Positions 1 through 64,000 are shown, numbered from the stretch's first letter. The stretch is DNA of 64,000 nt from Adlercreutzia caecimuris B7 (GCF_000403355.2 NZ_KE159646.1:2283561-2347560); one strand, 5' to 3'. Numbers and translations: made by a program. Notes: generated from the letters alone by a model not told the origin.

Positions 1-2
1 CC

Positions 3-698
3 ATGGTAAAGCTGATTAGCTTGGAGTTGAGAAGGGTGCCGCTTCTGGGCCATCTCGTGGGCATCGTGGTGGCGAACCTCCTCATCGCCCTCGTGAGCAT
101 CATCGCGTCCGCCCTCCTGTCCGGGAACGCATCCACCTCGGCCGCAGTCGGCTTGCCTGCCACTCCGCCGGACACACTCACCTTGGCCACCATGCTCGTA
201 CGGGCAACCCTCATCGTCTGGGAGGCGGTGCTCGCATCCCAGGTCGTCATCGAGGAGTACCGCGCCGGCACGCTGGCTCTGCTCTTCGCGAGCCCTGTAC
301 CGCGAGGAAGGATCCTCGCGGCGAAGGTCCTCCTCGTGTGCGGCATAACGCTCGCGCTCTACGCGCTATCCTACTGGTTTCAGAGCGCCTGCGTAGCCGT
401 TGCGGGAAACTATCTGCCCTACGTGAGCGGTCACAACGTTGACCCCGTCAGGGATACCACCGCCATCGTCTCCGCAATCGCCGTAGGTCTCGCTCCCCTT
501 CTCGTGGGAGCCTTAAGCAGATCCGTCATCGCTACGGTGGTCTCGTCCTTCGCGCTAGTGGCCGTCGCATCGAACGCCCAAGGGGCGGGAGCGAGCCTTC
601 TGTCGGTCCCCTTCGCCGCGCTCTTCATAGGCATGGCCGGTACGGTCTGCACAGCAGCGGCCGTCCACAGAATAGTATCGGCCGATTCGGCAAAATAG
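3..698 (+). CDS. ABC-2 type transporter permease
   Basis: Integral membrane subunit of an ABC exporter, about 231 residues with roughly six hydrophobic segments. The order is a basic N-terminus (MVKLISLELRR), a first membrane segment near residues 15-38, a periphery loop, then segments up to the C-terminus. The short stretch RAGTLALLFASPVPRGRI between segments 2 and 3 resembles the coupling loop of ABC-2 permeases (pattern EyraGTl..lfasPv.R). The ATP-binding partner is not visible and would lie left of the window, so the gene is probably the last large cistron of a unit that enters from outside. It is followed at 16 bp by two small membrane proteins. Probably cargo of the integrated element; substrate unknown. 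The ATG at position 3 looks like a plausible start, but an upstream start cannot be excluded. Confidence 0.75.
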   Translation: MVKLISLELRRVPLLGHLVGIVVANLLIALVSIIASALLSGNASTSAAVGLPATPPDTLTLATMLVRATLIVWEAVLASQVVIEEYRAGTLALLFASPVPRGRILAAKVLLVCGITLALYALSYWFQSACVAVAGNYLPYVSGHNVDPVRDTTAIVSAIAVGLAPLLVGALSRSVIATVVSSFALVAVASNAQGAGASLLSVPFAALFIGMAGTVCTAAAVHRIVSADSAK

Positions 699-714
699 CA
701 GAAAGGGAGAACGC

Positions 715-945
715 ATGCTCAATTTCCTCATCCCCAGCTCCATCCCCGTGCCCGACGCCAACACCCTCCAGCTCATATCCATCGCATCGCTCATAGTGGG
801 TATCTGTCTCGTGCTTGCAGGCGGCGCCTTCCTCCTCTGGGGAAAGAAGGCGGGCGGCGGATGGAAGGTCGTACTCGGATGGGTTCTCGCCGCCATCGGC
901 GCGACACTCGCGCTTAGCCACGCCGTGCAGCTGATGCTCTACTAG
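715..945 (+). CDS. small two-helix membrane protein
   Basis: Predicted 76-residue protein with two hydrophobic segments, about residues 19-41 and 51-75, joined by a short basic loop (GKKAGGGWK). A purine-rich ribosome site (AGAAAGGGAGAA) sits just before the ATG. It lies 16 bp after the ABC-2 permease and 12 bp before another small membrane protein, so the three are probably co-transcribed. No family recognised. In this setting it could be an accessory subunit of the transporter, an immunity protein or a small secreted peptide precursor; the sequence does not decide between these. Confidence 0.6.
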   Translation: MLNFLIPSSIPVPDANTLQLISIASLIVGICLVLAGGAFLLWGKKAGGGWKVVLGWVLAAIGATLALSHAVQLMLY

Positions 946-957
946 GAAGGAAGACCG

Positions 958-1200
958 ATGATAGACGAAGTAAATGATGCATGCAAAAAGCTCAACAAGG
1001 GGCTCGGCGTCCCGGTATCGCCCCCGAACCCCGGAGAGAAAGCGCTCGGCAGGGCTTCGGCAGTAAACGTGGTTTTGGGAATCGGCCTCGTGGCCGTAGG
1101 AGCCCTCACATCCTTAAAATGGTGCGCCGTCCTCGGGATTGCGGCCATAGGCAGCAGTGCGGTGATGGCGTGGGAGAGCAAGAGGCGAAGGGACGACTGA
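958..1200 (+). CDS. small membrane protein of transporter cluster
   Basis: Predicted 80-residue protein. The N-terminal 30 residues are hydrophilic; two hydrophobic stretches follow (about residues 33-50 and 52-70), and the tail is strongly basic (SKRRRDD). An AGGAAGGAAG ribosome site lies 4 bp before the ATG. It shares the two-helix layout of the gene just upstream but no obvious sequence identity. The downstream XRE regulator begins at or near its stop codon, which suggests one transcript. Function unknown. Confidence 0.55.
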   Translation: MIDEVNDACKKLNKGLGVPVSPPNPGEKALGRASAVNVVLGIGLVAVGALTSLKWCAVLGIAAIGSSAVMAWESKRRRDD

Positions 1201-1229
1201 CTCCCTCCGAGGCTCGGATCCTCGACAAA

Positions 1230-1463
1230 ATGAGGCAGATGCGGGGAATTTGTGTTGCTGAGCTGGCCCGACGCATCGGCGTTGACAAGAAACGGCTGTG
1301 GTATGTGCTCAACGGGCAACGTGAGATGAGGGTCGATGAGTTCTTGAAGCTCTGCGTCGCCTTGAGGCTCGACCCTCGCAGTTTCGTGACTCGTGAAATG
1401 ATGGACTGTGTTGCCGAGGCGACGAGGCGAAGCATCGAACGATACGATGATATAGGCATATGA
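1230..1463 (+). CDS. XRE-family helix-turn-helix regulator (paralogue 1)
   Basis: Short DNA-binding protein, 77 residues if read from the ATG at 1230. The core IGVDKKRLWYVLNGQREM followed by DEFLKLCVALRLDP is a Cro/C1-type helix-turn-helix. It is clearly related to the two minus-strand regulators at 15.4 and 15.9 kb of the same element (shared VAELARR..IDKKRLW and a DE(F/L)..LC matched block). Those paralogues carry about ten more residues at the N-terminus, and the frame here stays open upstream past the stop of the preceding gene, so the true start may be a GTG or other codon upstream; no strong ribosome site settles it. Likely a local repressor of cargo or transfer genes. Confidence 0.65.
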   Translation: MRQMRGICVAELARRIGVDKKRLWYVLNGQREMRVDEFLKLCVALRLDPRSFVTREMMDCVAEATRRSIERYDDIGI

Positions 1464-1466
1464 AGC

Positions 1467-1503
1467 GAAGAGCGCCCCGCGAGGGCGCTCTTCTTGCTGT
1501 TTT
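1467..1503. terminator. bidirectional hairpin terminator
   Basis: An 11-bp perfect stem (GAAGAGCGCCC pairing with GGGCGCTCTTC) with a 5-nt loop, followed on the plus strand by TTGCTGTTTT. It sits between the convergent regulator gene and the VaFE surface protein gene, so it can stop transcripts from both sides. Confidence 0.75.
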
Positions 1504-1526
1504 CAGCTCCTTTCCGTCAGCGCAGA

Positions 1527-4500
1527 CTATTCTTCCTGCGGCTCCTCCTCTTCTTCTGAATCCTCCTCTCCCGTCTCTTCGCCTTCCGAGGAGCCCTTGT
1601 GCTTGGCACGGCGTTCGTGCAGGGCGACAAGTGCGGCGATGAGGGCGGCCACTACCGCAAGGCACACGAGCGGGAGAATCTTGTTCGTGTCGCCCGTCTG
1701 CGCGAGGCCGGTCTTGGGGTTTCCGGGGCCGGGCTTCTCCACGAGATCGACGCTCTGGCCCTCGTCCTCGATGTCCTCGTGCGTGGCCACCACATCCCCG
1801 TCGAGCGCAAGGCTCTCGAAGGCCACCATGCGGTGCCCAGCGAGCTCGCTGCCGTCGAAGGAGAACGAGACCTCCACCGAGCCGTTCGGCTCCTCGGGCG
1901 TGAACGCTACCATGCTCGTCAGGGGCAGCCCATCCGTCTCGATGGGAGCGGCGGTCGTCCTGTCGATGAGCGTGCCGGTCAGCACGTACTCGCGGCCAGG
2001 CTCAAGGTTCTCATAGCGAACCTCGTCGATGATGGTCACGTCGTCGTCTGCCACGGCCTCGTGGTCACCGTCGTCCGCGTCGGTCGCGGTCGTGCCGATC
2101 TCAGGCGCGGGCTCGGTCATGCGCACCGTCTGATTCGCGTTGTCGAGGTCACTGTGCTCGAAGACCGTTTCGCCGTTGCGGTACAGCGCCTCGAAGACAA
2201 CGATGTCGGTCCCTTCGAAGCCGGTGCCGTCGAACTCGAAGGTCACAGTCGCAAAGCCGCTCTTCTTCTCGGGAGTGAACTGCACCTCGCCTTCGACCGG
2301 GTTCCCGTCGATCAATACGGGCTCGCCTGTGGCCTTGTCCATCAGGACGCCGCGCAAGGCGTAGCCCTCGCCGGGGACGAGCCCCGCGTAGAACACCTGG
2401 TCCTCGATGCACACCGTCGAGTCGGCCGAAACCTCGTGGTCGCCGTCTGCCGCATCGGTCGCGATGGTGCCGATCTCGGGGGCGGACTCCACCTTCACGG
2501 TCTGCCCCTCGTCGTAGATGTCCGCATGCGTCGCCACCTCGATGCCCTCGTGCTCAAGGCTCTCGAAGGCGACGATCTCCTTGCCCGCGAGCGCGGATGC
2601 GTCGAAGGTGAACTCCACCTTCACGTGCCCGAAGGGCGCGATGGGGGCGAACTCCTTCTCGGACGTGACCTCGGAGCCGTTAACGATGAGCGCCTGGCCC
2701 GTCGCCTTGTCCATGAGGGTGCCCTTGACCGTGTAGGTCTTGCCCGGCGCGAGGTTTGCGTAGGCTATTTCGTCGATGACGGTGACGGTGCCCTCGGGCG
2801 AGAGTGCATGGTCTCCGTCGGCCGCATCGGTCGCCTCGGTGGCGAGCAGCGGGATGGGCTGGTCGTCCACGGTGCCCAGGTCGATGTCGAAGCCGGTGGC
2901 GGTGGTGTCGCGGCTCACGTTGAAGGTGTCCTCCCAGAGAGCGTAGCCCTCGTTCGCCTCGCAGCGGAGCTCTTGGATGCGGTACTCGCCGAAGGGAAGG
3001 GCGCCCAGCTTGTCATCGGGCTCCGCCATGGAGCCGTCCTCGCCTTGGCCGAACCAGATGCCGGAGCCCTCCACTACGTCGGCGGTGTCGATATAGTCCT
3101 CGCTGAGCAGCTTGTCGTTCGCGTTCACCGCATCCTGGCGGCTCCTCCATTCGGAGGAGGTGTTCAGCATGCCGTTGCGGTCCGTCACGGCCACATGCAC
3201 CTCTCCCGTGGTCACGTTGGTGATGAGGAAGGGGACGTGCGCGAGCTTGCCGCCCGTGATGGAGCCCTTCTTCTGCAGGTGGGCGTCATGGCGCACTACC
3301 TGGTCGCGCCAGAGCAGAGCGTCGCCCTCGCGGTCGCACGTGACGGTCTTGCCGTCCTCGCGTACCTCGAAGGTGCGGGGCTCTCCGTCGGTGAGCAGGT
3401 AGCTGTCGTTGGTCGCCGTCTCCGCGATGGTGTAGGTCCCGTAGGGCAGCGTGTCGGATGCGGTCTGGGCCGTGTAGGCTCCCTTCTCGGGGTTCCAGGC
3501 CGTCTCGATCACGGCCACGACGGCGCCCTTGGGCCGATAGGTGTCGCCCACCATGACGCCGTGCTCCGATGCGTTCACGACCGTGAACTGGATGCCCTCA
3601 AGGGAGCTGCCGAGATACCCCTCCGCATCGGGAGCGGAGTGGTCGGCTCCTCCCAGGGCCTCGCTCTTGCCGAGCTCAAGGTCGTCCTTCTGCACCTGGA
3701 CGCCTCCGCGAACCACCTCGTTCAGCATGCCGTCGTCCTCGACGAGCTGGTCGAACTGGCCGTCCTCGCGGATCTCGACGATGTGGCTCAAGATGCCCTC
3801 GCGCACATATCCGGCGGGGGCCTTCGTCTCCACGACCTCGTAGGTGCCGAAGGGGAGCGCACGCGCGCCGGTTGTCGCCGTCCAGGCGTCGAGCGATTCG
3901 TTGTAGCTGGTGGCGATGGTCATGACGGCATCGCCGGAAGCGAACTCCTCGGCCGCCTGGAACCTCCCATCATGGTTCGCGTCGTACCAGATGGGATTGG
4001 CGGAGCGGTTGTACACCGTGAACTCCGCGCCCTCGAAGGTCGCATCGCCCTGGGCGTAGTTCCAGAACTCCCCGTCCTCGTGCTCGTAGCGCTCCGCGTC
4101 GCCCTTGCCGACGATGAAGCCGCCGCGCTGCGGGTTCTCGCCGAACTCGCGTGCAGGCTGCACCTCGATGACGGCGGAGCCGCCCTGGGCATCGGCCGCG
4201 GTGACGCGCAGGCGGTGGACGCCGCGGTCGAGCAGATATCCGCCGGACGGATCGAGCTCGCGCACCTCGATGTCGCCGAGCGGGATGCCCTCGAACACCA
4301 CGGTGGCGCCGTTCGTCTCGCCCCTGACCGTCTCGGTGGCGCCGCCTCGCTTGTAGCTCGCCTGGTAGAGCGCCCCGTCGAGGGTGGCGTCGCCCTGCGG
4401 GCTTCCGTGCCCCGTCTCAGCGTCGAACTTCTTCAGCACGAGGCGCACGGTGATAGGAGGCTCGGCCGAGGAGAACGCGTAGTCGTTGCCGGGGCCGACC

Positions 4501-5402
4501 TCGTAGACGTTCTCGTCGAGCACGTAACCGGACGAGGCCCGCACCTCCTTGGCGTAGAAGGTATCTCGGGTGGCGCCGAGGCTGCCCGACTCGCCCGCGC
4601 CGCTCGCGTCGGTGGTTATCGTCGTCAGCCGGTTGCGATCGGCCTGGGCGTCCGCCCGCGTCCGGTAGATGCCGTAGACCGCTCCCGCGAGCGTGTAGTC
4701 GGGGTCGTCGGCCGCCCAGGACCGGGCCGCCGACTTCGACACCTTCACGGTGGTGTGGTAGGTGAACGAGAGGATCACCTGGGTGGAGGAGCCCGTGTAG
4801 AGCATGAAGGGCTCGAAGTTCGAGGGCACCTCGCCCGCGCGGCGCAGGATCTTGCGGCCCGTGGCGTCGTCGTTGATGAGGCTCCCGTCGTCGCCGAAGC
4901 CGATGACGTTCCAGCGCACCCAGTCGCGGAACCCCTCGGTGCAGCCGAACATGGCGTAGTTGCCGTCCGAGGAGTAGGTGTCGGCCATGAGGATGTGGGC
5001 GAGCGCCATGTATCGGTCGGCCGTCATCGGGCCGCCGCCGTACCATTGGCTCGGCCAAAGCGAGGCGTCGAAGCCGGGCGAGCCGTAGGAGAACCAGATG
5101 TCGGCTGCCAGCTCCTCGGTGCGCCCGCTGACGGTCGAGAGGGGCGACTTCTCGTAGGTGCCCGCATCCGGCGTGAGCTTGGAGGGGTTTCCGCACCAGG
5201 CGGGCTGGCCGTCCACCTCGAACCAGGTGGTGGTGTAGGCGTCGTAGTGGATCTTGTCGCCGACGGTGAGGGTCGCGCCCTGGGCCGCATGCGCCTCGCC
5301 CGGCGCGAGGCCGAGCGCGGGCGCGATCATGCCGAGGGCGAGCGCCGCCGCCAGCAGCAGGCGCAGCGCCCTGGCGGGCGTGCTGTTCCGGGTTATCTCC
5401 AT
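1527..5402 (-). CDS. VaFE-repeat, Cna-B-type cell-wall surface protein
   Basis: Secreted and probably sortase-anchored adhesin of about 1,291 residues. A signal peptide covers residues 1-39 (basic start, hydrophobic core, cleavage after EAHA). The N-terminal region to about residue 200 has a Trp/Cys-containing domain (QPAWCGNPSK) that could be a thioester-type adhesion head; this is a guess. Several SpaA/Cna-B-like prealbumin folds follow, recognised by recurring E..APAGY-like and PFGTY.(I/V).E strands. Three VaFE repeats of about 125 residues each end in VAFESL, VVFEAL and VAFESL. The C-terminus has an LAQTGD motif, a membrane segment and an acidic tail, a variant of the LPxTG signal. The start ATG follows GAGGGGGCGATGT; an upstream in-frame start 24 bp earlier is less likely. 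It closes the conjugation block, so it may be an ICE-encoded mating or host-binding adhesin. Confidence 0.88.
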   Translation of the reverse strand: MEITRNSTPARALRLLLAAALALGMIAPALGLAPGEAHAAQGATLTVGDKIHYDAYTTTWFEVDGQPAWCGNPSKLTPDAGTYEKSPLSTVSGRTEELAADIWFSYGSPGFDASLWPSQWYGGGPMTADRYMALAHILMADTYSSDGNYAMFGCTEGFRDWVRWNVIGFGDDGSLINDDATGRKILRRAGEVPSNFEPFMLYTGSSTQVILSFTYHTTVKVSKSAARSWAADDPDYTLAGAVYGIYRTRADAQADRNRLTTITTDASGAGESGSLGATRDTFYAKEVRASSGYVLDENVYEVGPGNDYAFSSAEPPITVRLVLKKFDAETGHGSPQGDATLDGALYQASYKRGGATETVRGETNGATVVFEGIPLGDIEVRELDPSGGYLLDRGVHRLRVTAADAQGGSAVIEVQPAREFGENPQRGGFIVGKGDAERYEHEDGEFWNYAQGDATFEGAEFTVYNRSANPIWYDANHDGRFQAAEEFASGDAVMTIATSYNESLDAWTATTGARALPFGTYEVVETKAPAGYVREGILSHIVEIREDGQFDQLVEDDGMLNEVVRGGVQVQKDDLELGKSEALGGADHSAPDAEGYLGSSLEGIQFTVVNASEHGVMVGDTYRPKGAVVAVIETAWNPEKGAYTAQTASDTLPYGTYTIAETATNDSYLLTDGEPRTFEVREDGKTVTCDREGDALLWRDQVVRHDAHLQKKGSITGGKLAHVPFLITNVTTGEVHVAVTDRNGMLNTSSEWRSRQDAVNANDKLLSEDYIDTADVVEGSGIWFGQGEDGSMAEPDDKLGALPFGEYRIQELRCEANEGYALWEDTFNVSRDTTATGFDIDLGTVDDQPIPLLATEATDAADGDHALSPEGTVTVIDEIAYANLAPGKTYTVKGTLMDKATGQALIVNGSEVTSEKEFAPIAPFGHVKVEFTFDASALAGKEIVAFESLEHEGIEVATHADIYDEGQTVKVESAPEIGTIATDAADGDHEVSADSTVCIEDQVFYAGLVPGEGYALRGVLMDKATGEPVLIDGNPVEGEVQFTPEKKSGFATVTFEFDGTGFEGTDIVVFEALYRNGETVFEHSDLDNANQTVRMTEPAPEIGTTATDADDGDHEAVADDDVTIIDEVRYENLEPGREYVLTGTLIDRTTAAPIETDGLPLTSMVAFTPEEPNGSVEVSFSFDGSELAGHRMVAFESLALDGDVVATHEDIEDEGQSVDLVEKPGPGNPKTGLAQTGDTNKILPLVCLAVVAALIAALVALHERRAKHKGSSEGEETGEEDSEEEEEPQEE

Positions 5403-5415
5403 CACATCGCCCCCT

Positions 5416-5919
5416 CTAGCGGCCATCGCGGTCCAAAGGGCGGTCTGCGCCCTTCTCCATCGACTCGGATGCCTCCTTGGCCCCCTCGGCGCGCTCGGCG
5501 AGTCCCCGGTCGTCCTTTGCGTGCTCCGCTGCGTAGCGCTTGCGCGCCTCGGAGAGCGCCGTCTTGATCTGGTCGGGCGTGACCTTGATGACCTCTTTCT
5601 CGCGCTTCCCGTCGTCGCCGACGATGGGGTTGCCCTCGATGTCGCGCACGTCGCGGCGCAGCTGCACCTCGCGGTCGGCCAGAAGCGGGATGTCGCGCCA
5701 GTGCTCGCCGCGGAACTTCGAGGGGTTCACGTAGAGGGGGCTGAACTCGCAGCCGCCCACGTCCTTGCCGTCGATGATGGTGTCCTTGGGCAGGCGCACG
5801 ACGTTGAAGGTCTTCTCCTGCCCGGTCTTCTTGTCGGTGTACTTGATGCCCTCGTGGACGAAGGACTCGTGGAGCGAGATGTAGACGTTCTTCTTGGGGG
5901 TGGCGGTCTCTTCTGCCAT
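5416..5919 (-). CDS. conserved ICE hypothetical protein
   Basis: Hydrophilic protein of about 167 residues with no signal or membrane segment. The N-terminal 100 residues look like a compact beta-rich fold (VYISLHESFVHEG..., FNVVRLPKDTIIDG); the remainder is charged and helical and rich in Ala/Glu/Lys. The start is set by AAAGGAG eight bases before the ATG; a longer reading frame upstream is not needed. It lies between the VirB6-like gene and the VaFE adhesin in the same orientation. The fold of the first half could bind single-stranded DNA or protein, but I do not recognise the family. Confidence 0.65.
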   Translation of the reverse strand: MAEETATPKKNVYISLHESFVHEGIKYTDKKTGQEKTFNVVRLPKDTIIDGKDVGGCEFSPLYVNPSKFRGEHWRDIPLLADREVQLRRDVRDIEGNPIVGDDGKREKEVIKVTPDQIKTALSEARKRYAAEHAKDDRGLAERAEGAKEASESMEKGADRPLDRDGR

Positions 5920-6051
5920 GGGTTGTCTCCTTTGCATCGTCGAGCGCGGCGGCCGCCGGTAACGGGGGAAGGGCCGCATGCGCTCCTTTGTCGGTCGGTC
6001 TTGCGGTTGCTCTTGCGCGCTAGGGGCCGCGCGCGCTGGCGCCCATGCGGG

Positions 6052-7053
6052 TCAACCTCCCATGATGTCGCGCGCCCATGACCCGCTCTTCACGAGCGAG
6101 AGGATGAGCAGCACGCACATGGCGAGGTATTGGAGCGCGTAGGAGAGGCCTCCCACGATGGAGTCCACCACCGGCACGCCCGCGCCTGCGGCGTTGAGGC
6201 CGCCCAGCACGATCGGGAAGGACACGAGCAGCACCAGGATGATGACGCCCGCGAGGCACACGGCCACGAAGTTCTTCAGGTAGCCCACGCCCATCTGGCG
6301 CGTCTCGTCGAGGGAGGTGAGCGCGAGGGGGATGGGGCTGAAGGCGGCCATGACGTAGATCTGGATGGCGCGCGCCCAGCTCACGACGAGGGCGACCACG
6401 TAGGCCACGATGACGACGAGCCACGACACGAGCGCCACCACGAGCATCGCGATGAGGGCGGCCACGTCGTCGTCGGTCGTGGTGATGGAGACCGCCGACA
6501 GGTCGAGCGGCATGCCCTGGCCGAACAGGCCGACCACGCGGTCGATGGCGAGCCTCACCACCTCGTAGACGGCGGCCATCAGGTCGAAGCTGTTCTGTAT
6601 GAGAAAGAGGAACACCGCGAAGAACACCAGCATGAAGACGACCTCCTTCACGCCGGGCATCGTGGCGTTGCCGTCCATCCTCTGCGACACCTTGATGAGC
6701 TGCACGGTGAACACGAACGAGAGCATCCCGCACCCGATGGGCAGGATCGCGTGCTGCCACACGCCGCGCACGACGTCGTACATCGTGACGGTGCCTGCCT
6801 GCCCGAGCATCTGGTCGAAGCCGGAGGAGAGGACGCCTCCCGCTCCGATGGACTTCAGCATGTCGGCCTGGCTTGAGAATATCCAGTTGCAGGTGTCGCG
6901 GAGAATCCCGCAGAGCCAAGCGTTGATGTCGCCCGCTATGTCGGCGAAGGCGGGGCTCGGGCACGCGAGCAGGAGCGCGCACAGAAGCGCCGCCGCCGAG
7001 AACGCCACGGCGAACCCGCGGCCCGCTGCCGCCTGCTTGAGGAACGCTGCCAT
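6052..7053 (-). CDS. VirB6/TrbL-like conjugal transfer membrane protein
   Basis: Polytopic inner-membrane channel component of a type IV secretion system, about 333 residues. A signal-like first segment (residues 14-37) is followed by an amphipathic stretch and at least six long hydrophobic helices between about residues 95 and 320. The region around residues 230-260 (SWARAIQIYVMAAFSPIPLALTSLDETR) matches the conserved centre of VirB6/TrbL-type proteins, where a small-residue loop is followed by a GxxYLK segment. Order relative to VirB4 and PrgI fits Gram-positive ICEs, although in many of them VirB6 precedes PrgI. It overlaps no neighbour and is 10 bp from the next gene upstream. Confidence 0.82.
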   Translation of the reverse strand: MAAFLKQAAAGRGFAVAFSAAALLCALLLACPSPAFADIAGDINAWLCGILRDTCNWIFSSQADMLKSIGAGGVLSSGFDQMLGQAGTVTMYDVVRGVWQHAILPIGCGMLSFVFTVQLIKVSQRMDGNATMPGVKEVVFMLVFFAVFLFLIQNSFDLMAAVYEVVRLAIDRVVGLFGQGMPLDLSAVSITTTDDDVAALIAMLVVALVSWLVVIVAYVVALVVSWARAIQIYVMAAFSPIPLALTSLDETRQMGVGYLKNFVAVCLAGVIILVLLVSFPIVLGGLNAAGAGVPVVDSIVGGLSYALQYLAMCVLLILSLVKSGSWARDIMGG

Positions 7054-7063
7054 GGGGCGCCGC

Positions 7064-7807
7064 CTACCCGGCCACGGCGAACGAGCCGTCCTCGTACGCC
7101 GCCGTGACGATGGTGGAGGCCGCGTCGTCCAGATGGAACGTCGCGCTCACGCGCCCGCCGCGCACGTCCAGGTACACCTCGCCGTCGAAGGAGGCCGTGG
7201 TGGCGGAGGGGGCGTGCGCTGCGCACCACGAGCCGACGGCCGAGGCGAGCTCGGCCGCCTTGCCGTCGATGAGGCCCGTGTAGGGCTCGGCGAGCCCGGA
7301 CACGCTCACGGCCGTGCCGGCGGCCTTGCCCTGCACGTAGCGCGGCTCCACCGCGAAGGCGTCGCTCGCGACGGTGAGAGCGCCGTCTTTCTCCTCCACG
7401 ATGATCGAGGCGGAGGTGGCGTAGGGGTCGCCCTCGCGCATGAAGTCGATGTCGAGGTGCTTCTGGCCGTTGCCCTCGCCGGCCTCCTTGGCGTCGAACA
7501 CGGTCAGCCTCACCGACGTCCCGTCGCTCTCCACGAAGGAGCCCTCCCGGAACTCGATGGTCTTCTCGGGCGCGCCCTCAGCCTGCCACACGTTGCCCTG
7601 GAGCAGCTTCGCGATCTCCTGGGATGCGTCCGCGGCCGATGCCGTGCCGCCGGCATCCTGCGCGATGCTCTCGACGGGCGCCTGCGCTTCGCTCTGCGCG
7701 CTCTCCTCGACCGTGTGCGCGATCGAGCAGCGGACCGCCGTGCTGCCGATGACGATGGCCACCATGCCAACGGCCGCTGCGAGCATTACCTTGTTCTTCT
7801 TCTGCAT
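7064..7807 (-). CDS. membrane-anchored extracytoplasmic protein of the transfer block
   Basis: Predicted 247-residue protein with a basic N-terminus (MQKKNK), one membrane segment (residues 8-25) and a soluble extracytoplasmic domain. A Cys follows the hydrophobic stretch (TAVRCS), but the preceding residues are not a good lipobox. The rest is rich in beta strands, Ala and Asp with no catalytic motif that I can see. Position between the cell-wall hydrolase and VirB6 suggests a VirB8/TcpC-like or other scaffold protein of the mating channel; that role is inferred from position only. Confidence 0.6.
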   Translation of the reverse strand: MQKKNKVMLAAAVGMVAIVIGSTAVRCSIAHTVEESAQSEAQAPVESIAQDAGGTASAADASQEIAKLLQGNVWQAEGAPEKTIEFREGSFVESDGTSVRLTVFDAKEAGEGNGQKHLDIDFMREGDPYATSASIIVEEKDGALTVASDAFAVEPRYVQGKAAGTAVSVSGLAEPYTGLIDGKAAELASAVGSWCAAHAPSATTASFDGEVYLDVRGGRVSATFHLDDAASTIVTAAYEDGSFAVAG

Positions 7808-7820
7808 TCTCTCTCCTTGT

Positions 7821-9482
7821 CTATCGGAATCGGATGGCGCACGTGAAGTAGGCGATGCCGCTCGCGCGCCTGCAAACGTCCCCGGTGTGGGGCTCGTGGA
7901 TGTACTCGTCGCCGCCTGCGTAGATGGCGACGTGGCCCGGACGCCAGAGGATGTCCCCGGGCTTCGCTTCGGAGAGCGGCACGCGCCGCCCTGCGGAGGC
8001 CTGGTCCTCGGAGTTCCTGGGGATGGAGATGCCCGCTTGCGCGTAGCAGTACTGGGTAAGCCCCGAGCAATCGAGACCGACGCCGGGCGTCGTGCCTCCC
8101 CATACGTAGGGAACGCCGAGCTGGCTCACAGCGGCAGCCACGATGGCGTCGCCGTTGGCCGCGCCGGATCGGAAGTCCTCAAGGCTCATGCCGTCGAAGC
8201 GGCGCAGCCCGTAGGCGTCCATGGCCGATTTGAGGGATGCCACGTAATCCGAGGAGGTGGCGTAGCCCGCGTCCTTCAAGCCCTCCGCCATCTTGTCGGA
8301 GCTCTTCTCGGCGATAGCCTGCTGGATGAGGGCGTTTCCCGAATATCGGGAGTTGGCGAGGAGCACGCGGCTCCTGAACACGATGCACTCCCTGTGCCCC
8401 TTGAACACGGTGAAGTCGGCCATGATGCCGACCACTTGGCCCCCATACTCCTCGTTGGTGGCCCACGATCTCTTGCCCGCGACCTCCGGGCAGCCGAGGA
8501 AGGACGAGGCCCACTTGATGCCGAAGAGGTTCTTGTCGCGCTCCGCAAGGAGCGAGAGGTGGTCGCCCGCGCCGCTCTCGCAGATGATCTGGGCGAGCGT
8601 ACATCCGGCGGGGTGCCCGTACTTCTCCTGGCACTCAAGGGCCGCCTCAACCATCTCCACCGTGATGTAGGGAGGCAGGCCGTCGAGCGACGCCTTGGCC
8701 GCCTCGCTCTTCCAGAAGCCGAAGATGGCGCTCATGAGCTGCGAGACGACCAGGACCGCGAGCACGAAGCACAGGACGCCCGAGAGCGCCCCTGCCACGG
8801 GACCTGCTGCGGAGGCGGCCGCTCCTGCGAGGGTCTTGGCCGCGCCTTTCCTGGTAGCCTCCCCAGCGGCCTTTGCAGCCGTTGCGGACTCGGAGGCGCG
8901 AGCCGTCCTGGCTCGCAGCCATGTCCGGCGGGACTGCGCGCGCCGCATCTCCGCCGTCCTCTTCGCGGATGCCTCGGCTTCCGTGCCCTTGCCGATGCGC
9001 CTTATCGCCTTGGCCTCCGTCGCTGCCTCTTTCGCAGGCGTGGCCTTCTCGGGGTTGGCGACGGATGCCTTCTCGCGCCTGGCGGCGTGGATAGCGGCCC
9101 TCGACGCCCGGTAAGCGTCTCCCGTCCCCTCAAGCTCGTCGGAATCGTCCGCCTCGTCGGCAGCTGCATCGGCAGCGAGCGCGGCGAGGTGCCTGCGCGC
9201 TTGGAGGGCCGACTTCGCCTCTTGTGAAGCGGGTTCGTCGGCAGCCTTGGCATCTGCTTTCCCTTCGCCTTTGGAACGGCTCTGCTTCACGGAGGGCTTC
9301 GAGCCTTTGGGCTTGCGCCCCTCGGCCCTGCGGTCGCCCGACTTTCGGACGAGCCCGGAGGAGACGGCATCTGTGCGCGTCGCGCGGGCGACCTCGGCCG
9401 CATCGACCGCGCCCTCCGTGGCGGACACGGCGGCTTCCGTGGCCGTGGCGGACGCCTGCGCACCCTTGGCTAGTTGCGTCAC
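7821..9482 (-). CDS. VirB1-like bifunctional cell-wall hydrolase (glucosaminidase + NlpC/P60)
   Basis: Peptidoglycan hydrolase that would open the wall for the mating channel; about 553 residues. Residues 1-227 are cytoplasmic, Ala/Lys/Glu-rich and probably coiled; one membrane helix spans about 228-256. Next is a FlgJ/LytG-type glucosaminidase domain (about 270-425) with the likely catalytic Glu302 in QIICESGAG and the LFGIKW motif. The C-terminal NlpC/P60 domain (about 438-553) has Cys472 in GLDCSGL and a His in GHVAIY. The gene overlaps the stop of virB4 by 4 bp (ATGA), so translation is probably coupled. The long cytoplasmic N-terminus before the membrane helix is unusual. Confidence 0.88.
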   Translation of the reverse strand: MTQLAKGAQASATATEAAVSATEGAVDAAEVARATRTDAVSSGLVRKSGDRRAEGRKPKGSKPSVKQSRSKGEGKADAKAADEPASQEAKSALQARRHLAALAADAAADEADDSDELEGTGDAYRASRAAIHAARREKASVANPEKATPAKEAATEAKAIRRIGKGTEAEASAKRTAEMRRAQSRRTWLRARTARASESATAAKAAGEATRKGAAKTLAGAAASAAGPVAGALSGVLCFVLAVLVVSQLMSAIFGFWKSEAAKASLDGLPPYITVEMVEAALECQEKYGHPAGCTLAQIICESGAGDHLSLLAERDKNLFGIKWASSFLGCPEVAGKRSWATNEEYGGQVVGIMADFTVFKGHRECIVFRSRVLLANSRYSGNALIQQAIAEKSSDKMAEGLKDAGYATSSDYVASLKSAMDAYGLRRFDGMSLEDFRSGAANGDAIVAAAVSQLGVPYVWGGTTPGVGLDCSGLTQYCYAQAGISIPRNSEDQASAGRRVPLSEAKPGDILWRPGHVAIYAGGDEYIHEPHTGDVCRRASGIAYFTCAIRFR

Positions 9483-11986
9483 TGGTCAGCGCCCTTTCGG
9501 CGACGGGCCCTCTTGGCGAAGTCGCTCTCGCGCTTCTTGGCGGCTATCTCCTCGGGCTTGGTGTTGAACAGCTCGTAGAGCTTGCCCTTCGGGAAGTCGT
9601 CCTTCAAGGGGACGCGAGCGCCGCCCGCGATGAGCAGCCCTTCTCCCGCGCGCACGGACTCGTCGATGTAGGAGGCCTCCTGGGCGCTCATGTCGAGGAG
9701 CTCTGCCCAGGCGCGACGGTCGAGCGGCGACTGCTTGTGCAGGAGCACGAAGTCGGAGTTCAGCACCATGTTCCGGGCTTCCTCGTGGTCGAGCATGTAG
9801 ACGCTGTTCTGCGTGATGCCCGTGGCGATGAGGTTGAACTTGCGGCCCTCCGCCCAGTACTTCGAGAAGTAGCTGATGATGGCGGGGTGCCCGAACAGCG
9901 ACTGCACCTCGTCGATGTAGAGCCAGGTCGTGATGCCGCGCTCGTAGTTGTAGTACATGCGGTTTCGGACGCTCTCAAGGACGGCGATGATGCCGAAGGC
10001 GCGCATGTTCTCGGAGAGGTCCTTGAAGTCGATGTTGGTGATGCGCCTCTCGAAGCCCACGTTGGAGGGATGGTTGAAGAACGACAGCGCGCCTTCGACG
10101 TAGCGCTCGTAGCGAAGCGCGATGTCCCGGGCCTCCGGCTCGGGCTGCTCCTTCAAGATGCGGTGGAAGTCGCCCAGCAGCGGATCGCGCCCCGTCTCGG
10201 CCGCCTCGCGGTAGGCCGCCTCCACGCACCGGCTGATGATGGACTTGTCGGCCTCGGGAAGGCCCTCGGCCCCTTCCGCCATGGTCGCGGAGGACAGCGC
10301 CAGGAAGGCGTCGATCTTGAAGGCCATCTGCGCCGAGGGCGACTGGTGCGCCACGTCGGCCAGGTCGAACGGGTTGAGGTGGGTGTCCGAATCGGGCGCG
10401 AACCTGATGGACTCGCCCCCGTTGGCGACGACCACCGGCGAGTACTCGCCAGCGGGGTCGAGAATGATGATCTCGTCATCGGGGTAAGCGAGGATGGTGT
10501 TCTCTATCTCGCGCTTGACGGAGAACGACTTGCCGGAACCGGGCTTGCCCGCGACGAAGCCCATGGGGCTCGCCAGGCGCTTGCGGTTGCAGAGCACGAG
10601 GTTGGAGGACTGCTTGTTCTGGCCGTAGTAGCCGCCGCCCGTCTGCGCGAGCTCCTGGGTCGCGAAGGGCATCTGTATGGCGACCTGCGCGGTCGTCATC
10701 ATGCGGGACACCTCCACGTGGTTGTGCCCGAGCGGCAGCACCGAGTTCAGGCCCTCGCGCTGCCGGAAGTCGAGCGCGTCGGCCTCGATGGAGTTTCGGC
10801 GCGCGGTCGATACGATCTGCATCACCTGGTCGTCCAGCTGCTCGCGCGTAGGCGCGTAGGTGTAGACGAGGCCCGTGTAGACGTAGAGGCGCTGGTTGCG
10901 GTTCTGCAGGTGGTCGAGGAGGTCTTCCGCCTCCTCCTTGGAGTATTTGAGCTCGGAGGGGAGGATCTGGAAGTCGTAGCCCTTCTTCACCGCGCTCATC
11001 TGCTCGTCGATTATCTCCTTGTCCATCCACGCGATGCGCTTCTTCACGAAGGCGACGGCCTTTGACTTATCCATGGCCTGCACGTGGATGGAGATGGCGA
11101 GCGGGATGGGAAGGTCGATGATGTCGGCCAGGCAGCGGTCGGACAGCTCGCTTCCGAAGCGGTTGATCGAGAGCACCTGCCCCCACGTGTCCTCGGTCTT
11201 GAAGCAGGTGCCCGAGCCCTCCGGCTTGAAGTCGAGGGACGTCGGGCAGATGAGGTCCTTGCTCGTGAGGCCGCCAGCTGCACCCACCGCCTCCCAAGAG
11301 AACAGGTTGGGCTTGCCGGGACGGAGGAGGCCGTGGATGGCGTCGAGCCGTTCCTCGCCGGAAAGCGGTCTGCTCGCGCTGCGCATCTTGGCGAGCGTCT
11401 GCTCCGCGTCGGTTCTCATGCGGGCGAGCTTGGGGATGGCCTCCTCGATGCTCGCGGCACCGACGGAGAACGTGAGGTAGCGCTCGCGCACGAGGTTCGA
11501 CACGCCCTCGCGCATCTTGTCGTTGAGGATGCGGTTGTACTCCTCCGCATAGGCCGCTGTCGCGGGGTCGCTCGCGTCGAAGAAGCGCTTGCGGCCGATG
11601 AGGTCGGCGGGGATGGGGCGGTTCACGACGGCGAGCTGCACGCAGCTTTCCGCGCCGAAGTAGTCGAACAGCTGGCACCACCCGCTGAATATGGCCTGCT
11701 GCGTCTCCTCGCGCGCAGACTGGTAGCTGATGTCGTCGAAGGCGAGGGTCTGGCTGAAAAGCCCTTCCTCTACCTGCGCGATGCCGTTCTCGTACATGAG
11801 GTCGAAGCCCACGGCCCCGTAGACGTCTCGGGCCGCACGGCGGCGCTTGCGCTTCTCCGCCATCTGGTCGGTGAGCTCGCGCTCCTGCTCCGCCATGCGG
11901 CGTCCCAAGGACTTTGATCGCTTGGGACCGGATCCGGGCCTCACGAGGGCCTTCTGCTCGTTCTGGTTGCTAGAGTTCCTTGACAC
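9479..11986 (-). CDS. virB4: VirB4-family conjugation ATPase
   Basis: Cytoplasmic motor ATPase of the type IV secretion channel, 835 residues, the usual size for VirB4/TraE of Gram-positive ICEs. The N-terminal half is the VirB4-type membrane-associating domain. The Walker A motif GKPGSGKS lies near residue 480 and the Walker B segment TWLYIDEVQSLF near residue 685, followed by conserved GITQN and a late basic tail. It overlaps the PrgI gene by 17 bp upstream and the hydrolase gene by 4 bp downstream, forming a tight operon. The ATG at 11986 follows GGAGCGCC-like sequence and lies inside the PrgI coding end. Confidence 0.93.
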   Translation of the reverse strand: MSRNSSNQNEQKALVRPGSGPKRSKSLGRRMAEQERELTDQMAEKRKRRRAARDVYGAVGFDLMYENGIAQVEEGLFSQTLAFDDISYQSAREETQQAIFSGWCQLFDYFGAESCVQLAVVNRPIPADLIGRKRFFDASDPATAAYAEEYNRILNDKMREGVSNLVRERYLTFSVGAASIEEAIPKLARMRTDAEQTLAKMRSASRPLSGEERLDAIHGLLRPGKPNLFSWEAVGAAGGLTSKDLICPTSLDFKPEGSGTCFKTEDTWGQVLSINRFGSELSDRCLADIIDLPIPLAISIHVQAMDKSKAVAFVKKRIAWMDKEIIDEQMSAVKKGYDFQILPSELKYSKEEAEDLLDHLQNRNQRLYVYTGLVYTYAPTREQLDDQVMQIVSTARRNSIEADALDFRQREGLNSVLPLGHNHVEVSRMMTTAQVAIQMPFATQELAQTGGGYYGQNKQSSNLVLCNRKRLASPMGFVAGKPGSGKSFSVKREIENTILAYPDDEIIILDPAGEYSPVVVANGGESIRFAPDSDTHLNPFDLADVAHQSPSAQMAFKIDAFLALSSATMAEGAEGLPEADKSIISRCVEAAYREAAETGRDPLLGDFHRILKEQPEPEARDIALRYERYVEGALSFFNHPSNVGFERRITNIDFKDLSENMRAFGIIAVLESVRNRMYYNYERGITTWLYIDEVQSLFGHPAIISYFSKYWAEGRKFNLIATGITQNSVYMLDHEEARNMVLNSDFVLLHKQSPLDRRAWAELLDMSAQEASYIDESVRAGEGLLIAGGARVPLKDDFPKGKLYELFNTKPEEIAAKKRESDFAKRARRRKGADQ

Positions 11987-12377
11987 GGCGCTCCGCCCCC
12001 TTTCGCTTGGAGGCGCGGCGCGCGCGACGGTCGATCTTCGCGCAGCCGATGGGACCGGCGATGGATGCCGGGCGCGAGCCCGTGGCGTAGACGAGCTTCC
12101 CGTCGCCGAGGACGTGCTCTGCGAAGAGCGGCACGAACTTCTCGGGAACGAGGCCCTTCGGCCGCCAGAAGCCGAGCAGCCAGAACGGCATGGAGGCCGC
12201 CATGACGGGAAGCGTCACGGCGTCCACGGGAACGCCGAGGCCGACGTTCGCCACTGCGGCGACGGCCACGGCCGCGCCTAGCCCTCCTGCGGTGCAGGCG
12301 AGCGTGCGGGCGGAGAGCTTGCCCACCACCTTCTCGGTGTACTCGCCGATGTCCTTGTGCACGGATACGCTCAACAT
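11970..12377 (-). CDS. PrgI-family transfer protein
   Basis: Small inner-membrane protein (135 residues) of the PrgI family that nearly always precedes virB4 in Gram-positive conjugative elements. The N-terminal VHKDIGEYTEKVVGKLSARTL segment, two adjacent membrane helices (about residues 24-45 and 50-70) separated by a Gly/Pro turn, and a cytoplasmic tail starting KFVPLFAEHVLGDG fit the family. The C-terminus is highly basic (RRARRASKRKGAERR). Its role is in anchoring the VirB4 ATPase to the membrane channel, by analogy with the family. Confidence 0.85.
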   Translation of the reverse strand: MLSVSVHKDIGEYTEKVVGKLSARTLACTAGGLGAAVAVAAVANVGLGVPVDAVTLPVMAASMPFWLLGFWRPKGLVPEKFVPLFAEHVLGDGKLVYATGSRPASIAGPIGCAKIDRRARRASKRKGAERRVKEL

Positions 12378-12386
12378 GGCCGCCCC

Positions 12387-12602
12387 CTATGCCGGGAGCC
12401 AGCTCGTGTCGAGCATTCCGAAGTACACGGCGGCCGCGATGATGATGCCGCCGCCCGCGATGGTCGAGATGGCGCTCGCGATCTGCGCGCCGCCCTGCTG
12501 CTCGCGGATGGCGAGGCCCAGCGACACCGCGCCCCAGACGACGAGGAAGCCGCCCAGGAACGTCACGCATCCCGAGACGAGGTTGATGATGTTTGCCAAC
12601 AT
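12387..12602 (-). CDS. Maff2/VirB2-like small membrane protein
   Basis: Predicted 71-residue protein with two hydrophobic helices (about residues 5-30 and 41-62) and a polar loop containing REQQGGAQIASAISTIAGGG. That loop pattern (polar, G-A/S, then GGGI before the second helix) is typical of Maff2-family proteins, the VirB2-like subunits found directly upstream of prgI in Tn1549/CTn-like elements. A strong AAAGGAG site lies upstream with a spacing of 11-12 bp. Likely the pilin-like or channel-lining subunit. Confidence 0.75.
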   Translation of the reverse strand: MLANIINLVSGCVTFLGGFLVVWGAVSLGLAIREQQGGAQIASAISTIAGGGIIIAAAVYFGMLDTSWLPA

Positions 12603-12792
12603 GGGGTCTTTTTCTCCTTTGCATCTTGCCGCGCGGCCGGGCGCGAGGCCCGGGTGTGGCCGCGCTATCGTTTAGAATCTTTGCCGGGGACGGGTCGCAC
12701 CCCGTCTCCTTTGCATCGCGGCGGCCATCGCGCTTCGGGTTGGGAAGCCCGGAGGGCGAACCTCGGCACCGTAGGGTGCGGCCGCCGCACCA
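12603..12792 (-). other. virD4-virB2 intergenic stretch with repeated leader motif
   Basis: No gene supported here. On the minus strand the 11-base motif ATGCAAAGGAG appears twice, near 12705-12717 and 12611-12625, and again before the gene starting at 5919. In each case the ATG is directly in front of a strong ribosome site, so it could start a tiny upstream reading frame (MQRR...). Nothing else recognisable. Confidence 0.4.
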
Positions 12793-14643
12793 TCACCTCT
12801 CCTGCATCCTCCTTTCTGCGTACTCTGCGAAGTCGAAGGAACGGTCGAACGCCGCGCCCTCGTGCCCCGGGTAGACCGAGTGCCACCTGGGGTGGGCGGT
12901 GATGTCGTACTTCTTGTCCTTGAGGGGGTCTGTGCCCGCTATGAGCACGATGGCCTCGTCGCGCGGCAGCTTCGCCACCTCGGCGGGCTGCATGAGGTCG
13001 CGCTCGATGGTGTTCCAGTTGCGCGTCGATGAGGCGGACTGCCCACGGCTCTCGTTCCAGGTGATCGTGGCGACGGTCTCCTTGCCGATCGACTCGGCTA
13101 TCTCCTTCACCGTGTCGGTGGACTTGCCGCCCAGAAACAGCGTTGTGTCGCAGCAGTCGATGATCGTGGCCGCGTCGTCCTTGTAGGCGCTCTTGAGCTG
13201 GGAGAGGGATTGGAGCCCGAAGGCCATCGAGATGTTTCGGCTTCGCACCACGGCCACCATCTTCTCCACGTCGGGAAGGCGGCCGATGTTGGCGAACTCG
13301 TCCATGAGCATCACCACGGGCGTGGGCAGCGCCCCGCCGTAGCGCTTGATGGCGCGCTTGCAGAGGATGTTCATGGTCTGCCACATCATGATGGCGAAGA
13401 GGAACGAGTAGAGCGATGAGGTGTCCGACATGACGGCGAAGATGGCGCGGCGCTCGCCCTCGTCGCCGAGGCGGTCCAGCTCCATCTCGTCGTAGCTCAC
13501 AAGCTCGCGCACCTGCGGTATGGCGAAGGGCTCCATGCGCGTGTTGCAGGACACCAGGATTGATTTCAGGGTCTTGCCCGCAGCGTCCTTGAACATCTTG
13601 TAGTGCAGAAGGCAGAAGTCGGCGTCCACGGGGGTCGGCTCGGACACGCGCACCCACCTGTGCGCCCCCGCATCGGGTCGGTACGACACGCGGCGCGTGG
13701 GGTCGAAGGGCTCCTCTTGCGCGTCGCCCGCCTTTACGTAGCGCATGCCCGTCTCCGCTTCCTCGAAGAGGAGGTCGAGCGGGCTTCTGTAGTCCTCGTC
13801 GGACTCCTTGGCCTTCGCGAGAGAGAGCAGCGTCACGAGCCCCGACAGGGACCGGTCCTCGGGCGGGCAGTGGTAGACGAGGTATCCGATGAGCGCCACG
13901 TAGAGCAGCCGCTCGGCGTTCTCCCAGAAGGGGTCGCCCGCGTGCTCCTTGTCGCCCGTGGTGTTGTCGATGAGGCAGGTGACGAACTCAAGGATGTCCG
14001 CCTCGTCCTGGATGTACGCGATGGGGTTGTAGTGGAGGGACTTCGAGAAGTCCACGGTGTTGAAGGAGAGCACCTTGTAGCCCTCCGCGTCGAGCATGTG
14101 GCCCAGGCGCGGAAGCGACTCTCCCTTGGGGTCGGTGATGAGGTAGTTCGCTGACATCTGCATGACGTTGGGCTCGAAGAACCCGCGCGTCTTGCCGGAG
14201 CCGGAACCTCCCACGACGAGCACGTTTCGGTTGCGCTCGTACCTGCGGTCGTGATCGGGTCGGCTCATGGCCATCCCGAAGTGCTCCGTGAGGATGATGT
14301 TGTCGAAGGCATCCTCGGTGTTCATGAATCTACGGCCGCCCCGCACGGTGCCCCAGCGGGCGGATCCGTGCTCTTCGCCTTGGCGCTGGGCGGTCCCGTG
14401 GGTGAGGGACCACGCCCAAGCGCACCAGACAGAACAGGCGGCCACAAGCCCCGTCGCGAGCGCGGCAGCCTCGAGCGAGAGGGGGCCGTGGCCTATGAGA
14501 TAGAAGGGAAGATGGGAAAACGCTGCAGTGAGGTTGGAGATGGGGTTGCCGGGAAGCGACAGCAGGCAGGCGGTGTATGCGTTCGCAGCGAGAAAGGATA
14601 TGACCGAGAGGGCCGCCGCCCAGATGATGCCTACCGCTGTCAC
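12793..14643 (-). CDS. virD4: VirD4/TraG-type coupling protein
   Basis: ATPase that links the relaxosome to the mating channel, about 616 residues. Residues 1-80 contain three hydrophobic segments for membrane anchoring. The Walker A motif GGSGSGKT lies near residue 150, followed by ITDPKGE, a signature of TraG/VirD4. Walker B (VVMLMDEFANIGRLP) is near residue 443, and the downstream FGLQSLSQLK and DTTLFLGGK blocks are typical. Start is GTG, overlapping the TGA of the preceding PcfB-like gene by 4 bp (GTGA). Together with PcfB-like, PrgI and VirB4 it shows this is a conjugative, not merely mobilisable, element. Confidence 0.93.
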   Translation of the reverse strand: MTAVGIIWAAALSVISFLAANAYTACLLSLPGNPISNLTAAFSHLPFYLIGHGPLSLEAAALATGLVAACSVWCAWAWSLTHGTAQRQGEEHGSARWGTVRGGRRFMNTEDAFDNIILTEHFGMAMSRPDHDRRYERNRNVLVVGGSGSGKTRGFFEPNVMQMSANYLITDPKGESLPRLGHMLDAEGYKVLSFNTVDFSKSLHYNPIAYIQDEADILEFVTCLIDNTTGDKEHAGDPFWENAERLLYVALIGYLVYHCPPEDRSLSGLVTLLSLAKAKESDEDYRSPLDLLFEEAETGMRYVKAGDAQEEPFDPTRRVSYRPDAGAHRWVRVSEPTPVDADFCLLHYKMFKDAAGKTLKSILVSCNTRMEPFAIPQVRELVSYDEMELDRLGDEGERRAIFAVMSDTSSLYSFLFAIMMWQTMNILCKRAIKRYGGALPTPVVMLMDEFANIGRLPDVEKMVAVVRSRNISMAFGLQSLSQLKSAYKDDAATIIDCCDTTLFLGGKSTDTVKEIAESIGKETVATITWNESRGQSASSTRNWNTIERDLMQPAEVAKLPRDEAIVLIAGTDPLKDKKYDITAHPRWHSVYPGHEGAAFDRSFDFAEYAERRMQER

Positions 14644-15221
14644 TTCGCCCGCATCTCCTGGAAGCGGGGTTCTTTCGAGAGAGCCTTGGTGGTGGACCTC
14701 TCGGCCTCAAGGGCCGCCGATGCCTCTCGCGCGTCCTCGGCTCGCTCGTCGAGCGTGCGGTCGTCGCGGTCGCGGGAAGGCTCCTTCTCGTGCTGCTCTC
14801 TGATCTTCTCGGCAGCCTTGGCGCAGGCGTCGTCTGTCTCGCGCGCGAGCTCGGCGAACGACTGCCATACTTCCTTCGCGTCCGCGATGCGGAACAGGAG
14901 GTATTCCTTGCCGGTCTCCGGGTCAGGGAACCAGGCCGAGCTGACGCCGTGCGCAGCGAGCCTGTCCTCGATGATCCCCTTGATTCCGTCGTAGTCTCCT
15001 ATTCCCTGGAACTCCTGCATGTCGAGCTTCGCCCACTCGGGCTGCTCGTGCTCGTCAGAGCCGACACCGGCGATCTCCTGCGCAGAGCGGGTGGCGTTCT
15101 GGAACGCCTTCTGCATCTGGGCCGCGCGGGTGTACATCGCACGTTCCCCCATGCGCTCCGCGAAGCGCATGAAGTCGTCTATCATCTTGCTTCCGGCTTC
15201 GTCGCCGTAATCGCTCGCCAT
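14640..15221 (-). CDS. PcfB/DUF3801-like transfer protein
   Basis: Cytoplasmic 193-residue protein directly upstream of and translationally coupled to the coupling protein gene. Residues about 70-125 (IKGIIEDRLAAHGV followed by PDPETGKEYLLFRIADAKEV) look like the conserved core of PcfB-type proteins, which bind single-stranded DNA and work with the VirD4-like PcfC. The rest is charged helix, with a long Arg/Asp/Glu-rich tail. Start ATG at 15221 follows AAGGAGC. Family call rests on the short core and on position. Confidence 0.65.
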   Translation of the reverse strand: MASDYGDEAGSKMIDDFMRFAERMGERAMYTRAAQMQKAFQNATRSAQEIAGVGSDEHEQPEWAKLDMQEFQGIGDYDGIKGIIEDRLAAHGVSSAWFPDPETGKEYLLFRIADAKEVWQSFAELARETDDACAKAAEKIREQHEKEPSRDRDDRTLDERAEDAREASAALEAERSTTKALSKEPRFQEMRAK

Positions 15222-15345
15222 GTATAAGGCTCCTTCCCAAAGGCGGGAAGAGGCCTCCCCGCGCAGCTATCGAATCAAGTGGTTGCTTCCGATTGGCTGT
15301 GGGAATGGCGATGGCGCGATGTAGGGGTTGAGGGCAGCGCGCAGC

Positions 15346-15371
15346 AAGGCCGTACCCGTAGGTACGGCCTT
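15346..15371. terminator. perfect hairpin between transfer block and regulator
   Basis: An 11-bp perfect stem (AAGGCCGTACC with GGTACGGCCTT) around a 4-nt loop, positioned after the stop of the minus-strand XRE regulator and before the PcfB-like gene. There is no T-run on the minus strand; the plus-strand flank is GAAAATG. It could be a weak terminator or an RNA processing site. Confidence 0.45.
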
Positions 15372-15397
15372 GAAAATGCTCTTCTCGCTGTATGTGC

Positions 15398-15715
15398 TTA
15401 GTGAGCGCAGCGCTCTACTCCTCTCGTTCGTTGGGAAACGAGGCCGCAGAGGCCCGTCCCGTAGTTCTCGATGACCCTCTGGCGGCGATATGCGAGTTCT
15501 TCCTTCATGTCGTTGGTGAGGAAGAGGCCCATGTCCAGCCCCATGACGGCGCAGAGCCTGATGAACTCGTCCGCCCTCATCTGGCGCTGGCCGTCGAGGA
15601 TGTACCACAGGCGCTTGCGGTCGATGGATGCGCGGCGCGCGAGCTCCGCGACACTGATGCCGCGCGCGTCCCGCGCCTCCTCCATCCTTATGACGACCAG
15701 CTTTGCGTGATCCAT
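15398..15715 (-). CDS. XRE-family helix-turn-helix regulator (paralogue 2)
   Basis: Predicted 105-residue DNA-binding protein. The helix-turn-helix ISVAELARRASIDRKRLWYILDGQRQM is followed by RADEFIRLCAVMGLDMG, the same pattern as in the regulators at 1.2 and 15.9 kb. The C-terminal part (VERCAH end) is unrelated to them. A start at Met11 (15685) is also possible because both ATGs have only a weak, very close purine stretch. The upstream region carries a 16-bp perfect inverted repeat and a CCCAAATTGGG palindrome, likely operators for this family. Probably controls excision or transfer. Confidence 0.75.
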   Translation of the reverse strand: MDHAKLVVIRMEEARDARGISVAELARRASIDRKRLWYILDGQRQMRADEFIRLCAVMGLDMGLFLTNDMKEELAYRRQRVIENYGTGLCGLVSQRTRGVERCAH

Positions 15716-15740
15716 CCTCTTATTCGCCTGCCATCGGTTC

Positions 15741-15777
15741 GTCTTGCTTCATGTTCGGATTGAACATGAAGCAAGAC
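15741..15777. repeat. 16-bp perfect inverted repeat
   Basis: The arms GTCTTGCTTCATGTTC and GAACATGAAGCAAGAC are perfectly complementary around GGATT. It lies 26 bp upstream of the XRE gene that starts at 15715. No T-run follows on either strand, so an operator or a structured leader is more likely than a terminator. Confidence 0.6.
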
Positions 15778-15810
15778 TAGGAAAAGAAAATACCCTTGCG
15801 CTCATATCTG

Positions 15811-15866
15811 CCCAAATGAGGAAGATCTATTCCCAAATTGGGAATGAGCGCAGCTATGCATTGGGC
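15811..15866. promoter_or_regulatory. putative operator/promoter cluster with CCCAAAT half-sites
   Basis: A 17-bp palindrome ATTCCCAAATTGGGAAT is centred at 15837. Further CCCAAAT and ATTGGGC half-sites lie at 15811 and about 15860. On the minus strand TTGGGC at 15811-15816 and TATTTT about 17 bases further fit a weak promoter for the regulator at 15715. The layout suggests binding by the XRE paralogues; this is inferred. Confidence 0.4.
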
Positions 15867-15884
15867 CAAAAATCGCATTTTGCT

Positions 15885-16160
15885 CTAGCGCCCTCCTCCG
15901 AAGTCTTCAAAGAAGCGATGCCTCGCAGTCTCGAAATCGGCACGAAGCTCCGACGGAAGAAGATGGCGCATATCCAAACTCATCACCGCACATAGACGCA
16001 CTAGCTCATCAGCATGTAAAGTTCGGTGATTGTTCAAGATTCTCCACAGGCGCTTTTTGTCGATACCCGACCTGCGCGCCAGCTCGGCAACGCTGATGCC
16101 ACGCTCTTCTCGAACGGCCTCGATTAGCTTGACTATGTAATCTGAGAGTTCCATCTGCAA
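15885..16160 (-). CDS. XRE-family helix-turn-helix regulator (paralogue 3)
   Basis: Predicted 91-residue regulator. The helix-turn-helix reads ISVAELARRSGIDKKRLWRI, followed by LHADELVRLCAVMSLDMRH. It is the closest relative of the gene at 15398-15715 and a more distant one of that at 1230-1463. The start is ambiguous between Met1 and Met3; neither has a strong ribosome site. It ends 15 bp before the DUF1062-like gene reading in the same direction begins upstream, so the two may be co-transcribed. Confidence 0.75.
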   Translation of the reverse strand: MQMELSDYIVKLIEAVREERGISVAELARRSGIDKKRLWRILNNHRTLHADELVRLCAVMSLDMRHLLPSELRADFETARHRFFEDFGGGR

Positions 16161-16174
16161 GCCGAGTCGTTGCT

Positions 16175-16741
16175 CTATAAACCTTGTTGTCTGAGAACGA
16201 CAAGCTCGATAGAGGCCCCGACCTTCGCCTTGGTTAGGTCAATCCCGTCACGACACGAGACGACCTTCCTCTCCACCAAGTTTAGAAAATGCCTCTTGCT
16301 GCACCCGAGCCCTTTTCGGATTACAGACTCTATGCGCAGGGGCAGATTCAAAGGGTTTTCGATTAGCAACAGAACGTTTTCTCCAGGAGGCAGAGCCTCG
16401 CCGTCGATCACGTAGGGCGGAAGGTTCACCTCGGCTCCCAGCCTTTTGAGCAGCTGAAAGTCAAATGCGTGATTAGCGACCAAATCGGGGCTATTCTCCG
16501 TATAACCCGCCAAATCGTCATCTTGCGCGGCCGATACCCTGACCCGGGAAAGAATCGGGGCGTTCCAGGTGCAGCCGCACTCAATGCACTTATAGATGAG
16601 CCATACGTCCAGCATTTTCCGCTGGGCATTGACTCTGAACATCTCCGAGCACTCGAACTCGGCGACTTGTTTGCACTTCTTGCAATATCTGTTGAGGGTG
16701 GGCAGCCCGATAGAGCGCACCCTCCAGGTAGCTTGTTCCAC
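16175..16741 (-). CDS. DUF1062-family protein
   Basis: Predicted 188-residue cytoplasmic protein. Two Cys pairs, CKKC near residue 20 and CIEC near residue 53, would hold a zinc ion. The segments FRVNAQRKMLDVWLIYKC and GCTWN match my recollection of DUF1062 proteins, small zinc-binding proteins of unknown function found beside transcription factors. The C-terminal half looks like a mixed fold ending in LVVLRQQGL. GC content and codon choice are slightly lower than in the transfer genes. It is the last gene before a 720-bp non-coding stretch. Confidence 0.7.
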   Translation of the reverse strand: MEQATWRVRSIGLPTLNRYCKKCKQVAEFECSEMFRVNAQRKMLDVWLIYKCIECGCTWNAPILSRVRVSAAQDDDLAGYTENSPDLVANHAFDFQLLKRLGAEVNLPPYVIDGEALPPGENVLLLIENPLNLPLRIESVIRKGLGCSKRHFLNLVERKVVSCRDGIDLTKAKVGASIELVVLRQQGL

Positions 16742-16982
16742 GGTCTTTCGCTTTCTGTCTTGTCGGATTGGCAGAAGCCGTTGAAGGTTCCGGCAAGATG
16801 GAGGCGAAGATTACGCGAGCAGGCTACACGCCTGTAGCGCTTCTCAGTCGGAATGCCCTATAGCGTGCCGACTTTGGGTCTTGGCTTCTCCTGGAACGGA
16901 GGCCGCGACAGATGGTGTTCGACTACCCGAACTTATGCGATTTAGCTTGAATGATTTTAGGTATAACAAACTAACGGCATAA

Positions 16983-17034
16983 CACCCGTATAACGCGGCC
17001 GTCAATCAACGGCTATATGGGTGCCCGAACGGGC
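16983..17034. repeat. adjacent stem-loops in xis upstream region
   Basis: CACCCGTATA (16983-16992) pairs with TATATGGGTG (17014-17023) with one G-U pair, enclosing an inner stem GCCGT/ACGGC. It is followed by the near-palindrome GCCCGAACGGGC (17023-17034). No T-run. Candidate integrase/excisionase binding or regulatory structure. Confidence 0.4.
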
Positions 17035-17307
17035 GTCGCTAGTAATCCAAACCTGTTCCGATCTCGAAGCGCCGCTTGCCAAAGGCCGCGCTGACTTGCG
17101 TTTAATTTTACCAACTCGATGAGTAAATGCGAGGCGCGCATTATAGAACGAGCATTTTGCCTACACGCTTGGTACCTAAAGCGATGACATTCTTCCTCTC
17201 TTTGGGAACAACTCCAGCCATTTCGACTTTTTAGTCATACGGTGCGATGCGTCTTTGTAACGAATTGAGAAACCTGCAAAACAGCAATTTGTCATTCGCA
17301 TAGACGC

Positions 17308-17369
17308 GCACCCTGACAACCGCATCGAACACTCAGTTGCGCCACAACTGCGCGCTCTGCGCAAGCATG
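17308..17369 (-). repeat. dispersed repeat, copy A
   Basis: Read on the minus strand, 27 bases (17343-17369) are identical to 26042-26068 and the following about 35 bases match with a few changes and a small indel. The core spells CATGCTTGCGCAGAGCGCGC and then AGTTGTG. Neither copy overlaps a recognisable gene. Confidence 0.65.
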
Positions 17370-17463
17370 CGCTTGGGGCTTTCGCATCGTTGTGGCGCTT
17401 ATCCAAACACCCCATCATCGCGGTCAGCGACGCTGGCCGCCTCACTTTCGAGAGGAGGCGACT

Positions 17464-17775
17464 ATGAAGGAAACCTATGGCGAGATGGAGATAGACGAGG
17501 CGCGCCTTGCGGCGGCCGATCCGGACGGACTCTACCTGTTCATGCTTGAGCAGTACCCCTACATGATGACCCCCGACAACGTGGCGGCTTTCACCGGCAC
17601 GACGGGCCAGGAGATTCGCAAGCTGTTGAACAAGGGCGAGATGCAGGGGTGCCGCATCGGCATCCGTTGGCTCATTCCGAAGCTGGGGTTGCTCAACTAT
17701 CTCTACAAAGATCGCCGCGAGAAGAAAGGCGACACCTATGCAGCTACTGAGATGCGACAAGCCATACAACCTTGA
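17464..17775 (+). CDS. xis: excisionase-like helix-turn-helix protein
   Basis: Predicted 103-residue protein. The central segment YMMTPDNVAAFTGTTGQEIRKLLNKGEMQGCRIGIRWLIPK is a winged helix-turn-helix of the MerR/excisionase class: the sequence scans a DNA-binding helix, and GIRWLIPK matches the conserved wing of phage and ICE Xis-like proteins. An excellent AGAGGAGG site precedes the ATG. Its 3' end overlaps the integrase start by 38 bp, so the two are translated together. It would direct excision and may repress or activate int. Function inferred from domain and position. Confidence 0.78.
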   Translation: MKETYGEMEIDEARLAAADPDGLYLFMLEQYPYMMTPDNVAAFTGTTGQEIRKLLNKGEMQGCRIGIRWLIPKLGLLNYLYKDRREKKGDTYAATEMRQAIQP

Positions 17776-19153
17776 TGAGGTTCGCAAAGCGAAGGGTAAG
17801 CCCCGCATCGCAAGGGAAGATTCCCGCACGACGCTCTACGAGCTCACAATTCGCGTCCCAAAGGACTACCGGGTCTACCTCGAAGGAAAGACGAAGTTCA
17901 CGCGGAGGGTCTTCGCCCTCAACCGCCGCGAGCTTCAAAGCGAGGTCAGGGCTTTCGAGGACGAGAAGAACGACGAGCTGGAAAAAGCCATTGCCGAATA
18001 CAAGCTGGCGCTCGAATCTTCCGAGCGGAAGGCATTGTCGCTCCCCGTAGGCGAAGACGGCTATTGCACCTCGACGCTTACGGAGTACGCAGAGCGCTAT
18101 GTCGAGGTGAGGAGCCACGGTTCGGTGTCTCCGGAAACCATCAAGAACGAGCTCAACTACCTTCGCTACATCAACGCGACCATCGGCGACAAGATGGTAT
18201 GCAAGGTCACCTCCGATGACGTGGAGGGATGCCTGATTGCGATACCCCGCCTCTCGCGCCAATGGGGGCAGGATCGCATCAGGCAGCTCGAAGAGAACCG
18301 CAAGACCGCTGCCTGGGTCAAAAAGAAGAAGACCCTCGTCACCCCGCTCAAAGAGCCCCCGATTGCCGGTTCGGACACGCAGGCGAAAGTACTCAAGTTC
18401 CTGCGGGAGATGTACAACTACGCCTTCGAGAAGGAGCAGGTGCCCAAGAACCCGGCCCATGCACGCTTCCTCAGCCGGGTTTTCAAGCAGAGCAAGCCGC
18501 TCATCGACCCGCTGATGGCCGATGAGGCCATGCGGTTCTTGGAGGCCGTCTTGAAGTTGCCGCTTGGCTGGGTCAAGCTGAGCTTCCTTGCGCTTTTCTG
18601 CACCGGGATAAGGCCGGAGGAGATGCAGGCACTGATGCCGGGCAGCTTCTTGTTCACCGGCCCGGAGCCCGCGACCCGCATCACCAGCGCGGTGAAGCGT
18701 GGCGGTGTGAAGATAGAGGACTACCCGAAGACCGATGCCGGGCGGCGGACCATCCCCAGCGACTCAATCCTGGCCGACACGGCCAAGGAATGGATCGCGG
18801 TCAAGTCGCAGATGATAGAGGACATGGGCTTGATGCCCACCATGAGGATGCCGCTCATGTCCGAAGGGCCCAGGCCCTATGCCTACAACACCTGGCGGAA
18901 GCACTGGGTGAAGTTCATCGAGGAGAATGGCTTCGAGGGCATCCGCCCCTATTCCCTGCGGCACACCTTCGCAACGCTGAACCTCGCAAACGGCGAGAAC
19001 ATCAAGACCGTGTCGGTGCTCATGGGCCATGAGAGTCCGTCCTATACACTCGACCTCTACGCTGGCTATGTTCCGAATACGGCCATGGGAATAGGAAGCA
19101 GATACATTGACTACATCCGTTCCTCCGGCCAGGATTGTGGTTTTATCTATTAG
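17738..19153 (+). CDS. int: tyrosine recombinase/integrase of the ICE
   Basis: Site-specific recombinase, 471 residues. The N-terminal arm-binding and core-binding domains run to about residue 260. The catalytic domain has Arg near 291 (TGIRPEEM), the HxxR pair near 407 (YSLRHTFATL), His near 429 (LMGHES) and the nucleophile Tyr in TLDLYAGYVP. It stops 41 bp before the tRNA-Gly gene and reads toward it, which fits integration at that tRNA. A broken relative lies inverted at 19.6-19.9 kb, so at least two elements of this family have used the site. Alternative start codons further in are possible because of the overlap with xis. Confidence 0.95.
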   Translation: MQLLRCDKPYNLDEVRKAKGKPRIAREDSRTTLYELTIRVPKDYRVYLEGKTKFTRRVFALNRRELQSEVRAFEDEKNDELEKAIAEYKLALESSERKALSLPVGEDGYCTSTLTEYAERYVEVRSHGSVSPETIKNELNYLRYINATIGDKMVCKVTSDDVEGCLIAIPRLSRQWGQDRIRQLEENRKTAAWVKKKKTLVTPLKEPPIAGSDTQAKVLKFLREMYNYAFEKEQVPKNPAHARFLSRVFKQSKPLIDPLMADEAMRFLEAVLKLPLGWVKLSFLALFCTGIRPEEMQALMPGSFLFTGPEPATRITSAVKRGGVKIEDYPKTDAGRRTIPSDSILADTAKEWIAVKSQMIEDMGLMPTMRMPLMSEGPRPYAYNTWRKHWVKFIEENGFEGIRPYSLRHTFATLNLANGENIKTVSVLMGHESPSYTLDLYAGYVPNTAMGIGSRYIDYIRSSGQDCGFIY

Positions 19154-19178
19154 TCGGAGCCATCGAAGAGCAATGGCG

Positions 19179-19184
19179 TATAAT
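19179..19184 (+). promoter_or_regulatory. -10 element of tRNA-Gly promoter
   Basis: TATAAT lies 10 bases before the tRNA 5' end and 25 bases after the integrase stop codon. The relic at 19496 also has a TATAAT at the matching place, and the one at 37119 a TGTAAT, so the promoter seems to travel with the tRNA 5' half. Confidence 0.7.
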
Positions 19185-19194
19185 TTGACGGAAC

Positions 19195-19270
19195 GCGGGC
19201 GTCGCCAAGTGGTAAGGCACTGGCTTCCCAAGCCAGGATTTCGCGGGTTCGAGTCCCGTCGCCCGCTCCA
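19195..19270 (+). tRNA. tRNA-Gly (CCC)
   Basis: A 76-base tRNA with CCA encoded. Acceptor arms GCGGGCG and CGCCCGC pair fully. The anticodon arm is CTGGC-TTCCCAA-GCCAG, anticodon CCC, and the T arm carries GGTTCGAGTCC. It directly follows the integrase gene, so the gene is the attachment site of the ICE; its 5' half probably came in with the element because degenerate copies of exactly this half, with promoter, lie beside integrase relics elsewhere in the window. Confidence 0.95.
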
Positions 19271-19455
19271 TATGACAAAATCGAACGCCGTCTCGAAGAC
19301 GGCGTTCTTGCATTCCTATGAGCATTTTGAACTGAAATGAAAACGTGTCGATTTTTCCCGTCTTTTATCCCGTGCGCTTGTTACAATGAAAGACGGTTTA
19401 CAAATCTTACGAGGTCAGAAAGGCTTTTCAAGAGAAATTGCACCGGGTAGTGCAA

Positions 19456-19496
19456 CAGCTTGGGAAGCTTGGGCCTTACCACTTGGCGACGCCCGC
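19456..19496 (-). pseudogene. tRNA-Gly 5'-half relic (attachment-site scar)
   Basis: On the minus strand, starting at 19496, 24 bases GCGGGCGTCGCCAAGTGGTA+AGGC are identical to the 5' end of the functional tRNA-Gly, and the next 17 resemble its anticodon arm (TTCCCAA loop kept, stems changed). The 3' half, T arm and acceptor end are missing. A TATAAT lies about 14 bases upstream. An integrase remnant reads toward it from 19.86 kb, the same arrangement as the live int and tRNA, in inverted orientation. Confidence 0.7.
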
Positions 19497-19566
19497 AATG
19501 GGAAAACATTATACTCTAACCTCCTTAAAACCCTCGATCATTTCAGCAAATCATCACGAGCGACGC

Positions 19567-19862
19567 CTAGGTGGCGGCTCGAAGGAAGCTCATGGAGGGC
19601 TTCAGGCCCTGGTCCCTCGCCGCCTCCGACTTGAGCTCGATCCACGCCCGCGCGGTGTCGGCTGTGTAGTCGTCCACGGGAACCGACCGGCGACCGGCAT
19701 CCGACTTGGGGTAGTCCTTGATGGTCTTCCCGTCACGGTCGAGCGCGCCCGTGATGCTGATGATGGTCTCGTTGCCGTCGAAGACGATGCTCCCCGCGCG
19801 GACGGCAAGCATCTCCTCCGGTCTCATGCCGGTGTTGAGGAGGAGCAGGCGTGGGATCCGGT
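19567..19862 (-). pseudogene. integrase remnant
   Basis: A minus-strand fragment of about 95 codons reading LLLLNTGMRPEEMLAVRAG and KDYPKSDAGRRSVPVDDYTADTARAWIELKSE. It aligns with residues about 283-375 of the live integrase (TGIRPEEM; EDYPKTDAGRRTIPSDSILADTAKEWIAVKSQ). The HxxR and Tyr of the active site are gone and no start is present. It is clearly a different, diverged integrase, not a copy of the neighbour. It marks a lost element. Confidence 0.8.
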
Positions 19863-19890
19863 TGCGGACTGCGGGGCCTCGGCTGAGCTT

Positions 19891-20307
19891 CTAGTGGCCG
19901 CGGTGCTTCTGCTTGCGCTTCTCCGTCCGCTTGGCAAACTGCTCGCGCCTGCGTTCTTCCTTCTGCTGCCGGGAAAGCGCCTCGCCGGATTCTATCGCCA
20001 TGGCGCGCTGCTCTGAGAGAGTCTGCTGCGCCTTGGTCCCGCGCCAGGCGTCCGATCGCATCTCCTTCTCGATCATGCGGCGGAGCCTCTTGGGGCTGAT
20101 GCGCTTGGACTCCTTGGCCTCGACCTGGACCTCGTGCGTGAAGCGAAGGTCGTTCCAGTGGTCGCGGATGAAGTCGGACACCTCGGGCGTGGTGGGCTCT
20201 GCCCCGAAGACGTGCTTCGCCACGCTGTAGCCGTCGCCGTCCTCGCGCTCGACGAGGCCGACCCAGAACGGCTCCTCGAAGCGCACGGTGAGTTTGCACA
20301 GGCTCAT
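19891..20307 (-). CDS. yjdF: YjdF family protein (DUF2992)
   Basis: Predicted 138-residue cytoplasmic protein. The start (LTVRFEEPFWVGLVEREDGDGYSVAKHVFGAEPTTPEV) matches the YjdF/DUF2992 pattern in which a beta-rich N-terminal half with FWVG...HvFGaEP is followed by a long basic helical tail (ISPKRLRRMIEKEMRS...KAQQTLSEQRA...KRTEKRKQKHRGH). The molecular role of YjdF is not established; it is usually preceded by a riboswitch that senses azaaromatic compounds, and the leader here can pair with the ribosome site. It follows a multidrug-type MATE exporter gene. Confidence 0.9.
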   Translation of the reverse strand: MSLCKLTVRFEEPFWVGLVEREDGDGYSVAKHVFGAEPTTPEVSDFIRDHWNDLRFTHEVQVEAKESKRISPKRLRRMIEKEMRSDAWRGTKAQQTLSEQRAMAIESGEALSRQQKEERRREQFAKRTEKRKQKHRGH

Positions 20308-20311
20308 CGCT

Positions 20312-20445
20312 GTCCCTCCTTTATGTAGATGACGAACCTGAAGGAGGGACAACCAAGGAGGCAGGTTACTGACGGCACGACGCAGGAGGGCGGCCGCACC
20401 CCGACTACCCGACGGGGCCGTGTTTTTACCTTCGGGGGAAGTATA
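20312..20445 (-). promoter_or_regulatory. yjdF leader, candidate yjdF-type riboswitch
   Basis: Read on the minus strand, a TATACT -10 box is followed by GC-rich helices (GGCCCCGTCGGG...GGGTGCGGCC). Next, GTCCCTCCTT (complement of 20341-20350) can pair over 10 perfect base pairs with AAGGAGGGAC (complement of 20312-20321), which is the ribosome site. A second hairpin, AACCTG with CAGGTT, encloses the first arm. This is the layout of a translational switch. That it is the yjdF motif is inferred from the downstream gene. Confidence 0.55.
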
Positions 20446-20460
20446 CCGCAGGAGAAACGG

Positions 20461-20490
20461 AAAAGCCCTCCGCCTGAAGACAGAGGGTTT
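20461..20490 (-). terminator. terminator after MATE gene
   Basis: On the minus strand a 7-bp stem (CCCTCTG with CGGAGGG, one G-U pair) and an 8-nt loop are followed by CTTTT. It separates the MATE gene from the yjdF leader. Confidence 0.55.
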
Positions 20491-20540
20491 CGGCGAGCAT
20501 GTTTCTGACTGCCCGTCATGAGCACGGGGCGAGACGATTG

Positions 20541-21917
20541 CTACCTTGACAGGTTCCTTCGCTCCCACAGCTGGAGGTAGACGAAGCCGACGACCGCGGG
20601 AAGAACCGGTGCCGCCGCCTGCGCTGCGTAGATTCCAATGAAGCCGCAACCCAGGGGGACGGACAGGAGCCAGGCCAGCCCTGCCCTCATGGCGAAAGCG
20701 TCGATAAGGGAGTTCGCCAGGGCCAGCTTCGGCGCGCCCGAGGCCAGGGCGAATGAGTCGAGGGCGTACATTGCCGCGTAGAAGATCCCGTTCACGCTGC
20801 AGGTGATGCGAAGGTAGAGGACTGCTGCGTTGATGAGCTCCCGGCTCGAATCCCCGAAGAGCGAGACGAGCCATCCCGCGCCCAGCTGCACGACGATCTG
20901 GATGCCCACAGTGGCGGCAATGGCCACGAGGCAGCCCGACTTGGCGAATGCGATCGCCCGCTCGGGCATCCCGGCTCCGATGCTCTGCGAGACCGCGGCG
21001 GAGACGGCCTGGCCGACGCCCCAGCAGGGAAGCCCCGCGATGGTGCTTATCTTGAGGCCGACTCCGGAGGCGGCGGCGATGGTCGGGCCGTAGGAGTTGA
21101 GCCATGCGGTCACGAGGACGTAGGAGAGGTTGATGACGGCCTGCTGCACGGCCATGGGGGCGCCCACGCGGAGGACATCCCGTGCGGCCGCGATCGCTTT
21201 CCCCCGCTCCCGGGCTTCGCGCATGGAGCGGAGCACGCTCCGGGCGGAGGCGTACCTGTGTCGCGCGAGCCACAGGGCGAAGACCGCCCCCGCTCCCTGG
21301 GCGGCCACGGTGGCGATGGCGGCGCCGACCACGCCGAGGCCGGCGCCCGCGATGAGGATGAGGTCGAGGGCCACGTTCGCCGCGGCAGAGAAGGCCATGA
21401 TGGCGAGCGGGCCGGCGGAGTCCCCCTGCGCCCGCAGGAACGCGCACGCGGCGTTGAGCAGGAAGAGGCCGGCTGTGCCCAGAGAGACGATCTCGAGGTA
21501 CGCGGCCGTTTGGGCGAGCGAGGCGTCGGGAACGCCCATGAGGGTGAAAATGGGCTTCGCGAACGCGCAGCCTGCCAGCGTGATCGCCGCAGCCCCCAGC
21601 AGGGCAACTCCAAGAGATGCGATGAATGCGCGGCGCTGGCCCTGCTCGTCGCGAGCACCCACGCGGTTGCCCACCGCGACGGTGCAGCCCGACATGAACC
21701 CTATGGCTATCGAGCTGATGATGAAGACGATGGCGGAGGCGTTGCTGATTGCGACAAGCCCCGTCTCGCCGACGACGTTGCCGACGACGCCCATATCGAC
21801 GAACTGGTAGACGTATTGGAGGAGGTTCGCCGCGACGAGCGGGGCGGAGAACGCCGCCAGGCGCTTCGGGGCGCTTCCCTCCAGAAGGGATGACGTGTGA
21901 TCTGCAGATGCTGACAT
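20541..21917 (-). CDS. MATE family efflux transporter
   Basis: Inner-membrane drug/proton or drug/sodium antiporter, about 458 residues with twelve predicted helices in two pseudo-repeats. Typical features include the start KRLAAFSAPLVAANLLQYVYQFVDMGVVGN, the VGNRVGARDEQGQRRAF loop and, in the second half, GVGQAVSAAVSQSIGAGMPERAI. The start at 21917 (MSASADHTSS) is chosen because GAAAGG lies at the right distance; the open frame extends 57 codons further upstream without sense. The pair MATE and yjdF suggests a response to planar aromatic compounds, by inference. Confidence 0.9.
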   Translation of the reverse strand: MSASADHTSSLLEGSAPKRLAAFSAPLVAANLLQYVYQFVDMGVVGNVVGETGLVAISNASAIVFIISSIAIGFMSGCTVAVGNRVGARDEQGQRRAFIASLGVALLGAAAITLAGCAFAKPIFTLMGVPDASLAQTAAYLEIVSLGTAGLFLLNAACAFLRAQGDSAGPLAIMAFSAAANVALDLILIAGAGLGVVGAAIATVAAQGAGAVFALWLARHRYASARSVLRSMREARERGKAIAAARDVLRVGAPMAVQQAVINLSYVLVTAWLNSYGPTIAAASGVGLKISTIAGLPCWGVGQAVSAAVSQSIGAGMPERAIAFAKSGCLVAIAATVGIQIVVQLGAGWLVSLFGDSSRELINAAVLYLRITCSVNGIFYAAMYALDSFALASGAPKLALANSLIDAFAMRAGLAWLLSVPLGCGFIGIYAAQAAAPVLPAVVGFVYLQLWERRNLSR

Positions 21918-22186
21918 GGAAAGCCTTTCGATGGGGTGAGAACAAAAAGGAACGGACGCATGCCCGTTCCCGTGCCCATCGTTCGTCTGCGCAAGCCGAA
22001 GCAACCCGTAGCGGGTTGCGGGGGCCGACGATTTATCAGGCTTCGCTCCGGTCAGCGTCTCGTCTGTGCGCTTCCGGAGCCGCCCCAATGCAGAGCTTCA
22101 TGGCTGTTCCTGTCGATGCGATTACTCAAGCACATGGATTATCTCACCGGGCGCATGGGCTGGCAAGGGGAGCTCGCACGCTAACG

Positions 22187-22537
22187 CTAGCGGCTCATCA
22201 GTTTCACGCCGAGCCTGACCAGGGCCGGGAGGCCGGGAATCTGAAGGCGCCGCTTCACCGACGTCAGCTCGCTCGGGATCTGGACATGCTGAGGGCACTT
22301 CTCAAGGCAGGCTCCGCACTTGACGCAATCGCTCGCGAAACGTGCCTCACCCACCATGGCCCCCGATGCCGTGATGTACTGGTGCATGCCCTGGTACCAG
22401 CCGTGAGCGAAAGACGTGTTGTAGGCCGCGAAGCACATGGGGATGTTCACCCCTTTGGGACAAGGCATGCAGTACCCGCATCCCGTGCAAGGAATCCGGT
22501 AGCTTCGCGCGATGTGCTCACGGGTCTTTGGACGCAT
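22187..22537 (-). pseudogene. C-terminal fragment of 4Fe-4S aldo/keto reductase
   Basis: About 116 codons corresponding to the C-terminal ferredoxin-like part of large aldo/keto reductases of anaerobes. The cysteine motifs CTGCGYCMPCPKGV and CVKCGACLEKCP would hold two iron-sulfur clusters. The catalytic barrel (about 250 residues) is missing: upstream the frame runs into a TetR-like fragment on the other strand. The first in-frame start at 22537 gives no functional enzyme. Confidence 0.75.
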
Positions 22538-22947
22538 CTTCCCTCGAAGGCCTTAAGGCTGCTTCGGCCGTTCTGGCGGCAATGCTCGCCTCGCACAGGG
22601 ACTTCGGAAGGCTCGGGGCGCTTTTGGCGAGCATCATAGAGACCAACGTGCGCCTGGAATGCCTCGTCGAATGCAAGCGCGAGATTATCGCCATGATGAC
22701 CGAGGGGTCGAGCCTGCTTATCGCATGGGGCCTCATCGATGATTCTGCCGACTCCGCCAGGTTCCTCATGGATTTGTCGGATTACGCTTCCGGGCTCTAC
22801 CCCGCGACCCATCCGCTTCCCATTCAGCGAGCCGCCTGCGAGGAAACGGGATACCCCATCCTGTCTTATGAGGAATCGCTGCGTGACTTTCTAACCGTTC
22901 AGCTCGTCGGCTATAAGGCGCTGAGGGAGAAGCGGCGCGACTCGTGA
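22528..22947 (+). pseudogene. TetR-type regulator C-terminal fragment
   Basis: About 139 codons from a TTG. The text LVECKREIIAMMTEGSSLLIAWGLIDDSADSARFLMDLSDYASGLYPATHPLPIQR looks like the ligand-binding half of a TetR regulator. No DNA-binding domain precedes it: the upstream DNA is the antisense of the aldo/keto reductase fragment. The two pieces meet near 22530-22545, so this is a deletion or inversion junction. A real small gene starting here cannot be fully excluded. Confidence 0.5.
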
Positions 22948-23040
22948 CCTTGCAAAAACGTTAGGCACGCGTAAGGCGAATCGATGGCGGGAGGAAGCCC
23001 CCTCCCTTAGGCTGGTTCCAACCTTGGATTGGAGCCGCCC

Positions 23041-24405
23041 ATGATCTTGAAGCTTGCCATGCGCAATGTGCTGCGCTCGGCGCACGACTACTCGGTATAC
23101 TTCGCCACGCTGGCCTTTGCGGCCTGCCTGCTGTACTCCTTCACGGCCTCGGGCGACTACCTCCTGTCCCTCGACCTTACCGCCGACCAGCGCGACATCT
23201 ACGGGTCCGCCTCCATGGTCACCCAGGCGTTCTCGGTGTTCTCGGCGCTTGTTTTCGCCTTTTTGGTAACCTACGCCAACCGCTTCATCCTGCGGCGGCG
23301 TTCCCGAGAGTTCGCTACCTACGGGATCATGGGAATGGAGCCGGCGACCATGGCCCGCATCCTGGTCTACGAGGGATGCGTCGCCGCTGTGGTCGCGCTT
23401 GGGGTCGGCGTGCTTGCCGGAGTGCTCGCCTCGCCCCTCTTCGGCGCCATTGCCGCATTCGTCTTCGATGCTCCCTGGCAGCCCCTGCTCGTCTTCTCGG
23501 CCGATGCCGCCCTCTGGACTGCGGCATGCTTCGCCGGCATTATGGCGCTCGCCCTTGCCTTGGAGGTTCGGAGTCTGCGCAAGCATTCGCTGGTCGAGCT
23601 GCTGGATGCCGACGGCGCGCCCGAGCAGCCGAAGGGGGCCGCTCGGCTCTCCGTGGGCCTCCAGACATCGCTGGCGGCAGTCCTGCTTGCTGTTGTCTGG
23701 GGCTCTTGCCTGTTCCAGCCGACGCAGTTCATCGTGTGGATTCTGCCCATGGGGGTCGCCGCCGTGCTGGCCACCGGCATGCTCTTCCGGGTGTGGGCCA
23801 TCAGGCGGCCGGCCCGCGCGTACCGTCGGCCCGAGCGGCTTCTGGCGGGCCTGCGCCTCTTCGACCTGCGTCAGCTGCAGGCCCGCATGTCCCTCAACGC
23901 GAACGCGATGGCATGTACCTGCGCACTCATGGCCGTGGCGGTCTGCATGATGGTCGCCGGGCTCGCGTTCAGCGTCGGCATGCGGGACGGATCCGGGCGG
24001 CTGAGCGATCTGACGCTGGCCCCCATCGGCTACGTCGGCATCTTCTACGGGATCACGTTCCTGATCGCGGCCGCCGCCGTGTTGGCCCTGCAGCAGCTTG
24101 CCGGCGCCGCCGACGACCGGAAGGCCTACCGGCTGCTCGGGAATCTGGGCTGCGATGCCTCCATGATGCGGAAGAGCATCCGGTCCCAGGTCGGCACCTG
24201 CTTCGCGGCGCCGCTGGTCTTCGCGCTCGTCCACGACGTCTTCGGCCTGGCCCTGGTGGCGTTTGTGGCCTCCGTGCTGGGCAGCGCGCAGTTTCCCCTC
24301 ATTGTGGCGGGAGTCGTGGGGGTCACCGCCGCGCTTTTGGGCGCGTACTATCTCATCACCTGCAGGGAGTGCGGCCGCATGCTTTTGCGGGAAGAGGGCC
24401 GGTGA
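23041..24405 (+). CDS. FtsX-like ABC transporter permease (orphan)
   Basis: Membrane protein of about 454 residues. The start MILKLAMRNVLRSAHDYSVYFATLAFAACLLYSF and the segment VTYANRFILRRRSREFATYGIMGMEPATMARILVYEG are typical of BceB/FtsX-type permeases, as are the roughly eight helices. It lacks the large extracellular domain of full-length BceB-like proteins (usual length over 600), so it may be a short form. No ATPase gene lies next to it. The ATG at 23041 fits better than one 12 bp upstream. It may have lost its partner in the same rearrangement that cut the neighbouring genes. Confidence 0.8.
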   Translation: MILKLAMRNVLRSAHDYSVYFATLAFAACLLYSFTASGDYLLSLDLTADQRDIYGSASMVTQAFSVFSALVFAFLVTYANRFILRRRSREFATYGIMGMEPATMARILVYEGCVAAVVALGVGVLAGVLASPLFGAIAAFVFDAPWQPLLVFSADAALWTAACFAGIMALALALEVRSLRKHSLVELLDADGAPEQPKGAARLSVGLQTSLAAVLLAVVWGSCLFQPTQFIVWILPMGVAAVLATGMLFRVWAIRRPARAYRRPERLLAGLRLFDLRQLQARMSLNANAMACTCALMAVAVCMMVAGLAFSVGMRDGSGRLSDLTLAPIGYVGIFYGITFLIAAAAVLALQQLAGAADDRKAYRLLGNLGCDASMMRKSIRSQVGTCFAAPLVFALVHDVFGLALVAFVASVLGSAQFPLIVAGVVGVTAALLGAYYLITCRECGRMLLREEGR

Positions 24406-24688
24406 GCCGAGGCAGGCGAGACCTTTGCCGCTCTGCCGCCGAATCCGGGGGTACTTTCGGTTGACCGGCGGCATGGCGGGCGGGGCTGCCTCACACGAGC
24501 GAAAAAGCCGGCCTCTGCCTCTTCGTGCTCGGACGGCTCTGCCGCGCGCTCGCCTCCGCTTTCTCAGGGGACAGCGGAAAGGGCGCCTGTTCCCGCCTCA
24601 CTTTTGCACGTTGGCAAAAAACTGGCGCGCCATGGGGTCGCGTAGTGGAACAATGAAACGGAGAGTTCCCAGCGAGCGGAGGCAACCT

Positions 24689-25900
24689 ATGACCACGACT
24701 GAAACTGCAACGGAGTTCGCCATCGACGAGCTGCTGTCCGACGGCATCACCAACACCCCGCCGTCGTTCGTGCGCGCCATTCTGAAGGCGGCGTCCGATC
24801 CGGCTATCACGTCCTTTGCGGGCGGCCTGCCCAATCCTATTTCCTTTCCCCAGGAAAAGCTCATGGAGTCGATGCAGCGCGTGGTGGCCGAGCGTGGGCC
24901 TGAGGCCTTCCAGTACTCGATGACCGCGGGCATTCCCGAGCTGCGGGAATGGATCGCCGAGCGCTACAACCACCGCTTCGGCACCGACTACACCGCCGAT
25001 GACGTGCTGGTGACCACCGGCTCGCAGCAGGTGCTCGATTTGCTGGGCAAGGTGCTGCTGGACAAGGGCGACGGTGTCATCGTGGAAAAGCCCACCTACC
25101 TCGCCGCTATCCAGGCCTTCGCGCTACAGCAGCCGGTGTTCCGCGAGGTGGAGCTCACCGAGGAGGGCCTGAACACCGACGAGCTGACGGTGGCCCTCGA
25201 AGCCGGCGCGAAGATGATCTACCTCATTCCCAACTTCCAGAATCCCACGGGCCTGACCTATACGGCCGAGAACCGCGCGAAGGTGCGGGAGATCCTGGCT
25301 GGTCGCAACATCGTGGTGGTGGAAGACGATCCCTACGGTGAGCTTCGCTTCGAGGGAGAATCGCTGCCCTATATCGGGGCCACGGCGCTGCCCCACGGGG
25401 TGGTCATGGGCTCGTTCTCGAAGACGGTGACGCCGGGCTTCCGCATGGGCTACCTGCTGACGAAGGACCATGAGCTGCTGCGCCGCCTGAACACGGCCAA
25501 GGAGGCCGCCGATTTGCATACCAACGTGTTCTCCCAGTTCGTGGTGCTGGACTATCTGCGTCACAACGACTTGGACGAGCACCTGGTGAAGATTCGCGAC
25601 CTGTACCGCGACCAGGCGCAGGCTATGACCGATGCCATGGCGGAGTTCTTCCCGGCCGAGGTGTCCTTCACCAAGCCCCAGGGCGGTATGTTCCTGTGGG
25701 CGACGCTTCCGGCGGGCATCAACACCATGGATCTGTTCCCGAAGGCGCTCGCGCGCTGCGTGGCCTTCGTGCCCGGCGAGCCCTTCTACGCCGAGCCGGG
25801 GAGCTATTCCACTATGCGTCTGAACTTCACCAACGCCGATGCCGACACCATTCGCGATGGCATCCGTCGCTTGGGCGAGGTAATTGCCGAGGCGTTATAG
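24689..25900 (+). CDS. PLP-dependent aminotransferase (class I/II, LysN/2-aminoadipate type)
   Basis: Fold-type I aminotransferase of 403 residues. The pyridoxal phosphate Lys is K245 in GSFSKTVTPGFRMGYL. Other marks are the YSMTAGIPELREWIAERY start of the core, PNFQNPTGLTY, VVEDDPYGELRF and the C-terminal GMFLWATLPAGINTMDLFPKA. This matches the MocR-related group of aminotransferases such as 2-aminoadipate or kynurenine transaminases; substrate not decidable. AGCGGAGG lies 6-10 bp before the ATG. A strong terminator follows, so it is probably monocistronic. Confidence 0.92.
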   Translation: MTTTETATEFAIDELLSDGITNTPPSFVRAILKAASDPAITSFAGGLPNPISFPQEKLMESMQRVVAERGPEAFQYSMTAGIPELREWIAERYNHRFGTDYTADDVLVTTGSQQVLDLLGKVLLDKGDGVIVEKPTYLAAIQAFALQQPVFREVELTEEGLNTDELTVALEAGAKMIYLIPNFQNPTGLTYTAENRAKVREILAGRNIVVVEDDPYGELRFEGESLPYIGATALPHGVVMGSFSKTVTPGFRMGYLLTKDHELLRRLNTAKEAADLHTNVFSQFVVLDYLRHNDLDEHLVKIRDLYRDQAQAMTDAMAEFFPAEVSFTKPQGGMFLWATLPAGINTMDLFPKALARCVAFVPGEPFYAEPGSYSTMRLNFTNADADTIRDGIRRLGEVIAEAL

Positions 25901-25931
25901 GGCTCTGGGGTCTTTCGGGTCTATCGACGAG

Positions 25932-25978
25932 GAGCAGCCCGCTCACGCGCTTCGGCGCGGGGCGGGCTGCTTTGGTTT
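25932..25978 (+). terminator. rho-independent terminator of aminotransferase gene
   Basis: A 10-bp stem AGCAGCCCGC with GCGGGCTGCT and an inner GC-rich loop, followed by TTTGGTTT, 32 bp after the stop codon. Confidence 0.85.
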
Positions 25979-26041
25979 CGGGGTGCTGCGGACGCGCACG
26001 ATGACGAGTTCCCGGGGTGACGTGCTCGGCCCGAGCCAGCC

Positions 26042-26109
26042 CATGCTTGCGCAGAGCGCGCAGTTGTGACGCAGCTCGAAATGAGTATTCGATGCGGTTA
26101 TCAAGGTGC
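26042..26109 (+). repeat. dispersed repeat, copy B
   Basis: Plus-strand copy of the repeat on the minus strand at 17308-17369. The first 27 bases are identical and the remainder (GATGCGGTTATCAAGGTGC against GATGCGGTTGTCAGGGTGC) nearly so. It lies in the gap between the aminotransferase terminator and the pst operon. The rest of this 460-bp gap shows no convincing gene; an 89-codon open frame here is rejected. Confidence 0.6.
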
Positions 26110-26309
26110 CTGCATTCCGTATATATCACCGATAGTTCCGGAGATGCACATTTCACGAGCAAGGCTAAAACTCTGCGATTCATCCGAGAAAAAGATGTTC
26201 CAAATTGAGAAGAAGGTGTCCCGTTTCGATTTGCTCTGCCGTGAAACTTTGCAAAGACTTTACGGGCCTCTGACAAGGCGCACTTACAGCTTGGTCATAC
26301 TTGAGCAGA

Positions 26310-26350
26310 GCCTCCTCTTAGGCTCCCTCCTGTGAGAGGAGGCGTCTTTC
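26310..26350 (+). terminator. hairpin directly before the pst operon
   Basis: A 9-bp stem GCCTCCTCT with AGAGGAGGC around a 16-nt loop, followed by GTCTTTC. It ends about 15 bp before the pstS ATG, too late for a terminator of an upstream gene to spare the pst promoter, so it may act in the leader as an attenuator, or the pst promoter may overlap it. Confidence 0.5.
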
Positions 26351-26366
26351 AGAGAAAGGAATCGAC

Positions 26367-27287
26367 ATGACCAAAAACATGACAAGGAAAGTGCTCACTA
26401 TCGCTGCTGCGGCGATTCTCACGCTCGGAATGATGAGCGCCTTCGGCTGTTCTTCACCCGAAACCCAATCGGGGAGTCCCAGCGCATCCGAGGCGCAGAC
26501 GAGTAACCAGATATCGGTTTACTCGCGTGAAGATGGCTCAGGCACGCGCGGTGCGTTCATAGAGCTTTTCGGACTTGAGGAGAAGGATGCGGCTGGCAAC
26601 AAAGTCGACATGACCACGGCCGCCGCTGCCATCACTAATTCCACTTCGGTGATGATGACCTCTGTCGCCAGCGACCCGGACGCCATCGGCTACATCTCCT
26701 TGGGCTCGCTCAACGATACTGTCAAGGCCGTCAAGATCGACGGCATCGAGGCAGCGGCGCAGAACGTGAAGAGCGGCGACTACAAGGTGTCCAGGCCATT
26801 CAACATCGTGTTCGCCGAGAACCTCAGCGCACCGGCACAGGACTTCGTGGACTTCATCATGAGCTCCGATGGTCAGGCGATCATCGAGGATAACGGCTAC
26901 ATAGGCGTTGACGAGAATGCGGCTCCCTTTACCGCTACTGGCGCAAGTGGCAAAGTCGTGATCGCGGGATCCTCCTCGGTCACCCCCATCATGGAGAAGC
27001 TCGCCGAAGCGTATAAGGCCGTGAATCCTGACGTAACCATCGAGGTTCAGCAATCCGACTCCACCACCGGCGTCAACATGGCCATCGAGGGCACGTGCGA
27101 CATCGGTATGGCATCGCGCGACCTGAAGGATTCGGAGGCTTCGTCCGGGGTCAGCGCCACGGCTATCGCCAAGGACGGAATCGCCGTGATCGTCGCCCCC
27201 GCATCCATCGCCGACAGTCTCACCAGCGACCAAGTGAAGGCGATCTTTTCCGGTGAAGCGCTCACGTGGGCAGAAGTGATCGGCTAG
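26367..27287 (+). CDS. pstS: phosphate-binding lipoprotein PstS, halves in permuted order
   Basis: Extracytoplasmic phosphate receptor of the PstSCAB importer, 306 residues. A signal peptide ends in the lipobox with Cys28 (SAFGCSS). What is unusual is the order: residues about 49-180 (SREDGSGTRGAF, then AIGYISLGSLND, then FIMSSDGQAIIE) are the half that normally comes second. Residues about 190-306 (VVIAGSSSVTPIMEKLAEAYKAVNPD, then IGMASRDLKDSE, then LTSDQVKAIFSGEALTWAEV) normally come first. The protein is therefore a circular permutation relative to classical PstS. I recall similar order in some Clostridia. First gene of the operon; AGAAAGG precedes the ATG. Confidence 0.9.
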   Translation: MTKNMTRKVLTIAAAAILTLGMMSAFGCSSPETQSGSPSASEAQTSNQISVYSREDGSGTRGAFIELFGLEEKDAAGNKVDMTTAAAAITNSTSVMMTSVASDPDAIGYISLGSLNDTVKAVKIDGIEAAAQNVKSGDYKVSRPFNIVFAENLSAPAQDFVDFIMSSDGQAIIEDNGYIGVDENAAPFTATGASGKVVIAGSSSVTPIMEKLAEAYKAVNPDVTIEVQQSDSTTGVNMAIEGTCDIGMASRDLKDSEASSGVSATAIAKDGIAVIVAPASIADSLTSDQVKAIFSGEALTWAEVIG

Positions 27288-27291
27288 CTAT

Positions 27292-28152
27292 ATGTCGAAG
27301 TCTGCAAGGAAAGAAGGCCTTGCGAGGGCGCTGTTCACCCTCGCTGCCGCGATTTCGATCTTGGCAGTTGCCCTGATATGCGTGTTCCTCTTCGCCAACG
27401 GGCTTCCGGCGATGTTCCAGATCGGCATCCCCGAGTTCCTGCTGGGCACCACCTGGAAGCCGGGAAGCGACATGTACGGCATCTTTCCCATGATCGTGGG
27501 GAGCATCTACGTGACCGCCGGTGCCATCCTCGTCGGTGTTCCGGCAGGCATCCTGACGGCGATATACCTGTCGCGCTTTGCGGGCAGCAGGGTCGCATCC
27601 GTTCTGCGGCCGGGCATCGAGCTGCTCGCCGGCATCCCCTCTGTCGTGTATGGCTTCTTCGGGTTGATGGTGCTCGTCCCCTTCATCAGGATGACGATGC
27701 CTGGCAGGGGCCTTTCGCTTCTGGCAGCATCCCTGCTGCTGGGGATCATGATCCTTCCCACCATCATCACCGTGGCGAAGAACGCCCTCGATGCCGTTCC
27801 GAGAAGCTACTACGAGGGGGCCCTTGCCCTGGGCGCAACTCATGAGTGGGCCGTGTTCCGCATCCTCGTGCCTGCTGCATTCTCGGGAATCATGGCGGCT
27901 GTCGTGCTGGGAGTCGGGCGTGCGATCGGCGAGACCGTGGCGGTCGTTATGGTCGCGGGAAACCAGCCCGTCATACCGAACTCCATCTTCGACGGCGTTC
28001 GCACGATGACCGCGAATATTGTTCTGGAGATGGGCTATGCCGCCGACCTCCACAGGGGCGCTCTCATAGCAACCGGCGTCGTGCTGTTCGTCTTCATCAT
28101 GCTCATCAGCCTCCTGTTCAGCGCCATCAAGAAGCGGGGTGAGGAGCGATGA
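27292..28152 (+). CDS. pstC: phosphate ABC transporter permease PstC
   Basis: Membrane subunit of the phosphate importer, 286 residues, six helices. The EAA-type loop reads VPRSYYEGALALGATHEWAVFRILVPAAFSGIMAAVVLGVGRAIGETVAV, with the conserved GRAIGETxAV of PstC. Shorter at its N-terminus than many PstC proteins but within range. Starts 4 bp after pstS and overlaps pstA by 4 bp (ATGA), so translation is coupled. Confidence 0.95.
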   Translation: MSKSARKEGLARALFTLAAAISILAVALICVFLFANGLPAMFQIGIPEFLLGTTWKPGSDMYGIFPMIVGSIYVTAGAILVGVPAGILTAIYLSRFAGSRVASVLRPGIELLAGIPSVVYGFFGLMVLVPFIRMTMPGRGLSLLAASLLLGIMILPTIITVAKNALDAVPRSYYEGALALGATHEWAVFRILVPAAFSGIMAAVVLGVGRAIGETVAVVMVAGNQPVIPNSIFDGVRTMTANIVLEMGYAADLHRGALIATGVVLFVFIMLISLLFSAIKKRGEER

Positions 28153-28982
28153 CATCGAAGATTCTGCGCGCTCTCGTGTACGTGGGAGCCATCCTCACGG
28201 CTCTGGTCCTGGCAGGGATCGTGGGATACATCCTTATAAACGGCATCCCTCATCTCAAGCCCTCCCTGTTCGAGTGGACCTACACTTCCGAGAACGTCTC
28301 GCTCATGCCCGCTCTCATCGATACCATCCTGATGGCTCTGCTTGCTTTGGTGCTATCTGTGCCGACGGGCGTTGGCGCGGCAATCTATCTGGTGGAGTAC
28401 GCGCGCTCATCGAGCCGCTTCGTGAGGGCAGTCCGCATGACAGCAGAGACGCTCCAGGGCATCCCCTCAATCATCTACGGTCTGTTCGGCTTGCTCTTCT
28501 TCACGACCATGCTCGGATGGGGGCTTTCCCTCATTTCCGGCGCATGCACGCTCGCCATCATGGTGCTCCCCGTTGTGATGCGCACTACCGAAGAGGCGCT
28601 TCTCGCTGTCCCCGAATCCTACAAGCAGGGCGGCTTCGCATTGGGGGCGGGCCATGTCAGGACGATCTTTCGCTGTGTGCTGCCAAGTGCGCTTCCTGGC
28701 ATCGTGGGCGGCGTGCTGCTTGCCCTTGGCCGCTGCGTTGGAGAGGTGGCCGCGCTCCTCTTCACCGCTGGCACCGTGGCGCAGATCCCCGATTTCGGCG
28801 GACAGGGCATCTTCGCAATCTTCGATTCGTGCAGGACGCTTGCCGTCCACATGTACGTGCTCGCAAGCGAGGGCCTTCACATGGACGAGACCTATGCAAC
28901 AGCCGTCGTGCTCCTGATCCTCATTGTGATTCTGAACATGGGGGCGAACTTCGCGGCAAAGAGACTTAAGAGAGGAATGTAG
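28149..28982 (+). CDS. pstA: phosphate ABC transporter permease PstA
   Basis: Second membrane subunit of the phosphate importer, 277 residues, six helices. Typical PstA features are GVGAAIYLVEYARSSSRFVRAVRMTAETLQGIPSIIYGLFG and the EAA loop VPESYKQGGFALGAGHVRTIFRCVLPSALPGIVGGVLLALGRCVGEVAAL. Overlaps pstC by 4 bp and is followed without a gap by pstB. Confidence 0.95.
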   Translation: MTSKILRALVYVGAILTALVLAGIVGYILINGIPHLKPSLFEWTYTSENVSLMPALIDTILMALLALVLSVPTGVGAAIYLVEYARSSSRFVRAVRMTAETLQGIPSIIYGLFGLLFFTTMLGWGLSLISGACTLAIMVLPVVMRTTEEALLAVPESYKQGGFALGAGHVRTIFRCVLPSALPGIVGGVLLALGRCVGEVAALLFTAGTVAQIPDFGGQGIFAIFDSCRTLAVHMYVLASEGLHMDETYATAVVLLILIVILNMGANFAAKRLKRGM

Positions 28983-29825
28983 ATGATGGACGCAGTCACA
29001 GCACCCGAAAAGAGAATCATGGAACCTGAGAAGGAGCAAAGCATGCAGAGCGCACGGGCGGAAGCCGCCGCCTCTGAAGCGAAGATGGGCGTTGAGGGAC
29101 TCGACCTTTACTACGGAGAGTTCCGCGCTCTCAAAGACGTCACGCTCGATTTTCCGAAGAACGAGGTTACAGCGCTCATCGGGCCTTCTGGCTGTGGAAA
29201 GTCGACGTTGCTCAAGACCTTGAACCGGATGAATGACCTGGTGGACGGCTGCCGCGTGGACGGGTGCGTCTCCTTGGATGGCGACGACATCTATGGTGGC
29301 CTGCCGGTCAATGACCTCCGCCGCCGCGTGGGCATGGTGTTCCAGCAGCCCAATCCCTTCCCCATGAGTATCTACGACAACATCGCCTTCGGCCCGCGTA
29401 CTCACGGGATCAAGGGCAAAGAAGAGCTCGACGTGATTGTGGAACAGTCGCTCCGTGACGCCGCCATCTGGGATGAGGTCAAGGATCGCCTGAAGAAGAG
29501 CGCCCTTGGGCTCTCGGGTGGCCAGCAGCAGCGCCTGTGTATCGCACGTGCGCTTGCCGTTCAGCCTGAAGTGTTGCTGCTTGACGAGTCCACGAGCGCA
29601 CTCGACCCGATATCCACGGCGAAGATCGAGGATCTGGTCACCGAGCTCGCATCGAAATACACCGTGATCATGGTCACGCACAATATGCTGCAAGCCATTC
29701 GCGTATCTACCAAGACCGCGTTCTTTCTCCTAGGGGAGATGGTTGAGGCAGGTGACACGGATGCGTTGTTCACGCATCCGAAAGACAGCCGAACAGCCGA
29801 CTATGTGTCAGGTCGCTTCGGCTAA
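28983..29825 (+). CDS. pstB: phosphate ABC transporter ATPase PstB
   Basis: ATP-binding subunit of the phosphate importer, 280 residues. Walker A is GPSGCGKST, the Q-loop [15 protein letters not shown], the signature [18 protein letters not shown] and Walker [16 protein letters not shown], where Ser replaces the more usual Pro after Glu. About 35 residues precede the normal family start; the Met at residue 35 could be the real start, but the first ATG follows pstA directly. No phoU follows, unlike most pst operons. Confidence 0.95.
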
Positions 29826-29898
29826 GCAGAGCGAAATAGCGGCACTCCAGGCGCGGACGCTTGCGATGATGCCAGATTGCAGATTCGGAGCGTATCAC

Positions 29899-30120
29899 AT
29901 GAAGAACCTTAGATCGAGAATTGCCATCATCGTCACGTGAATCGCGGCTTTAGGAATCGTCTGCGCCATGCTCTTCGTCTACTCGCAGTTCGTCAACGAG
30001 AAGTTCTATGAGGAGGCGAAGCGCAACTTCTCGGAGGTCTATGAGCTGCATCATCAACGGACTGAAGGACGAAGCGAGGGCATCGACGGGTGTCTCCAGC
30101 ACCGTCTACGGATGGCTTGA
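29899..30120 (+). pseudogene. N-terminal relic of a membrane sensor protein
   Basis: An in-frame text MKNLRSRIAIIVT, stop (TGA at 29938), then IAALGIVCAMLFVYSQFVNEKFYEEAKRNFSEVYELHHQ, ending at a TGA at 30118. A basic start, a single hydrophobic helix and then a charged helix are the usual beginning of a histidine kinase or chemosensor; the rest is missing. It may be what remains of a PhoR-like sensor beside the pst genes. The following 85 bp to the kinase stop contain another helix-turn-helix-like text that I could not assign. Confidence 0.55.
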
Positions 30121-30205
30121 CGAGATTGGCATACCTAAGGGGAGGGGCCGTAAATCGAAGTTAAGGAACGGGCGCATCCAGCAGTTGACGGAGACGCTTG
30201 CCATG

Positions 30206-31567
30206 TTAACACCTGGAAAGCTGTACTTCGGTTTTGAAGCCGCCTTCGACGGGAGCCGTAAAGGAGAGATTTCCCTGGTGCGCCCTTATCACGCGGGACG
30301 CGATTTGCAGTCCGAGCCCGTGGCGAAGGTCGAGGTTTTCGTCGGTGCTGCTCGCGTGTTCCTGAGATTTAAGAAGGGCGAGCAGGCCTTCTCCGGCCGC
30401 TCCCGCCCCGTCATCTTCAATGGTGATGAGCACATGCTCATCGGTCGCATCCAGCCCTATGCGTATGCGGCAGCCTTGCGGGTTGTGCGTGACGCTGTTC
30501 TGCAGGATATTCCCTATCGCCCGCCCGAGCAGGCGCTCATCGCACTCAACGGCCGCCTTTTCGGCCTCCTGTTCGATTTCCATCTCATAAGAATACCTCG
30601 TTTCCGGGCATGCGTTGATCGCATCTGCCACCGCCTTGCGGACGATTTTCGAGGGCTTCGCTTTCGCCTTATGCAAGGGCTGCATGTCGTACTCCAGCTG
30701 GGAGGCAAGATTCAGGTCGTTGATCAGGTTGCTGATCTTGGCGCTCTGCGCGCTGATAAGGGCAGCGCGGCCAGACGCATCCGATGGGACAGAGGGGTCG
30801 CTGGCGATGCGCTCCGCATTTCCCATGATGAGGGTGAGCGGGGTGCGGATGTCATGGGATATGCCGGCGATCCAGTTCGCGCGCGCCTCATTCTGCTTGG
30901 CGATGAGGTCGGACGCGCGAGTCACGCTCTCCGAAAGGTTCGCAAGCGTCCCCTTCGGCAGGGAATCCGTCGCCTTGCCCGTTCCCAGTGCCTCGATGGC
31001 ATCCTCGATGGGCTCCAATCCAGACAGAGTGCGCCTCTTTGAGAGCCAATAGGCTAGAAAGAGGCAGCCGACATCGAGGAACGCCATCACCACGAGGAAA
31101 GACGGGAGAGCTTGCACCGCCCGCATGGGGATATAGTTGCCCGTGATCTTCATGTAGCTGTCCTTGGGATAGCCCAAGACCAGCAGGCCGGCGTCAGTGA
31201 CGCGCGTGAAAACAGGATAGTCGGAGATATATCCCTTCGAGAAGCGCGCGACGTCCTGCAGAGTGTAGTGGAGGGGAACGCCCTCGGGAGCGTCGACCGA
31301 CCACGAGCAGTCCCCATCCGGCTTTATGAACAGCGCCCATAGGCCGTTTTCCCGTAGCTTGCTCTTCGCCTCCGGAGACGCCTCCGATGCGCTTGTTGTG
31401 TCCTCAATGGCATGAAGCATGGCCGCGGGCGAGGCATCTCCGGCCTCATGGGCGACTGCTCCGGAGAAGAAGATGCCGAACGCCGCCGCATTGAACGCCA
31501 GCAAAGCGACCATCAGGGCGGCGAAGAACGCGAGGTTTCTCGCGATATAGGGGCGCAGGGACTTCAC
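30206..31567 (-). CDS. sensor histidine kinase
   Basis: Membrane kinase of 453 residues. Helix one is about residues 10-35, an extracytoplasmic domain of about 110 residues follows, and helix two is about 152-176. The H box is GISHDIRTPL with His238, followed by N box (AIGNILQNSVTHN), G1 (IEDDGAGA) and G2 (HGLGLQI). The short extracellular domain and SHDIRTPLT resemble kinases that sense cell-envelope antibiotics or lantibiotics. It starts 4 bp after the response regulator, so the two form one operon, transcribed away from the ABC exporter they probably control. Confidence 0.92.
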   Translation of the reverse strand: MKSLRPYIARNLAFFAALMVALLAFNAAAFGIFFSGAVAHEAGDASPAAMLHAIEDTTSASEASPEAKSKLRENGLWALFIKPDGDCSWSVDAPEGVPLHYTLQDVARFSKGYISDYPVFTRVTDAGLLVLGYPKDSYMKITGNYIPMRAVQALPSFLVVMAFLDVGCLFLAYWLSKRRTLSGLEPIEDAIEALGTGKATDSLPKGTLANLSESVTRASDLIAKQNEARANWIAGISHDIRTPLTLIMGNAERIASDPSVPSDASGRAALISAQSAKISNLINDLNLASQLEYDMQPLHKAKAKPSKIVRKAVADAINACPETRYSYEMEIEQEAEKAAVECDERLLGRAIGNILQNSVTHNPQGCRIRIGLDATDEHVLITIEDDGAGAAGEGLLALLKSQEHASSTDENLDLRHGLGLQIASRVIRAHQGNLSFTAPVEGGFKTEVQLSRC

Positions 31568-31571
31568 GGCA

Positions 31572-32273
31572 TCACCTGCAAACCATCAGCTTGTACCCGA
31601 GTCCCTTGCAGGTGATGAGCGACACAGGATGCGAGGGATCGCGCTCGATCTTCTCCCGCACGCGCCTGATGTGGGCATTGAGGGGGTTCTCGTACCCGAA
31701 TGCGTCCCCGCCCCACAAGGCATTGCAAATGGCGTCGGTTGTGACCACCTTGCCCTGATTGCGGGAAAGGATCTCCAGCAGCGCGAACTCTTTTGCCGTG
31801 AGCGAGACCGGGCCGTCTTCGCGCACGGCTTCGGCCCTGTCGAAATCGATCACGCAATAATCAAGTTGGACCTTTGGCTCAACCGCGGGGTATGACCTCC
31901 TGAGTACTGCATAGACGCGCAGCAAGAGCTCCTGGGGAAGGAATGGCTTGGGAATGTAGTCGTCAGCCCCCAGGCCCAGGCCCGATATCCTGTCGATGGG
32001 CTCGTCTTTCGCCGTGAGGAATATCACGGGGATGTCGGACGACTTGCGCACCTGCCGCATGAGCGAGAACCCGTCGCCATCGGGAAGCATCACGTCTAAG
32101 ATTGCCAGCTCCGGATTAACTTCATCGAAGCGCTCAAGCGCGTCCTTTGCATTTGCTGCGGTGAATATCTCCCCGAACCCCGCGTCGGTCAGGATATCTG
32201 ACACGAGGGCAAGAAGCTCTGGCTCGTCGTCCACGAGCAAGAGCCTTTTGCTGTGCAAGAGAGCGTAATCCAC
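31572..32273 (-). CDS. OmpR-family response regulator
   Basis: DNA-binding response regulator of 233 residues. Receiver domain with DDEPE near residue 15 and the phospho-acceptor Asp60 in LAILDVMLPDGDGF; Lys in LTAKDEP. The C-terminal winged helix has LTAKEFALLEILSRNQGKVVTTDAICNALWG and the RRVREKIERDPS helix. Its start faces the ABC exporter gene across a 142-bp gap that carries three direct repeats of GTCAGG type, the likely binding site. Confidence 0.93.
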   Translation of the reverse strand: MDYALLHSKRLLLVDDEPELLALVSDILTDAGFGEIFTAANAKDALERFDEVNPELAILDVMLPDGDGFSLMRQVRKSSDIPVIFLTAKDEPIDRISGLGLGADDYIPKPFLPQELLLRVYAVLRRSYPAVEPKVQLDYCVIDFDRAEAVREDGPVSLTAKEFALLEILSRNQGKVVTTDAICNALWGGDAFGYENPLNAHIRRVREKIERDPSHPVSLITCKGLGYKLMVCR

Positions 32274-32297
32274 GAGGTGCCTTTCTCAAACCTATCC

Positions 32298-32314
32298 ACT
32301 GTACAGAATACAGT
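32298..32314. promoter_or_regulatory. ACTGTA-N5-TACAGT palindrome
   Basis: Perfect inverted repeat ACTGTA, CAGAA, TACAGT in the divergent promoter region, 25 bp upstream of the response regulator start. Candidate operator for a dimeric regulator. Confidence 0.35.
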
Positions 32315-32338
32315 CCCGCGCCTGGGCCGTACGCGAAA

Positions 32339-32377
32339 GTAAGGAAAAAGTCAGGTGCGCAATCGAGGAATGTCAGG
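32339..32377. promoter_or_regulatory. direct-repeat site upstream of ABC exporter
   Basis: GTAAGG (32339), GTCAGG (32350) and GTCAGG (32372) are spaced 11 and 22 bp, that is on one face of the helix, as OmpR-family regulators bind. The site lies 39-77 bp before the ATPase start and would let the adjacent regulator activate the exporter operon. Confidence 0.45.
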
Positions 32378-32415
32378 CGGGGCGAATACCTTGATCTCCG
32401 TCGAAAGGAGCAACG

Positions 32416-33213
32416 ATGAAACATGCGCAACCAGGGCGTTCGGGGCGCCATCCTCTCATCATCGAGACCCGTAATCTGACGAAGCGCTACAAGAATTTCG
32501 TCGCCGTCAACGATGTCTCAATGCATGTGCGGAAGGGGAGCATCTACGGGTTCCTCGGGCCCAACGGAGCGGGAAAGTCAACGACCATGAAGATGCTGCT
32601 CGGCCTCACGGCGCCCACATCGGGCGCCTTCGAGATCGATGGCATGCGCTTTCCGGACAGCCGGGTGGCGATCCTCAAGGAGGTCGGCTCCTTCATCGAG
32701 TCCCCCTCTTACTACGCCAATCTCACCGGAAGGGAGAACCTCGATATCATCCGGAGGATACTGGGCCTGCCTGCGAGCTCCGTGGACGAGGCCCTGGAAC
32801 TCGTGGGCCTGTCGGAGTTCGGCGGCCGCCTCGCGAAGAAGTACTCGCTTGGCATGAAGCAGCGGCTGGGGCTTGCCGAGGCCCTTCTTGGAAGGCCTCC
32901 GATCCTCATCCTCGACGTGCCGACGAACGGCCTTGACCCTGCCGGAATACACGAGATCAGAAACCTCGTCAGATCGCTGCCGAAGGCCTTCGACTGCACG
33001 GTGCTCGTCTCTTCCCACATGCTGTCGGAGATCGAGCTTGTGGCTGACGATATCGGCATCTTGAACCATGGGACGATGCTCTACGAGGGAAGCCTCGACA
33101 ACCTGCGCGCCCAGGCGCTTGCCTCGGGCTACGCCGCCGAGAACCTGGAAGAGCTGTTCTTGGCGATGATAGAGCAGGACAACCTCTTGCGGAAGCAGAG
33201 GGCCGTCCTATGA
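32416..33213 (+). CDS. ABC transporter ATPase, lantibiotic-immunity type, lacking Walker B Glu
   Basis: Nucleotide-binding subunit of 265 residues. The N-terminal text LIIETRNLTKRYKNFVAVNDVSMHVRKGSIYGFLGPNGAGKSTTMKMLLGL (Walker A GPNGAGKST), the Q-loop FIESPSYYANLTGRENL and the signature YSLGMKQRLGLAEAL match the BcrA/NisF/SpaF group. Walker B, however, reads LILDVPTNGLDP: the catalytic Glu is Val168 (codon GTG at 32917). In this group the residue is normally Glu. The H-loop His (VSSHML) is intact. It is followed by two overlapping or near permeases. Confidence 0.9.
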   Translation: MKHAQPGRSGRHPLIIETRNLTKRYKNFVAVNDVSMHVRKGSIYGFLGPNGAGKSTTMKMLLGLTAPTSGAFEIDGMRFPDSRVAILKEVGSFIESPSYYANLTGRENLDIIRRILGLPASSVDEALELVGLSEFGGRLAKKYSLGMKQRLGLAEALLGRPPILILDVPTNGLDPAGIHEIRNLVRSLPKAFDCTVLVSSHMLSEIELVADDIGILNHGTMLYEGSLDNLRAQALASGYAAENLEELFLAMIEQDNLLRKQRAVL

Positions 33214-33935
33214 GCGCGCTGTCGATCGAGCTGCGCAAAGAGCGCAGGACGGGCATCGTTTTCGTGCTCTTGGCGATCGGCGTCTTGGGAGCCCTTTACG
33301 CATGCGCGAACTTCCTCGTCCGCGGAGAGACGCTGCTCGGCATGCCGCTCGACCCGATGGACATCCTGCTCACGCAGCTCTACGGGATGATCGTCGTCAT
33401 CAACATGTTCGGGATCATCGTGGCAGCGTGCATGATCTACGGCATGGAGTTCAGGGGCGATGCCATCAAGAAAATGCTCGTGATGCCCATGAAGATGCCT
33501 TCGATGTACGGGAGCAAGTTCCTCGTCATCACTGTTGGGCTGCTCATCGCCGTCGCGATGCAGAACGGAGTGCTCGCCCTGATTGGAGCGAGCAGTCTGC
33601 CCGAAGGGGCGTACGATCCCGGCGCTGTGATCGCCTTCGCCGGCTACTCGCTCATCACCAGCATGCCCGTTCTCACCCTCATGCTGCTCGTGTCGTCGCG
33701 CATCGAGAACATGTGGATACCCCTCGGCATAGGCGTGGCGGGCTTCTTGAGCGCCATGGCGCTCGCCAGCGTCGACTCGCCCCTCGTCCTAGCCCACCCC
33801 TTCGTCCTGATGCTGAAGCCGGCGATCGCCATGAGCGCCCAGCCGGACTTCCTGGCCATCGCGGTTTCGGCGGCGCAGACGGTCATCTTCCTTGCGGCCG
33901 GGCTCTGGCTTTCCGGCCGCGAGCGCTACGAGTAG
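33210..33935 (+). CDS. lantibiotic-immunity type ABC permease, subunit 1
   Basis: Membrane subunit of 241 residues with six predicted helices. The text SIELRKERRTG at the N-terminus, GMEFRGDAIKKMLVMPMKMPSMYGSKFL (coupling region) and SSRIENMWIPLGIGVAGFL are typical of the MutG/EpiG/NisG-like group of ABC-2 permeases. Overlaps the ATPase gene by 4 bp. Forms a heterodimer with the next gene in related systems. Confidence 0.85.
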   Translation: MSALSIELRKERRTGIVFVLLAIGVLGALYACANFLVRGETLLGMPLDPMDILLTQLYGMIVVINMFGIIVAACMIYGMEFRGDAIKKMLVMPMKMPSMYGSKFLVITVGLLIAVAMQNGVLALIGASSLPEGAYDPGAVIAFAGYSLITSMPVLTLMLLVSSRIENMWIPLGIGVAGFLSAMALASVDSPLVLAHPFVLMLKPAIAMSAQPDFLAIAVSAAQTVIFLAAGLWLSGRERYE

Positions 33936-33944
33936 GAGGCAGTT

Positions 33945-34709
33945 ATGGGATTTACAAGCCTTATCGGAATCGAGTTCATGAAGGTGCGCAGGTCGAAGAT
34001 CGTCCCGCTCATCTTCATCGCGCCCGTCCTCGTGGTCATATCGGGGGTGGCGAACTTGAGCCGCTACTTCACCCCCGAGTACACAAACGCATGGCCCGCG
34101 ATGTTCGTTCAGAGCGCGCTCGTGTACGCGTATTACCTGCTCCCGCTCAGCATGATCGTCGTGTGCGTGATGATTGCGGGCAGGGAGACGTCGCACAACG
34201 GCATCCTGAAGATGCTCGCGCTCCCCGTCAGCCGCTACAAGCTCTCCCTGGCGAAGTTCGTGGTCGTCGCGTTCTTCCTTCTCATGGAGATCGCCGTGTT
34301 CTTCGCGGTCTTCGTGATCGCCGGGCTCATCGCCACCCAGATGATGGGGGTGCGGGAGGCATTGCCCATCGGCTACCTGCTGAAATCCTGCGTGGGCCTT
34401 TTCCTGACCATGCTGCCCGCCGTTGCCGCCATGTGGGCGATAACGGTGGTCTTCGAGAAGCCCCTCATCACCGTCGGGCTCAACCTGCTTCTCGTCATCC
34501 CGAGCGTTCTCGTCGCGAACACCCCCGCCTGGATAGCTTATCCGTACTGCTATAGCGGCTACCTCGTCTCGTGCTCGCTCCATGACTTCACGACCGGAAT
34601 GGCATCGACCGCGTTCCAGCCGTTCCCGTTCGTCCTCTTCGCGGCGCTGCTCTTCGCGGCGTTCCTCTCATTGTCGGTGCTTCGATTCGGAAAAAAGGAA
34701 ATGAGGTAA
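33945..34709 (+). CDS. lantibiotic-immunity type ABC permease, subunit 2
   Basis: Membrane subunit of 254 residues with six helices. Same topology as its neighbour: SLIGIEFMKVRRSKIVPLIF at the start, then MIAGRETSHNGILKMLALPVSRYKLSLAKFVV. AGGAGGCAG precedes the ATG. Together with the ATPase it should make an exporter or membrane-removal pump for an antimicrobial peptide; the ligand is unknown and no precursor gene of a lantibiotic is nearby. Confidence 0.85.
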   Translation: MGFTSLIGIEFMKVRRSKIVPLIFIAPVLVVISGVANLSRYFTPEYTNAWPAMFVQSALVYAYYLLPLSMIVVCVMIAGRETSHNGILKMLALPVSRYKLSLAKFVVVAFFLLMEIAVFFAVFVIAGLIATQMMGVREALPIGYLLKSCVGLFLTMLPAVAAMWAITVVFEKPLITVGLNLLLVIPSVLVANTPAWIAYPYCYSGYLVSCSLHDFTTGMASTAFQPFPFVLFAALLFAAFLSLSVLRFGKKEMR

Positions 34710-34712
34710 GAA

Positions 34713-34805
34713 ATGAACACGAAGATCGTCTCACCCTTGGGCATTGTCGCTTTGGTGCTGGGATTTGTCGTTTCCTTCCAATCTGGGCAGCTGCTCCTGC
34801 TCTGA
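34713..34805 (+). CDS. 30-residue single-helix peptide of the exporter operon
   Basis: An ATG 3 bp after the stop of the second permease opens MNTKIVSPLGIVALVLGFVVSFQ and ends SGQLLLL. The ribosome site AAAAAAGGAAATGAGG overlaps the permease end. One hydrophobic helix with a polar N-terminus. It may be a small subunit of the exporter or the start of a gene truncated by the scar zone that follows. Too short to be sure it is expressed. Confidence 0.35.
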   Translation: MNTKIVSPLGIVALVLGFVVSFQSGQLLLL

Positions 34806-34910
34806 CGGAGGCGCCTTGTCCTCCCTATGGCCCTTACCGAACCTCAACCCATTCTTTTAGCAGGTAAGCATAGCGCAGGGGGGCAGGCGAACCTTCGTAC
34901 CCGAGACAAT

Positions 34911-35039
34911 TCAATCGGCGGGATGGTCTTCGAGCGTGTAGTCCGGCAGCACCTTGAACCCTCCCATAGAGGTCTTCGGGTCGCTGTCGGCGGCGATTAT
35001 CTTCACCACATACCCGGCATCCGACAACTCGGATCGCAT
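34911..35039 (-). pseudogene. DJ-1/PfpI-family fragment
   Basis: A 42-codon minus-strand text MRSELSDAGYVVKIIAADSDPKTSMGGFKVLPDYTLEDHPAD and stop. This matches the N-terminal strand-helix-strand of DJ-1/PfpI proteins, with the YTLEDHP segment, but lacks the catalytic Cys part. Upstream the frame stays open into a short region, so both ends of the gene are lost. Confidence 0.55.
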
Positions 35040-35068
35040 TTTAAGGCGTGAAAGGTGACACCACTGCG

Positions 35069-35305
35069 TCACTGTTCGTAAAGAGACGATGCATTCTCCA
35101 GTCGCGCTCGCACTGTCTCGCGCAGCTCTTCTGGGGCGATGACGCGAACCTTGCCCAGCACGCCGAAGAAGGCATCGGCTGCGAAGCGCAGGTCGGACGT
35201 GTAGAAGCTGATCCGCCCAGTCGTTGAGCCAGCGCCCCGATCATGGGAGAACGATGCATCGAAGCGTTCGATGCGGCGATGCCATGCAAACGGGAAAGCA
35301 TGGTA
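35069..35305 (-). pseudogene. C-terminal fragment, probably of a WYL-type regulator
   Basis: In the minus-strand frame that ends at 35069 the text FYTSDLRFAADAFFGVLGKVRVIAPEELRETVRARLENASSLYEQ resembles the end of YafY/WYL regulators (...EVLEPEELREEVRERL...). The N-terminal DNA-binding and WYL core are missing. It lies directly upstream of the DJ-1 fragment on the same strand, and I recall such regulator plus DJ-1 pairs in related genomes. The region between 35040 and 35068 has no gene. Confidence 0.5.
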
Positions 35306-35356
35306 TCGAGGTGAAGTGCTGGGCTGTAAAATAAGAGAAACTAGAAAGGTCGCTAC

Positions 35357-36826
35357 ATGGATCTAGCCAAGCTCGAAACCTACAAGGAGAATAACCGCCT
35401 CGAAGCCAAGGCAGCCCAAGGAGGCTTGCCGAAGAGCATCTGGGAGACGATCTCCGCCTTCGCCAACACGGAGGGCGGCATCATCGTGCTCGGAGCCAAG
35501 GAACGCAGGGACGGCACCTTGGAGGTAGTTGGGCTGGGGGATGCCGACAAGATGCTCGACGATTTCTGGAACGCCGCACATAGTCCGGACAAGCTGTCCT
35601 GCTGCGTAATGTCCGACAGGGATGCCAACATCGAGAGCGTCGATGACAAAGAGCTGATCGTCGTAGAGGTGCCGCGCGCCGACAGGCGCCTGAGGCCGAT
35701 CTACGTGAACGGCAATCCCGTCACGGGCACGTATAGGCGCGACCATAAGGGCGACTACCGCTGTGCATCGAACGAGATACAGGCGATGTACCGCGATGCC
35801 TCGGACGAACCCGTGGACACCCGCATACACGAGAACCTGACTGTAGACGACCTATTTGCGGAGACGATCGGCTCCTACCGCAGAAGCTACGAGCTGCATC
35901 ACAGCGCCCACGCATGGACGGGCTTGCCCGACGAGGAGTTTCTCTGCAGAATCGGAGCAGCGAAAGTCGGCAGCGACGGGATGGTTCACCCGACGAGCGC
36001 GGGCCTGCTCATGTTCGGAGAAGAGTGGCGCATCATGGCGGAGTTCCCGCACTATTTCCTGGATTACCGTCAGGAGCTCGGAGCAGACGAGAGATGGCAG
36101 GGCAGGATCACCTCGCAGGATGACAGCTGGTCGGGTAATGTCTTCGACTTCTACCGGCGCGTCTTCAACAACATGAAACAGGCTATCAACGTGCCCTTCA
36201 GGCTCGATGAGAACAGCGAGCGCATCGACGAGACGGAGGCGCATGACGCTCTGCGCGAGGCTCTTGCGAACTGCCTCACGAACGCGGATTACAATGAGCG
36301 ACGTGGCGTGGTCTTCCTTTGGAAGGAAGATGGTTTATGCCTCTCGAATCCCGGCGGCTTCCGTGTCGGCATCGAAGACGCCTACGTCGGCGGCAATTCC
36401 GACCCGCGCAACGAGACGATGATGAAGATGTTCACGCTCATCAACATCGGAGAGCGCGCCGGAGGCGGCATTCCCGACATGGTGAAGAAGTGGACATCTT
36501 CAGGCTATGGAGTCCCCGTGCTCAGCGAGCAAGTGAACCCGGAGCGATCTACGATTCTTTTGCCCCTGGTCAAAGAGTCAGTTGGTAACGATGTCGGTAA
36601 TGTCGGTAATGATGTCGGTAATGCCAACAGCGAGGCCGTGACGACCGCAGAGCGAGTACTGCGCCTCGTCGCAGGCAATCCGAAAATTAGTGCACAGAGT
36701 ATCGCGGCTGGCTTAGGAATGAGCAAGCGACATATCGAAAGAGTGATGGCGGGTCTTCGTGATGAAGGCATCCTGATTCGCGAGGGGGGTACCCGCGGCA
36801 GTTGGGTAATAGCTAAGAACCGATAG
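35357..36826 (+). CDS. AlbA_2/Schlafen-type putative DNA-binding regulator with HATPase-like domain
   Basis: Predicted 489-residue cytoplasmic protein. The AlbA_2 domain is about residues 10-130 (ENNRLEAKAAQGGLPKSIWETISAFANTEGGIIVLGAKE; the E-x-K and N-T-xGG motifs are typical). A middle region to about 260 follows, then an HATPase_c_4-like domain (ALREALANCLTNADYNERRGV to GERAGGGIPDMV). A short GNDVGNVGNDVGN repeat (about 416-428) and a C-terminal winged helix with ISAQSIAAGLGMSKRHIERVMAGLRDEGILIREG close the protein. CTAGAAAGG precedes the ATG. Probably a transcriptional regulator; stands alone among gene relics. Confidence 0.88.
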   Translation: MDLAKLETYKENNRLEAKAAQGGLPKSIWETISAFANTEGGIIVLGAKERRDGTLEVVGLGDADKMLDDFWNAAHSPDKLSCCVMSDRDANIESVDDKELIVVEVPRADRRLRPIYVNGNPVTGTYRRDHKGDYRCASNEIQAMYRDASDEPVDTRIHENLTVDDLFAETIGSYRRSYELHHSAHAWTGLPDEEFLCRIGAAKVGSDGMVHPTSAGLLMFGEEWRIMAEFPHYFLDYRQELGADERWQGRITSQDDSWSGNVFDFYRRVFNNMKQAINVPFRLDENSERIDETEAHDALREALANCLTNADYNERRGVVFLWKEDGLCLSNPGGFRVGIEDAYVGGNSDPRNETMMKMFTLINIGERAGGGIPDMVKKWTSSGYGVPVLSEQVNPERSTILLPLVKESVGNDVGNVGNDVGNANSEAVTTAERVLRLVAGNPKISAQSIAAGLGMSKRHIERVMAGLRDEGILIREGGTRGSWVIAKNR

Positions 36827-37058
36827 GGTGCTACTGCGAAAATGTTTTCGGAGTAATTTCGGAGTAGGCTATGGATTGCCGCGTGTCATGTGCGCAGAAA
36901 GCCGATTGACTCGATGAGCGTGCGTTTCGCGAAAATACTGGAAGCGCACTGGAAATATCGGGGTTTCTCGAAGAGCCAAGAAGGGAGAAGGATTTCCCAA
37001 GTTTCAGAAATCACGGTTCTGAACTGGGCATTTCTCGACCACGCATTTCGCGTGTTTC

Positions 37059-37119
37059 GCGGGCGCTTGCCTCGCTAGCAGCTTGGGAAGCTCGGGCCTT
37101 ACCATTTGGCGACGCCCGC
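37059..37119 (-). pseudogene. degenerate tRNA-Gly copy (attachment-site relic)
   Basis: On the minus strand from 37119, GCGGGCGTCGCCAAATGGTA and AGGC match the 5' part of the tRNA-Gly at 19195 with one change, and the anticodon loop TTCCCAA is kept. The 3' acceptor arm CGCCCGC is present at 37065-37059, but the T arm is lost, leaving 61 bases. Upstream, TGTAAT sits where the live gene has TATAAT, and further upstream sequence resembles the integrase 3' end (ATTGTGG). It marks a second lost element. Confidence 0.65.
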
Positions 37120-37484
37120 GTGCTGTTGAATTACACGCTATTGGCTCCCATTCGTTCCGCCCAAAAGGTAAATCCACAATCTCGGAACGTCACGCCCGCC
37201 CGCAACGGTGCGCGCCCACGACCGCCCCGATGGCCGCAGGCTACGGAACCCCTGTGCTCAGCGAGCAGGTGAACCCGGAGCGATCGACCACCCTCCCTCT
37301 TAAGAAGGAGGGTGGATCAAATATCTCGTCATTTATTCCGTCAAAGTCTGAAGGAATAAACGAAGGAGTAAATAAGGGTCAGACGGGCTATTTTGGCAGC
37401 AGAGGATCCATTCCTGCTCCCCGATGGATTAAAGGAGCAGGCAGCGCGCGTTGGGCCAGTTGCGCATAGGCGAAAAACCGCTCG
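37120..37484. other. scar region with fragment of a second AlbA_2-type gene
   Basis: In one plus-strand frame the text GYGTPVLSEQVNPERSTTLPL (from 37239) nearly repeats GYGVPVLSEQVNPERSTILLPL of the AlbA_2 protein at 36508, and is followed by GINEGVNKG, a repeat type common in such proteins. The rest of that protein is absent. No promoter or intact gene visible; the stretch 36827-37058 also holds no gene. Confidence 0.6.
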
Positions 37485-39497
37485 TCATAACTCAACTGGA
37501 ACCGTTCGGCCATCCGATTTCAGAGTGGCGGAGAGCTCACCGCCTTCATAATCGACCGACAGGGCAGGCCCTTCCAACACCACCACAGCATCGGAGCCGT
37601 CTTTGGCGCAGGTGCAGACTGCATCGCCGTCCAGACGGTTGACGAAGCAAAGGCCGTCCTCGGTGAGACAGAAGCTGCGGGCGACGATGTCTCCCACGGG
37701 AGCAACTTCCCGGGTTTGGGTGTCGTAGGCCTGAAGGCGAGAATCCTCGTCTACAAAGTAAATGGCGCGACCGTCGAAGGCTATGTTGCCGCTGGCGGGG
37801 ATGGCGAGCGTCTGCACCGACCGCGTGCCCCGATCCACCTCGACGATCTTGTCGTTCACCACGAAAAAGAAACTGCGGTCGTTCAGGAAAAAACTGCGGC
37901 AATCCGGAAGAAACGCCCAGGTATCGCCGGCTGTGTAGTCGATTCCCAGCAGGGAGCGATTGCTGTCGGCGATCTGCTCGAAAATCACGTGGCGCTCCAG
38001 CGTGTCCGCATTAAGGCGCACGATGCTGAACTGGGTGAACGTGCTGTTGTAATTGCCAACCCGGTCGATGTATTGTTGGGTGCGCGAAGTAAGGTAGTAA
38101 ATGCAAGAGCCGGCCACATAGGCGCCCGTCACGGACTCACCGTCCGAAAAGGCGCCGAAAAGCGGCGATGTTTCCACGGCCATCGCTGCGCCGCCTTCGC
38201 GTTCTAAGGTGTAGGTTCGGGTCTCGTCGTCGAGCGCCACGGCAAAGCCGTCGCCTGCCACGCTTTGGGCGGCAGAGTTGTAGACCACGGTCTCGGCGGC
38301 CTCGGAAGAGCATCCGGTTACGGGCAGCAGAAGGGCGACGGCAAGCAGAAGGGCGGCCGCGGGCTTTGCCTTGCTGCCGAAACGGGGCCTTCTCTCCAAG
38401 AGCCAGCAGTTCGTGCTGCGCCGCACCGTTCCGTACAGCGCAAGCATCGTAAGCGCCGCCGAAATTCCCGCCACCAGCGCAAATTCCCACGGGGACACTT
38501 CGGCAAACACGGCGATTGCCTCCCCTCCGTCGCCCTGAGCAAAGCGGCCGCCCTCCAAGAATCCCGTGGCCAGCAAGAACGGCAGGGGAAGGGGCAGACG
38601 GAAGATGAATTGCTCCGGTAGCCCGATGAGGGGGATGAGGGTGGCAGCGGCGCCGATAAGAGCCGTCAGTGCGTACTTCCTCACTATAACCGAGGCGAAG
38701 AGGAGCAAGGCCGCGAGCATCACCGCGCCGAAGCAACGGAGGGCGGCGGCCGCTATGAACGCCTCTGCAAGGGAGAGGCTCTTCTCGCTGGTGCCGAAAA
38801 GCGGAACGCTCTGGAGGGGATAGTCCCCGTGGGGCAGCCCGTATTTCACCGTGAAGAACGTGAGCTGGAGAAGGGAGAGCGCGACACAAAGGGCAACGGC
38901 GGAACCGATGACGATGAGCACCTTGCACCGGGCGCTTGCGCGGCCCTCGGGGGTCGTGCGCAAAAGCGCGTCCATCTGGCAGGCGTATTCCGAGCAGAAA
39001 GCCGCGGTGGCCAGATACAAGACGGCCAGCAGCACCGCGAAATCCAGCGTCTGGACAGAGAGAAGCCCGGCCCAGCCGTTCGTCTCAAGGAAGTATCGGT
39101 TGGTCGGGTTCTCCGATACATAGAGGTACTGCTCGAAGGCGGCGTCGAAGCCCCGCTCGTGGGCCAGCACCTCCCCGGCCTGGGCCGCCGCACTTTCGTA
39201 ATCCTCAGCCGAGGTGAGGCCGCTGTAGTAGCTTTCCTGCGCCTCGGCACGGGCGGCTTTCGCTTCCGTGATGGCCTCGCTCTCGTCTTGAAGCCAGGCC
39301 TCCTTCTGGTCGTTCAACGCCCCGTCCAGCCTTTCCAGGCACCAGGCGTAATCGGATCGGTGCTCTTGCATGGCGATGTTCTGGGGCTGTTCGGTCGCCG
39401 CCAGCCAGACCCCGCTGACCACCAGGGCCGCCAGCAGACAGGCCAACCCTCGCTGCCCGATCATGAGCTTCTTCCATTCATAGGCGAGCACCATCAT
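37485..39497 (-). CDS. ABC permease fused to a lipoprotein-like beta-propeller domain
   Basis: Predicted 670-residue protein. Residues 1-370 are an ABC-2-type permease: helix one near 15-32, a large extracytoplasmic loop with a predicted coiled part (about 40-145), then five helices. A hydrophobic segment follows, ending in LLPVTGCSS with Cys396, a perfect lipobox, and then about 270 residues rich in beta strands (IYYLTSRTQQYIDRV, WAFLPDCRSFFLND, AIYFVDEDSRLQAYDTQTREV) like a propeller of the DUF5050 type. No start codon lies near residue 380, so it is one reading frame and not two genes. Whether the internal lipobox is processed is unknown. Overlaps the permease gene upstream by 4 bp. Confidence 0.85.
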   Translation of the reverse strand: MMVLAYEWKKLMIGQRGLACLLAALVVSGVWLAATEQPQNIAMQEHRSDYAWCLERLDGALNDQKEAWLQDESEAITEAKAARAEAQESYYSGLTSAEDYESAAAQAGEVLAHERGFDAAFEQYLYVSENPTNRYFLETNGWAGLLSVQTLDFAVLLAVLYLATAAFCSEYACQMDALLRTTPEGRASARCKVLIVIGSAVALCVALSLLQLTFFTVKYGLPHGDYPLQSVPLFGTSEKSLSLAEAFIAAAALRCFGAVMLAALLLFASVIVRKYALTALIGAAATLIPLIGLPEQFIFRLPLPLPFLLATGFLEGGRFAQGDGGEAIAVFAEVSPWEFALVAGISAALTMLALYGTVRRSTNCWLLERRPRFGSKAKPAAALLLAVALLLPVTGCSSEAAETVVYNSAAQSVAGDGFAVALDDETRTYTLEREGGAAMAVETSPLFGAFSDGESVTGAYVAGSCIYYLTSRTQQYIDRVGNYNSTFTQFSIVRLNADTLERHVIFEQIADSNRSLLGIDYTAGDTWAFLPDCRSFFLNDRSFFFVVNDKIVEVDRGTRSVQTLAIPASGNIAFDGRAIYFVDEDSRLQAYDTQTREVAPVGDIVARSFCLTEDGLCFVNRLDGDAVCTCAKDGSDAVVVLEGPALSVDYEGGELSATLKSDGRTVPVEL

Positions 39498-40711
39498 CGC
39501 AGCCTCCTTATGGGACAGTAGGTGTTTCGGGGCGAAAGCAGATAGATGGCTGCGGCAATGACGAGCCCCGCAACCAGGGAGATTGCGAGCGCTGCCTGCC
39601 AGGACAGGACGGGGAAGCCGCCGATGTCCAGAAACTCCGTTTGGGCCAGGAGGGGGCGGCCCGCCAGCAGCGAATAGGGATCGAGCGCTTTCGCCCAGAC
39701 AAAGTGGGAATAGGCCGCGCTCGCGCCGCCGATGACGAGCACGGCGGTGAGCGCGAAGTTGGCGACAAGGGGAACGAGGGCGTTTCTGCCTCGCAGCGAC
39801 ACCGCAAGCCAGACCATGCCCAAAGCCCAGAGCCCGACGCTTCGCAGCGCCGCCGCCAGCACCGCGAATTGGAGGACGCTGAGGTCGACCGGTGCCTCGG
39901 CGAAGCTGGGGATGGCGTACACCGGCAAATCCAAGCCCTCTAAGGTGCCGAAGGCGGCCCCGAAGCCCGCCAGGTCAAGCAGCGAGAACCACATGGTCAC
40001 CAGCAGCAAAAACCCGCTGGCTGCCATCAGCTTCGCGAGAACGGTGCGGCTGCCGCCATTGGGATTCGTGAGCAGCAACCGGTCCATCTGCGTTTCGCGC
40101 TCCTCCACGAAGGTGCCGGCCACGCCGTAGAGTCCCAGAAGCAGCACGAGAACGAGGGAGAAGTCGTAGTTCAGGTAGTAGTTGGCCATCTCCGTGTAGG
40201 CGAAGTCGGGCACGGTACGACCGGCGTAGATCTGGTACAGGGCGGCGCTTTCCCGCTGTTGGTACAAGGCTCCGGCCTGAGCCGCGGCCTCGGCGTTCTG
40301 GCGCGCCTTTTCCGCCACCGATGCAGCACGGTCACCATATTCGTAGCAATACTGCATGGGATCGACGAAGTACTTCTCCAGTAGATTCCGATCGCTGTAG
40401 AGGTTTCCCGTCAGGGAGTTGGCGTCGTCAGTGGCGGTGCTGGCGGTCATGTCCGCCGTGGCCTGGGCCAAAGGCTGCCACGTTGCCAGCAGCTGCTGCA
40501 CCTTTTCGGGCGTAATGGGGCCTTGGTACTGGTCGTAGAGCTGCCAGTAGACGGTGTGCCAGCTGCGCTCGGCGCTTCCGTCGGCCAGAAACGAATAGGC
40601 ATCCCACTCGCTGTAGATCTTGGCCAGGTTTATAACGCTGAACAGGACGAAGAGCACGAGAACCGATCGCCGACAGAAAAGCTTGGCGAATTCGTACCAG
40701 ACTAGGCGCAT
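39494..40711 (-). CDS. ABC-2 type permease
   Basis: Predicted 405-residue membrane protein. Helix one is near residues 15-32 (CRRSVLVLFVLFSVINLAKIY), a large extracytoplasmic loop of about 150 residues follows (predicted helical, Ala/Gln-rich), then five helices from about residue 190. The segment YGVAGTFVEERETQMDRLLLTNPNGGSRTVLAKLMA is the cytoplasmic coupling loop. Start at MRLVWYEF (40711), which overlaps the ATPase stop; a longer frame upstream lies inside the ATPase gene and is not used. Same topology as the permease half of the next gene, so they probably pair. Confidence 0.88.
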   Translation of the reverse strand: MRLVWYEFAKLFCRRSVLVLFVLFSVINLAKIYSEWDAYSFLADGSAERSWHTVYWQLYDQYQGPITPEKVQQLLATWQPLAQATADMTASTATDDANSLTGNLYSDRNLLEKYFVDPMQYCYEYGDRAASVAEKARQNAEAAAQAGALYQQRESAALYQIYAGRTVPDFAYTEMANYYLNYDFSLVLVLLLGLYGVAGTFVEERETQMDRLLLTNPNGGSRTVLAKLMAASGFLLLVTMWFSLLDLAGFGAAFGTLEGLDLPVYAIPSFAEAPVDLSVLQFAVLAAALRSVGLWALGMVWLAVSLRGRNALVPLVANFALTAVLVIGGASAAYSHFVWAKALDPYSLLAGRPLLAQTEFLDIGGFPVLSWQAALAISLVAGLVIAAAIYLLSPRNTYCPIRRLR

Positions 40712-41580
40712 GGTGCATCGCCGTCCTGGCAGAAATACAGGAACACGTCTTCCAGGTTCGGTCGCGCTGGCCGAGCCCCCGCACAGGGGCACTCGTCGCT
40801 GACGATACGAAGCGAGAAGAGGGCACCGTCCTGTTTCATGTTGCCGATGCAGCAGCGTTCGGCCAGCCGCCGGGATTGTTCCAGGTCCGCCGTTACCTCC
40901 CACACTTTGCCCGCGATGCTCTGCTCCAGTGCACTCGGGGCTCCCTGCATGAGCAGCTTGCCGCGGCGCAGCAGCAGGATTTCCGTGGCAATGCACTCAA
41001 CGTCGGGCACGATGTGGGTGGCTAGAAGGATGGTGCGCCCAGGGGCGAAGCGGGAGATAAGGTTGCGAAAGCGGATGCGCTCGCCCGGGTCTAGGCCGGC
41101 GGTGGGCTCGTCCAGCACCAGGACCTTCGGGTCGGATAGCATGGCCTGGGCAATGCCGAGCCTTTGGCGCATGCCCCCCGAAAGGGCGCCGATCTTCTTG
41201 TCCCGCGCGTCGGACAGATTCACGGTGTCCAGCAATTCCGCCGCGCGGCTTCGCGCCAAAGCCGGGGACAGGCTCTTCAGCGCTCCCATGTAGAGGAGGA
41301 AATCCCCCACGGTGAAGTCGCGGTAGAAGACCGGGTACTGCGGCATATAGCCCAAATCGGTCAGAAATGCGCGGCCCTGCGCTCCAACGTCGCGCCCATC
41401 GGCTCTCACTGTCCCGCCGTCGGCGCGCAAGATGCCCACGAGGATGCTGATGAGCGTCGTCTTCCCGGCGCCGTTTTCGCCCAGTAGCCCGAAGACGCCT
41501 TCGCCCAGCGTGGCACTGAAGTCTTTGAGGGCGTACTTGCCCTTGTAGCATTTCGCTACGTTATCGAACTGAATCTCCAT
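40702..41580 (-). CDS. ABC transporter ATPase
   Basis: Nucleotide-binding subunit, about 292 residues. Walker A GENGAGKTT, Q-loop LGYMPQYPVFYRDFTV, signature ALSGGMRQRLGIAQAM and Walker B VLVLDEPTAGLDP are all intact, as is the H-loop ATHIV. The last 70 residues are an extra C-terminal part with a CIGN/CPCAGARP Cys motif. Start at MEIQFDN (41580), with GGAG seven bases before; a TTG 12 bp upstream is weaker. It starts 1 bp after the lipoprotein gene and overlaps the permease by 10 bp. Confidence 0.92.
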   Translation of the reverse strand: MEIQFDNVAKCYKGKYALKDFSATLGEGVFGLLGENGAGKTTLISILVGILRADGGTVRADGRDVGAQGRAFLTDLGYMPQYPVFYRDFTVGDFLLYMGALKSLSPALARSRAAELLDTVNLSDARDKKIGALSGGMRQRLGIAQAMLSDPKVLVLDEPTAGLDPGERIRFRNLISRFAPGRTILLATHIVPDVECIATEILLLRRGKLLMQGAPSALEQSIAGKVWEVTADLEQSRRLAERCCIGNMKQDGALFSLRIVSDECPCAGARPARPNLEDVFLYFCQDGDAPCA

Positions 41581-41581
41581 G

Positions 41582-42754
41582 CTAGGCTCCAAAGCTGAAC
41601 GTGGCGACTGCCGTGTCGATTTCCTCTATGCCGCAGCCCAGAAGCACGATGGCGGCCTGCGCATCATCTAGAAGGATCACCTGGGGAACCCGCCCCACAT
41701 AGCGGGAGTCGTCCACCTCGATGGTCTCGGTGGCCAGAAGCTCGCCGGAGTCAACGGCATAGACCCGCACGGTGAGCACGTCGCCCAGTTCGGCGGTGGC
41801 GACGTATTTGCCCTGTTCGGACACGTAGATACCGTCCCCTCCCTCGTCGCTCGCGGAAAAGGCGAGCCGATGCGCGGCGCCGCTTGCCGCATCGACCCAG
41901 GGAAGGCTCCCGTCGACATGGGAAATCGCAGGGGGAAAGAACAGCCGGCCGTCGGCTCGCAGCATCTCCTCCACGCCCTCCGATTCCAGCCAGTCAAGCT
42001 CAAGCTCGCTGCCGTCGATGCCTATGGTTCCCCATACCGGCGCGCTGTCCTCGCCATCTCCGCTTTCGGCGGAAAAGCCGTCGCCGAAAAAGGCCACGCG
42101 GTCGTCGTCGGGGGTGAATGCGGCGCCGTTCAGCGAGGTCGCCATGCAGCTGGAGCCGCCGATGCCTTGGGCAGTGTCGAGCAGGGTAGTCAGCTGGCCG
42201 GCCGGGCGGTCGTAAAGGTAGAGGGCGCTAAGGCCTGCGATGGCCAGCCGATTCCCGTCGCTCGACGCCGCCACACAGCCGGGATCGAGCACCGGATCGC
42301 CGGACAGAAGCTCTTCCAGCGCCAGAGTTTCTTCCAGCTTCAACTCGCTGTCGTAGATGTACGCGACCGCCCCCGCATCGCCCATAACCGTGAGGACGAT
42401 GCCGTCTTTGAACGGTGCTGCGCCGAAGTCTCGCATCGGTGCCGGAGCCGGGCAGTGGGCCAGCACCGTGCCGGAAGCGGTATCGTAGAGGTACAGCTCA
42501 TCAGCGCAGACGAGCAACGTGCCCGCCTGGGCATAGGAACAGCCCGTCAGCTTTCCCTGGAAAGGCGCGCTGTCGAAAGCGAAGGAACCTGACGTTTGGG
42601 CGGGGTCGTCGTCCTTCATGACATCGGAAGCTGGCAGCGGGGCGGCCGGTGTTTCCGGCGTCGCCTTTTCGGAGTTGTCCGTTGGTGCAGGCGCGCTGCA
42701 GGCTCCCAGGACAAGCAGCGACAGGGCCAGTGCGGCGCAAAGTACTTTTCTCAT
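41582..42754 (-). CDS. lipoprotein with beta-propeller-like repeats
   Basis: Exported protein of 390 residues. The signal peptide ends in the lipobox VLGACS with Cys19, so it is anchored to the outer face of the membrane. After a Pro/Thr-rich linker the domain shows repeated strands (LLVCADELYLYDTASGTVLAHC, AYIYDSELKLEETL, LAIAGLSALYLYDRPAGQLTTLL, KYVATAELGDVLTVRVYAVDSGELLATETI), typical of a WD- or PQQ-like propeller. It sits between another lipoprotein and the ATPase and may be a ligand sensor or accessory subunit of the transporter. Confidence 0.82.
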   Translation of the reverse strand: MRKVLCAALALSLLVLGACSAPAPTDNSEKATPETPAAPLPASDVMKDDDPAQTSGSFAFDSAPFQGKLTGCSYAQAGTLLVCADELYLYDTASGTVLAHCPAPAPMRDFGAAPFKDGIVLTVMGDAGAVAYIYDSELKLEETLALEELLSGDPVLDPGCVAASSDGNRLAIAGLSALYLYDRPAGQLTTLLDTAQGIGGSSCMATSLNGAAFTPDDDRVAFFGDGFSAESGDGEDSAPVWGTIGIDGSELELDWLESEGVEEMLRADGRLFFPPAISHVDGSLPWVDAASGAAHRLAFSASDEGGDGIYVSEQGKYVATAELGDVLTVRVYAVDSGELLATETIEVDDSRYVGRVPQVILLDDAQAAIVLLGCGIEEIDTAVATFSFGA

Positions 42755-42757
42755 GAT

Positions 42758-43792
42758 CTAGGCCTCCTGGAAGAGCAGTATCGAGTTGGTTTTAAAGAAG
42801 GGCGCACCCGCGTTGTCGGCAGGCACCGCCACGCAGTAGAACGTGCTGAGCTTCCCTAACAGGGATGGGTCGATGACGCCCTCCACCACGGCCACGCCCC
42901 CTTTGCTCAGCTCTACGGCGCTCGATGCCTCTCCGTTCACCGCCATCGGCTGGTGATCGAGGAAAAAGGAGATGTTGTAACGCGCGCCGGGAGTGCCGCA
43001 CAGGGTGAAGCGCACGGCTACCGGCTCGGTAAGGGGAAGGTTGTCGAACACCGTGTCGCCATCGAGGGTGAGCGTGTAATAGATCCCGTCGTCCAGCGTG
43101 TCCATGGTTATATCCGGCCATCCCGCCTGGGCCAGGTCGTTCTCCAGGTACCGGGACGTGACCTTTTCCTCGTGCACGCTGCAGGAGGAAAAAGCCTCCA
43201 CTGGGTTCGGCGCCGTGGCGGCGGACGAAGGGGGGTCGGCGTTGAAGCGCATCTCCACACTGGCGGAAAGTGCATTGTGATACCACCCGTAGCTGGACGT
43301 GCTTTCCATGTCCGGCTGGAAGTCGGGGTTCGTGATGCTGACGATAGTCAGGTTCAGCGTGTCGCCGCTGTGCCCGGCCACCGGCTCGAAGAGGAAGGCA
43401 ATGTCTTGATCCTCTGCCGCATCGAATGTATGGCAAAAGGCATAATCGGACGATTGGCCGTCGATACGGTAGGGCTGGGGTTTCCCGTCCAAGAACAGGA
43501 GAAACCCTACACTGTCCAGGTCTCCGCTGACAGAAAAGCGATAGTCCAGGCGAAACTCTCCGCCATCGTAGGGAAACGGCTCCCTCTCACCGCTGTCGGA
43601 CAGGGGCGGATTGGCGGCCTCGTGGCTGAGCATGGCCATAAGGCTCGCGTCGTCCTGGGCTTCCTCGAAGGGGTTCGACGCATCGCTTTGCGCAGGTGCG
43701 GGAACTTCTTCCGGAATGTCGTAACCGCTGCAGGCGGAGATAGGCAGAAGAGCCGCCCCCAGCAGCATGGCCAAAATAGGTTTCATTCGCAT
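42758..43792 (-). CDS. lipoprotein of the transporter operon
   Basis: Predicted 344-residue exported protein. The lipobox PISACSG has Cys21. The mature part is acidic at first (IPEEVPAPAQSD), then beta-rich (FRLDYRFSVSGDLDSVGFLLFLDGKPQPY; VAVRFTLCGTPGARYNISFFLDHQPM), like a double immunoglobulin-like fold. The start is set by AAAGGAGG seven bases before the ATG; the frame extends 42 bp further upstream without need. First gene after the TCS and preceded by a 20-bp site also found ahead of the response regulator, so it is probably the first gene of a regulated operon. Confidence 0.82.
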   Translation of the reverse strand: MRMKPILAMLLGAALLPISACSGYDIPEEVPAPAQSDASNPFEEAQDDASLMAMLSHEAANPPLSDSGEREPFPYDGGEFRLDYRFSVSGDLDSVGFLLFLDGKPQPYRIDGQSSDYAFCHTFDAAEDQDIAFLFEPVAGHSGDTLNLTIVSITNPDFQPDMESTSSYGWYHNALSASVEMRFNADPPSSAATAPNPVEAFSSCSVHEEKVTSRYLENDLAQAGWPDITMDTLDDGIYYTLTLDGDTVFDNLPLTEPVAVRFTLCGTPGARYNISFFLDHQPMAVNGEASSAVELSKGGVAVVEGVIDPSLLGKLSTFYCVAVPADNAGAPFFKTNSILLFQEA

Positions 43793-43833
43793 ACAGGACC
43801 TCCTTTGCGTCTTCTGCTCCAGCCTAGGGCGCA

Positions 43834-43853
43834 AAAGTCAAAAACCGGTCAAG
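43834..43853 (-). promoter_or_regulatory. direct-repeat operator, copy 2 (lipoprotein operon)
   Basis: AAAGTCAAAAACCGGTCAAG on the plus strand, that is CTTGACCGG and TTTTTGACTTT on the minus strand, two TTGAC repeats 11 bp apart, 42-61 bp before the lipoprotein start. It is identical at 18 of 20 positions to the site at 45915-45934 before the response regulator. Confidence 0.7.
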
Positions 43854-43918
43854 CGGCGAAAAAAAATTTCGGAGATGCTGAAGGAGCGCCGGTGAAGATC
43901 GACGGCAGCGGTTTTGCG

Positions 43919-45208
43919 TTAGCTTTTCTCGACGCCTCCTTGGGGGCGGTTGACGGCAATCAGCGCCTTTACGCAGGCGCCCGTATCGCCGTTCGACAGC
44001 TCCAAGGATCCTCCCAGCTTCCTGCAGAATATCCGGCTCATGGCAAGCCCCAGCCCCAAATGGCCGCCGGAGGCATCTTCGGTGAAGAACAAGGCGTCCC
44101 TCTTTCGGAGCGCTGTCTCTGAGAAGCCGGGGCCGTCATCGGTTACCGTGGCCGCTAGCAGTTCTCCTTCCAGGTGGAACTCAAGGACGATCTCGCGGCG
44201 GGCGAAGCGCTGGGCATTGCCCACGAGGTTTTCGAGAATGCGGTACAGAAGTTCGCCGTCGAAGACAGCTGTGCGCTCCGGCACGGAGATGCGATAGGTC
44301 AGCTGCGCGGAACTGCCGCGGCACAGCACGGCCAAAGAATCGCCCAGCCCCTCCAGAAACCCCGGAAGGCTTACCTCTTCGAGGCGAACCTCCACCTCCT
44401 CGATGGCTCCCACCTCGCGCATGGCTTCGGTGTAGCGCCCCATGCGGTCGGCGGCGGATTCCAGGTTGGCAAGCGCCCGATCGAGCTCCTCATCGGTCAG
44501 AAGACCCGCCTTGCGGCTTTCTTGCAAGTGCTCCACATAGCCTCCCATGATGGCGATGGGGTTGCGCAGATCGTGGGCCACGGATGCCTGGAGGGCTCGG
44601 CGCTCTTCCAGCATGTCCCACAGAAGGCGGTTGTTGTCGACGAGGGCCTGACGCATGCTCTCGAAGGCAACGCAGAGCTGGCCCAACTCATCGGTGGAAG
44701 CGCAGCGCACCCGAAAGTCGAGGTCTTGGCGGCGGACGTGGGCGGTCGCGTCGGCGAGCGCGCGGATGGGAGGCTCCAGCTTCTTCCGGTAGAGCCATTG
44801 CCCCGCCAGGGCGATGCCGAGGATGGCGAAGAGAAGCGGCAGCCCGACCATGGCCACCTGCGAGGCGCGGTAGGCGGCTTTCGCCTTATCCGTGAGCATC
44901 GAGAAGCTCGAGTCTATGCGGTCGATGGTGTAACTTGCCGTTTGGTCGGGATCGCCTTCCGCGCCGTCCTGGACAAGACGGCCGAGCGACTGCGCCTGTC
45001 CGCCGATCTCAACTCGGGTGGTCGCTTCCGAGACCGTGCCGTCGGCCGCGGTGATCCTTTGGGTGAGCCAGGCCTCGTTGGAATCTGGCAGGATGGATTT
45101 CTGCAGCTGGCTGCAGCCGAAGATCGCGAGGCCGCTGGCCAGAGCAACGGCGAGCATGGTCACCGCCACGGTTCGGGCGAACTCGCCTTTGAGGGACTTC
45201 TTCTTCAT
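43919..45208 (-). CDS. sensor histidine kinase with HAMP domain
   Basis: Membrane kinase of 429 residues. Helix one is about residues 12-33, an extracytoplasmic domain of about 85 residues follows, helix two is about 117-139, then a HAMP linker (about 140-192). The H box is SVAHDLRNPI with His212. N box (ILENLVGNAQRFA), G1 (VTDDGPGF) and G2 (GGHLGLGLAM) are intact. The start MKKKSLKGEF overlaps the regulator stop by 4 bp. It would sense a wall- or peptide-borne cue and drive the downstream lipoprotein/ABC operon. Confidence 0.93.
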   Translation of the reverse strand: MKKKSLKGEFARTVAVTMLAVALASGLAIFGCSQLQKSILPDSNEAWLTQRITAADGTVSEATTRVEIGGQAQSLGRLVQDGAEGDPDQTASYTIDRIDSSFSMLTDKAKAAYRASQVAMVGLPLLFAILGIALAGQWLYRKKLEPPIRALADATAHVRRQDLDFRVRCASTDELGQLCVAFESMRQALVDNNRLLWDMLEERRALQASVAHDLRNPIAIMGGYVEHLQESRKAGLLTDEELDRALANLESAADRMGRYTEAMREVGAIEEVEVRLEEVSLPGFLEGLGDSLAVLCRGSSAQLTYRISVPERTAVFDGELLYRILENLVGNAQRFARREIVLEFHLEGELLAATVTDDGPGFSETALRKRDALFFTEDASGGHLGLGLAMSRIFCRKLGGSLELSNGDTGACVKALIAVNRPQGGVEKS

Positions 45209-45879
45209 GCCTTCCACCGGTACCCCATTCCCCAAACCGTCTCAATGGGCTCGCTGCCGCAGGCCTCCGAGAGCTTCTGGCGTATTTTGCGCACGTGCTC
45301 TTTGACGACGCTGGCATCCCCTTGGCCGTCGATACCCCATACCGCCGCGTAAATGCGCTCGCGGTCGAAAACCTGGTTGGGGTGAGATGCCAGGAAATCC
45401 AAGATGTCGAACTCGCGCTTCGAGAAGGTTATTTCCCGATCCCCGGCGAACACCTTCCGCTGGGACCGATTGATGAGAAGGCCCTGCCCGGCCACCACTT
45501 CCGATGTCTGGCGCCCCCGGGCCTCCCGGCGCAGATGCGCCTCGATGCGCGCCGTCAGCTCTCGCAGGCTGAAGGGCTTCGTGATGTAGTCGTCCCCGCC
45601 GACTGCAAGGCCGTCAATCTTGTCCTGCTCGGCGATACGCGCTGTAAGAAACAAAATAGGGCAGCCTATGTGGTTCCTGATGGTCTGGCACAGTTGCAGC
45701 CCGTCTGTCCCCGGCATGCCGATGTCCAGCAAGATAAGGTCGGGCTTCAAGCCCAGCTTCGCCAGGGCCTCTTCGGCGTTGTTGGCCTTGCAAACCAAAT
45801 ATCCGCGCTGGGTCAGGTGTGCGTCCAGCAGGTCGGTGAGCATGGGCTCGTCATCAACCACGAGAATCTTTTGGGTCAT
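45205..45879 (-). CDS. OmpR-family response regulator
   Basis: Predicted 224-residue regulator. Receiver with DDEPM, Asp52 in LILLDIGMPG and Lys in ITKPFS; winged helix with ITFSKREFDILDFLASHPNQVFDRERIYAAVWG. GGAGGCGAC precedes the ATG at 45879. It is followed by its kinase with a 4-bp overlap. The 20-bp direct-repeat site 36-55 bp before its start is repeated before the lipoprotein operon, which suggests autoregulation and co-regulation. Confidence 0.93.
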   Translation of the reverse strand: MTQKILVVDDEPMLTDLLDAHLTQRGYLVCKANNAEEALAKLGLKPDLILLDIGMPGTDGLQLCQTIRNHIGCPILFLTARIAEQDKIDGLAVGGDDYITKPFSLRELTARIEAHLRREARGRQTSEVVAGQGLLINRSQRKVFAGDREITFSKREFDILDFLASHPNQVFDRERIYAAVWGIDGQGDASVVKEHVRKIRQKLSEACGSEPIETVWGMGYRWKA

Positions 45880-45914
45880 GCTGTCGCCTCCAATCTTACG
45901 AATCATAAGACGGG

Positions 45915-45934
45915 AAAGTCAAAAAACTGTCAAG
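45915..45934 (-). promoter_or_regulatory. direct-repeat operator, copy 1 (two-component operon)
   Basis: AAAGTCAAAAAACTGTCAAG on the plus strand, that is CTTGACAGTTTTTTGACTTT on the minus strand: two TTGAC repeats 11 bp apart, typical spacing for OmpR-family dimers. On the same strand TTGACT could double as a -35 for a TAAGAT -10 about 18 bp later. Confidence 0.7.
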
Positions 45935-46092
45935 CCCGAGCAGCCGAGGCGGCTTGGGGCCGGAGGGCTGGGGCAACCGTTACAATTATGTGGCCTCGAT
46001 AACAGTTTGGAAGGCACGGTGGAGGCTTCGGCCCGTTCGTGGTTTCCTAAGGAGGACGACTGCACGATCCTACGCAAAGGAGCCCCATTCCC

Positions 46093-46797
46093 ATGGCTGC
46101 TGAAGAAATGAAGGCCCAGGCCCTCGAGCCGCCCTTCGACACGTTTATATTCGATTTGGACGGCACCCTGCTCGATACCCTCGACGATCTCATGGTGCTT
46201 ACCAACGACGTGCTGGCCGAGTTCGACATGCCCACGCATACTCGCGAGGAGATCAACTCCTACGTGGGCAACGGGGCGGCGGCGCTCATCTATCAGGCGG
46301 TGCCCGCCGACACGCCGCCGGCGGTGGCCGATGCGTGCCTCGCGCGGTGGAAAGAGGCCTACGACAGGTACCCGAACGACCTCACGAAGCCCTATCCGGG
46401 TATCGAGTCCATGCTGGCCGAACTGCGGAGGCACGGCTGCAATCTGGGTATTCTCTCGAACAAGTTCGATCGCGGCGTGACGTTCATTGTGGAGAAGTGC
46501 CTTGCCGGCCAGGTGGACGTGGCCCACGGCGAGGGCGGCGAGGGACACTTCCCACGCAAGCCGGATCCGACGGGGCTCTTGGCCACCATCGAGGAGCTGG
46601 GCAGCACGCCCGCGCGCACGGTGTACATCGGCGACTCGCCGGGAGACATCCACGCGGCCCGCAACGCCGGCTGCTATGCGGTGGGAGTCGACTGGGGCTA
46701 CCACGACCCGGCCGATTTCGCCGCTGAGGGCTGGGAGCCCGATTTGCTCGCCAGCAACCCCGAGCAGATCGTGGCCCTTGCGTCCGTAGCTGTGTAG
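46093..46797 (+). CDS. HAD-superfamily phosphatase (phosphoglycolate phosphatase-like)
   Basis: Cytoplasmic phosphatase of 234 residues. The nucleophile motif FIFDLDGTLLDT has Asp21 and Asp23; motif II is GILSNK, and motif III/IV are KPDP and YIGDSPGDI. Cap domain of the Gph/beta-phosphoglucomutase type lies between residues 25 and 110. Substrate unknown; phosphoglycolate is a reasonable guess for this subgroup. It is followed at 17 bp by a VanZ-like gene and, with the mutase, forms a plus-strand group. Confidence 0.88.
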   Translation: MAAEEMKAQALEPPFDTFIFDLDGTLLDTLDDLMVLTNDVLAEFDMPTHTREEINSYVGNGAAALIYQAVPADTPPAVADACLARWKEAYDRYPNDLTKPYPGIESMLAELRRHGCNLGILSNKFDRGVTFIVEKCLAGQVDVAHGEGGEGHFPRKPDPTGLLATIEELGSTPARTVYIGDSPGDIHAARNAGCYAVGVDWGYHDPADFAAEGWEPDLLASNPEQIVALASVAV

Positions 46798-46814
46798 CGA
46801 GTCGAAGGAGCCCC

Positions 46815-47276
46815 ATGCCTCATCGAGGAAAGATCATATTCTCCTGGGCGCTCGTCGCCCTGTGGGCGGCGGTCATCTTCTTCATGTCGGCCCACACGGG
46901 CAGCGACTTCGACGGGGAAGGCCCCCTGGCCGCGGTGAAGCGCTGGCTGGTGGGCCTTGTCGCGCCCGTGTTCGGTCCCGAAACCGACGTGGTGAACGTG
47001 GCGGCTCACTTTACCGAGTACCTGGTGCTCGGCGCGCTGCTGTTCGTGGCTCTGCGCTGCACCTGGCCGGAGTCCTCGTCGAGCCGCCTTGTGCTGGCCG
47101 CCATCGCCCTGGCCAGCGCCTATGCGGTAACCGACGAGTTCCACCAGTCCTTCGTCCCCGGCCGCCTCTGCGACCCTGCCGACTGGCTCACCGACACCCT
47201 CGGCGCTACGCTGGGGGCGGTCATAGTGCTTGCCCTTTCCAAAAGAGGCGGAGCAGCTGAGCACCGCTCCGCATAA
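46815..47276 (+). CDS. VanZ-like membrane protein
   Basis: Predicted 153-residue membrane protein with four helices. Family marks are the start SWALVALWAAVIFFMSAHTG, the AAHFTEYLVLGALLF segment (a conserved H-x-x-E-Y/F) and YAVTDEFHQSFVPGRLCDPADWLTDTLGATLG. VanZ proteins are linked to teicoplanin resistance and to envelope-related functions; the role here is unknown. Overlaps nothing; a weak hairpin covers its stop codon. Confidence 0.88.
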   Translation: MPHRGKIIFSWALVALWAAVIFFMSAHTGSDFDGEGPLAAVKRWLVGLVAPVFGPETDVVNVAAHFTEYLVLGALLFVALRCTWPESSSSRLVLAAIALASAYAVTDEFHQSFVPGRLCDPADWLTDTLGATLGAVIVLALSKRGGAAEHRSA

Positions 47277-47403
47277 TTGGTTCCTGGTGGCGGATAAAAC
47301 CTGCTTGTGAGAGAAGGTCTTCTCCGGCTTCCGGGCTCATGCCGTTTTCATCATCTATAATCAGCACGGCATTATTAACTCGCAGCATCGCCAAGGAGGC
47401 ACC

Positions 47404-48816
47404 ATGGCTGACATTCATTTCGGAACCGATGGCTGGCGCGCCATTATCGGGGAGGATTTCACGCCCGATAACCTGATTCGCGTCATCGATGCCGCGGCGC
47501 GTATCTTCAAGGAAGAAGCCGTGGCGGCTGGCCGCGACGTCGATGCCCCCGGCACGATCATCGTCGGCCACGACTGTCGCCAGGATGCCCACGCCTATGC
47601 CGAGCTTGCTGCTCAAGTGGCTGCGGGCCACGGCTTCAACGTGCTTCTCACGGAAGACTACTGCCCCACGCCGACGCTTTGCTGGTCGGTGGCCCACAAC
47701 GACGACGCGGTGGGCGGCATCATGCTCACGAGCTCGCACAATCCCGCCGAGTATCTGGGGGTGAAGCTGCGCATGGCCGATGGCGGCGCGAGCCCCGCTG
47801 AGTTCACCGACCGGGTGGAAGCGGTGCTGCCGGCCGAGCCCGCCGACGTGCTCGGCCCCTTCCGGACCGTCGATCTGATGACCGAGTATCTGGCCGCACT
47901 GCGCGAGCTGGTGGACGTGGAGGCCATTCGCGCCGCCGGCCTGCGCGTGGTGTGCGACCCGCTTTACGGCGCCGGTCGCCATTACCTGGCCGACCTTCTG
48001 CGCGATATGGGTGTGGAAGTGGTGGAAATCCACAACGGCGAGGACCCCACGTTCGCCGGGCTGCACCCCGAGCCCATCCAGCCCTGGGTTGACGAGGGTC
48101 TGGCGAAGGTGGCCGAGCTGGGGTATGACGCGCTGTTCATCAACGACGGCGACGCCGACCGCATTGCCGCCGGCGACGCTCAGGGCAACTACGTGAACGC
48201 GCACCGCATTATCACGCTGCTCACCAAGCACATGGTCGACCGCGGTGAGACGGGCCGCGTGGTGTCCACCATCACGGCCTCGGCCATGCTCGACCGCATG
48301 TGCCGCAAGCTGGGGCTTGAGCTGGTCAGCACGCCCGTGGGCTTCAAGTGGATCTACGGTGAGATGGAGAAGGGCGGCGTCATGATCGGCGGCGAGGAGT
48401 CCGGCGGCATCGGCCTTCCCAATCACGTGAAGGAGCGCGACGGCCTGCTGATGGCGCTGCTGCTCACCGAGTGCATGGCCCAGTCCGGCAAGGACCTCGG
48501 CACGCTCATCGACGACATGCTTGCCGACATCGGACGCCTGGAATTCGCCCGCCGCGGGCTTTCCATCACCCCCGAGCAGATGGAGCGCTTCCGTGCCGAG
48601 ACGGTGCCCTCTTACACGGCCGACGAGGTGGCCGGCAAGCGCGTGATCGACGTGGATCGCCGCGACGGCGTGAAGCTCTTGCTGGAAGGGGATGCCTGGG
48701 TCATGATGCGCCCCTCCGGCACCGAGCCCCTCGTGCGCATCTACGCCGAGGCCGCTACGACCGACGAGGTGAGCGAGCTCTTGGATGCCGCCGAGGCCGT
48801 GGTCGTGGGCTTGTAG
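47404..48816 (+). CDS. phosphohexomutase (phosphoglucomutase/phosphomannomutase family)
   Basis: Interconverts hexose 1- and 6-phosphates for sugar-nucleotide synthesis. At 470 residues it has the family domains in order. Phosphoserine loop MLTSSHNPAEY (Ser111), metal loop INDGDADRIAAGD, sugar loop GGEESGGIGLP and phosphate loop RPSGTEPLVRIYAEA are all intact. The start MADIHFGTDGWRAIIGE is typical of bacterial PgcA-like enzymes. AAGGAGG precedes the ATG. Which sugar is preferred (glucose, mannose or glucosamine) cannot be told. Confidence 0.93.
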   Translation: MADIHFGTDGWRAIIGEDFTPDNLIRVIDAAARIFKEEAVAAGRDVDAPGTIIVGHDCRQDAHAYAELAAQVAAGHGFNVLLTEDYCPTPTLCWSVAHNDDAVGGIMLTSSHNPAEYLGVKLRMADGGASPAEFTDRVEAVLPAEPADVLGPFRTVDLMTEYLAALRELVDVEAIRAAGLRVVCDPLYGAGRHYLADLLRDMGVEVVEIHNGEDPTFAGLHPEPIQPWVDEGLAKVAELGYDALFINDGDADRIAAGDAQGNYVNAHRIITLLTKHMVDRGETGRVVSTITASAMLDRMCRKLGLELVSTPVGFKWIYGEMEKGGVMIGGEESGGIGLPNHVKERDGLLMALLLTECMAQSGKDLGTLIDDMLADIGRLEFARRGLSITPEQMERFRAETVPSYTADEVAGKRVIDVDRRDGVKLLLEGDAWVMMRPSGTEPLVRIYAEAATTDEVSELLDAAEAVVVGL

Positions 48817-48846
48817 CGAGCCGTCGCACATCCAATGTTTCCAATC

Positions 48847-48874
48847 GGGGGCGCCTCAGGCGCCCCCTTGCTTT
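48847..48874 (+). terminator. terminator after phosphohexomutase gene
   Basis: GGGGGCGCC and GGCGCCCCC form a 9-bp stem with a 3-nt loop, followed by TTGCTTT, 31 bp after the stop. Confidence 0.85.
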
Positions 48875-48942
48875 GTCCGGCAAGCGAGCGGCCGCCTCCC
48901 AGCCGCCGCGCTTGTCGGATGAAGTCCTCGCAGCGGTTGCCC

Positions 48943-49374
48943 CTACCTCAGCTTCTTCAGAAGGGCCCAGGCGCGTTGCTTGCCCTCGGGGGTGTCCATC
49001 ATGCCCTCGAAATCCTCGAATATGACGGCGGTGCGGCCGAGCAGGCGATTGGAGGCGTCCAGTGCTACCGGCATGCGGTAGGCGGCCGACAGCAGTTCGG
49101 CACTGAGGGCATCCGCGGCCACGAGTGCCACCGGGTCGAGCCCCTCCACGATGGTGCGCACATCCTCGGCGCCGAGCTTTCCCTCGTCGGCCTCGGCCAC
49201 CACCAGGACTAGAGGCGCGTTTCCGAACTCCAGGGAAGTCGCCGACTTCTCGAGGGCTCCTTGGGCGGCGGCGCTCAGGGTCGTCGCGCTTAACACCATG
49301 AGGGTGCTTGCGGGCGTGCCCGTGACGTGGGATCCGTACAACACGAGCACTGACTCGCCCGTCACCTCGAACAT
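48943..49374 (-). CDS. conserved hypothetical protein
   Basis: Predicted 143-residue cytoplasmic protein with alternating strands and helices (VLVLYGSHVTG; LVLVVAEADEGKLGAEDVRTIVEGLDPVALVAAD; RTAVIFEDFEGMMDTPEGKQRAWALLKKLR), which could be a small Rossmann-like fold. No catalytic motif is recognised. The start at MFEVTGE (49374) is favoured; the frame upstream is dominated by low-quality sequence. It is divergently transcribed from the small protein, nikR and hypE genes. Confidence 0.6.
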   Translation of the reverse strand: MFEVTGESVLVLYGSHVTGTPASTLMVLSATTLSAAAQGALEKSATSLEFGNAPLVLVVAEADEGKLGAEDVRTIVEGLDPVALVAADALSAELLSAAYRMPVALDASNRLLGRTAVIFEDFEGMMDTPEGKQRAWALLKKLR

Positions 49375-49474
49375 GTTACTACTCACGGAAAAATTCACAC
49401 TCCATCTTGCGCTGGAAGGGCGTTCGCGATAAAAAGGAACTATCGATATATAGTAGCGCAAAAGGAGGCGCGCC

Positions 49475-49729
49475 ATGTGCACCAACGGAGTCAACACCGG
49501 CCAGCTCGAGATGATGATCGACCAGATCGACGACCATATCAAGCTGGAGCGCCGTCATGCGCACGATCTGGGACATTTGGCCTCGGACGCCGGGTTTGCC
49601 ACGGTGGGGGAGAAGCTGCACGACGTCATGCATCTGCTAGACGAGGTGCGCGCAGCACTTGACGAGGCGAAGGACGCCATGGAAGACGACGCCACCGAGG
49701 CGGCCGGCTTCACCGTTTCCCGCGTGTAG
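49475..49729 (+). CDS. small helical His-rich protein upstream of nikR
   Basis: Predicted 84-residue helical protein. Histidines cluster on what would be one face (DDHIKLERRHAHDLGHL and KLHDVMHLL), together with Cys2, so metal binding is possible. AAAGGAGG precedes the ATG. It ends 2 bp before nikR starts. No family recognised. The link to a nickel regulator and to hypE makes a metal-handling role reasonable, but this is inference from neighbours. Confidence 0.65.
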   Translation: MCTNGVNTGQLEMMIDQIDDHIKLERRHAHDLGHLASDAGFATVGEKLHDVMHLLDEVRAALDEAKDAMEDDATEAAGFTVSRV

Positions 49730-49731
49730 CC

Positions 49732-50154
49732 ATGAGCAACGACCTGGTTCGGTTCTCGGTGGCCATGCCGGAGGACCTGCTGATTGAGTTCGACCAGCTG
49801 GTGGCCCGACGTGGCTTGGCGAAGAATCGCAGCGAAGTGGTGCGCGATCTGGTGCGCGACGCCCTGGTGGAAGAGGAATGCGCTACGCCCGGCTCGCTCG
49901 TCATGGGCACGCTCACCATCATTTACGACCACCATTCCAACGACTTGCAGGAGAAGCTGCATACCATTCAGCACGACTATTTCGACACCATTATCTCCAC
50001 GATGCACGTGCATGTGGACGAGCATATGTGTCTGGAGGTTATCGTCATGCGCGGCGAGACGGGTCTCGTGCAGAGCGTGGCGAACCTCATTCTGGGTACG
50101 AAGGGCGTGAAGAACGGCAAGCTGGTGCTCACGACCACGGGAAGGCATTTGTAA
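49732..50154 (+). CDS. nikR: nickel-responsive regulator NikR
   Basis: Ribbon-helix-helix repressor of 140 residues. The N-terminal DNA-binding part (LVRFSVAMPEDLLIEFDQLVARRGLAKNRSEVVRDLVRDALV) is CopG-like, and the C-terminal ACT-type domain has the nickel ligands with exactly the spacing known from E. coli NikR: His81, His92, His94 and Cys100 (11, 2 and 6 residues). Overlaps hypE by one base (TAATG). No classical NikR box (GTATGA-N16-TCATAC) is visible upstream. Confidence 0.93.
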   Translation: MSNDLVRFSVAMPEDLLIEFDQLVARRGLAKNRSEVVRDLVRDALVEEECATPGSLVMGTLTIIYDHHSNDLQEKLHTIQHDYFDTIISTMHVHVDEHMCLEVIVMRGETGLVQSVANLILGTKGVKNGKLVLTTTGRHL

Positions 50155-51179
50155 TGGCAGATGAGAGGGTAATGCTCGGCCACGGCTCGGGCGGATCGAT
50201 GATGAAGCGCATTATCGACGAGGTGTTCTTCGAGGCTTACGGCACCGATGAGCTGCTTGTGGGCGATGATGCTGCGGTGCTTTCGGCCCTGGGCCCCGAC
50301 GAGCGCATTGCGTATTCCACCGATAGCTTCGTGGTAACGCCGCACTTCTTTCCCGGCGGCGACATCGGGCGCCTGGCCGTGTGCGGCACGGTGAACGACG
50401 TGGCTACCTCGGGCGCCCGTCCGTTGTACCTGTCCTGCGCCTTCATCTTGGAAGAGGGCTTTCCCATGGACGACCTGCGTCGCATTTGCGCCTCCATGGC
50501 CTCCTGCGCGAAGGAGGCCGGGGTGCGCATTGTGACCGGCGACACCAAGGTGGTCAACCGCGGCCACGGCGACGGCATCTACATCAACACAAGCGGCGTC
50601 GGCGCGGTGCCGGCAGGCGTGAGCCTGGGCGGCGCGCAAATTCGCCCGGGCGATGCAGTGCTTGTGAGCGGTACGCTGGGCGACCACGGCATCACCATCA
50701 TGAGCTGTCGCGAAGGGTTGAATTTCTCGGCTGCCATCGAAAGCGACGCGGCTCCGCTCAACCACCTCATCGCCGAGGTGCTGGCCGCAGCGCCCCATAC
50801 ACGCTGCTTCCGCGATCCTACGCGCGGCGGCCTGGCTTCCACGCTCAACGAACTGGCGGCGCAGTCGAACACCGATATCACCGTGGACGAGGGCGCCGTT
50901 CCCGTGAAGGACGCGGTGCTCGGCGCCTGCGAGATGCTCGGCTACGATGTGCTGCAGGTGGCCAACGAGGGCAAGATAGTGTGCGTGGTGGCCGCCGACG
51001 AGGCCGAGGCGGCCCTGGCTGCCATGCGCGCGAACCCTTACGGAGCCGATGCTGCTATCATCGGGCAGGTGGGCGAAGCCGATCCGGCCCGCGGCCCAAA
51101 GGTGTTCCTGCGCACGTCGTTCGGCAGCACGCGCATCCTGGATATGCTCGTGGGAGAGCAGCTTCCCCGCATCTGCTAG
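50154..51179 (+). CDS. hypE: hydrogenase maturation protein HypE
   Basis: Carbamoyl-phosphate-dependent cyanide donor for the NiFe site of hydrogenases, 341 residues. Family marks are LGHGSGGSMMKRIIDEVF at the start, VGDDAAVL and YSTDSFVVTPHFFPGGDIGRLAVCGTVNDVA, and the C-terminus ends in PRIC, where the terminal Cys carries the thiocyanate. Other hyp genes (hypABCDF) are absent nearby. Co-transcription with nikR suggests nickel control. Confidence 0.95.
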   Translation: MADERVMLGHGSGGSMMKRIIDEVFFEAYGTDELLVGDDAAVLSALGPDERIAYSTDSFVVTPHFFPGGDIGRLAVCGTVNDVATSGARPLYLSCAFILEEGFPMDDLRRICASMASCAKEAGVRIVTGDTKVVNRGHGDGIYINTSGVGAVPAGVSLGGAQIRPGDAVLVSGTLGDHGITIMSCREGLNFSAAIESDAAPLNHLIAEVLAAAPHTRCFRDPTRGGLASTLNELAAQSNTDITVDEGAVPVKDAVLGACEMLGYDVLQVANEGKIVCVVAADEAEAALAAMRANPYGADAAIIGQVGEADPARGPKVFLRTSFGSTRILDMLVGEQLPRIC

Positions 51180-51376
51180 GAGCAAGGCGCCGTCGACTCC
51201 GCACGATCTTCTACGGGCCGTTATGCGGCGGTTTGTCAACACCTAAACCGCTCCCTGAGAAGTTCCGGATTCCTACTTGCGCGTTGCTGCTTTCATGGTA
51301 TCTTGCGCAATGTGGTTGGGAGCTGTGCTTCCTGCCCTCAAAGACGAGGAACAATATTTGAACGAAGGAGCTTCCC

Positions 51377-51565
51377 ATGTCTCATCCGGTTATTGAAGCT
51401 GACGAGTGCATCGGCTGCGGCATCTGCGTCGACGCGTGCCCCCAGGAAGTGCTCGAGGTCGTCAACGGCGTTGCCGACGCCGTGAACGAGGATGCCTGCA
51501 TTGCCTGCGGCGACTGCGTGGAAGAGTGCCCCATGGGCGCTATTCCTGAGATCGTCGAGGACTAG
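51377..51565 (+). CDS. 2[4Fe-4S] ferredoxin
   Basis: Small electron carrier of 62 residues. Two CxxCxxCxxxCP motifs, CIGCGICVDACP and CIACGDCVEECP, hold two 4Fe-4S clusters. GAAGGAGC precedes the ATG. The 197-bp gap upstream has no gene but likely contains a promoter. Confidence 0.95.
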   Translation: MSHPVIEADECIGCGICVDACPQEVLEVVNGVADAVNEDACIACGDCVEECPMGAIPEIVED

Positions 51566-51614
51566 CCCTTCACGTTCCGAGCGCTCAGCGGAGCGATCGG
51601 GTCAAAGCGAACGA

Positions 51615-51647
51615 GCAGACCTGCTGCCCTTCCGGTGGCAGGTCTGC
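51615..51647 (+). terminator. hairpin after ferredoxin gene
   Basis: GCAGACCTGC and GCAGGTCTGC form a 10-bp perfect stem with a 13-nt loop, 50 bp after the stop. No T-run follows, so termination strength is uncertain. Confidence 0.5.
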
Positions 51648-51778
51648 CTGCATTGGGGCGACCGTGCGTTGCCGCAGGTGTACACGGCATTCAACGGTGA
51701 CCTTTTGTGATATAGTTCTTTCAGAGAGAAGACGGGCAACCGCCAAGGTTGCGCAAGACGAAAGCGTGAAGCGAAACC

Positions 51779-52279
51779 ATGAGAAAGAGCAACTGGATCA
51801 TAGCTGCCATTTTGCTTGTGGCCTCGCTGGTGTTCCTGTGGCTCTGGCAGGCGCTGGAGTTCAATCTGGTCGACAACCCGATTGACGTGGTGGTAACGGC
51901 TGTGTGGTGGGTGGTCATCATCGCCGGCTGTCTGGTTATCCATTGGGCGGAGAAGAAGCGGCAGGAGCGTATTCGCACGGTGTTTCTCGCGCCGGGCTTG
52001 GTGTACAACTGCGAGATAGGCGTTCTGCGCCTGGATCCCGGCTCCTCCTCGGTCGATGCCATGCGGAAGGTGCTGTCCAACCTTACCTATTCCTTCGATT
52101 TGGCTGAGCTGCCGGCGAATTCGCGCGTGCGCTTCCAAACCATTGTGCGCACAGAGCGCTTTGCCGAGAATGGGCGCATATGGGAGGGCGAGGTGGTGGA
52201 GGTTCGTCGTCCCGACACGCCCCACCCGTTCCGCAACCAGGCGGAGTTGGCGGCATTGGTCGGCGAAACCGCCGCTTAA
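51779..52279 (+). CDS. membrane protein of unknown function
   Basis: Predicted 166-residue protein with two helices (about residues 7-24 and 34-55) and a cytoplasmic C-terminal domain of about 105 residues (LRLDPGSSSVDAMRKVLSNLTYSFDLAELPANSRVRFQTIVRTERFAENGRIWEGEVVEVRR). The last part resembles a small beta barrel. No family recognised. It seems to be transcribed alone; the ribosome site (AAGCGTGAAGCGAAACC) is weak. Confidence 0.6.
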   Translation: MRKSNWIIAAILLVASLVFLWLWQALEFNLVDNPIDVVVTAVWWVVIIAGCLVIHWAEKKRQERIRTVFLAPGLVYNCEIGVLRLDPGSSSVDAMRKVLSNLTYSFDLAELPANSRVRFQTIVRTERFAENGRIWEGEVVEVRRPDTPHPFRNQAELAALVGETAA

Positions 52280-52505
52280 TCGGCTGCCGTTCGTGACAGC
52301 TTTTCCACCGCAGCGTAACAAATCGGCATCATTTAGACATTCATTTGCCTGTCAATAACCTAGCAACTCCCATAACAAGTCTCGTTTTCCCATTAAATGA
52401 TCGGTACACTCATCATCGAATGAGAATCGGTCTCAGAGTAGTTTCCCCTGCAAGAGTGCAGGGAGGCGGCTTCTCGGTCGCGAGGATAAAGGAGTGCAGG
52501 TAGCT
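52280..52505. other. upstream region of the large surface protein
   Basis: About 226 bp with no gene. TGAGAATCGGTCTCA (52421-52435) is a 5-bp inverted repeat around ATCGG. CCCTGCA (52446-52452) and TGCAGGG (52457-52463) form a 7-bp perfect hairpin in the leader, 42 bp before the start. AT-rich DNA at about 52370-52415 probably holds the promoter. Confidence 0.5.
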
Positions 52506-55500
52506 ATGAAGGCAATCGAGCGGTTCGTTGAGGCGCGCAGCACGGTTGAGGGCAAGGCGGTTGCCGTCGCCCTCACGGCTCTGCTGGCGCTTTCGTCGTT
52601 CACCCCCGCAACTTTGGCGGTGGCCGACGAGGGCGAGGGTTCTTCCGATGAGATGTCGCTGGCCGTGAACGACGTGGCAATGCCCGAGGGGGAAGACGGC
52701 TTCTCCGCTCCCAACACCCCCGAGGAGCCCGATGGTGTCGTCGAGAATGGCGAAGATGCCGAGGAAGATTCGACGGATGATACGGATGACCTCGGCGGAA
52801 CGCTGACGGCAGGCCTTGCGGAGCTGGAAGGCGAGGCCAACGACGGCGCCACCGTTCGCGTGCAAGCGCCGGTGGGCACGACGTTTCCCGCAGATGCCGA
52901 GGTGCGGGTGGAAAACGCCCTGACCGACATCGTTGAGTCTGCTCTGGCTCAGGCCATTGGCGAAGACCAGCGCCTTGGCACGGTGCGCGCCTACAAGGTT
53001 GAAATCGTCGACAGCGAGGGGAACGAGCTCGCCGATGTTCGGGGAGCCGTGGCCTTCCTGACAAGCGAGGGCATTCCTGCCTTCGACGCAACGGCGTTCC
53101 GCATGATCGGCGAGGGTGAGGCTCAGAAGCTCAATGCTCCCGCCGGGCTCGTTCCGGAGCTGACGGCCGTGGCCTTCCCGCTCGAGACCGCATCCGGTGT
53201 CTATGCGTTCGCCCTGATCGAGTCTGCAAACGACAAGGGTGCGGGTCAAGAGGAGACCGAGGGCGAAGCTGCGGAGAACGCCGAGGGCTCTTCTCCCGAG
53301 CCGGAGGCTCCTGCTGCTCCTGAGCAGCCTGCGACTCCCGAGCCCGAGCCGGGCAATGCCGCCGTTCCCGAGCAGCCCGCCACCGATCCCGAAAGCGACG
53401 AAGAGGCCGTTCCCGAGCCAGCGCCTGCGCCTGAGAACGAGTCTGAGCCCGCGCCTGAGGCCCAGAGCATTGTGCTCTATGTGGGCGAATCCCGAGCCCT
53501 TTCCTGTTCTGGCCTGCACGTCAACCATCAGTGGGAAACAAGCGATACGGCAGTGGCGGCGGTTCGGAACACGAACGCTCAGCGCGTGACAGTTGACGCC
53601 GTTGCGCCGGGCACCGCGACGGTGCGCTGCGACACCGACGCAGTCTACGAGATCACGGTGAAAGCCGCCCCCGCAACGAGCGAGATCGCGCACTTCTACT
53701 TCCTGCCGCCCACGGCGGATGGCGCAGCTGCAGATCTGGGCCAGGCCCAGTACATGGGCTCCGGCGTGGTAAACGTTCCCGCTGGCTACGATAAGGTCTC
53801 CCAGCTTGTGAATGGCAGCGTGGTGGGCGATCGCGTTATTCGCCTGAGCGACCTTATCGCGGAGGCGCCGTCCGACACCGAGGTGCGTACGGGCCTGGCT
53901 GCGTACTTCAACGGCTCTATTGACGGCGCCCAGAACGGCACCGCCTCAAAGATGAAATACGATGCCTCGTGGAACTACACTTACGAGCCGGTGGTGTTTA
54001 CGGGCAAGATTAACTCGACCGGCTATAACGGCACGGCGGTAAGCCCGACGGCGGCCCATCATATATATGTGCAGATGAACATCGAGGTGCCCGAGAAGCA
54101 TTACACGCTGTCCTATGCGGTGCAGACTCCCTCGGGCAGCGAGGTGCGCTCGATTCTGCACAGCAACGGCGATGCTGCCGTGGAGCTGAACGGCTACAAC
54201 GATTCGGCTACCTCGCTGACGGTGGATGGCGTGACTTATCCGGCGGTGAAGACCGTGGGCGATACGGTGAAGTACCACTTCGACGGCTGGTACACCGACA
54301 CGACATTCCGCACCAAGGCACCGCGTACCTATGCTGAGGGGGTTTCGGCAACGTTCTATGCCCGCTACCTCACGGTGGGCGCGAGGACGGTGTCCTTCGA
54401 CCCGATGGGCGGCACGTTCGATGACGGCACGACCGAGGTGAAGGCGGTGCGCGCTGACGTGGGCGGTGCCTACTGGTTGCTCGATGCACCGAAGCGCTTC
54501 GGCTACACGTTCGAGGGATGGCGTGCTAAGGGCGGCGTGTCTCTTAATGAAGCAGGCCTGAGCCGCATCATGAGAAATGATGCTGACATTGAGTACGAGG
54601 CTCAGTGGAAGGCCGCCACGGCTACCATTACCTTCGATGCGCGCGAGGGGTCGCTGGGCGACGCCGCTTCCGTTCTCGAAGGCAAGACGGGCTCTGCGCT
54701 GGAAAACGGCGAGCTGCCGACGCCGACGCGGGTGGGCTATCGCTTTGTTGGTTGGTACGACAACGACAAGTTCGCCGGTGCGCCTCTCAACGAGCTTCCG
54801 AGTGCTTTCCCGGCAGGCAACACGAAGTACTATGCGAAGTACGAGGAAGATCCCGCGCAACGCTATTCAGTTACCTATCAAGTGCAGCGTAACGAAGGCG
54901 GCTACCTTAAGCGCGACGTCGTCTACAACTATGGCGAGGTGATCGTCGACGGAGATATGATCGTCGACACGGCGGAGGGCGTGCGCGGTGCAACGGCGGA
55001 GGCTTTGCTCGGCTGGCAGTTCAGCGGGTGGTACAAGATGACTCCCGAGGGCCCGATCGCCATTGACACGAGCGCCGGCAGCGATGTTGCCGGAGCCGAG
55101 CTGACGGCTGAGCTGGCCCGGCAGAACCTAAACCGCGAGAGCAACGGCGCCTACGCGGATACAACCTATGTCGCCCGCTTCACCGCTGTGAACCTGAACT
55201 TCGGCGATCTTCGCCCCTATACGGTTGAATATTACCTTATGGGCGATGACGGGCTCTACCCCGATGTGCCGAACTGCTCTACGAGTCGCACTGGCGTCGT
55301 CAATACCGCCGCCGTGGTACAGGATGACGACAAGTACCGCGACCTGCGCGGTGCGGCCGTCACTCATTCCGACAACTGGCCCGCCGACTACGATCCTGCT
55401 TTCTATGCGGTTGACGAGAATGCCGTGGGCCGTGTGTACGAGGGCTGGATCAGCGAGAGCGGCGAGACGCCGGTGCTGAAGATCTACCTGCAGAAGCGCC

Positions 55501-57686
55501 TCGCCGTTTCCTTCGGCGCCGGCGAGCTTGGTACGTTGGATGCCTCCAGCTTCGGCGAGGGCGCCGTGCAGGAGGGCTCGGTCGTGACCTACCGCTGCCT
55601 GCGGGGCGATATGATTCCGGCGGTACCGTCGGTCATTCCCGCAGCCGGCTATGTGTTCGCCGGCTGGGCCGAGCGGGGCTCCGATGCGGCGGCCGATCTC
55701 GCTGCTCCTGTGAGCCGCGCGACGGCCTTCGAGGCCCGCTATACCGCCGAGGATGCGGCTCTGCGCTTCGATGCCAACGGCGGCAGCGCGGTTTCCGACA
55801 TCGAGGGCAAGACGGGCGAGAGCCTGGCCGGCGTTGCGCTGCCGGCGACGGAGCGCGCGGGCTACACGTTCCTCGGCTGGTTCGATGCCGAGGGTAACGA
55901 GCTGGCCGCCCTTCCCGAGACGCTGCCCGCAGGTGAGACCGTTTACACGGCTCGCTGGGAGGCTGACGCGGCCACCATCGTCTTCGACAAGAACGCCTCC
56001 GACGCCACCGGCTCGGTGCCCGGTCGTCAGGGCACGACCGATGCTCCGGTGAATGCCGACTTCCCCGAGCCTGGCGCGCTGTCTCGCCCCGGCTACCTCT
56101 TCGCCGGCTGGAATACCCAGGCCGACGGCAAGGGTCTGACGGTGAGCGAGTTCCCCGAGACCTTCCCGGCGGGCAAAACGGTGTACTACGCCCAGTGGAA
56201 GCTGGACGTGTCGGGGTTGACTGGCAAGAGCTTCTCCTATCAGGGGGTCTATGACGGCCGCGCCCATCGCATTGCCGTGCCGACGGGCCTGGCGCTGAAG
56301 GAGGGTGAGAAGCTGGCCATGAAGGTGAACGGCGCGTGGACCACCAACGCGAACCTGTTCCCCACCTACAAGGACGTGGCCGATAGCGCCTCCGGTATCG
56401 AAGTGGCTATTCTCGATCGCGATGGCAACCAGATCTTTATGACCGATACGGTGTCGGTGGCTCTGGCTCCTGCCGAGCTGACGGTGGCCACGGGCTCTAT
56501 CATTCACCCCTTCGATGGCTCGGTGGCCACGAGCGAGCAAATCGTCGTTAGCGGCCTTCAGGCTGGTGAGACAATCGGTGCCCGTACAACCGGCTTTGCC
56601 TCTCAGGTGGGCGAGGAAGTGGAGAACGGCTTCGAATTGACCTGGGCTGCCGAGGGGAACAGCTACACGGCCAAGCAGGGCAACTACGTCGTGACCGCGA
56701 AACTGGGCACTGTGAAGGTTGTCACCACCACCTGCCCGGTGACCATTGAGGGCTACGTGGGCGTCTACGACGGCCAGGAGCATGCGCTGGCCTATTCGTC
56801 GCCCGAGGCCGAGATCGTCTTCGACGCCGATACCGCTTACACAGATGCCGGCGATCACGAGGTGGGCTACACGGTGACGTGCCCCGACCATGGAACGTTT
56901 ACCGGTACTGTGAGCGTGAACATCATTCCGCGGGCTATCACCATCGCAGTGGAAGACTCCTACAAGATTGCCACAGCCCGCGACCCCCTCTTCAAGGGCG
57001 CCATCGTGGAAGGCGAGCTGGTGGCCAGCGACGATCTGGGCACGATCGACTTCGTCCGCACCTTCGAGGGCGACGAGGTGGGCGTGTACGAGGGCGGTCT
57101 GACGGCTCGGTATCGCCAGAATGACAACTACGCTGTCACGGTTATTCCGGGCACGTTCACTATCGGTCCGGCGCAGGCCGGTGGAGCGGGGTCGGTCAAC
57201 CAGTATCCCCTCCAGACTCCGGGCGATGGCAACGGAAGCGGTGTGACAGACGCGACGGTTGCGGGAACGGCCGTTGCGGGCACGCCGCTCGCACGCACCT
57301 CCACGCGCACCACCTCGGCTGCGGTGACCACCTTGTCGGCGGCTCGCGAGCTGCTGGAGGCGGCGCGACCGGCGAGCATGGCCGACCTGGCCGCGCCGGT
57401 GTACGCCGATGTGATCGGCGATGACGCCACGCCGATGGTGACGCGCCGCGGCGGCGAGACCATCGAGGACGACCCTAACGCCCTCGGTGCCTTCGATGAG
57501 CCCCACTGCTGGGTGCACTGGGTGATGGCTCTCGGCGTCCTGCTCACCATCGCCTACGCGGCGGCGGTTGCGCTTCGTCGTCTGGGTTGCGCACGGCGGG
57601 CCGGTCGTCTTGACGATGATCTGACGGGCGGCGCTGTGGCCGAGGAAGCCTCAACTGAGCGTGCTGCGCGGCGTCTGGGCGCCTAA
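52506..57686 (+). CDS. giant secreted surface protein with InlB-type and MBG-type repeats
   Basis: Predicted 1,726-residue exported protein. A signal peptide (about 1-42; cleavage after TLAVA or TLA) is followed by an acidic region, a Pro/Glu-rich linker (about 255-320), a Big2-like domain (IVLYVGESRALSCSG to YEITVKAAP, about 319-391), and about 230 residues of unique sequence. At least six InlB B-type repeats follow (about 590-1240; each ends in a W-x-x-Y/F-like block such as KYYAKYEED and TVYYAQWKLD). MBG-like strand repeats then run to about 1555 (LAPAELTVATGSI, NIIPRAITIAVEDSYKI). The end has one membrane helix (about 1670-1690) and a basic tail. I see no LPxTG, so it may be held by the helix. 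ATG at 52506 follows AAAGGAG; a GTG 12 bp earlier is possible. Likely an adhesin. Confidence 0.9.
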   Translation: MKAIERFVEARSTVEGKAVAVALTALLALSSFTPATLAVADEGEGSSDEMSLAVNDVAMPEGEDGFSAPNTPEEPDGVVENGEDAEEDSTDDTDDLGGTLTAGLAELEGEANDGATVRVQAPVGTTFPADAEVRVENALTDIVESALAQAIGEDQRLGTVRAYKVEIVDSEGNELADVRGAVAFLTSEGIPAFDATAFRMIGEGEAQKLNAPAGLVPELTAVAFPLETASGVYAFALIESANDKGAGQEETEGEAAENAEGSSPEPEAPAAPEQPATPEPEPGNAAVPEQPATDPESDEEAVPEPAPAPENESEPAPEAQSIVLYVGESRALSCSGLHVNHQWETSDTAVAAVRNTNAQRVTVDAVAPGTATVRCDTDAVYEITVKAAPATSEIAHFYFLPPTADGAAADLGQAQYMGSGVVNVPAGYDKVSQLVNGSVVGDRVIRLSDLIAEAPSDTEVRTGLAAYFNGSIDGAQNGTASKMKYDASWNYTYEPVVFTGKINSTGYNGTAVSPTAAHHIYVQMNIEVPEKHYTLSYAVQTPSGSEVRSILHSNGDAAVELNGYNDSATSLTVDGVTYPAVKTVGDTVKYHFDGWYTDTTFRTKAPRTYAEGVSATFYARYLTVGARTVSFDPMGGTFDDGTTEVKAVRADVGGAYWLLDAPKRFGYTFEGWRAKGGVSLNEAGLSRIMRNDADIEYEAQWKAATATITFDAREGSLGDAASVLEGKTGSALENGELPTPTRVGYRFVGWYDNDKFAGAPLNELPSAFPAGNTKYYAKYEEDPAQRYSVTYQVQRNEGGYLKRDVVYNYGEVIVDGDMIVDTAEGVRGATAEALLGWQFSGWYKMTPEGPIAIDTSAGSDVAGAELTAELARQNLNRESNGAYADTTYVARFTAVNLNFGDLRPYTVEYYLMGDDGLYPDVPNCSTSRTGVVNTAAVVQDDDKYRDLRGAAVTHSDNWPADYDPAFYAVDENAVGRVYEGWISESGETPVLKIYLQKRLAVSFGAGELGTLDASSFGEGAVQEGSVVTYRCLRGDMIPAVPSVIPAAGYVFAGWAERGSDAAADLAAPVSRATAFEARYTAEDAALRFDANGGSAVSDIEGKTGESLAGVALPATERAGYTFLGWFDAEGNELAALPETLPAGETVYTARWEADAATIVFDKNASDATGSVPGRQGTTDAPVNADFPEPGALSRPGYLFAGWNTQADGKGLTVSEFPETFPAGKTVYYAQWKLDVSGLTGKSFSYQGVYDGRAHRIAVPTGLALKEGEKLAMKVNGAWTTNANLFPTYKDVADSASGIEVAILDRDGNQIFMTDTVSVALAPAELTVATGSIIHPFDGSVATSEQIVVSGLQAGETIGARTTGFASQVGEEVENGFELTWAAEGNSYTAKQGNYVVTAKLGTVKVVTTTCPVTIEGYVGVYDGQEHALAYSSPEAEIVFDADTAYTDAGDHEVGYTVTCPDHGTFTGTVSVNIIPRAITIAVEDSYKIATARDPLFKGAIVEGELVASDDLGTIDFVRTFEGDEVGVYEGGLTARYRQNDNYAVTVIPGTFTIGPAQAGGAGSVNQYPLQTPGDGNGSGVTDATVAGTAVAGTPLARTSTRTTSAAVTTLSAARELLEAARPASMADLAAPVYADVIGDDATPMVTRRGGETIEDDPNALGAFDEPHCWVHWVMALGVLLTIAYAAAVALRRLGCARRAGRLDDDLTGGAVAEEASTERAARRLGA

Positions 57687-57719
57687 CGGCCCCCTTCGAT
57701 AGCCTTCCCCCTCCCAAAA

Positions 57720-57747
57720 GAAGGGCGACCTGCGGGTCGCCCTTCTT
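57720..57747. terminator. bidirectional terminator between convergent genes
   Basis: GAAGGGCGACC and GGTCGCCCTTC form an 11-bp perfect stem with a 4-nt loop, with TTGCTGTT on one side and CTTTTGG on the other strand. It separates the surface protein from the AlbA_2 regulator. Confidence 0.85.
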
Positions 57748-57781
57748 GCTGTTAGGGTAGTTCGAGGGATGCGGCTTGCTG

Positions 57782-59212
57782 TTACAGGACGCGCCAGAAC
57801 CCCGCCTTGTCGGAGCCGACGCGATCGATGATGCCCAGGTCGCGCAGCCGGCGGAACGAGCGGCGCACCGTGCTTTCGCTCACGCCGAGGCTCTTGGCAA
57901 TGCGCGGTGCCGTAAGGCGTCCGTCGATGTCGATCATCGAGAGCACCTTCTCGTCGTTGGCGGTCAGGCCGATGTCGTGCTGTAGGGCGGCCTCGCGGGC
58001 CATTGCGTGGGCGTCGGAGAGCGCCGAGCGCGTCAGCGAGGCGTGGGTCGCGGGGTCGTTGCCTGAAAGAGAGGTGCGCATGACGCTGTCCTCGTCCATC
58101 TGGAAGCACACCATGGTCTCGTCGTCGCGCAGTTCGAAGATGGGCTCGGGCAGCCCCGCCTCGATGCATTCCATGCGCATGGCCCCCACCCCGTTGCCCC
58201 AGCCGTCGATGATGCCGAGCGAACGCAAGGCGCTGACCAGGTTCGGGTTGTTCGGTCGCGAGGTGTGTCGACCCAGAAGCGCGGTTACCGTCCAGGTGCG
58301 CGGAGGGCGTCCGACGTTGTCGATGCAGAGGCGATCGGCGAAAACGCTGACCTGGATGGGGGTGCCGCTCTCGTAGTTCTTATGGGCCACCGCGTTCAAG
58401 ACGGCTTCGTGCACCGCATCGCGGGGAAGCGGGGGAGAGCCGTGCGTCCCCCGAGGCTGCACGGGGCCGGTGTCGGCGAGGTACTTGTCGAAAATCAGCT
58501 CGACCGTACGGTGCACCTGCTCGATGAGCGAGCCGGTCACCTCGTCTTCGAAGATAGGGCTTCCCGCCCGTCCTCCGAAAAAGCCGATGCGCACCGTGGC
58601 TCCGGCAATGTAGCGCTGCGGCTGATCGTGAAGCAGGAGAATGCCTGCGTTGGTAGGCGTTCCTACGCCGGTCATGAGGCCCGCGCGACGAAGTTTTTCC
58701 TCGATAGCGGCCACTTCGTCAAGATCAGTGGTGATGTCGGTGTCGCGAAGCGCACCCGTGTAACGTGTGACGAGGCCCATGTTGAGGTCGTCAAGGCTCG
58801 CCTGGATGACCGGTCGCGTCTCCCATTTCATATCGGTTTCCGCCGCCGGCTGAAGGAGGCGATCCAGGGCCTCGTTGTCGAGAACGGTATTGAAGCTGTT
58901 CTGGTACAGGTAGAACGTGCCATGGTAGCTGATGGGCTCAGGCGCAGGGGGGACGACCACCTCCAGGCACATGCGGCCCTCCTCGAGCACGAGCTCCATG
59001 GCACAGGTGAGGCCGAGAGCCGCCGCAACCGCACTGGGGATCGTCTTCATAAGACGGTTCGTCTTGCGCTTGACCACACCGCGGCCGTCAACGTCGGCAT
59101 CGAGCACGAGCCGGCCGCCTCCGGCGTTGGCGATTCCGCAGACGACTTCCATACAGTCGTCACGCCAGGCAGAACGGCGGGCAATGGGCAGGGATGAGTC
59201 CGTCGCAGCCAT
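57782..59212 (-). CDS. AlbA_2/Schlafen-type regulator with HATPase-like domain
   Basis: Predicted 476-residue cytoplasmic protein, a distant relative of the one at 35.4 kb. The AlbA_2 part (about residues 5-110) is followed by an HATPase_c_4-like domain (HEAVLNAVAHKNYESGTPIQVSVF... about 260-370) and a C-terminal winged helix (IDIDGRLTAPRIAKSLGVSESTVRRSFRRLRDLGIIDRVGSDKAGFW, about 420-476). The starting motif E-x-K of AlbA_2 is changed here (ARRSAWRDDCMEVVCGIANAGGGRLVLD). AGAGAGG precedes the ATG. Probably a transcriptional regulator; target unknown. Confidence 0.82.
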   Translation of the reverse strand: MAATDSSLPIARRSAWRDDCMEVVCGIANAGGGRLVLDADVDGRGVVKRKTNRLMKTIPSAVAAALGLTCAMELVLEEGRMCLEVVVPPAPEPISYHGTFYLYQNSFNTVLDNEALDRLLQPAAETDMKWETRPVIQASLDDLNMGLVTRYTGALRDTDITTDLDEVAAIEEKLRRAGLMTGVGTPTNAGILLLHDQPQRYIAGATVRIGFFGGRAGSPIFEDEVTGSLIEQVHRTVELIFDKYLADTGPVQPRGTHGSPPLPRDAVHEAVLNAVAHKNYESGTPIQVSVFADRLCIDNVGRPPRTWTVTALLGRHTSRPNNPNLVSALRSLGIIDGWGNGVGAMRMECIEAGLPEPIFELRDDETMVCFQMDEDSVMRTSLSGNDPATHASLTRSALSDAHAMAREAALQHDIGLTANDEKVLSMIDIDGRLTAPRIAKSLGVSESTVRRSFRRLRDLGIIDRVGSDKAGFWRVL

Positions 59213-59512
59213 GAAAAATACCTCTCTTTACCCAGGCAATAGCAGTTCATGCCATTATAGGAAACGAAGATACGGCTGTCATGGGTAAGATTTAATGAAA
59301 AACGACTCAGATTTCTTACTCGCATTCACATAATGATCATTCATGAGAAGTAGCCTCAGAGAATTGGCTTCTTGGCATGTAATTCAGCTATTCTCCCTGA
59401 TGACGGCAATATCTTCGTTTGGTAACAAACCCCTGCCGTCCTCGCTTGGCCCATGCAGAAGGGCGTATTGTGCAGAGAAGTGAGCTTTGCTTACTGGATG
59501 ACGTTAAGGAAA

Positions 59513-59533
59513 CTTGACAGCAGTAGACTAAGG
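59513..59533 (+). promoter_or_regulatory. HAIR-like HspR operator over dnaK promoter
   Basis: CTTGACA, 7 bases, ACTAAGG: each arm matches 5 of 7 positions of the HAIR consensus (CTTGAGT, N7, ACTCAAG), with the exact 7-base spacing. It covers the -35 box, as expected for repression by HspR encoded in the same operon. Confidence 0.6.
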
Positions 59534-59542
59534 TTTTATACT
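59514..59542 (+). promoter_or_regulatory. dnaK operon promoter
   Basis: TTGACA, then 17 bases, then TATACT: a near-perfect housekeeping promoter 54 bp before the dnaK ATG. Confidence 0.85.
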
Positions 59543-59595
59543 GCGCCTCAACATCATTCATCTGTACCAGAACTGTGAAAGCGAGGCAGTACACA

Positions 59596-61500
<1,905 letters not shown>

Positions 61501-61505
61501 GACCG

Positions 61506-62189
61506 ATGACGACGCCCGATAAGGACCAAGTCACCTCTTCTACCCCTGAACCCGAGGAAGCCGCCCCCGCGGCGGCTTCCCCCGCCGATGGCACCGCGCC
61601 GGCGGAGGTTATCGCCGATGCCGAGGTGATCGAGGCCAATGAGGACGGCCAGCTGGACGAAGAACTCGAGAAGGCCGCCGCGGAAGCCGTGGCCGGCGTG
61701 ATCGAGGAGTCCGAGGCCGTGGCCGCCGCCAAGGCCGAAGCGGCCGACTGGCAGGACAAGTACGTGCGCCTGCACGCCGAGTGGGACACCTACCGCCGCC
61801 GCATGGCCGAGCAGCGCGAGGCCGAGAAGGCCCGGGCCACGGAGAAGCTCATGGAGAGCCTCCTGCCGGTGCTGGACGATTTCGTGCGCACGGTGGACTA
61901 CGCCGAGACCAACGGCGAGGCCGGGCTGCTCGGCGGCGTGAAAGCCGTGCAGGCCAAGTTGACCGACACGCTCGCCAAGGGCGGCTTGGAGGTCATCAAC
62001 CCCGAGGGGGAGGCCTTCGACGCTCTAGCCTGCCAGGCCGTGGGCACGGTGGACGACCCCAGCGTTCCCGACGAGACCGTCGCCCAGGTATACCAACTCG
62101 GATACCGCATGGGCGACAAGGTGCTCAGGCCCGCCATGGTGACCATCACCACAGGAGGCCCCAAGCGGGAGAAGCCGGAAGAAGAGTAA
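61506..62189 (+). CDS. grpE: nucleotide exchange factor GrpE
   Basis: Cofactor of DnaK, 227 residues. An acidic Ala/Glu-rich N-terminus (about 1-75) is followed by a long helical dimer stalk (about 78-115, KYVRLHAEWDTYRRRMAEQREAEKARATEKLMESLLPVLDDF) and a C-terminal beta domain with GGLEVINPEGEAFDALACQAVGTVDD. Family length is normal. The ribosome site GAAGGGAAG overlaps the dnaK stop. Confidence 0.95.
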   Translation: MTTPDKDQVTSSTPEPEEAAPAAASPADGTAPAEVIADAEVIEANEDGQLDEELEKAAAEAVAGVIEESEAVAAAKAEAADWQDKYVRLHAEWDTYRRRMAEQREAEKARATEKLMESLLPVLDDFVRTVDYAETNGEAGLLGGVKAVQAKLTDTLAKGGLEVINPEGEAFDALACQAVGTVDDPSVPDETVAQVYQLGYRMGDKVLRPAMVTITTGGPKREKPEEE

Positions 62190-62258
62190 GACTGATCGGG
62201 GGCGGACTTGCGGGTCCGCTCTCGCGTTCAAGAGACAAAAGTAACGGAGGTGGAACGA

Positions 62259-63221
62259 ATGGCGTCCACGCCTGATTATTACAAAACGCTAGGCGTTCCG
62301 CGCACTGCCACGGCCGACGAGATCAAGAAGGCGTTCCGCAAGCTCGCCCGCAAGCATCATCCCGATGCCGGCGGCGACGAGGCCAAGTTCAAGGAGTTGA
62401 ACGAGGCCTACGAGGTGCTGAGCGACGAGAAGAAGCGCAATCTCTACGACCAGTACGGAACCGCGAACGAGAACCAGATTCCCCACGGATGGGGCGGCGG
62501 CCAGGGATTCAATGTCGAGGACATCTTCGGCGGCGGGGGCGGCTATACCGCCGGAGGAGGCTTCGGCGGCAGCTGGGCCGACATTCTGGAGAGCATTCGC
62601 AGCGGTGAAGGTGCGTTTGGGAGCAACTGGGACTTCGGTGGCGGCTTCGGTGGGCAGCCCCAGCCCCGCCGCGGCCAGGATATGAACGTCACGTTGAATG
62701 TGACGTTCGACGAGGCCATGCAGGGCACCGAGAAGCGCATCACCGTGCGCATTCCCGGCAAGAGCGAATCCGACACCCACACGGTGAAGGTGCCCGCCGG
62801 CGCCGTGGACGGCGGTCGCGTGCGATTGCGCGGCCAGGGTGCCCTGGGCGAGAACGGCGGCCCGGCCGGCGACTTGCTCATCACCACGAAGATCGACGAG
62901 CACCCCTACTTCGGTCGCGACAAGGCCGACGTGACGGTGACCCTGCCGGTCACGGTGGCCGAGGCGGCCCTGGGTGCCTCCATCGTGGTGCCCACGCCCG
63001 ACGGCAAGAAGATCAAGGTGAAGGTGCCCGCTGGCACTCAAGACGGCAAGGTGCTCACCATCAAGGGCAAGGGCGCGCCCGATGTGAAGAACAAGGGGCA
63101 GTTCGGCAACTTGAAGATTCGCGTGGCGGTGGAAGTGCCCACCGAGATGAACGAGGCCCAAACCAAGGCCATGGAAGATTTCCAAGCAGCAACGGATAAG
63201 GAGATCAGACCATGGGATTAG
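62259..63221 (+). CDS. dnaJ: DnaJ-type co-chaperone without zinc domain (type II, CbpA-like)
   Basis: J-domain protein of 320 residues. J domain residues 5-70 with His34-Pro35-Asp36 (KHHPD), then a Gly-rich linker (GGGQGF to GGGFGG), then two beta-sandwich substrate domains ([44 protein letters not shown]) with [18 protein letters not shown]. The four CxxCxGxG zinc repeats of classical DnaJ are absent. Start [13 protein letters not shown] follows ACGGAGGTGG; a longer frame upstream is not used. Overlaps hspR by 10 bp. Confidence 0.93.
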
Positions 63222-63586
63222 ACGATAGGAACCGGCCGCTGTACATGATCAGCATTGCCGCCGAGCTGGCGGGGGTGCATCCCCAGACCCTGCGCTCCTA
63301 CGAGCAGAAGGGCCTGGTGACGCCCTGTCGCACCAGCGGCAACACGCGCATGTACTCCCAGGCCGACATCGACCGGCTCAACCTCATCAACGAGCTGACG
63401 AGCGAGGGCATCAACCTCGCCGGCGTCACGCGCATCCTTGATCTGCAGAGCCGGCTCGACGAGCGCGAAGGCGAGGTGGAGGACTTGCACGGCCGCGTGC
63501 GACGCCTCGCTGATCGCGTGCGAGAACTGGAGAACCGCGCAACCGTCGGCGCCATCGTCCGCGTGACGCCCCGACGACTTCCGTAG
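63212..63586 (+). CDS. hspR: MerR-family heat-shock repressor HspR
   Basis: Predicted 124-residue repressor. N-terminal winged helix [52 protein letters not shown] is the HspR/MerR pattern, followed by a coiled helix ([28 protein letters not shown]) for dimerisation. In Actinobacteria HspR represses dnaK and clpB operons by binding HAIR sites; the HAIR-like site before dnaK fits. The start overlaps dnaJ. Confidence 0.93.
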
Positions 63587-63599
63587 CTGCTCCCCACCT

Positions 63600-63617
63600 G
63601 CTCAACCAAGGTTGAGC
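63600..63617. repeat. GCTCAACC-AA-GGTTGAGC palindrome after hspR
   Basis: Perfect 8-bp arms around AA, 14 bp after the hspR stop. Not a HAIR consensus. Could be an operator or a weak terminator without T-run. Confidence 0.5.
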
Positions 63618-63630
63618 GTAGAGGAAACGG

Positions 63631-63726
63631 CGGGTGTTCCAACCGAGCGAGTTCCGCAGCGACTGAAACAGGACTTAACGTCCTGTTTCACAAAGCGAGG
63701 ACTGTCTGAGCGAATTGGAATACCCG
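63631..63726 (+). promoter_or_regulatory. folded clpB leader
   Basis: CGGGTGTTCCAA (63631-63642) pairs with TTGGAATACCCG (63715-63726), 12 bp with one G-U pair. Inside it TGAAACAGGAC (63664-63674) and GTCCTGTTTCA (63680-63690) form an 11-bp perfect stem. The structure ends 40 bp before clpB. Function unknown; candidate leader RNA or terminator-antiterminator. Confidence 0.55.
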
Positions 63727-63766
63727 GCGGTTCCGACCGATAGAGAGACACAAACAAGGAGAACCT

Positions 63767-64000
63767 ATGAGACTAGACAAACTGGCGGTGACGGCGCAGG
63801 AGGCCTTCCAGAACGCCATGGGCGTGGCTGGCGAGGCCGATGCGGCCGTCATCGAGCCCATTCATTTGCTGAAGGCGCTGCTCGATTCCGACGAGAACAA
63901 CCTCGCCGCCATCGTGAAGCGCATCGGCGCCGACCCGGTCTGGCTGTCCCAGAACGTGGCCGACGAGATTGCCAAGATGCCCAAGCAGACCGGCGCCGCC
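63767..64000 (+). CDS. clpB: ATP-dependent chaperone ClpB (5' part, runs off the window)
   Basis: The first 78 codons of a ClpB-type disaggregase: MRLDKLAVTAQEAFQNAMGVAGEADAAVIEPIHLLKALLDSDENN is the start of the N-terminal Clp repeat domain, with the PIHLLKALL motif. AAGGAGAAC precedes the ATG. The AAA modules lie to the right of the window. Placement after hspR is typical of Actinobacteria. Confidence 0.9.
   Translation, partial: MRLDKLAVTAQEAFQNAMGVAGEADAAVIEPIHLLKALLDSDENNLAAIVKRIGADPVWLSQNVADEIAKMPKQTGAA

Follow-up and report, generated by a model that had tools for sequence, protein, structure and literature searches.

What is controlled by a two-component system whose operon continues into two lipoproteins and an ABC transporter, and against what would such a system act? 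The question is raised by seven genes of Adlercreutzia caecimuris B7 that occupy 45879 to 37485 on the minus strand of the 64,000-nucleotide stretch analyzed here (the window). They are arranged in the order response regulator (RR), sensor kinase (HK), two lipoproteins (LP1 and LP2), ABC ATPase, and two permeases (P1 and P2). All seven components named in the original prediction were found, and most, as it had proposed, overlap their neighbors or lie within a few bases of them; the exception is the ~130 bp between HK and LP1. RR (45205–45879, minus; 224 aa) is an OmpR/PhoB-family response regulator with a receiver and a winged-helix domain (PF00072, 5e-28; PF00486, 1.2e-22). Its start was assigned to the ATG at 45879, preceded by GGAGG, because an upstream ATG overlaps the -10 element. 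HK (43919–45211, minus; 430 aa) has a HAMP-HisKA-HATPase organization and an extracytoplasmic sensor of ~85 residues between its two transmembrane (TM) spans.

LP1 (42758–43792, minus; 344 aa) carries an N-terminal lipobox, ISAC, ending at Cys21. The AlphaFold2 model (pLDDT 75.5) contains two predicted Ig-like beta-sandwich domains, and its Foldseek matches are Ig/FnIII-type proteins at low TM-score. LP2 (41582–42754, minus; 390 aa) has the lipobox LGAC with Cys19. One of the lipoproteins had been described as propeller-like; no tool result supports this for LP2, and a propeller is better supported for the C-terminal part of P2. The ABC ATPase (40702–41580, minus; 292 aa; ABC_tran PF00005, 1.2e-29) resembles the DrrA, GldA, and LanF models, each below its cut-off. 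P1 (39494–40711, minus; 405 aa) is an ABC-2 permease with six TM spans that gave a weak match to ABC2_membrane in Pfam and matched no NCBIfam model. P2 (37485–39497, minus; 670 aa) joins an ABC-2 permease with six hydrophobic spans (residues ~1–365) to an extracytoplasmic beta-propeller-like domain (residues ~400–670). The permease cores of P1 and P2 are homologous yet distinct, with the six spans placed alike (hhalign 95.9%), and the large extracytoplasmic loops predicted in both are present, at ~149 residues in P1 and ~114 in P2. Searches of Pfam and NCBIfam with LP1, LP2, and P2 gave no significant curated family match, and comparison of the same three proteins with the sequences of solved structures gave empty or noise-level results.

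Relatives of single components were also seen. LP2 is duplicated in tandem in eight Clostridia loci (L070, L074, L075, L076, L079, L080, L084, and L088), where the copies have diverged and each is about 40–50% identical to the window LP2. Standalone LP1-like lipoproteins occur in another family of the same order (G040, G387, and G397), mostly in unrelated contexts. In a contig from another family of that order (L117:156–3367), LP1-like genes and incomplete copies of a related ABC ATPase alternate, an arrangement that supports a link between LP1 and the transporter. A separate RR/HK/ABC module at L067:9024–12689 (minus) encodes an ATPase 46% identical to that of the window and a 432-aa permease, with no lipoprotein gene seen; it is possibly a cousin system.

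P2 has an unusual joint. After the six spans, a positively charged stretch leads into a seventh hydrophobic segment that ends in a lipobox, and the beta-rich domain follows. This internal lipoprotein signal sequence spans residues 370–396 (38310–38390, minus) and terminates in PVTG-Cys396. It has the charged n-region, the hydrophobic core, and the [LVI][ASTVI][GAS]C motif of signal peptidase II substrates, with P or S at -3 in some rows of the alignment. Cys396 is invariant in the 34-row P2 alignment, and the lipobox is present in all 38 P2 relatives examined. Residues 366–391 are 22% identical to the Clostridia proteins, compared to 57% and 53% on the flanking sides. Judged from the alignment, the segment is conserved in the way expected of a signal peptide selected for function and not for sequence. 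An invariant cysteine behind so poorly conserved a stretch suggests that P2 may be cut by signal peptidase II, and cleavage may yield two products, a permease and a lipoprotein with the propeller. If both ends of the six-span permease lie inside, the seventh segment would be oriented like a lipoprotein signal. The fuller proposal, which we regard as evenly balanced, is that P2 is a natural polyprotein in a phylum-crossing resistance system, in which Lgt and signal peptidase II separate the six-span ABC permease from a propeller lipoprotein at the internal lipobox to give a fixed 1:1 supply of permease and surface receptor.

In its predicted structure, the C-terminal beta-rich domain of P2 is most like beta-propellers. 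The P2 model is of low confidence (pLDDT 59.8, pTM 0.39), and its permease part was therefore not interpreted. Derivation of this third lipoprotein from a duplication of LP2 was considered and rejected, for profile comparison shows no homology between LP2 and the P2 propeller, which align in their signal peptides alone. A P2-like permease of 376 aa in G040 lacks the propeller, indicating that not every member of the wider family has the fusion. Neither the module nor internal lipoboxes were found described in the literature searched.

The seven genes lie within a conserved block with sharp ends (37434–45943, minus) that recurs, between different flanks, in six further Eggerthellaceae genomes. 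By blastn, the boundaries fall at 37434/37437 and 45942/45943 in four loci, at 89–98% identity; in L036 the block begins at 37481, and in L038 its P2 end is cut short and the identity is 82%. The shared DNA stops about ten bases outside the first TTGAC of the operator preceding RR and just past P2, and the flanks vary from genome to genome. The abrupt ends and unrelated flanks identify the block as a horizontally moving cassette. Among 140 genomes of the family, relatives of LP2 and P2 were found in eight or nine that are scattered over genera (P2 was matched in eight, one of them weakly), and seven genomes carry the system once weak partial matches are excluded. P2 is 92–98% identical in five other genomes, including other genera, and 77% identical in a sixth; other species of the same genus are without the cassette. 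A scan of named genomes placed it in Adlercreutzia mucosicola, A. muris, A. murintestinalis, Parvibacter caecicola, and two uncultured Eggerthellaceae, and at 33 loci in Clostridia with a P2 identity of 52–58%. The Clostridia carriers include Lachnospiraceae, Oscillospiraceae, Anaerotruncus, Acutalibacter, and Flintibacter muris, and the median DNA identity of their ATPase-P2 block is 90%. Many carriers come from mouse-gut collections.

Complete seven-gene loci with the order kept number 31 (6 Eggerthellaceae and 25 Clostridia) and span two phyla; five loci cut by contig ends lie outside this count. A further complete locus, L087, has an LP2 of just 36% identity. Frequent separation of the genes in relatives would speak against a single system, and just two loci, L068 and L072, are without a local RR and HK; both retain the operator before LP1. 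A large serine recombinase is encoded directly upstream in L068. No P2 relatives were found in plasmid records, and the ATPase had no match in viral contigs.

The DNA around and within the cassette points to its function. At 30206–34709 of the window lies a LanFEG-type lantibiotic-resistance module that includes an HK and an RR of its own. Its ATPase matches TIGR03740 at 1e-73 (LanF, 32416–33210; 247.7 bits, under the model cut-off of 309.75), and a permease at 33945–34706 matches TIGR03732 at 1.4e-12. The same module adjoins the seven-gene cassette in three further Eggerthellaceae, A. mucosicola, A. muris, and Parvibacter caecicola, at 96–98% protein identity, and is apparently a co-travelling cassette. 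Between the two in the window is a gene for an AlbA_2/HATPase_c_4 protein (35357–36826); a short ORF at 37083–37469 repeats part of its C-terminal sequence and is likely the remnant of a second copy. Among the Clostridia, LanFEG genes lie within 10 kb of the cassette in two loci and BceAB-type modules in several others; no LanFEG or BceAB gene was seen in the flanking DNA examined at most Clostridia loci.

In the Clostridia cassettes, the space between HK and the operator of LP1 is a slot whose gene content varies. Its cargo includes VanZ (L077, 1.1e-21), an Rce1/CPBP-like protein (L086, 4e-18), two types of GNAT (L062, L063, and L076), DUF6609 (L073 and L089), and an uncharacterized 117-aa protein (L061, L065, L070, L075, and L079). 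The 3' end of HK is duplicated after the first cargo gene in L073, suggesting recombination at the HK end. VanZ confers resistance to lipoglycopeptides and lowers their binding (PMC7146870). This slot, the mobility of the cassette across two phyla, and the internal lipobox of the fusion go beyond the original prediction.

Judged from the LanFEG and BceAB neighbors and the VanZ- and Rce1-like slot genes, the cassette most likely confers resistance, on induction, to a wall antibiotic or an antimicrobial peptide. The neighboring modules are often antimicrobial-peptide-defense transporters and count for an envelope-defense role; slot genes such as GNAT are not antibiotic-specific and weigh against resistance. 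A search for LANC_like (PF05147) in the seven carriers found none. The cassette is thus not the self-immunity of a LanC-dependent producer (other types of producer fall outside this test), and if it confers lantibiotic resistance, that resistance is acquired. We think it rather probable that the cassette is a self-contained, horizontally moving, inducible system of cell-envelope protection, whose substrate is likely an antimicrobial peptide or a cell-wall antibiotic encountered in the rodent gut.

The transporter could instead serve envelope upkeep, moving a lipid, a lipoprotein, or a wall intermediate, with the kinase reporting general envelope damage and resistance arising as a side effect. 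The best solved relatives of the ATPase are ABCA lipid transporters, NosF, and LptB, which makes a lipid or lipoprotein substrate possible and counts against a peptide or antibiotic, and a surface propeller with Ig-like lipoproteins could scaffold envelope material. We nevertheless consider upkeep unlikely, since a mobile cassette of such patchy occurrence in the family fits accessory resistance better, and the neighboring modules and slot genes also speak against it.

Uptake of a nutrient or peptide is less probable still. The lipoproteins adjoin an ABC transporter and a binding-like domain is fused to a permease, so that the lipoproteins could be substrate-binding proteins and the two-component system a nutrient sensor. 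The importers OpuA and GlnPQ, in which binding domains are fused to the permease, carry like P2 an extracytoplasmic domain on the permease chain. In P2, however, permease and domain are linked by a conserved lipoprotein signal sequence whose lipobox is intact, and the propeller-like domain does not have a binding-protein fold. The Ig-like domains likewise differ from periplasmic-binding folds, and the families that the permeases resemble are ABC-2 (exporter-type), not BPD_transp importers.

Resistance to an envelope compound can be set beside three known systems. LanFEG transporters with LanI and LanRK (for example NisFEG/NisI, SpaFEG/SpaI, and CprABC) share with the cassette one ABC-2-type ATPase, two dissimilar permeases, one or more lipoprotein partners, and their own OmpR-type two-component system. 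As in LanFEG-type transporters, a single operon of the cassette encodes one nucleotide-binding protein together with two different ABC-2 permeases, and LanFEG-type systems are known from non-producers (PMC4239024). Its permeases are much larger than those of LanFEG, with outer loops of 114–149 aa, and besides LP1 and LP2 it has a third lipoprotein, which is joined to P2. P1 and P2 did not match the LanE or LanG models, and the ATPase scored 148 bits against the lantibiotic protection model TIGR03740, below the cut-off of 309.75. By analogy, the cassette would work like LanFEG/LanI with a dedicated two-component system (PMC4239024), yet it fails the LanFEG model tests. The BcrAB(C) bacitracin transporter is similar in its ABC-2 efflux and in the size of its ATPase. 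BcrB is a single permease of 200–250 aa (PMC4239024), whereas the cassette has two, of 405 and 670 aa.

BceRSAB resembles the cassette in placing a two-component system beside an ABC transporter in Gram-positive bacteria for defense against envelope compounds. The cassette has two ABC-2-like permeases and no FtsX-type permease, in place of the single 620–670 aa permease (BceB). Bce kinases are short-loop proteins without an extracytoplasmic input domain, whereas ~85 residues separate the TM spans of HK. These two features rule out a BceRSAB identity and, with the LanFEG comparison, bear out the expectation that the layout departs from both BceRSAB and classical lantibiotic immunity. They also make it very improbable that the transporter itself signals to the kinase as a BceRSAB-type flux sensor, an idea that the pairing of a two-component system with an ABC transporter in one cassette, sometimes adjoining BceAB-type modules, would otherwise favor.

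The regulation of the resistance-like cassette was examined through its two operators. Operator 1 (45915–45934, minus; CTTGACAGTTTTTTGACTTT) contains two TTGAC half-sites 11 bp apart, start to start. Ten nucleotides after the second half-site is a -10 element, TATGAT (45902–45907, minus), before RR, with no -35 element at normal spacing. Operator 2 (43834–43853, minus; CTTGACCGGTTTTTGACTTT) lies at an equal 10-nt spacing from the -10 element TAGGCT (43821–43826, minus) before LP1. The two operators are identical at 18 of 20 positions, as predicted, and the 20-bp site was observed twice in the window against a chance expectation of 0.01. TTGACN6TTGAC occurs three times in the 2.96-Mb genome, twice within this operon. 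A stricter motif has exactly two copies per genome in the seven Eggerthellaceae carriers, both inside the operon; genome-wide it has none in four non-carriers, and a control pattern scored zero. Nine of ten Clostridia genomes searched hold the two sites in an intact cassette, and in the tenth (G408) the RR site is slightly different. G417 has a second operator pair beyond that of the cassette.

Across relatives, TTGAC-N6-TTGAC precedes RR in 30 of 31 loci and LP1 in 34 of 34, at nearly constant distances from the start codon (54/53 nt for RR and 60–62 nt for LP1). The -10 element, which varies (TATGAT/TATAAT for RR; TATGCT/TATACT/TAGGCT for LP1), stays 10 nt past the second half-site, two RR sites reading one base off. 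In the seven Eggerthellaceae, 30 of 32 columns are identical from the LP1 site to its -10 element, compared to 29 of 60 just upstream. The promoters look activator-dependent, since neither half-site has the spacing of a -35 element, and the fixed 10-nt spacing is, on these alignments, as expected for an OmpR/PhoB-type activator. The box is a direct repeat with an 11-bp period. OmpR/PhoB proteins bind a 7-bp motif with a 4-bp spacer (PMC4832192), and the period fits their tandem dimers. That the repeats are merely -35-like elements is scarcely credible: TTGAC does resemble the sigma-70 -35 hexamer, but the spacing to -10 is 9 or 20 nt and not ~17, and the pair is conserved across phyla and found nowhere else in the Eggerthellaceae carrier genomes. 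Phylogenetic footprinting and the confinement of the site to carriers thus strongly support the proposal that one regulator controls both units. In Clostridia, an unscored, terminator-like hairpin of the type GCCGCCCAA...TTGGGCGGC lies between HK and the LP1 operator and is consistent with two transcripts. Four viral contigs match the operator pattern. A second operator pair at L081:1179–2259 (minus) lacks cassette genes and flanks an ORF for a 280-aa 4Fe-4S membrane protein (1262–2104); it looks like a cassette that has decayed or been put to another use.

Gene order, operators, promoter geometry, horizontal spread, and the conserved internal lipobox are directly established, and a mechanism can be proposed. 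HK would detect the compound outside the cell and phosphorylate RR, which would bind both TTGAC-N6-TTGAC sites as a tandem dimer and substitute for the missing -35 element. RR would thereby switch on its own operon and the lipoprotein-transporter operon. LP1 and LP2 would bind the compound at the membrane surface, as would the P2 propeller, possibly released as a third lipoprotein by a cut at Cys396. The ATPase-P1-P2 transporter would then remove the compound from the membrane.

The cassette is a compact, transferable, resistance-like module that is unnamed by the family models used and is common to Actinomycetota and Clostridia. Its HK-LP1 slot is open to further genes, among them VanZ, Rce1-like proteins, and acetyltransferases. 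The regulon is so self-contained, with two operators, that induction, binding, and substrate are directly testable. The internal lipobox bears on a wider question, whether signal peptidase II is able to act on a lipoprotein whose start lies within a polytopic membrane protein. If so, the P2 polyprotein would give its carriers equal amounts of a permease and a surface receptor from one gene.
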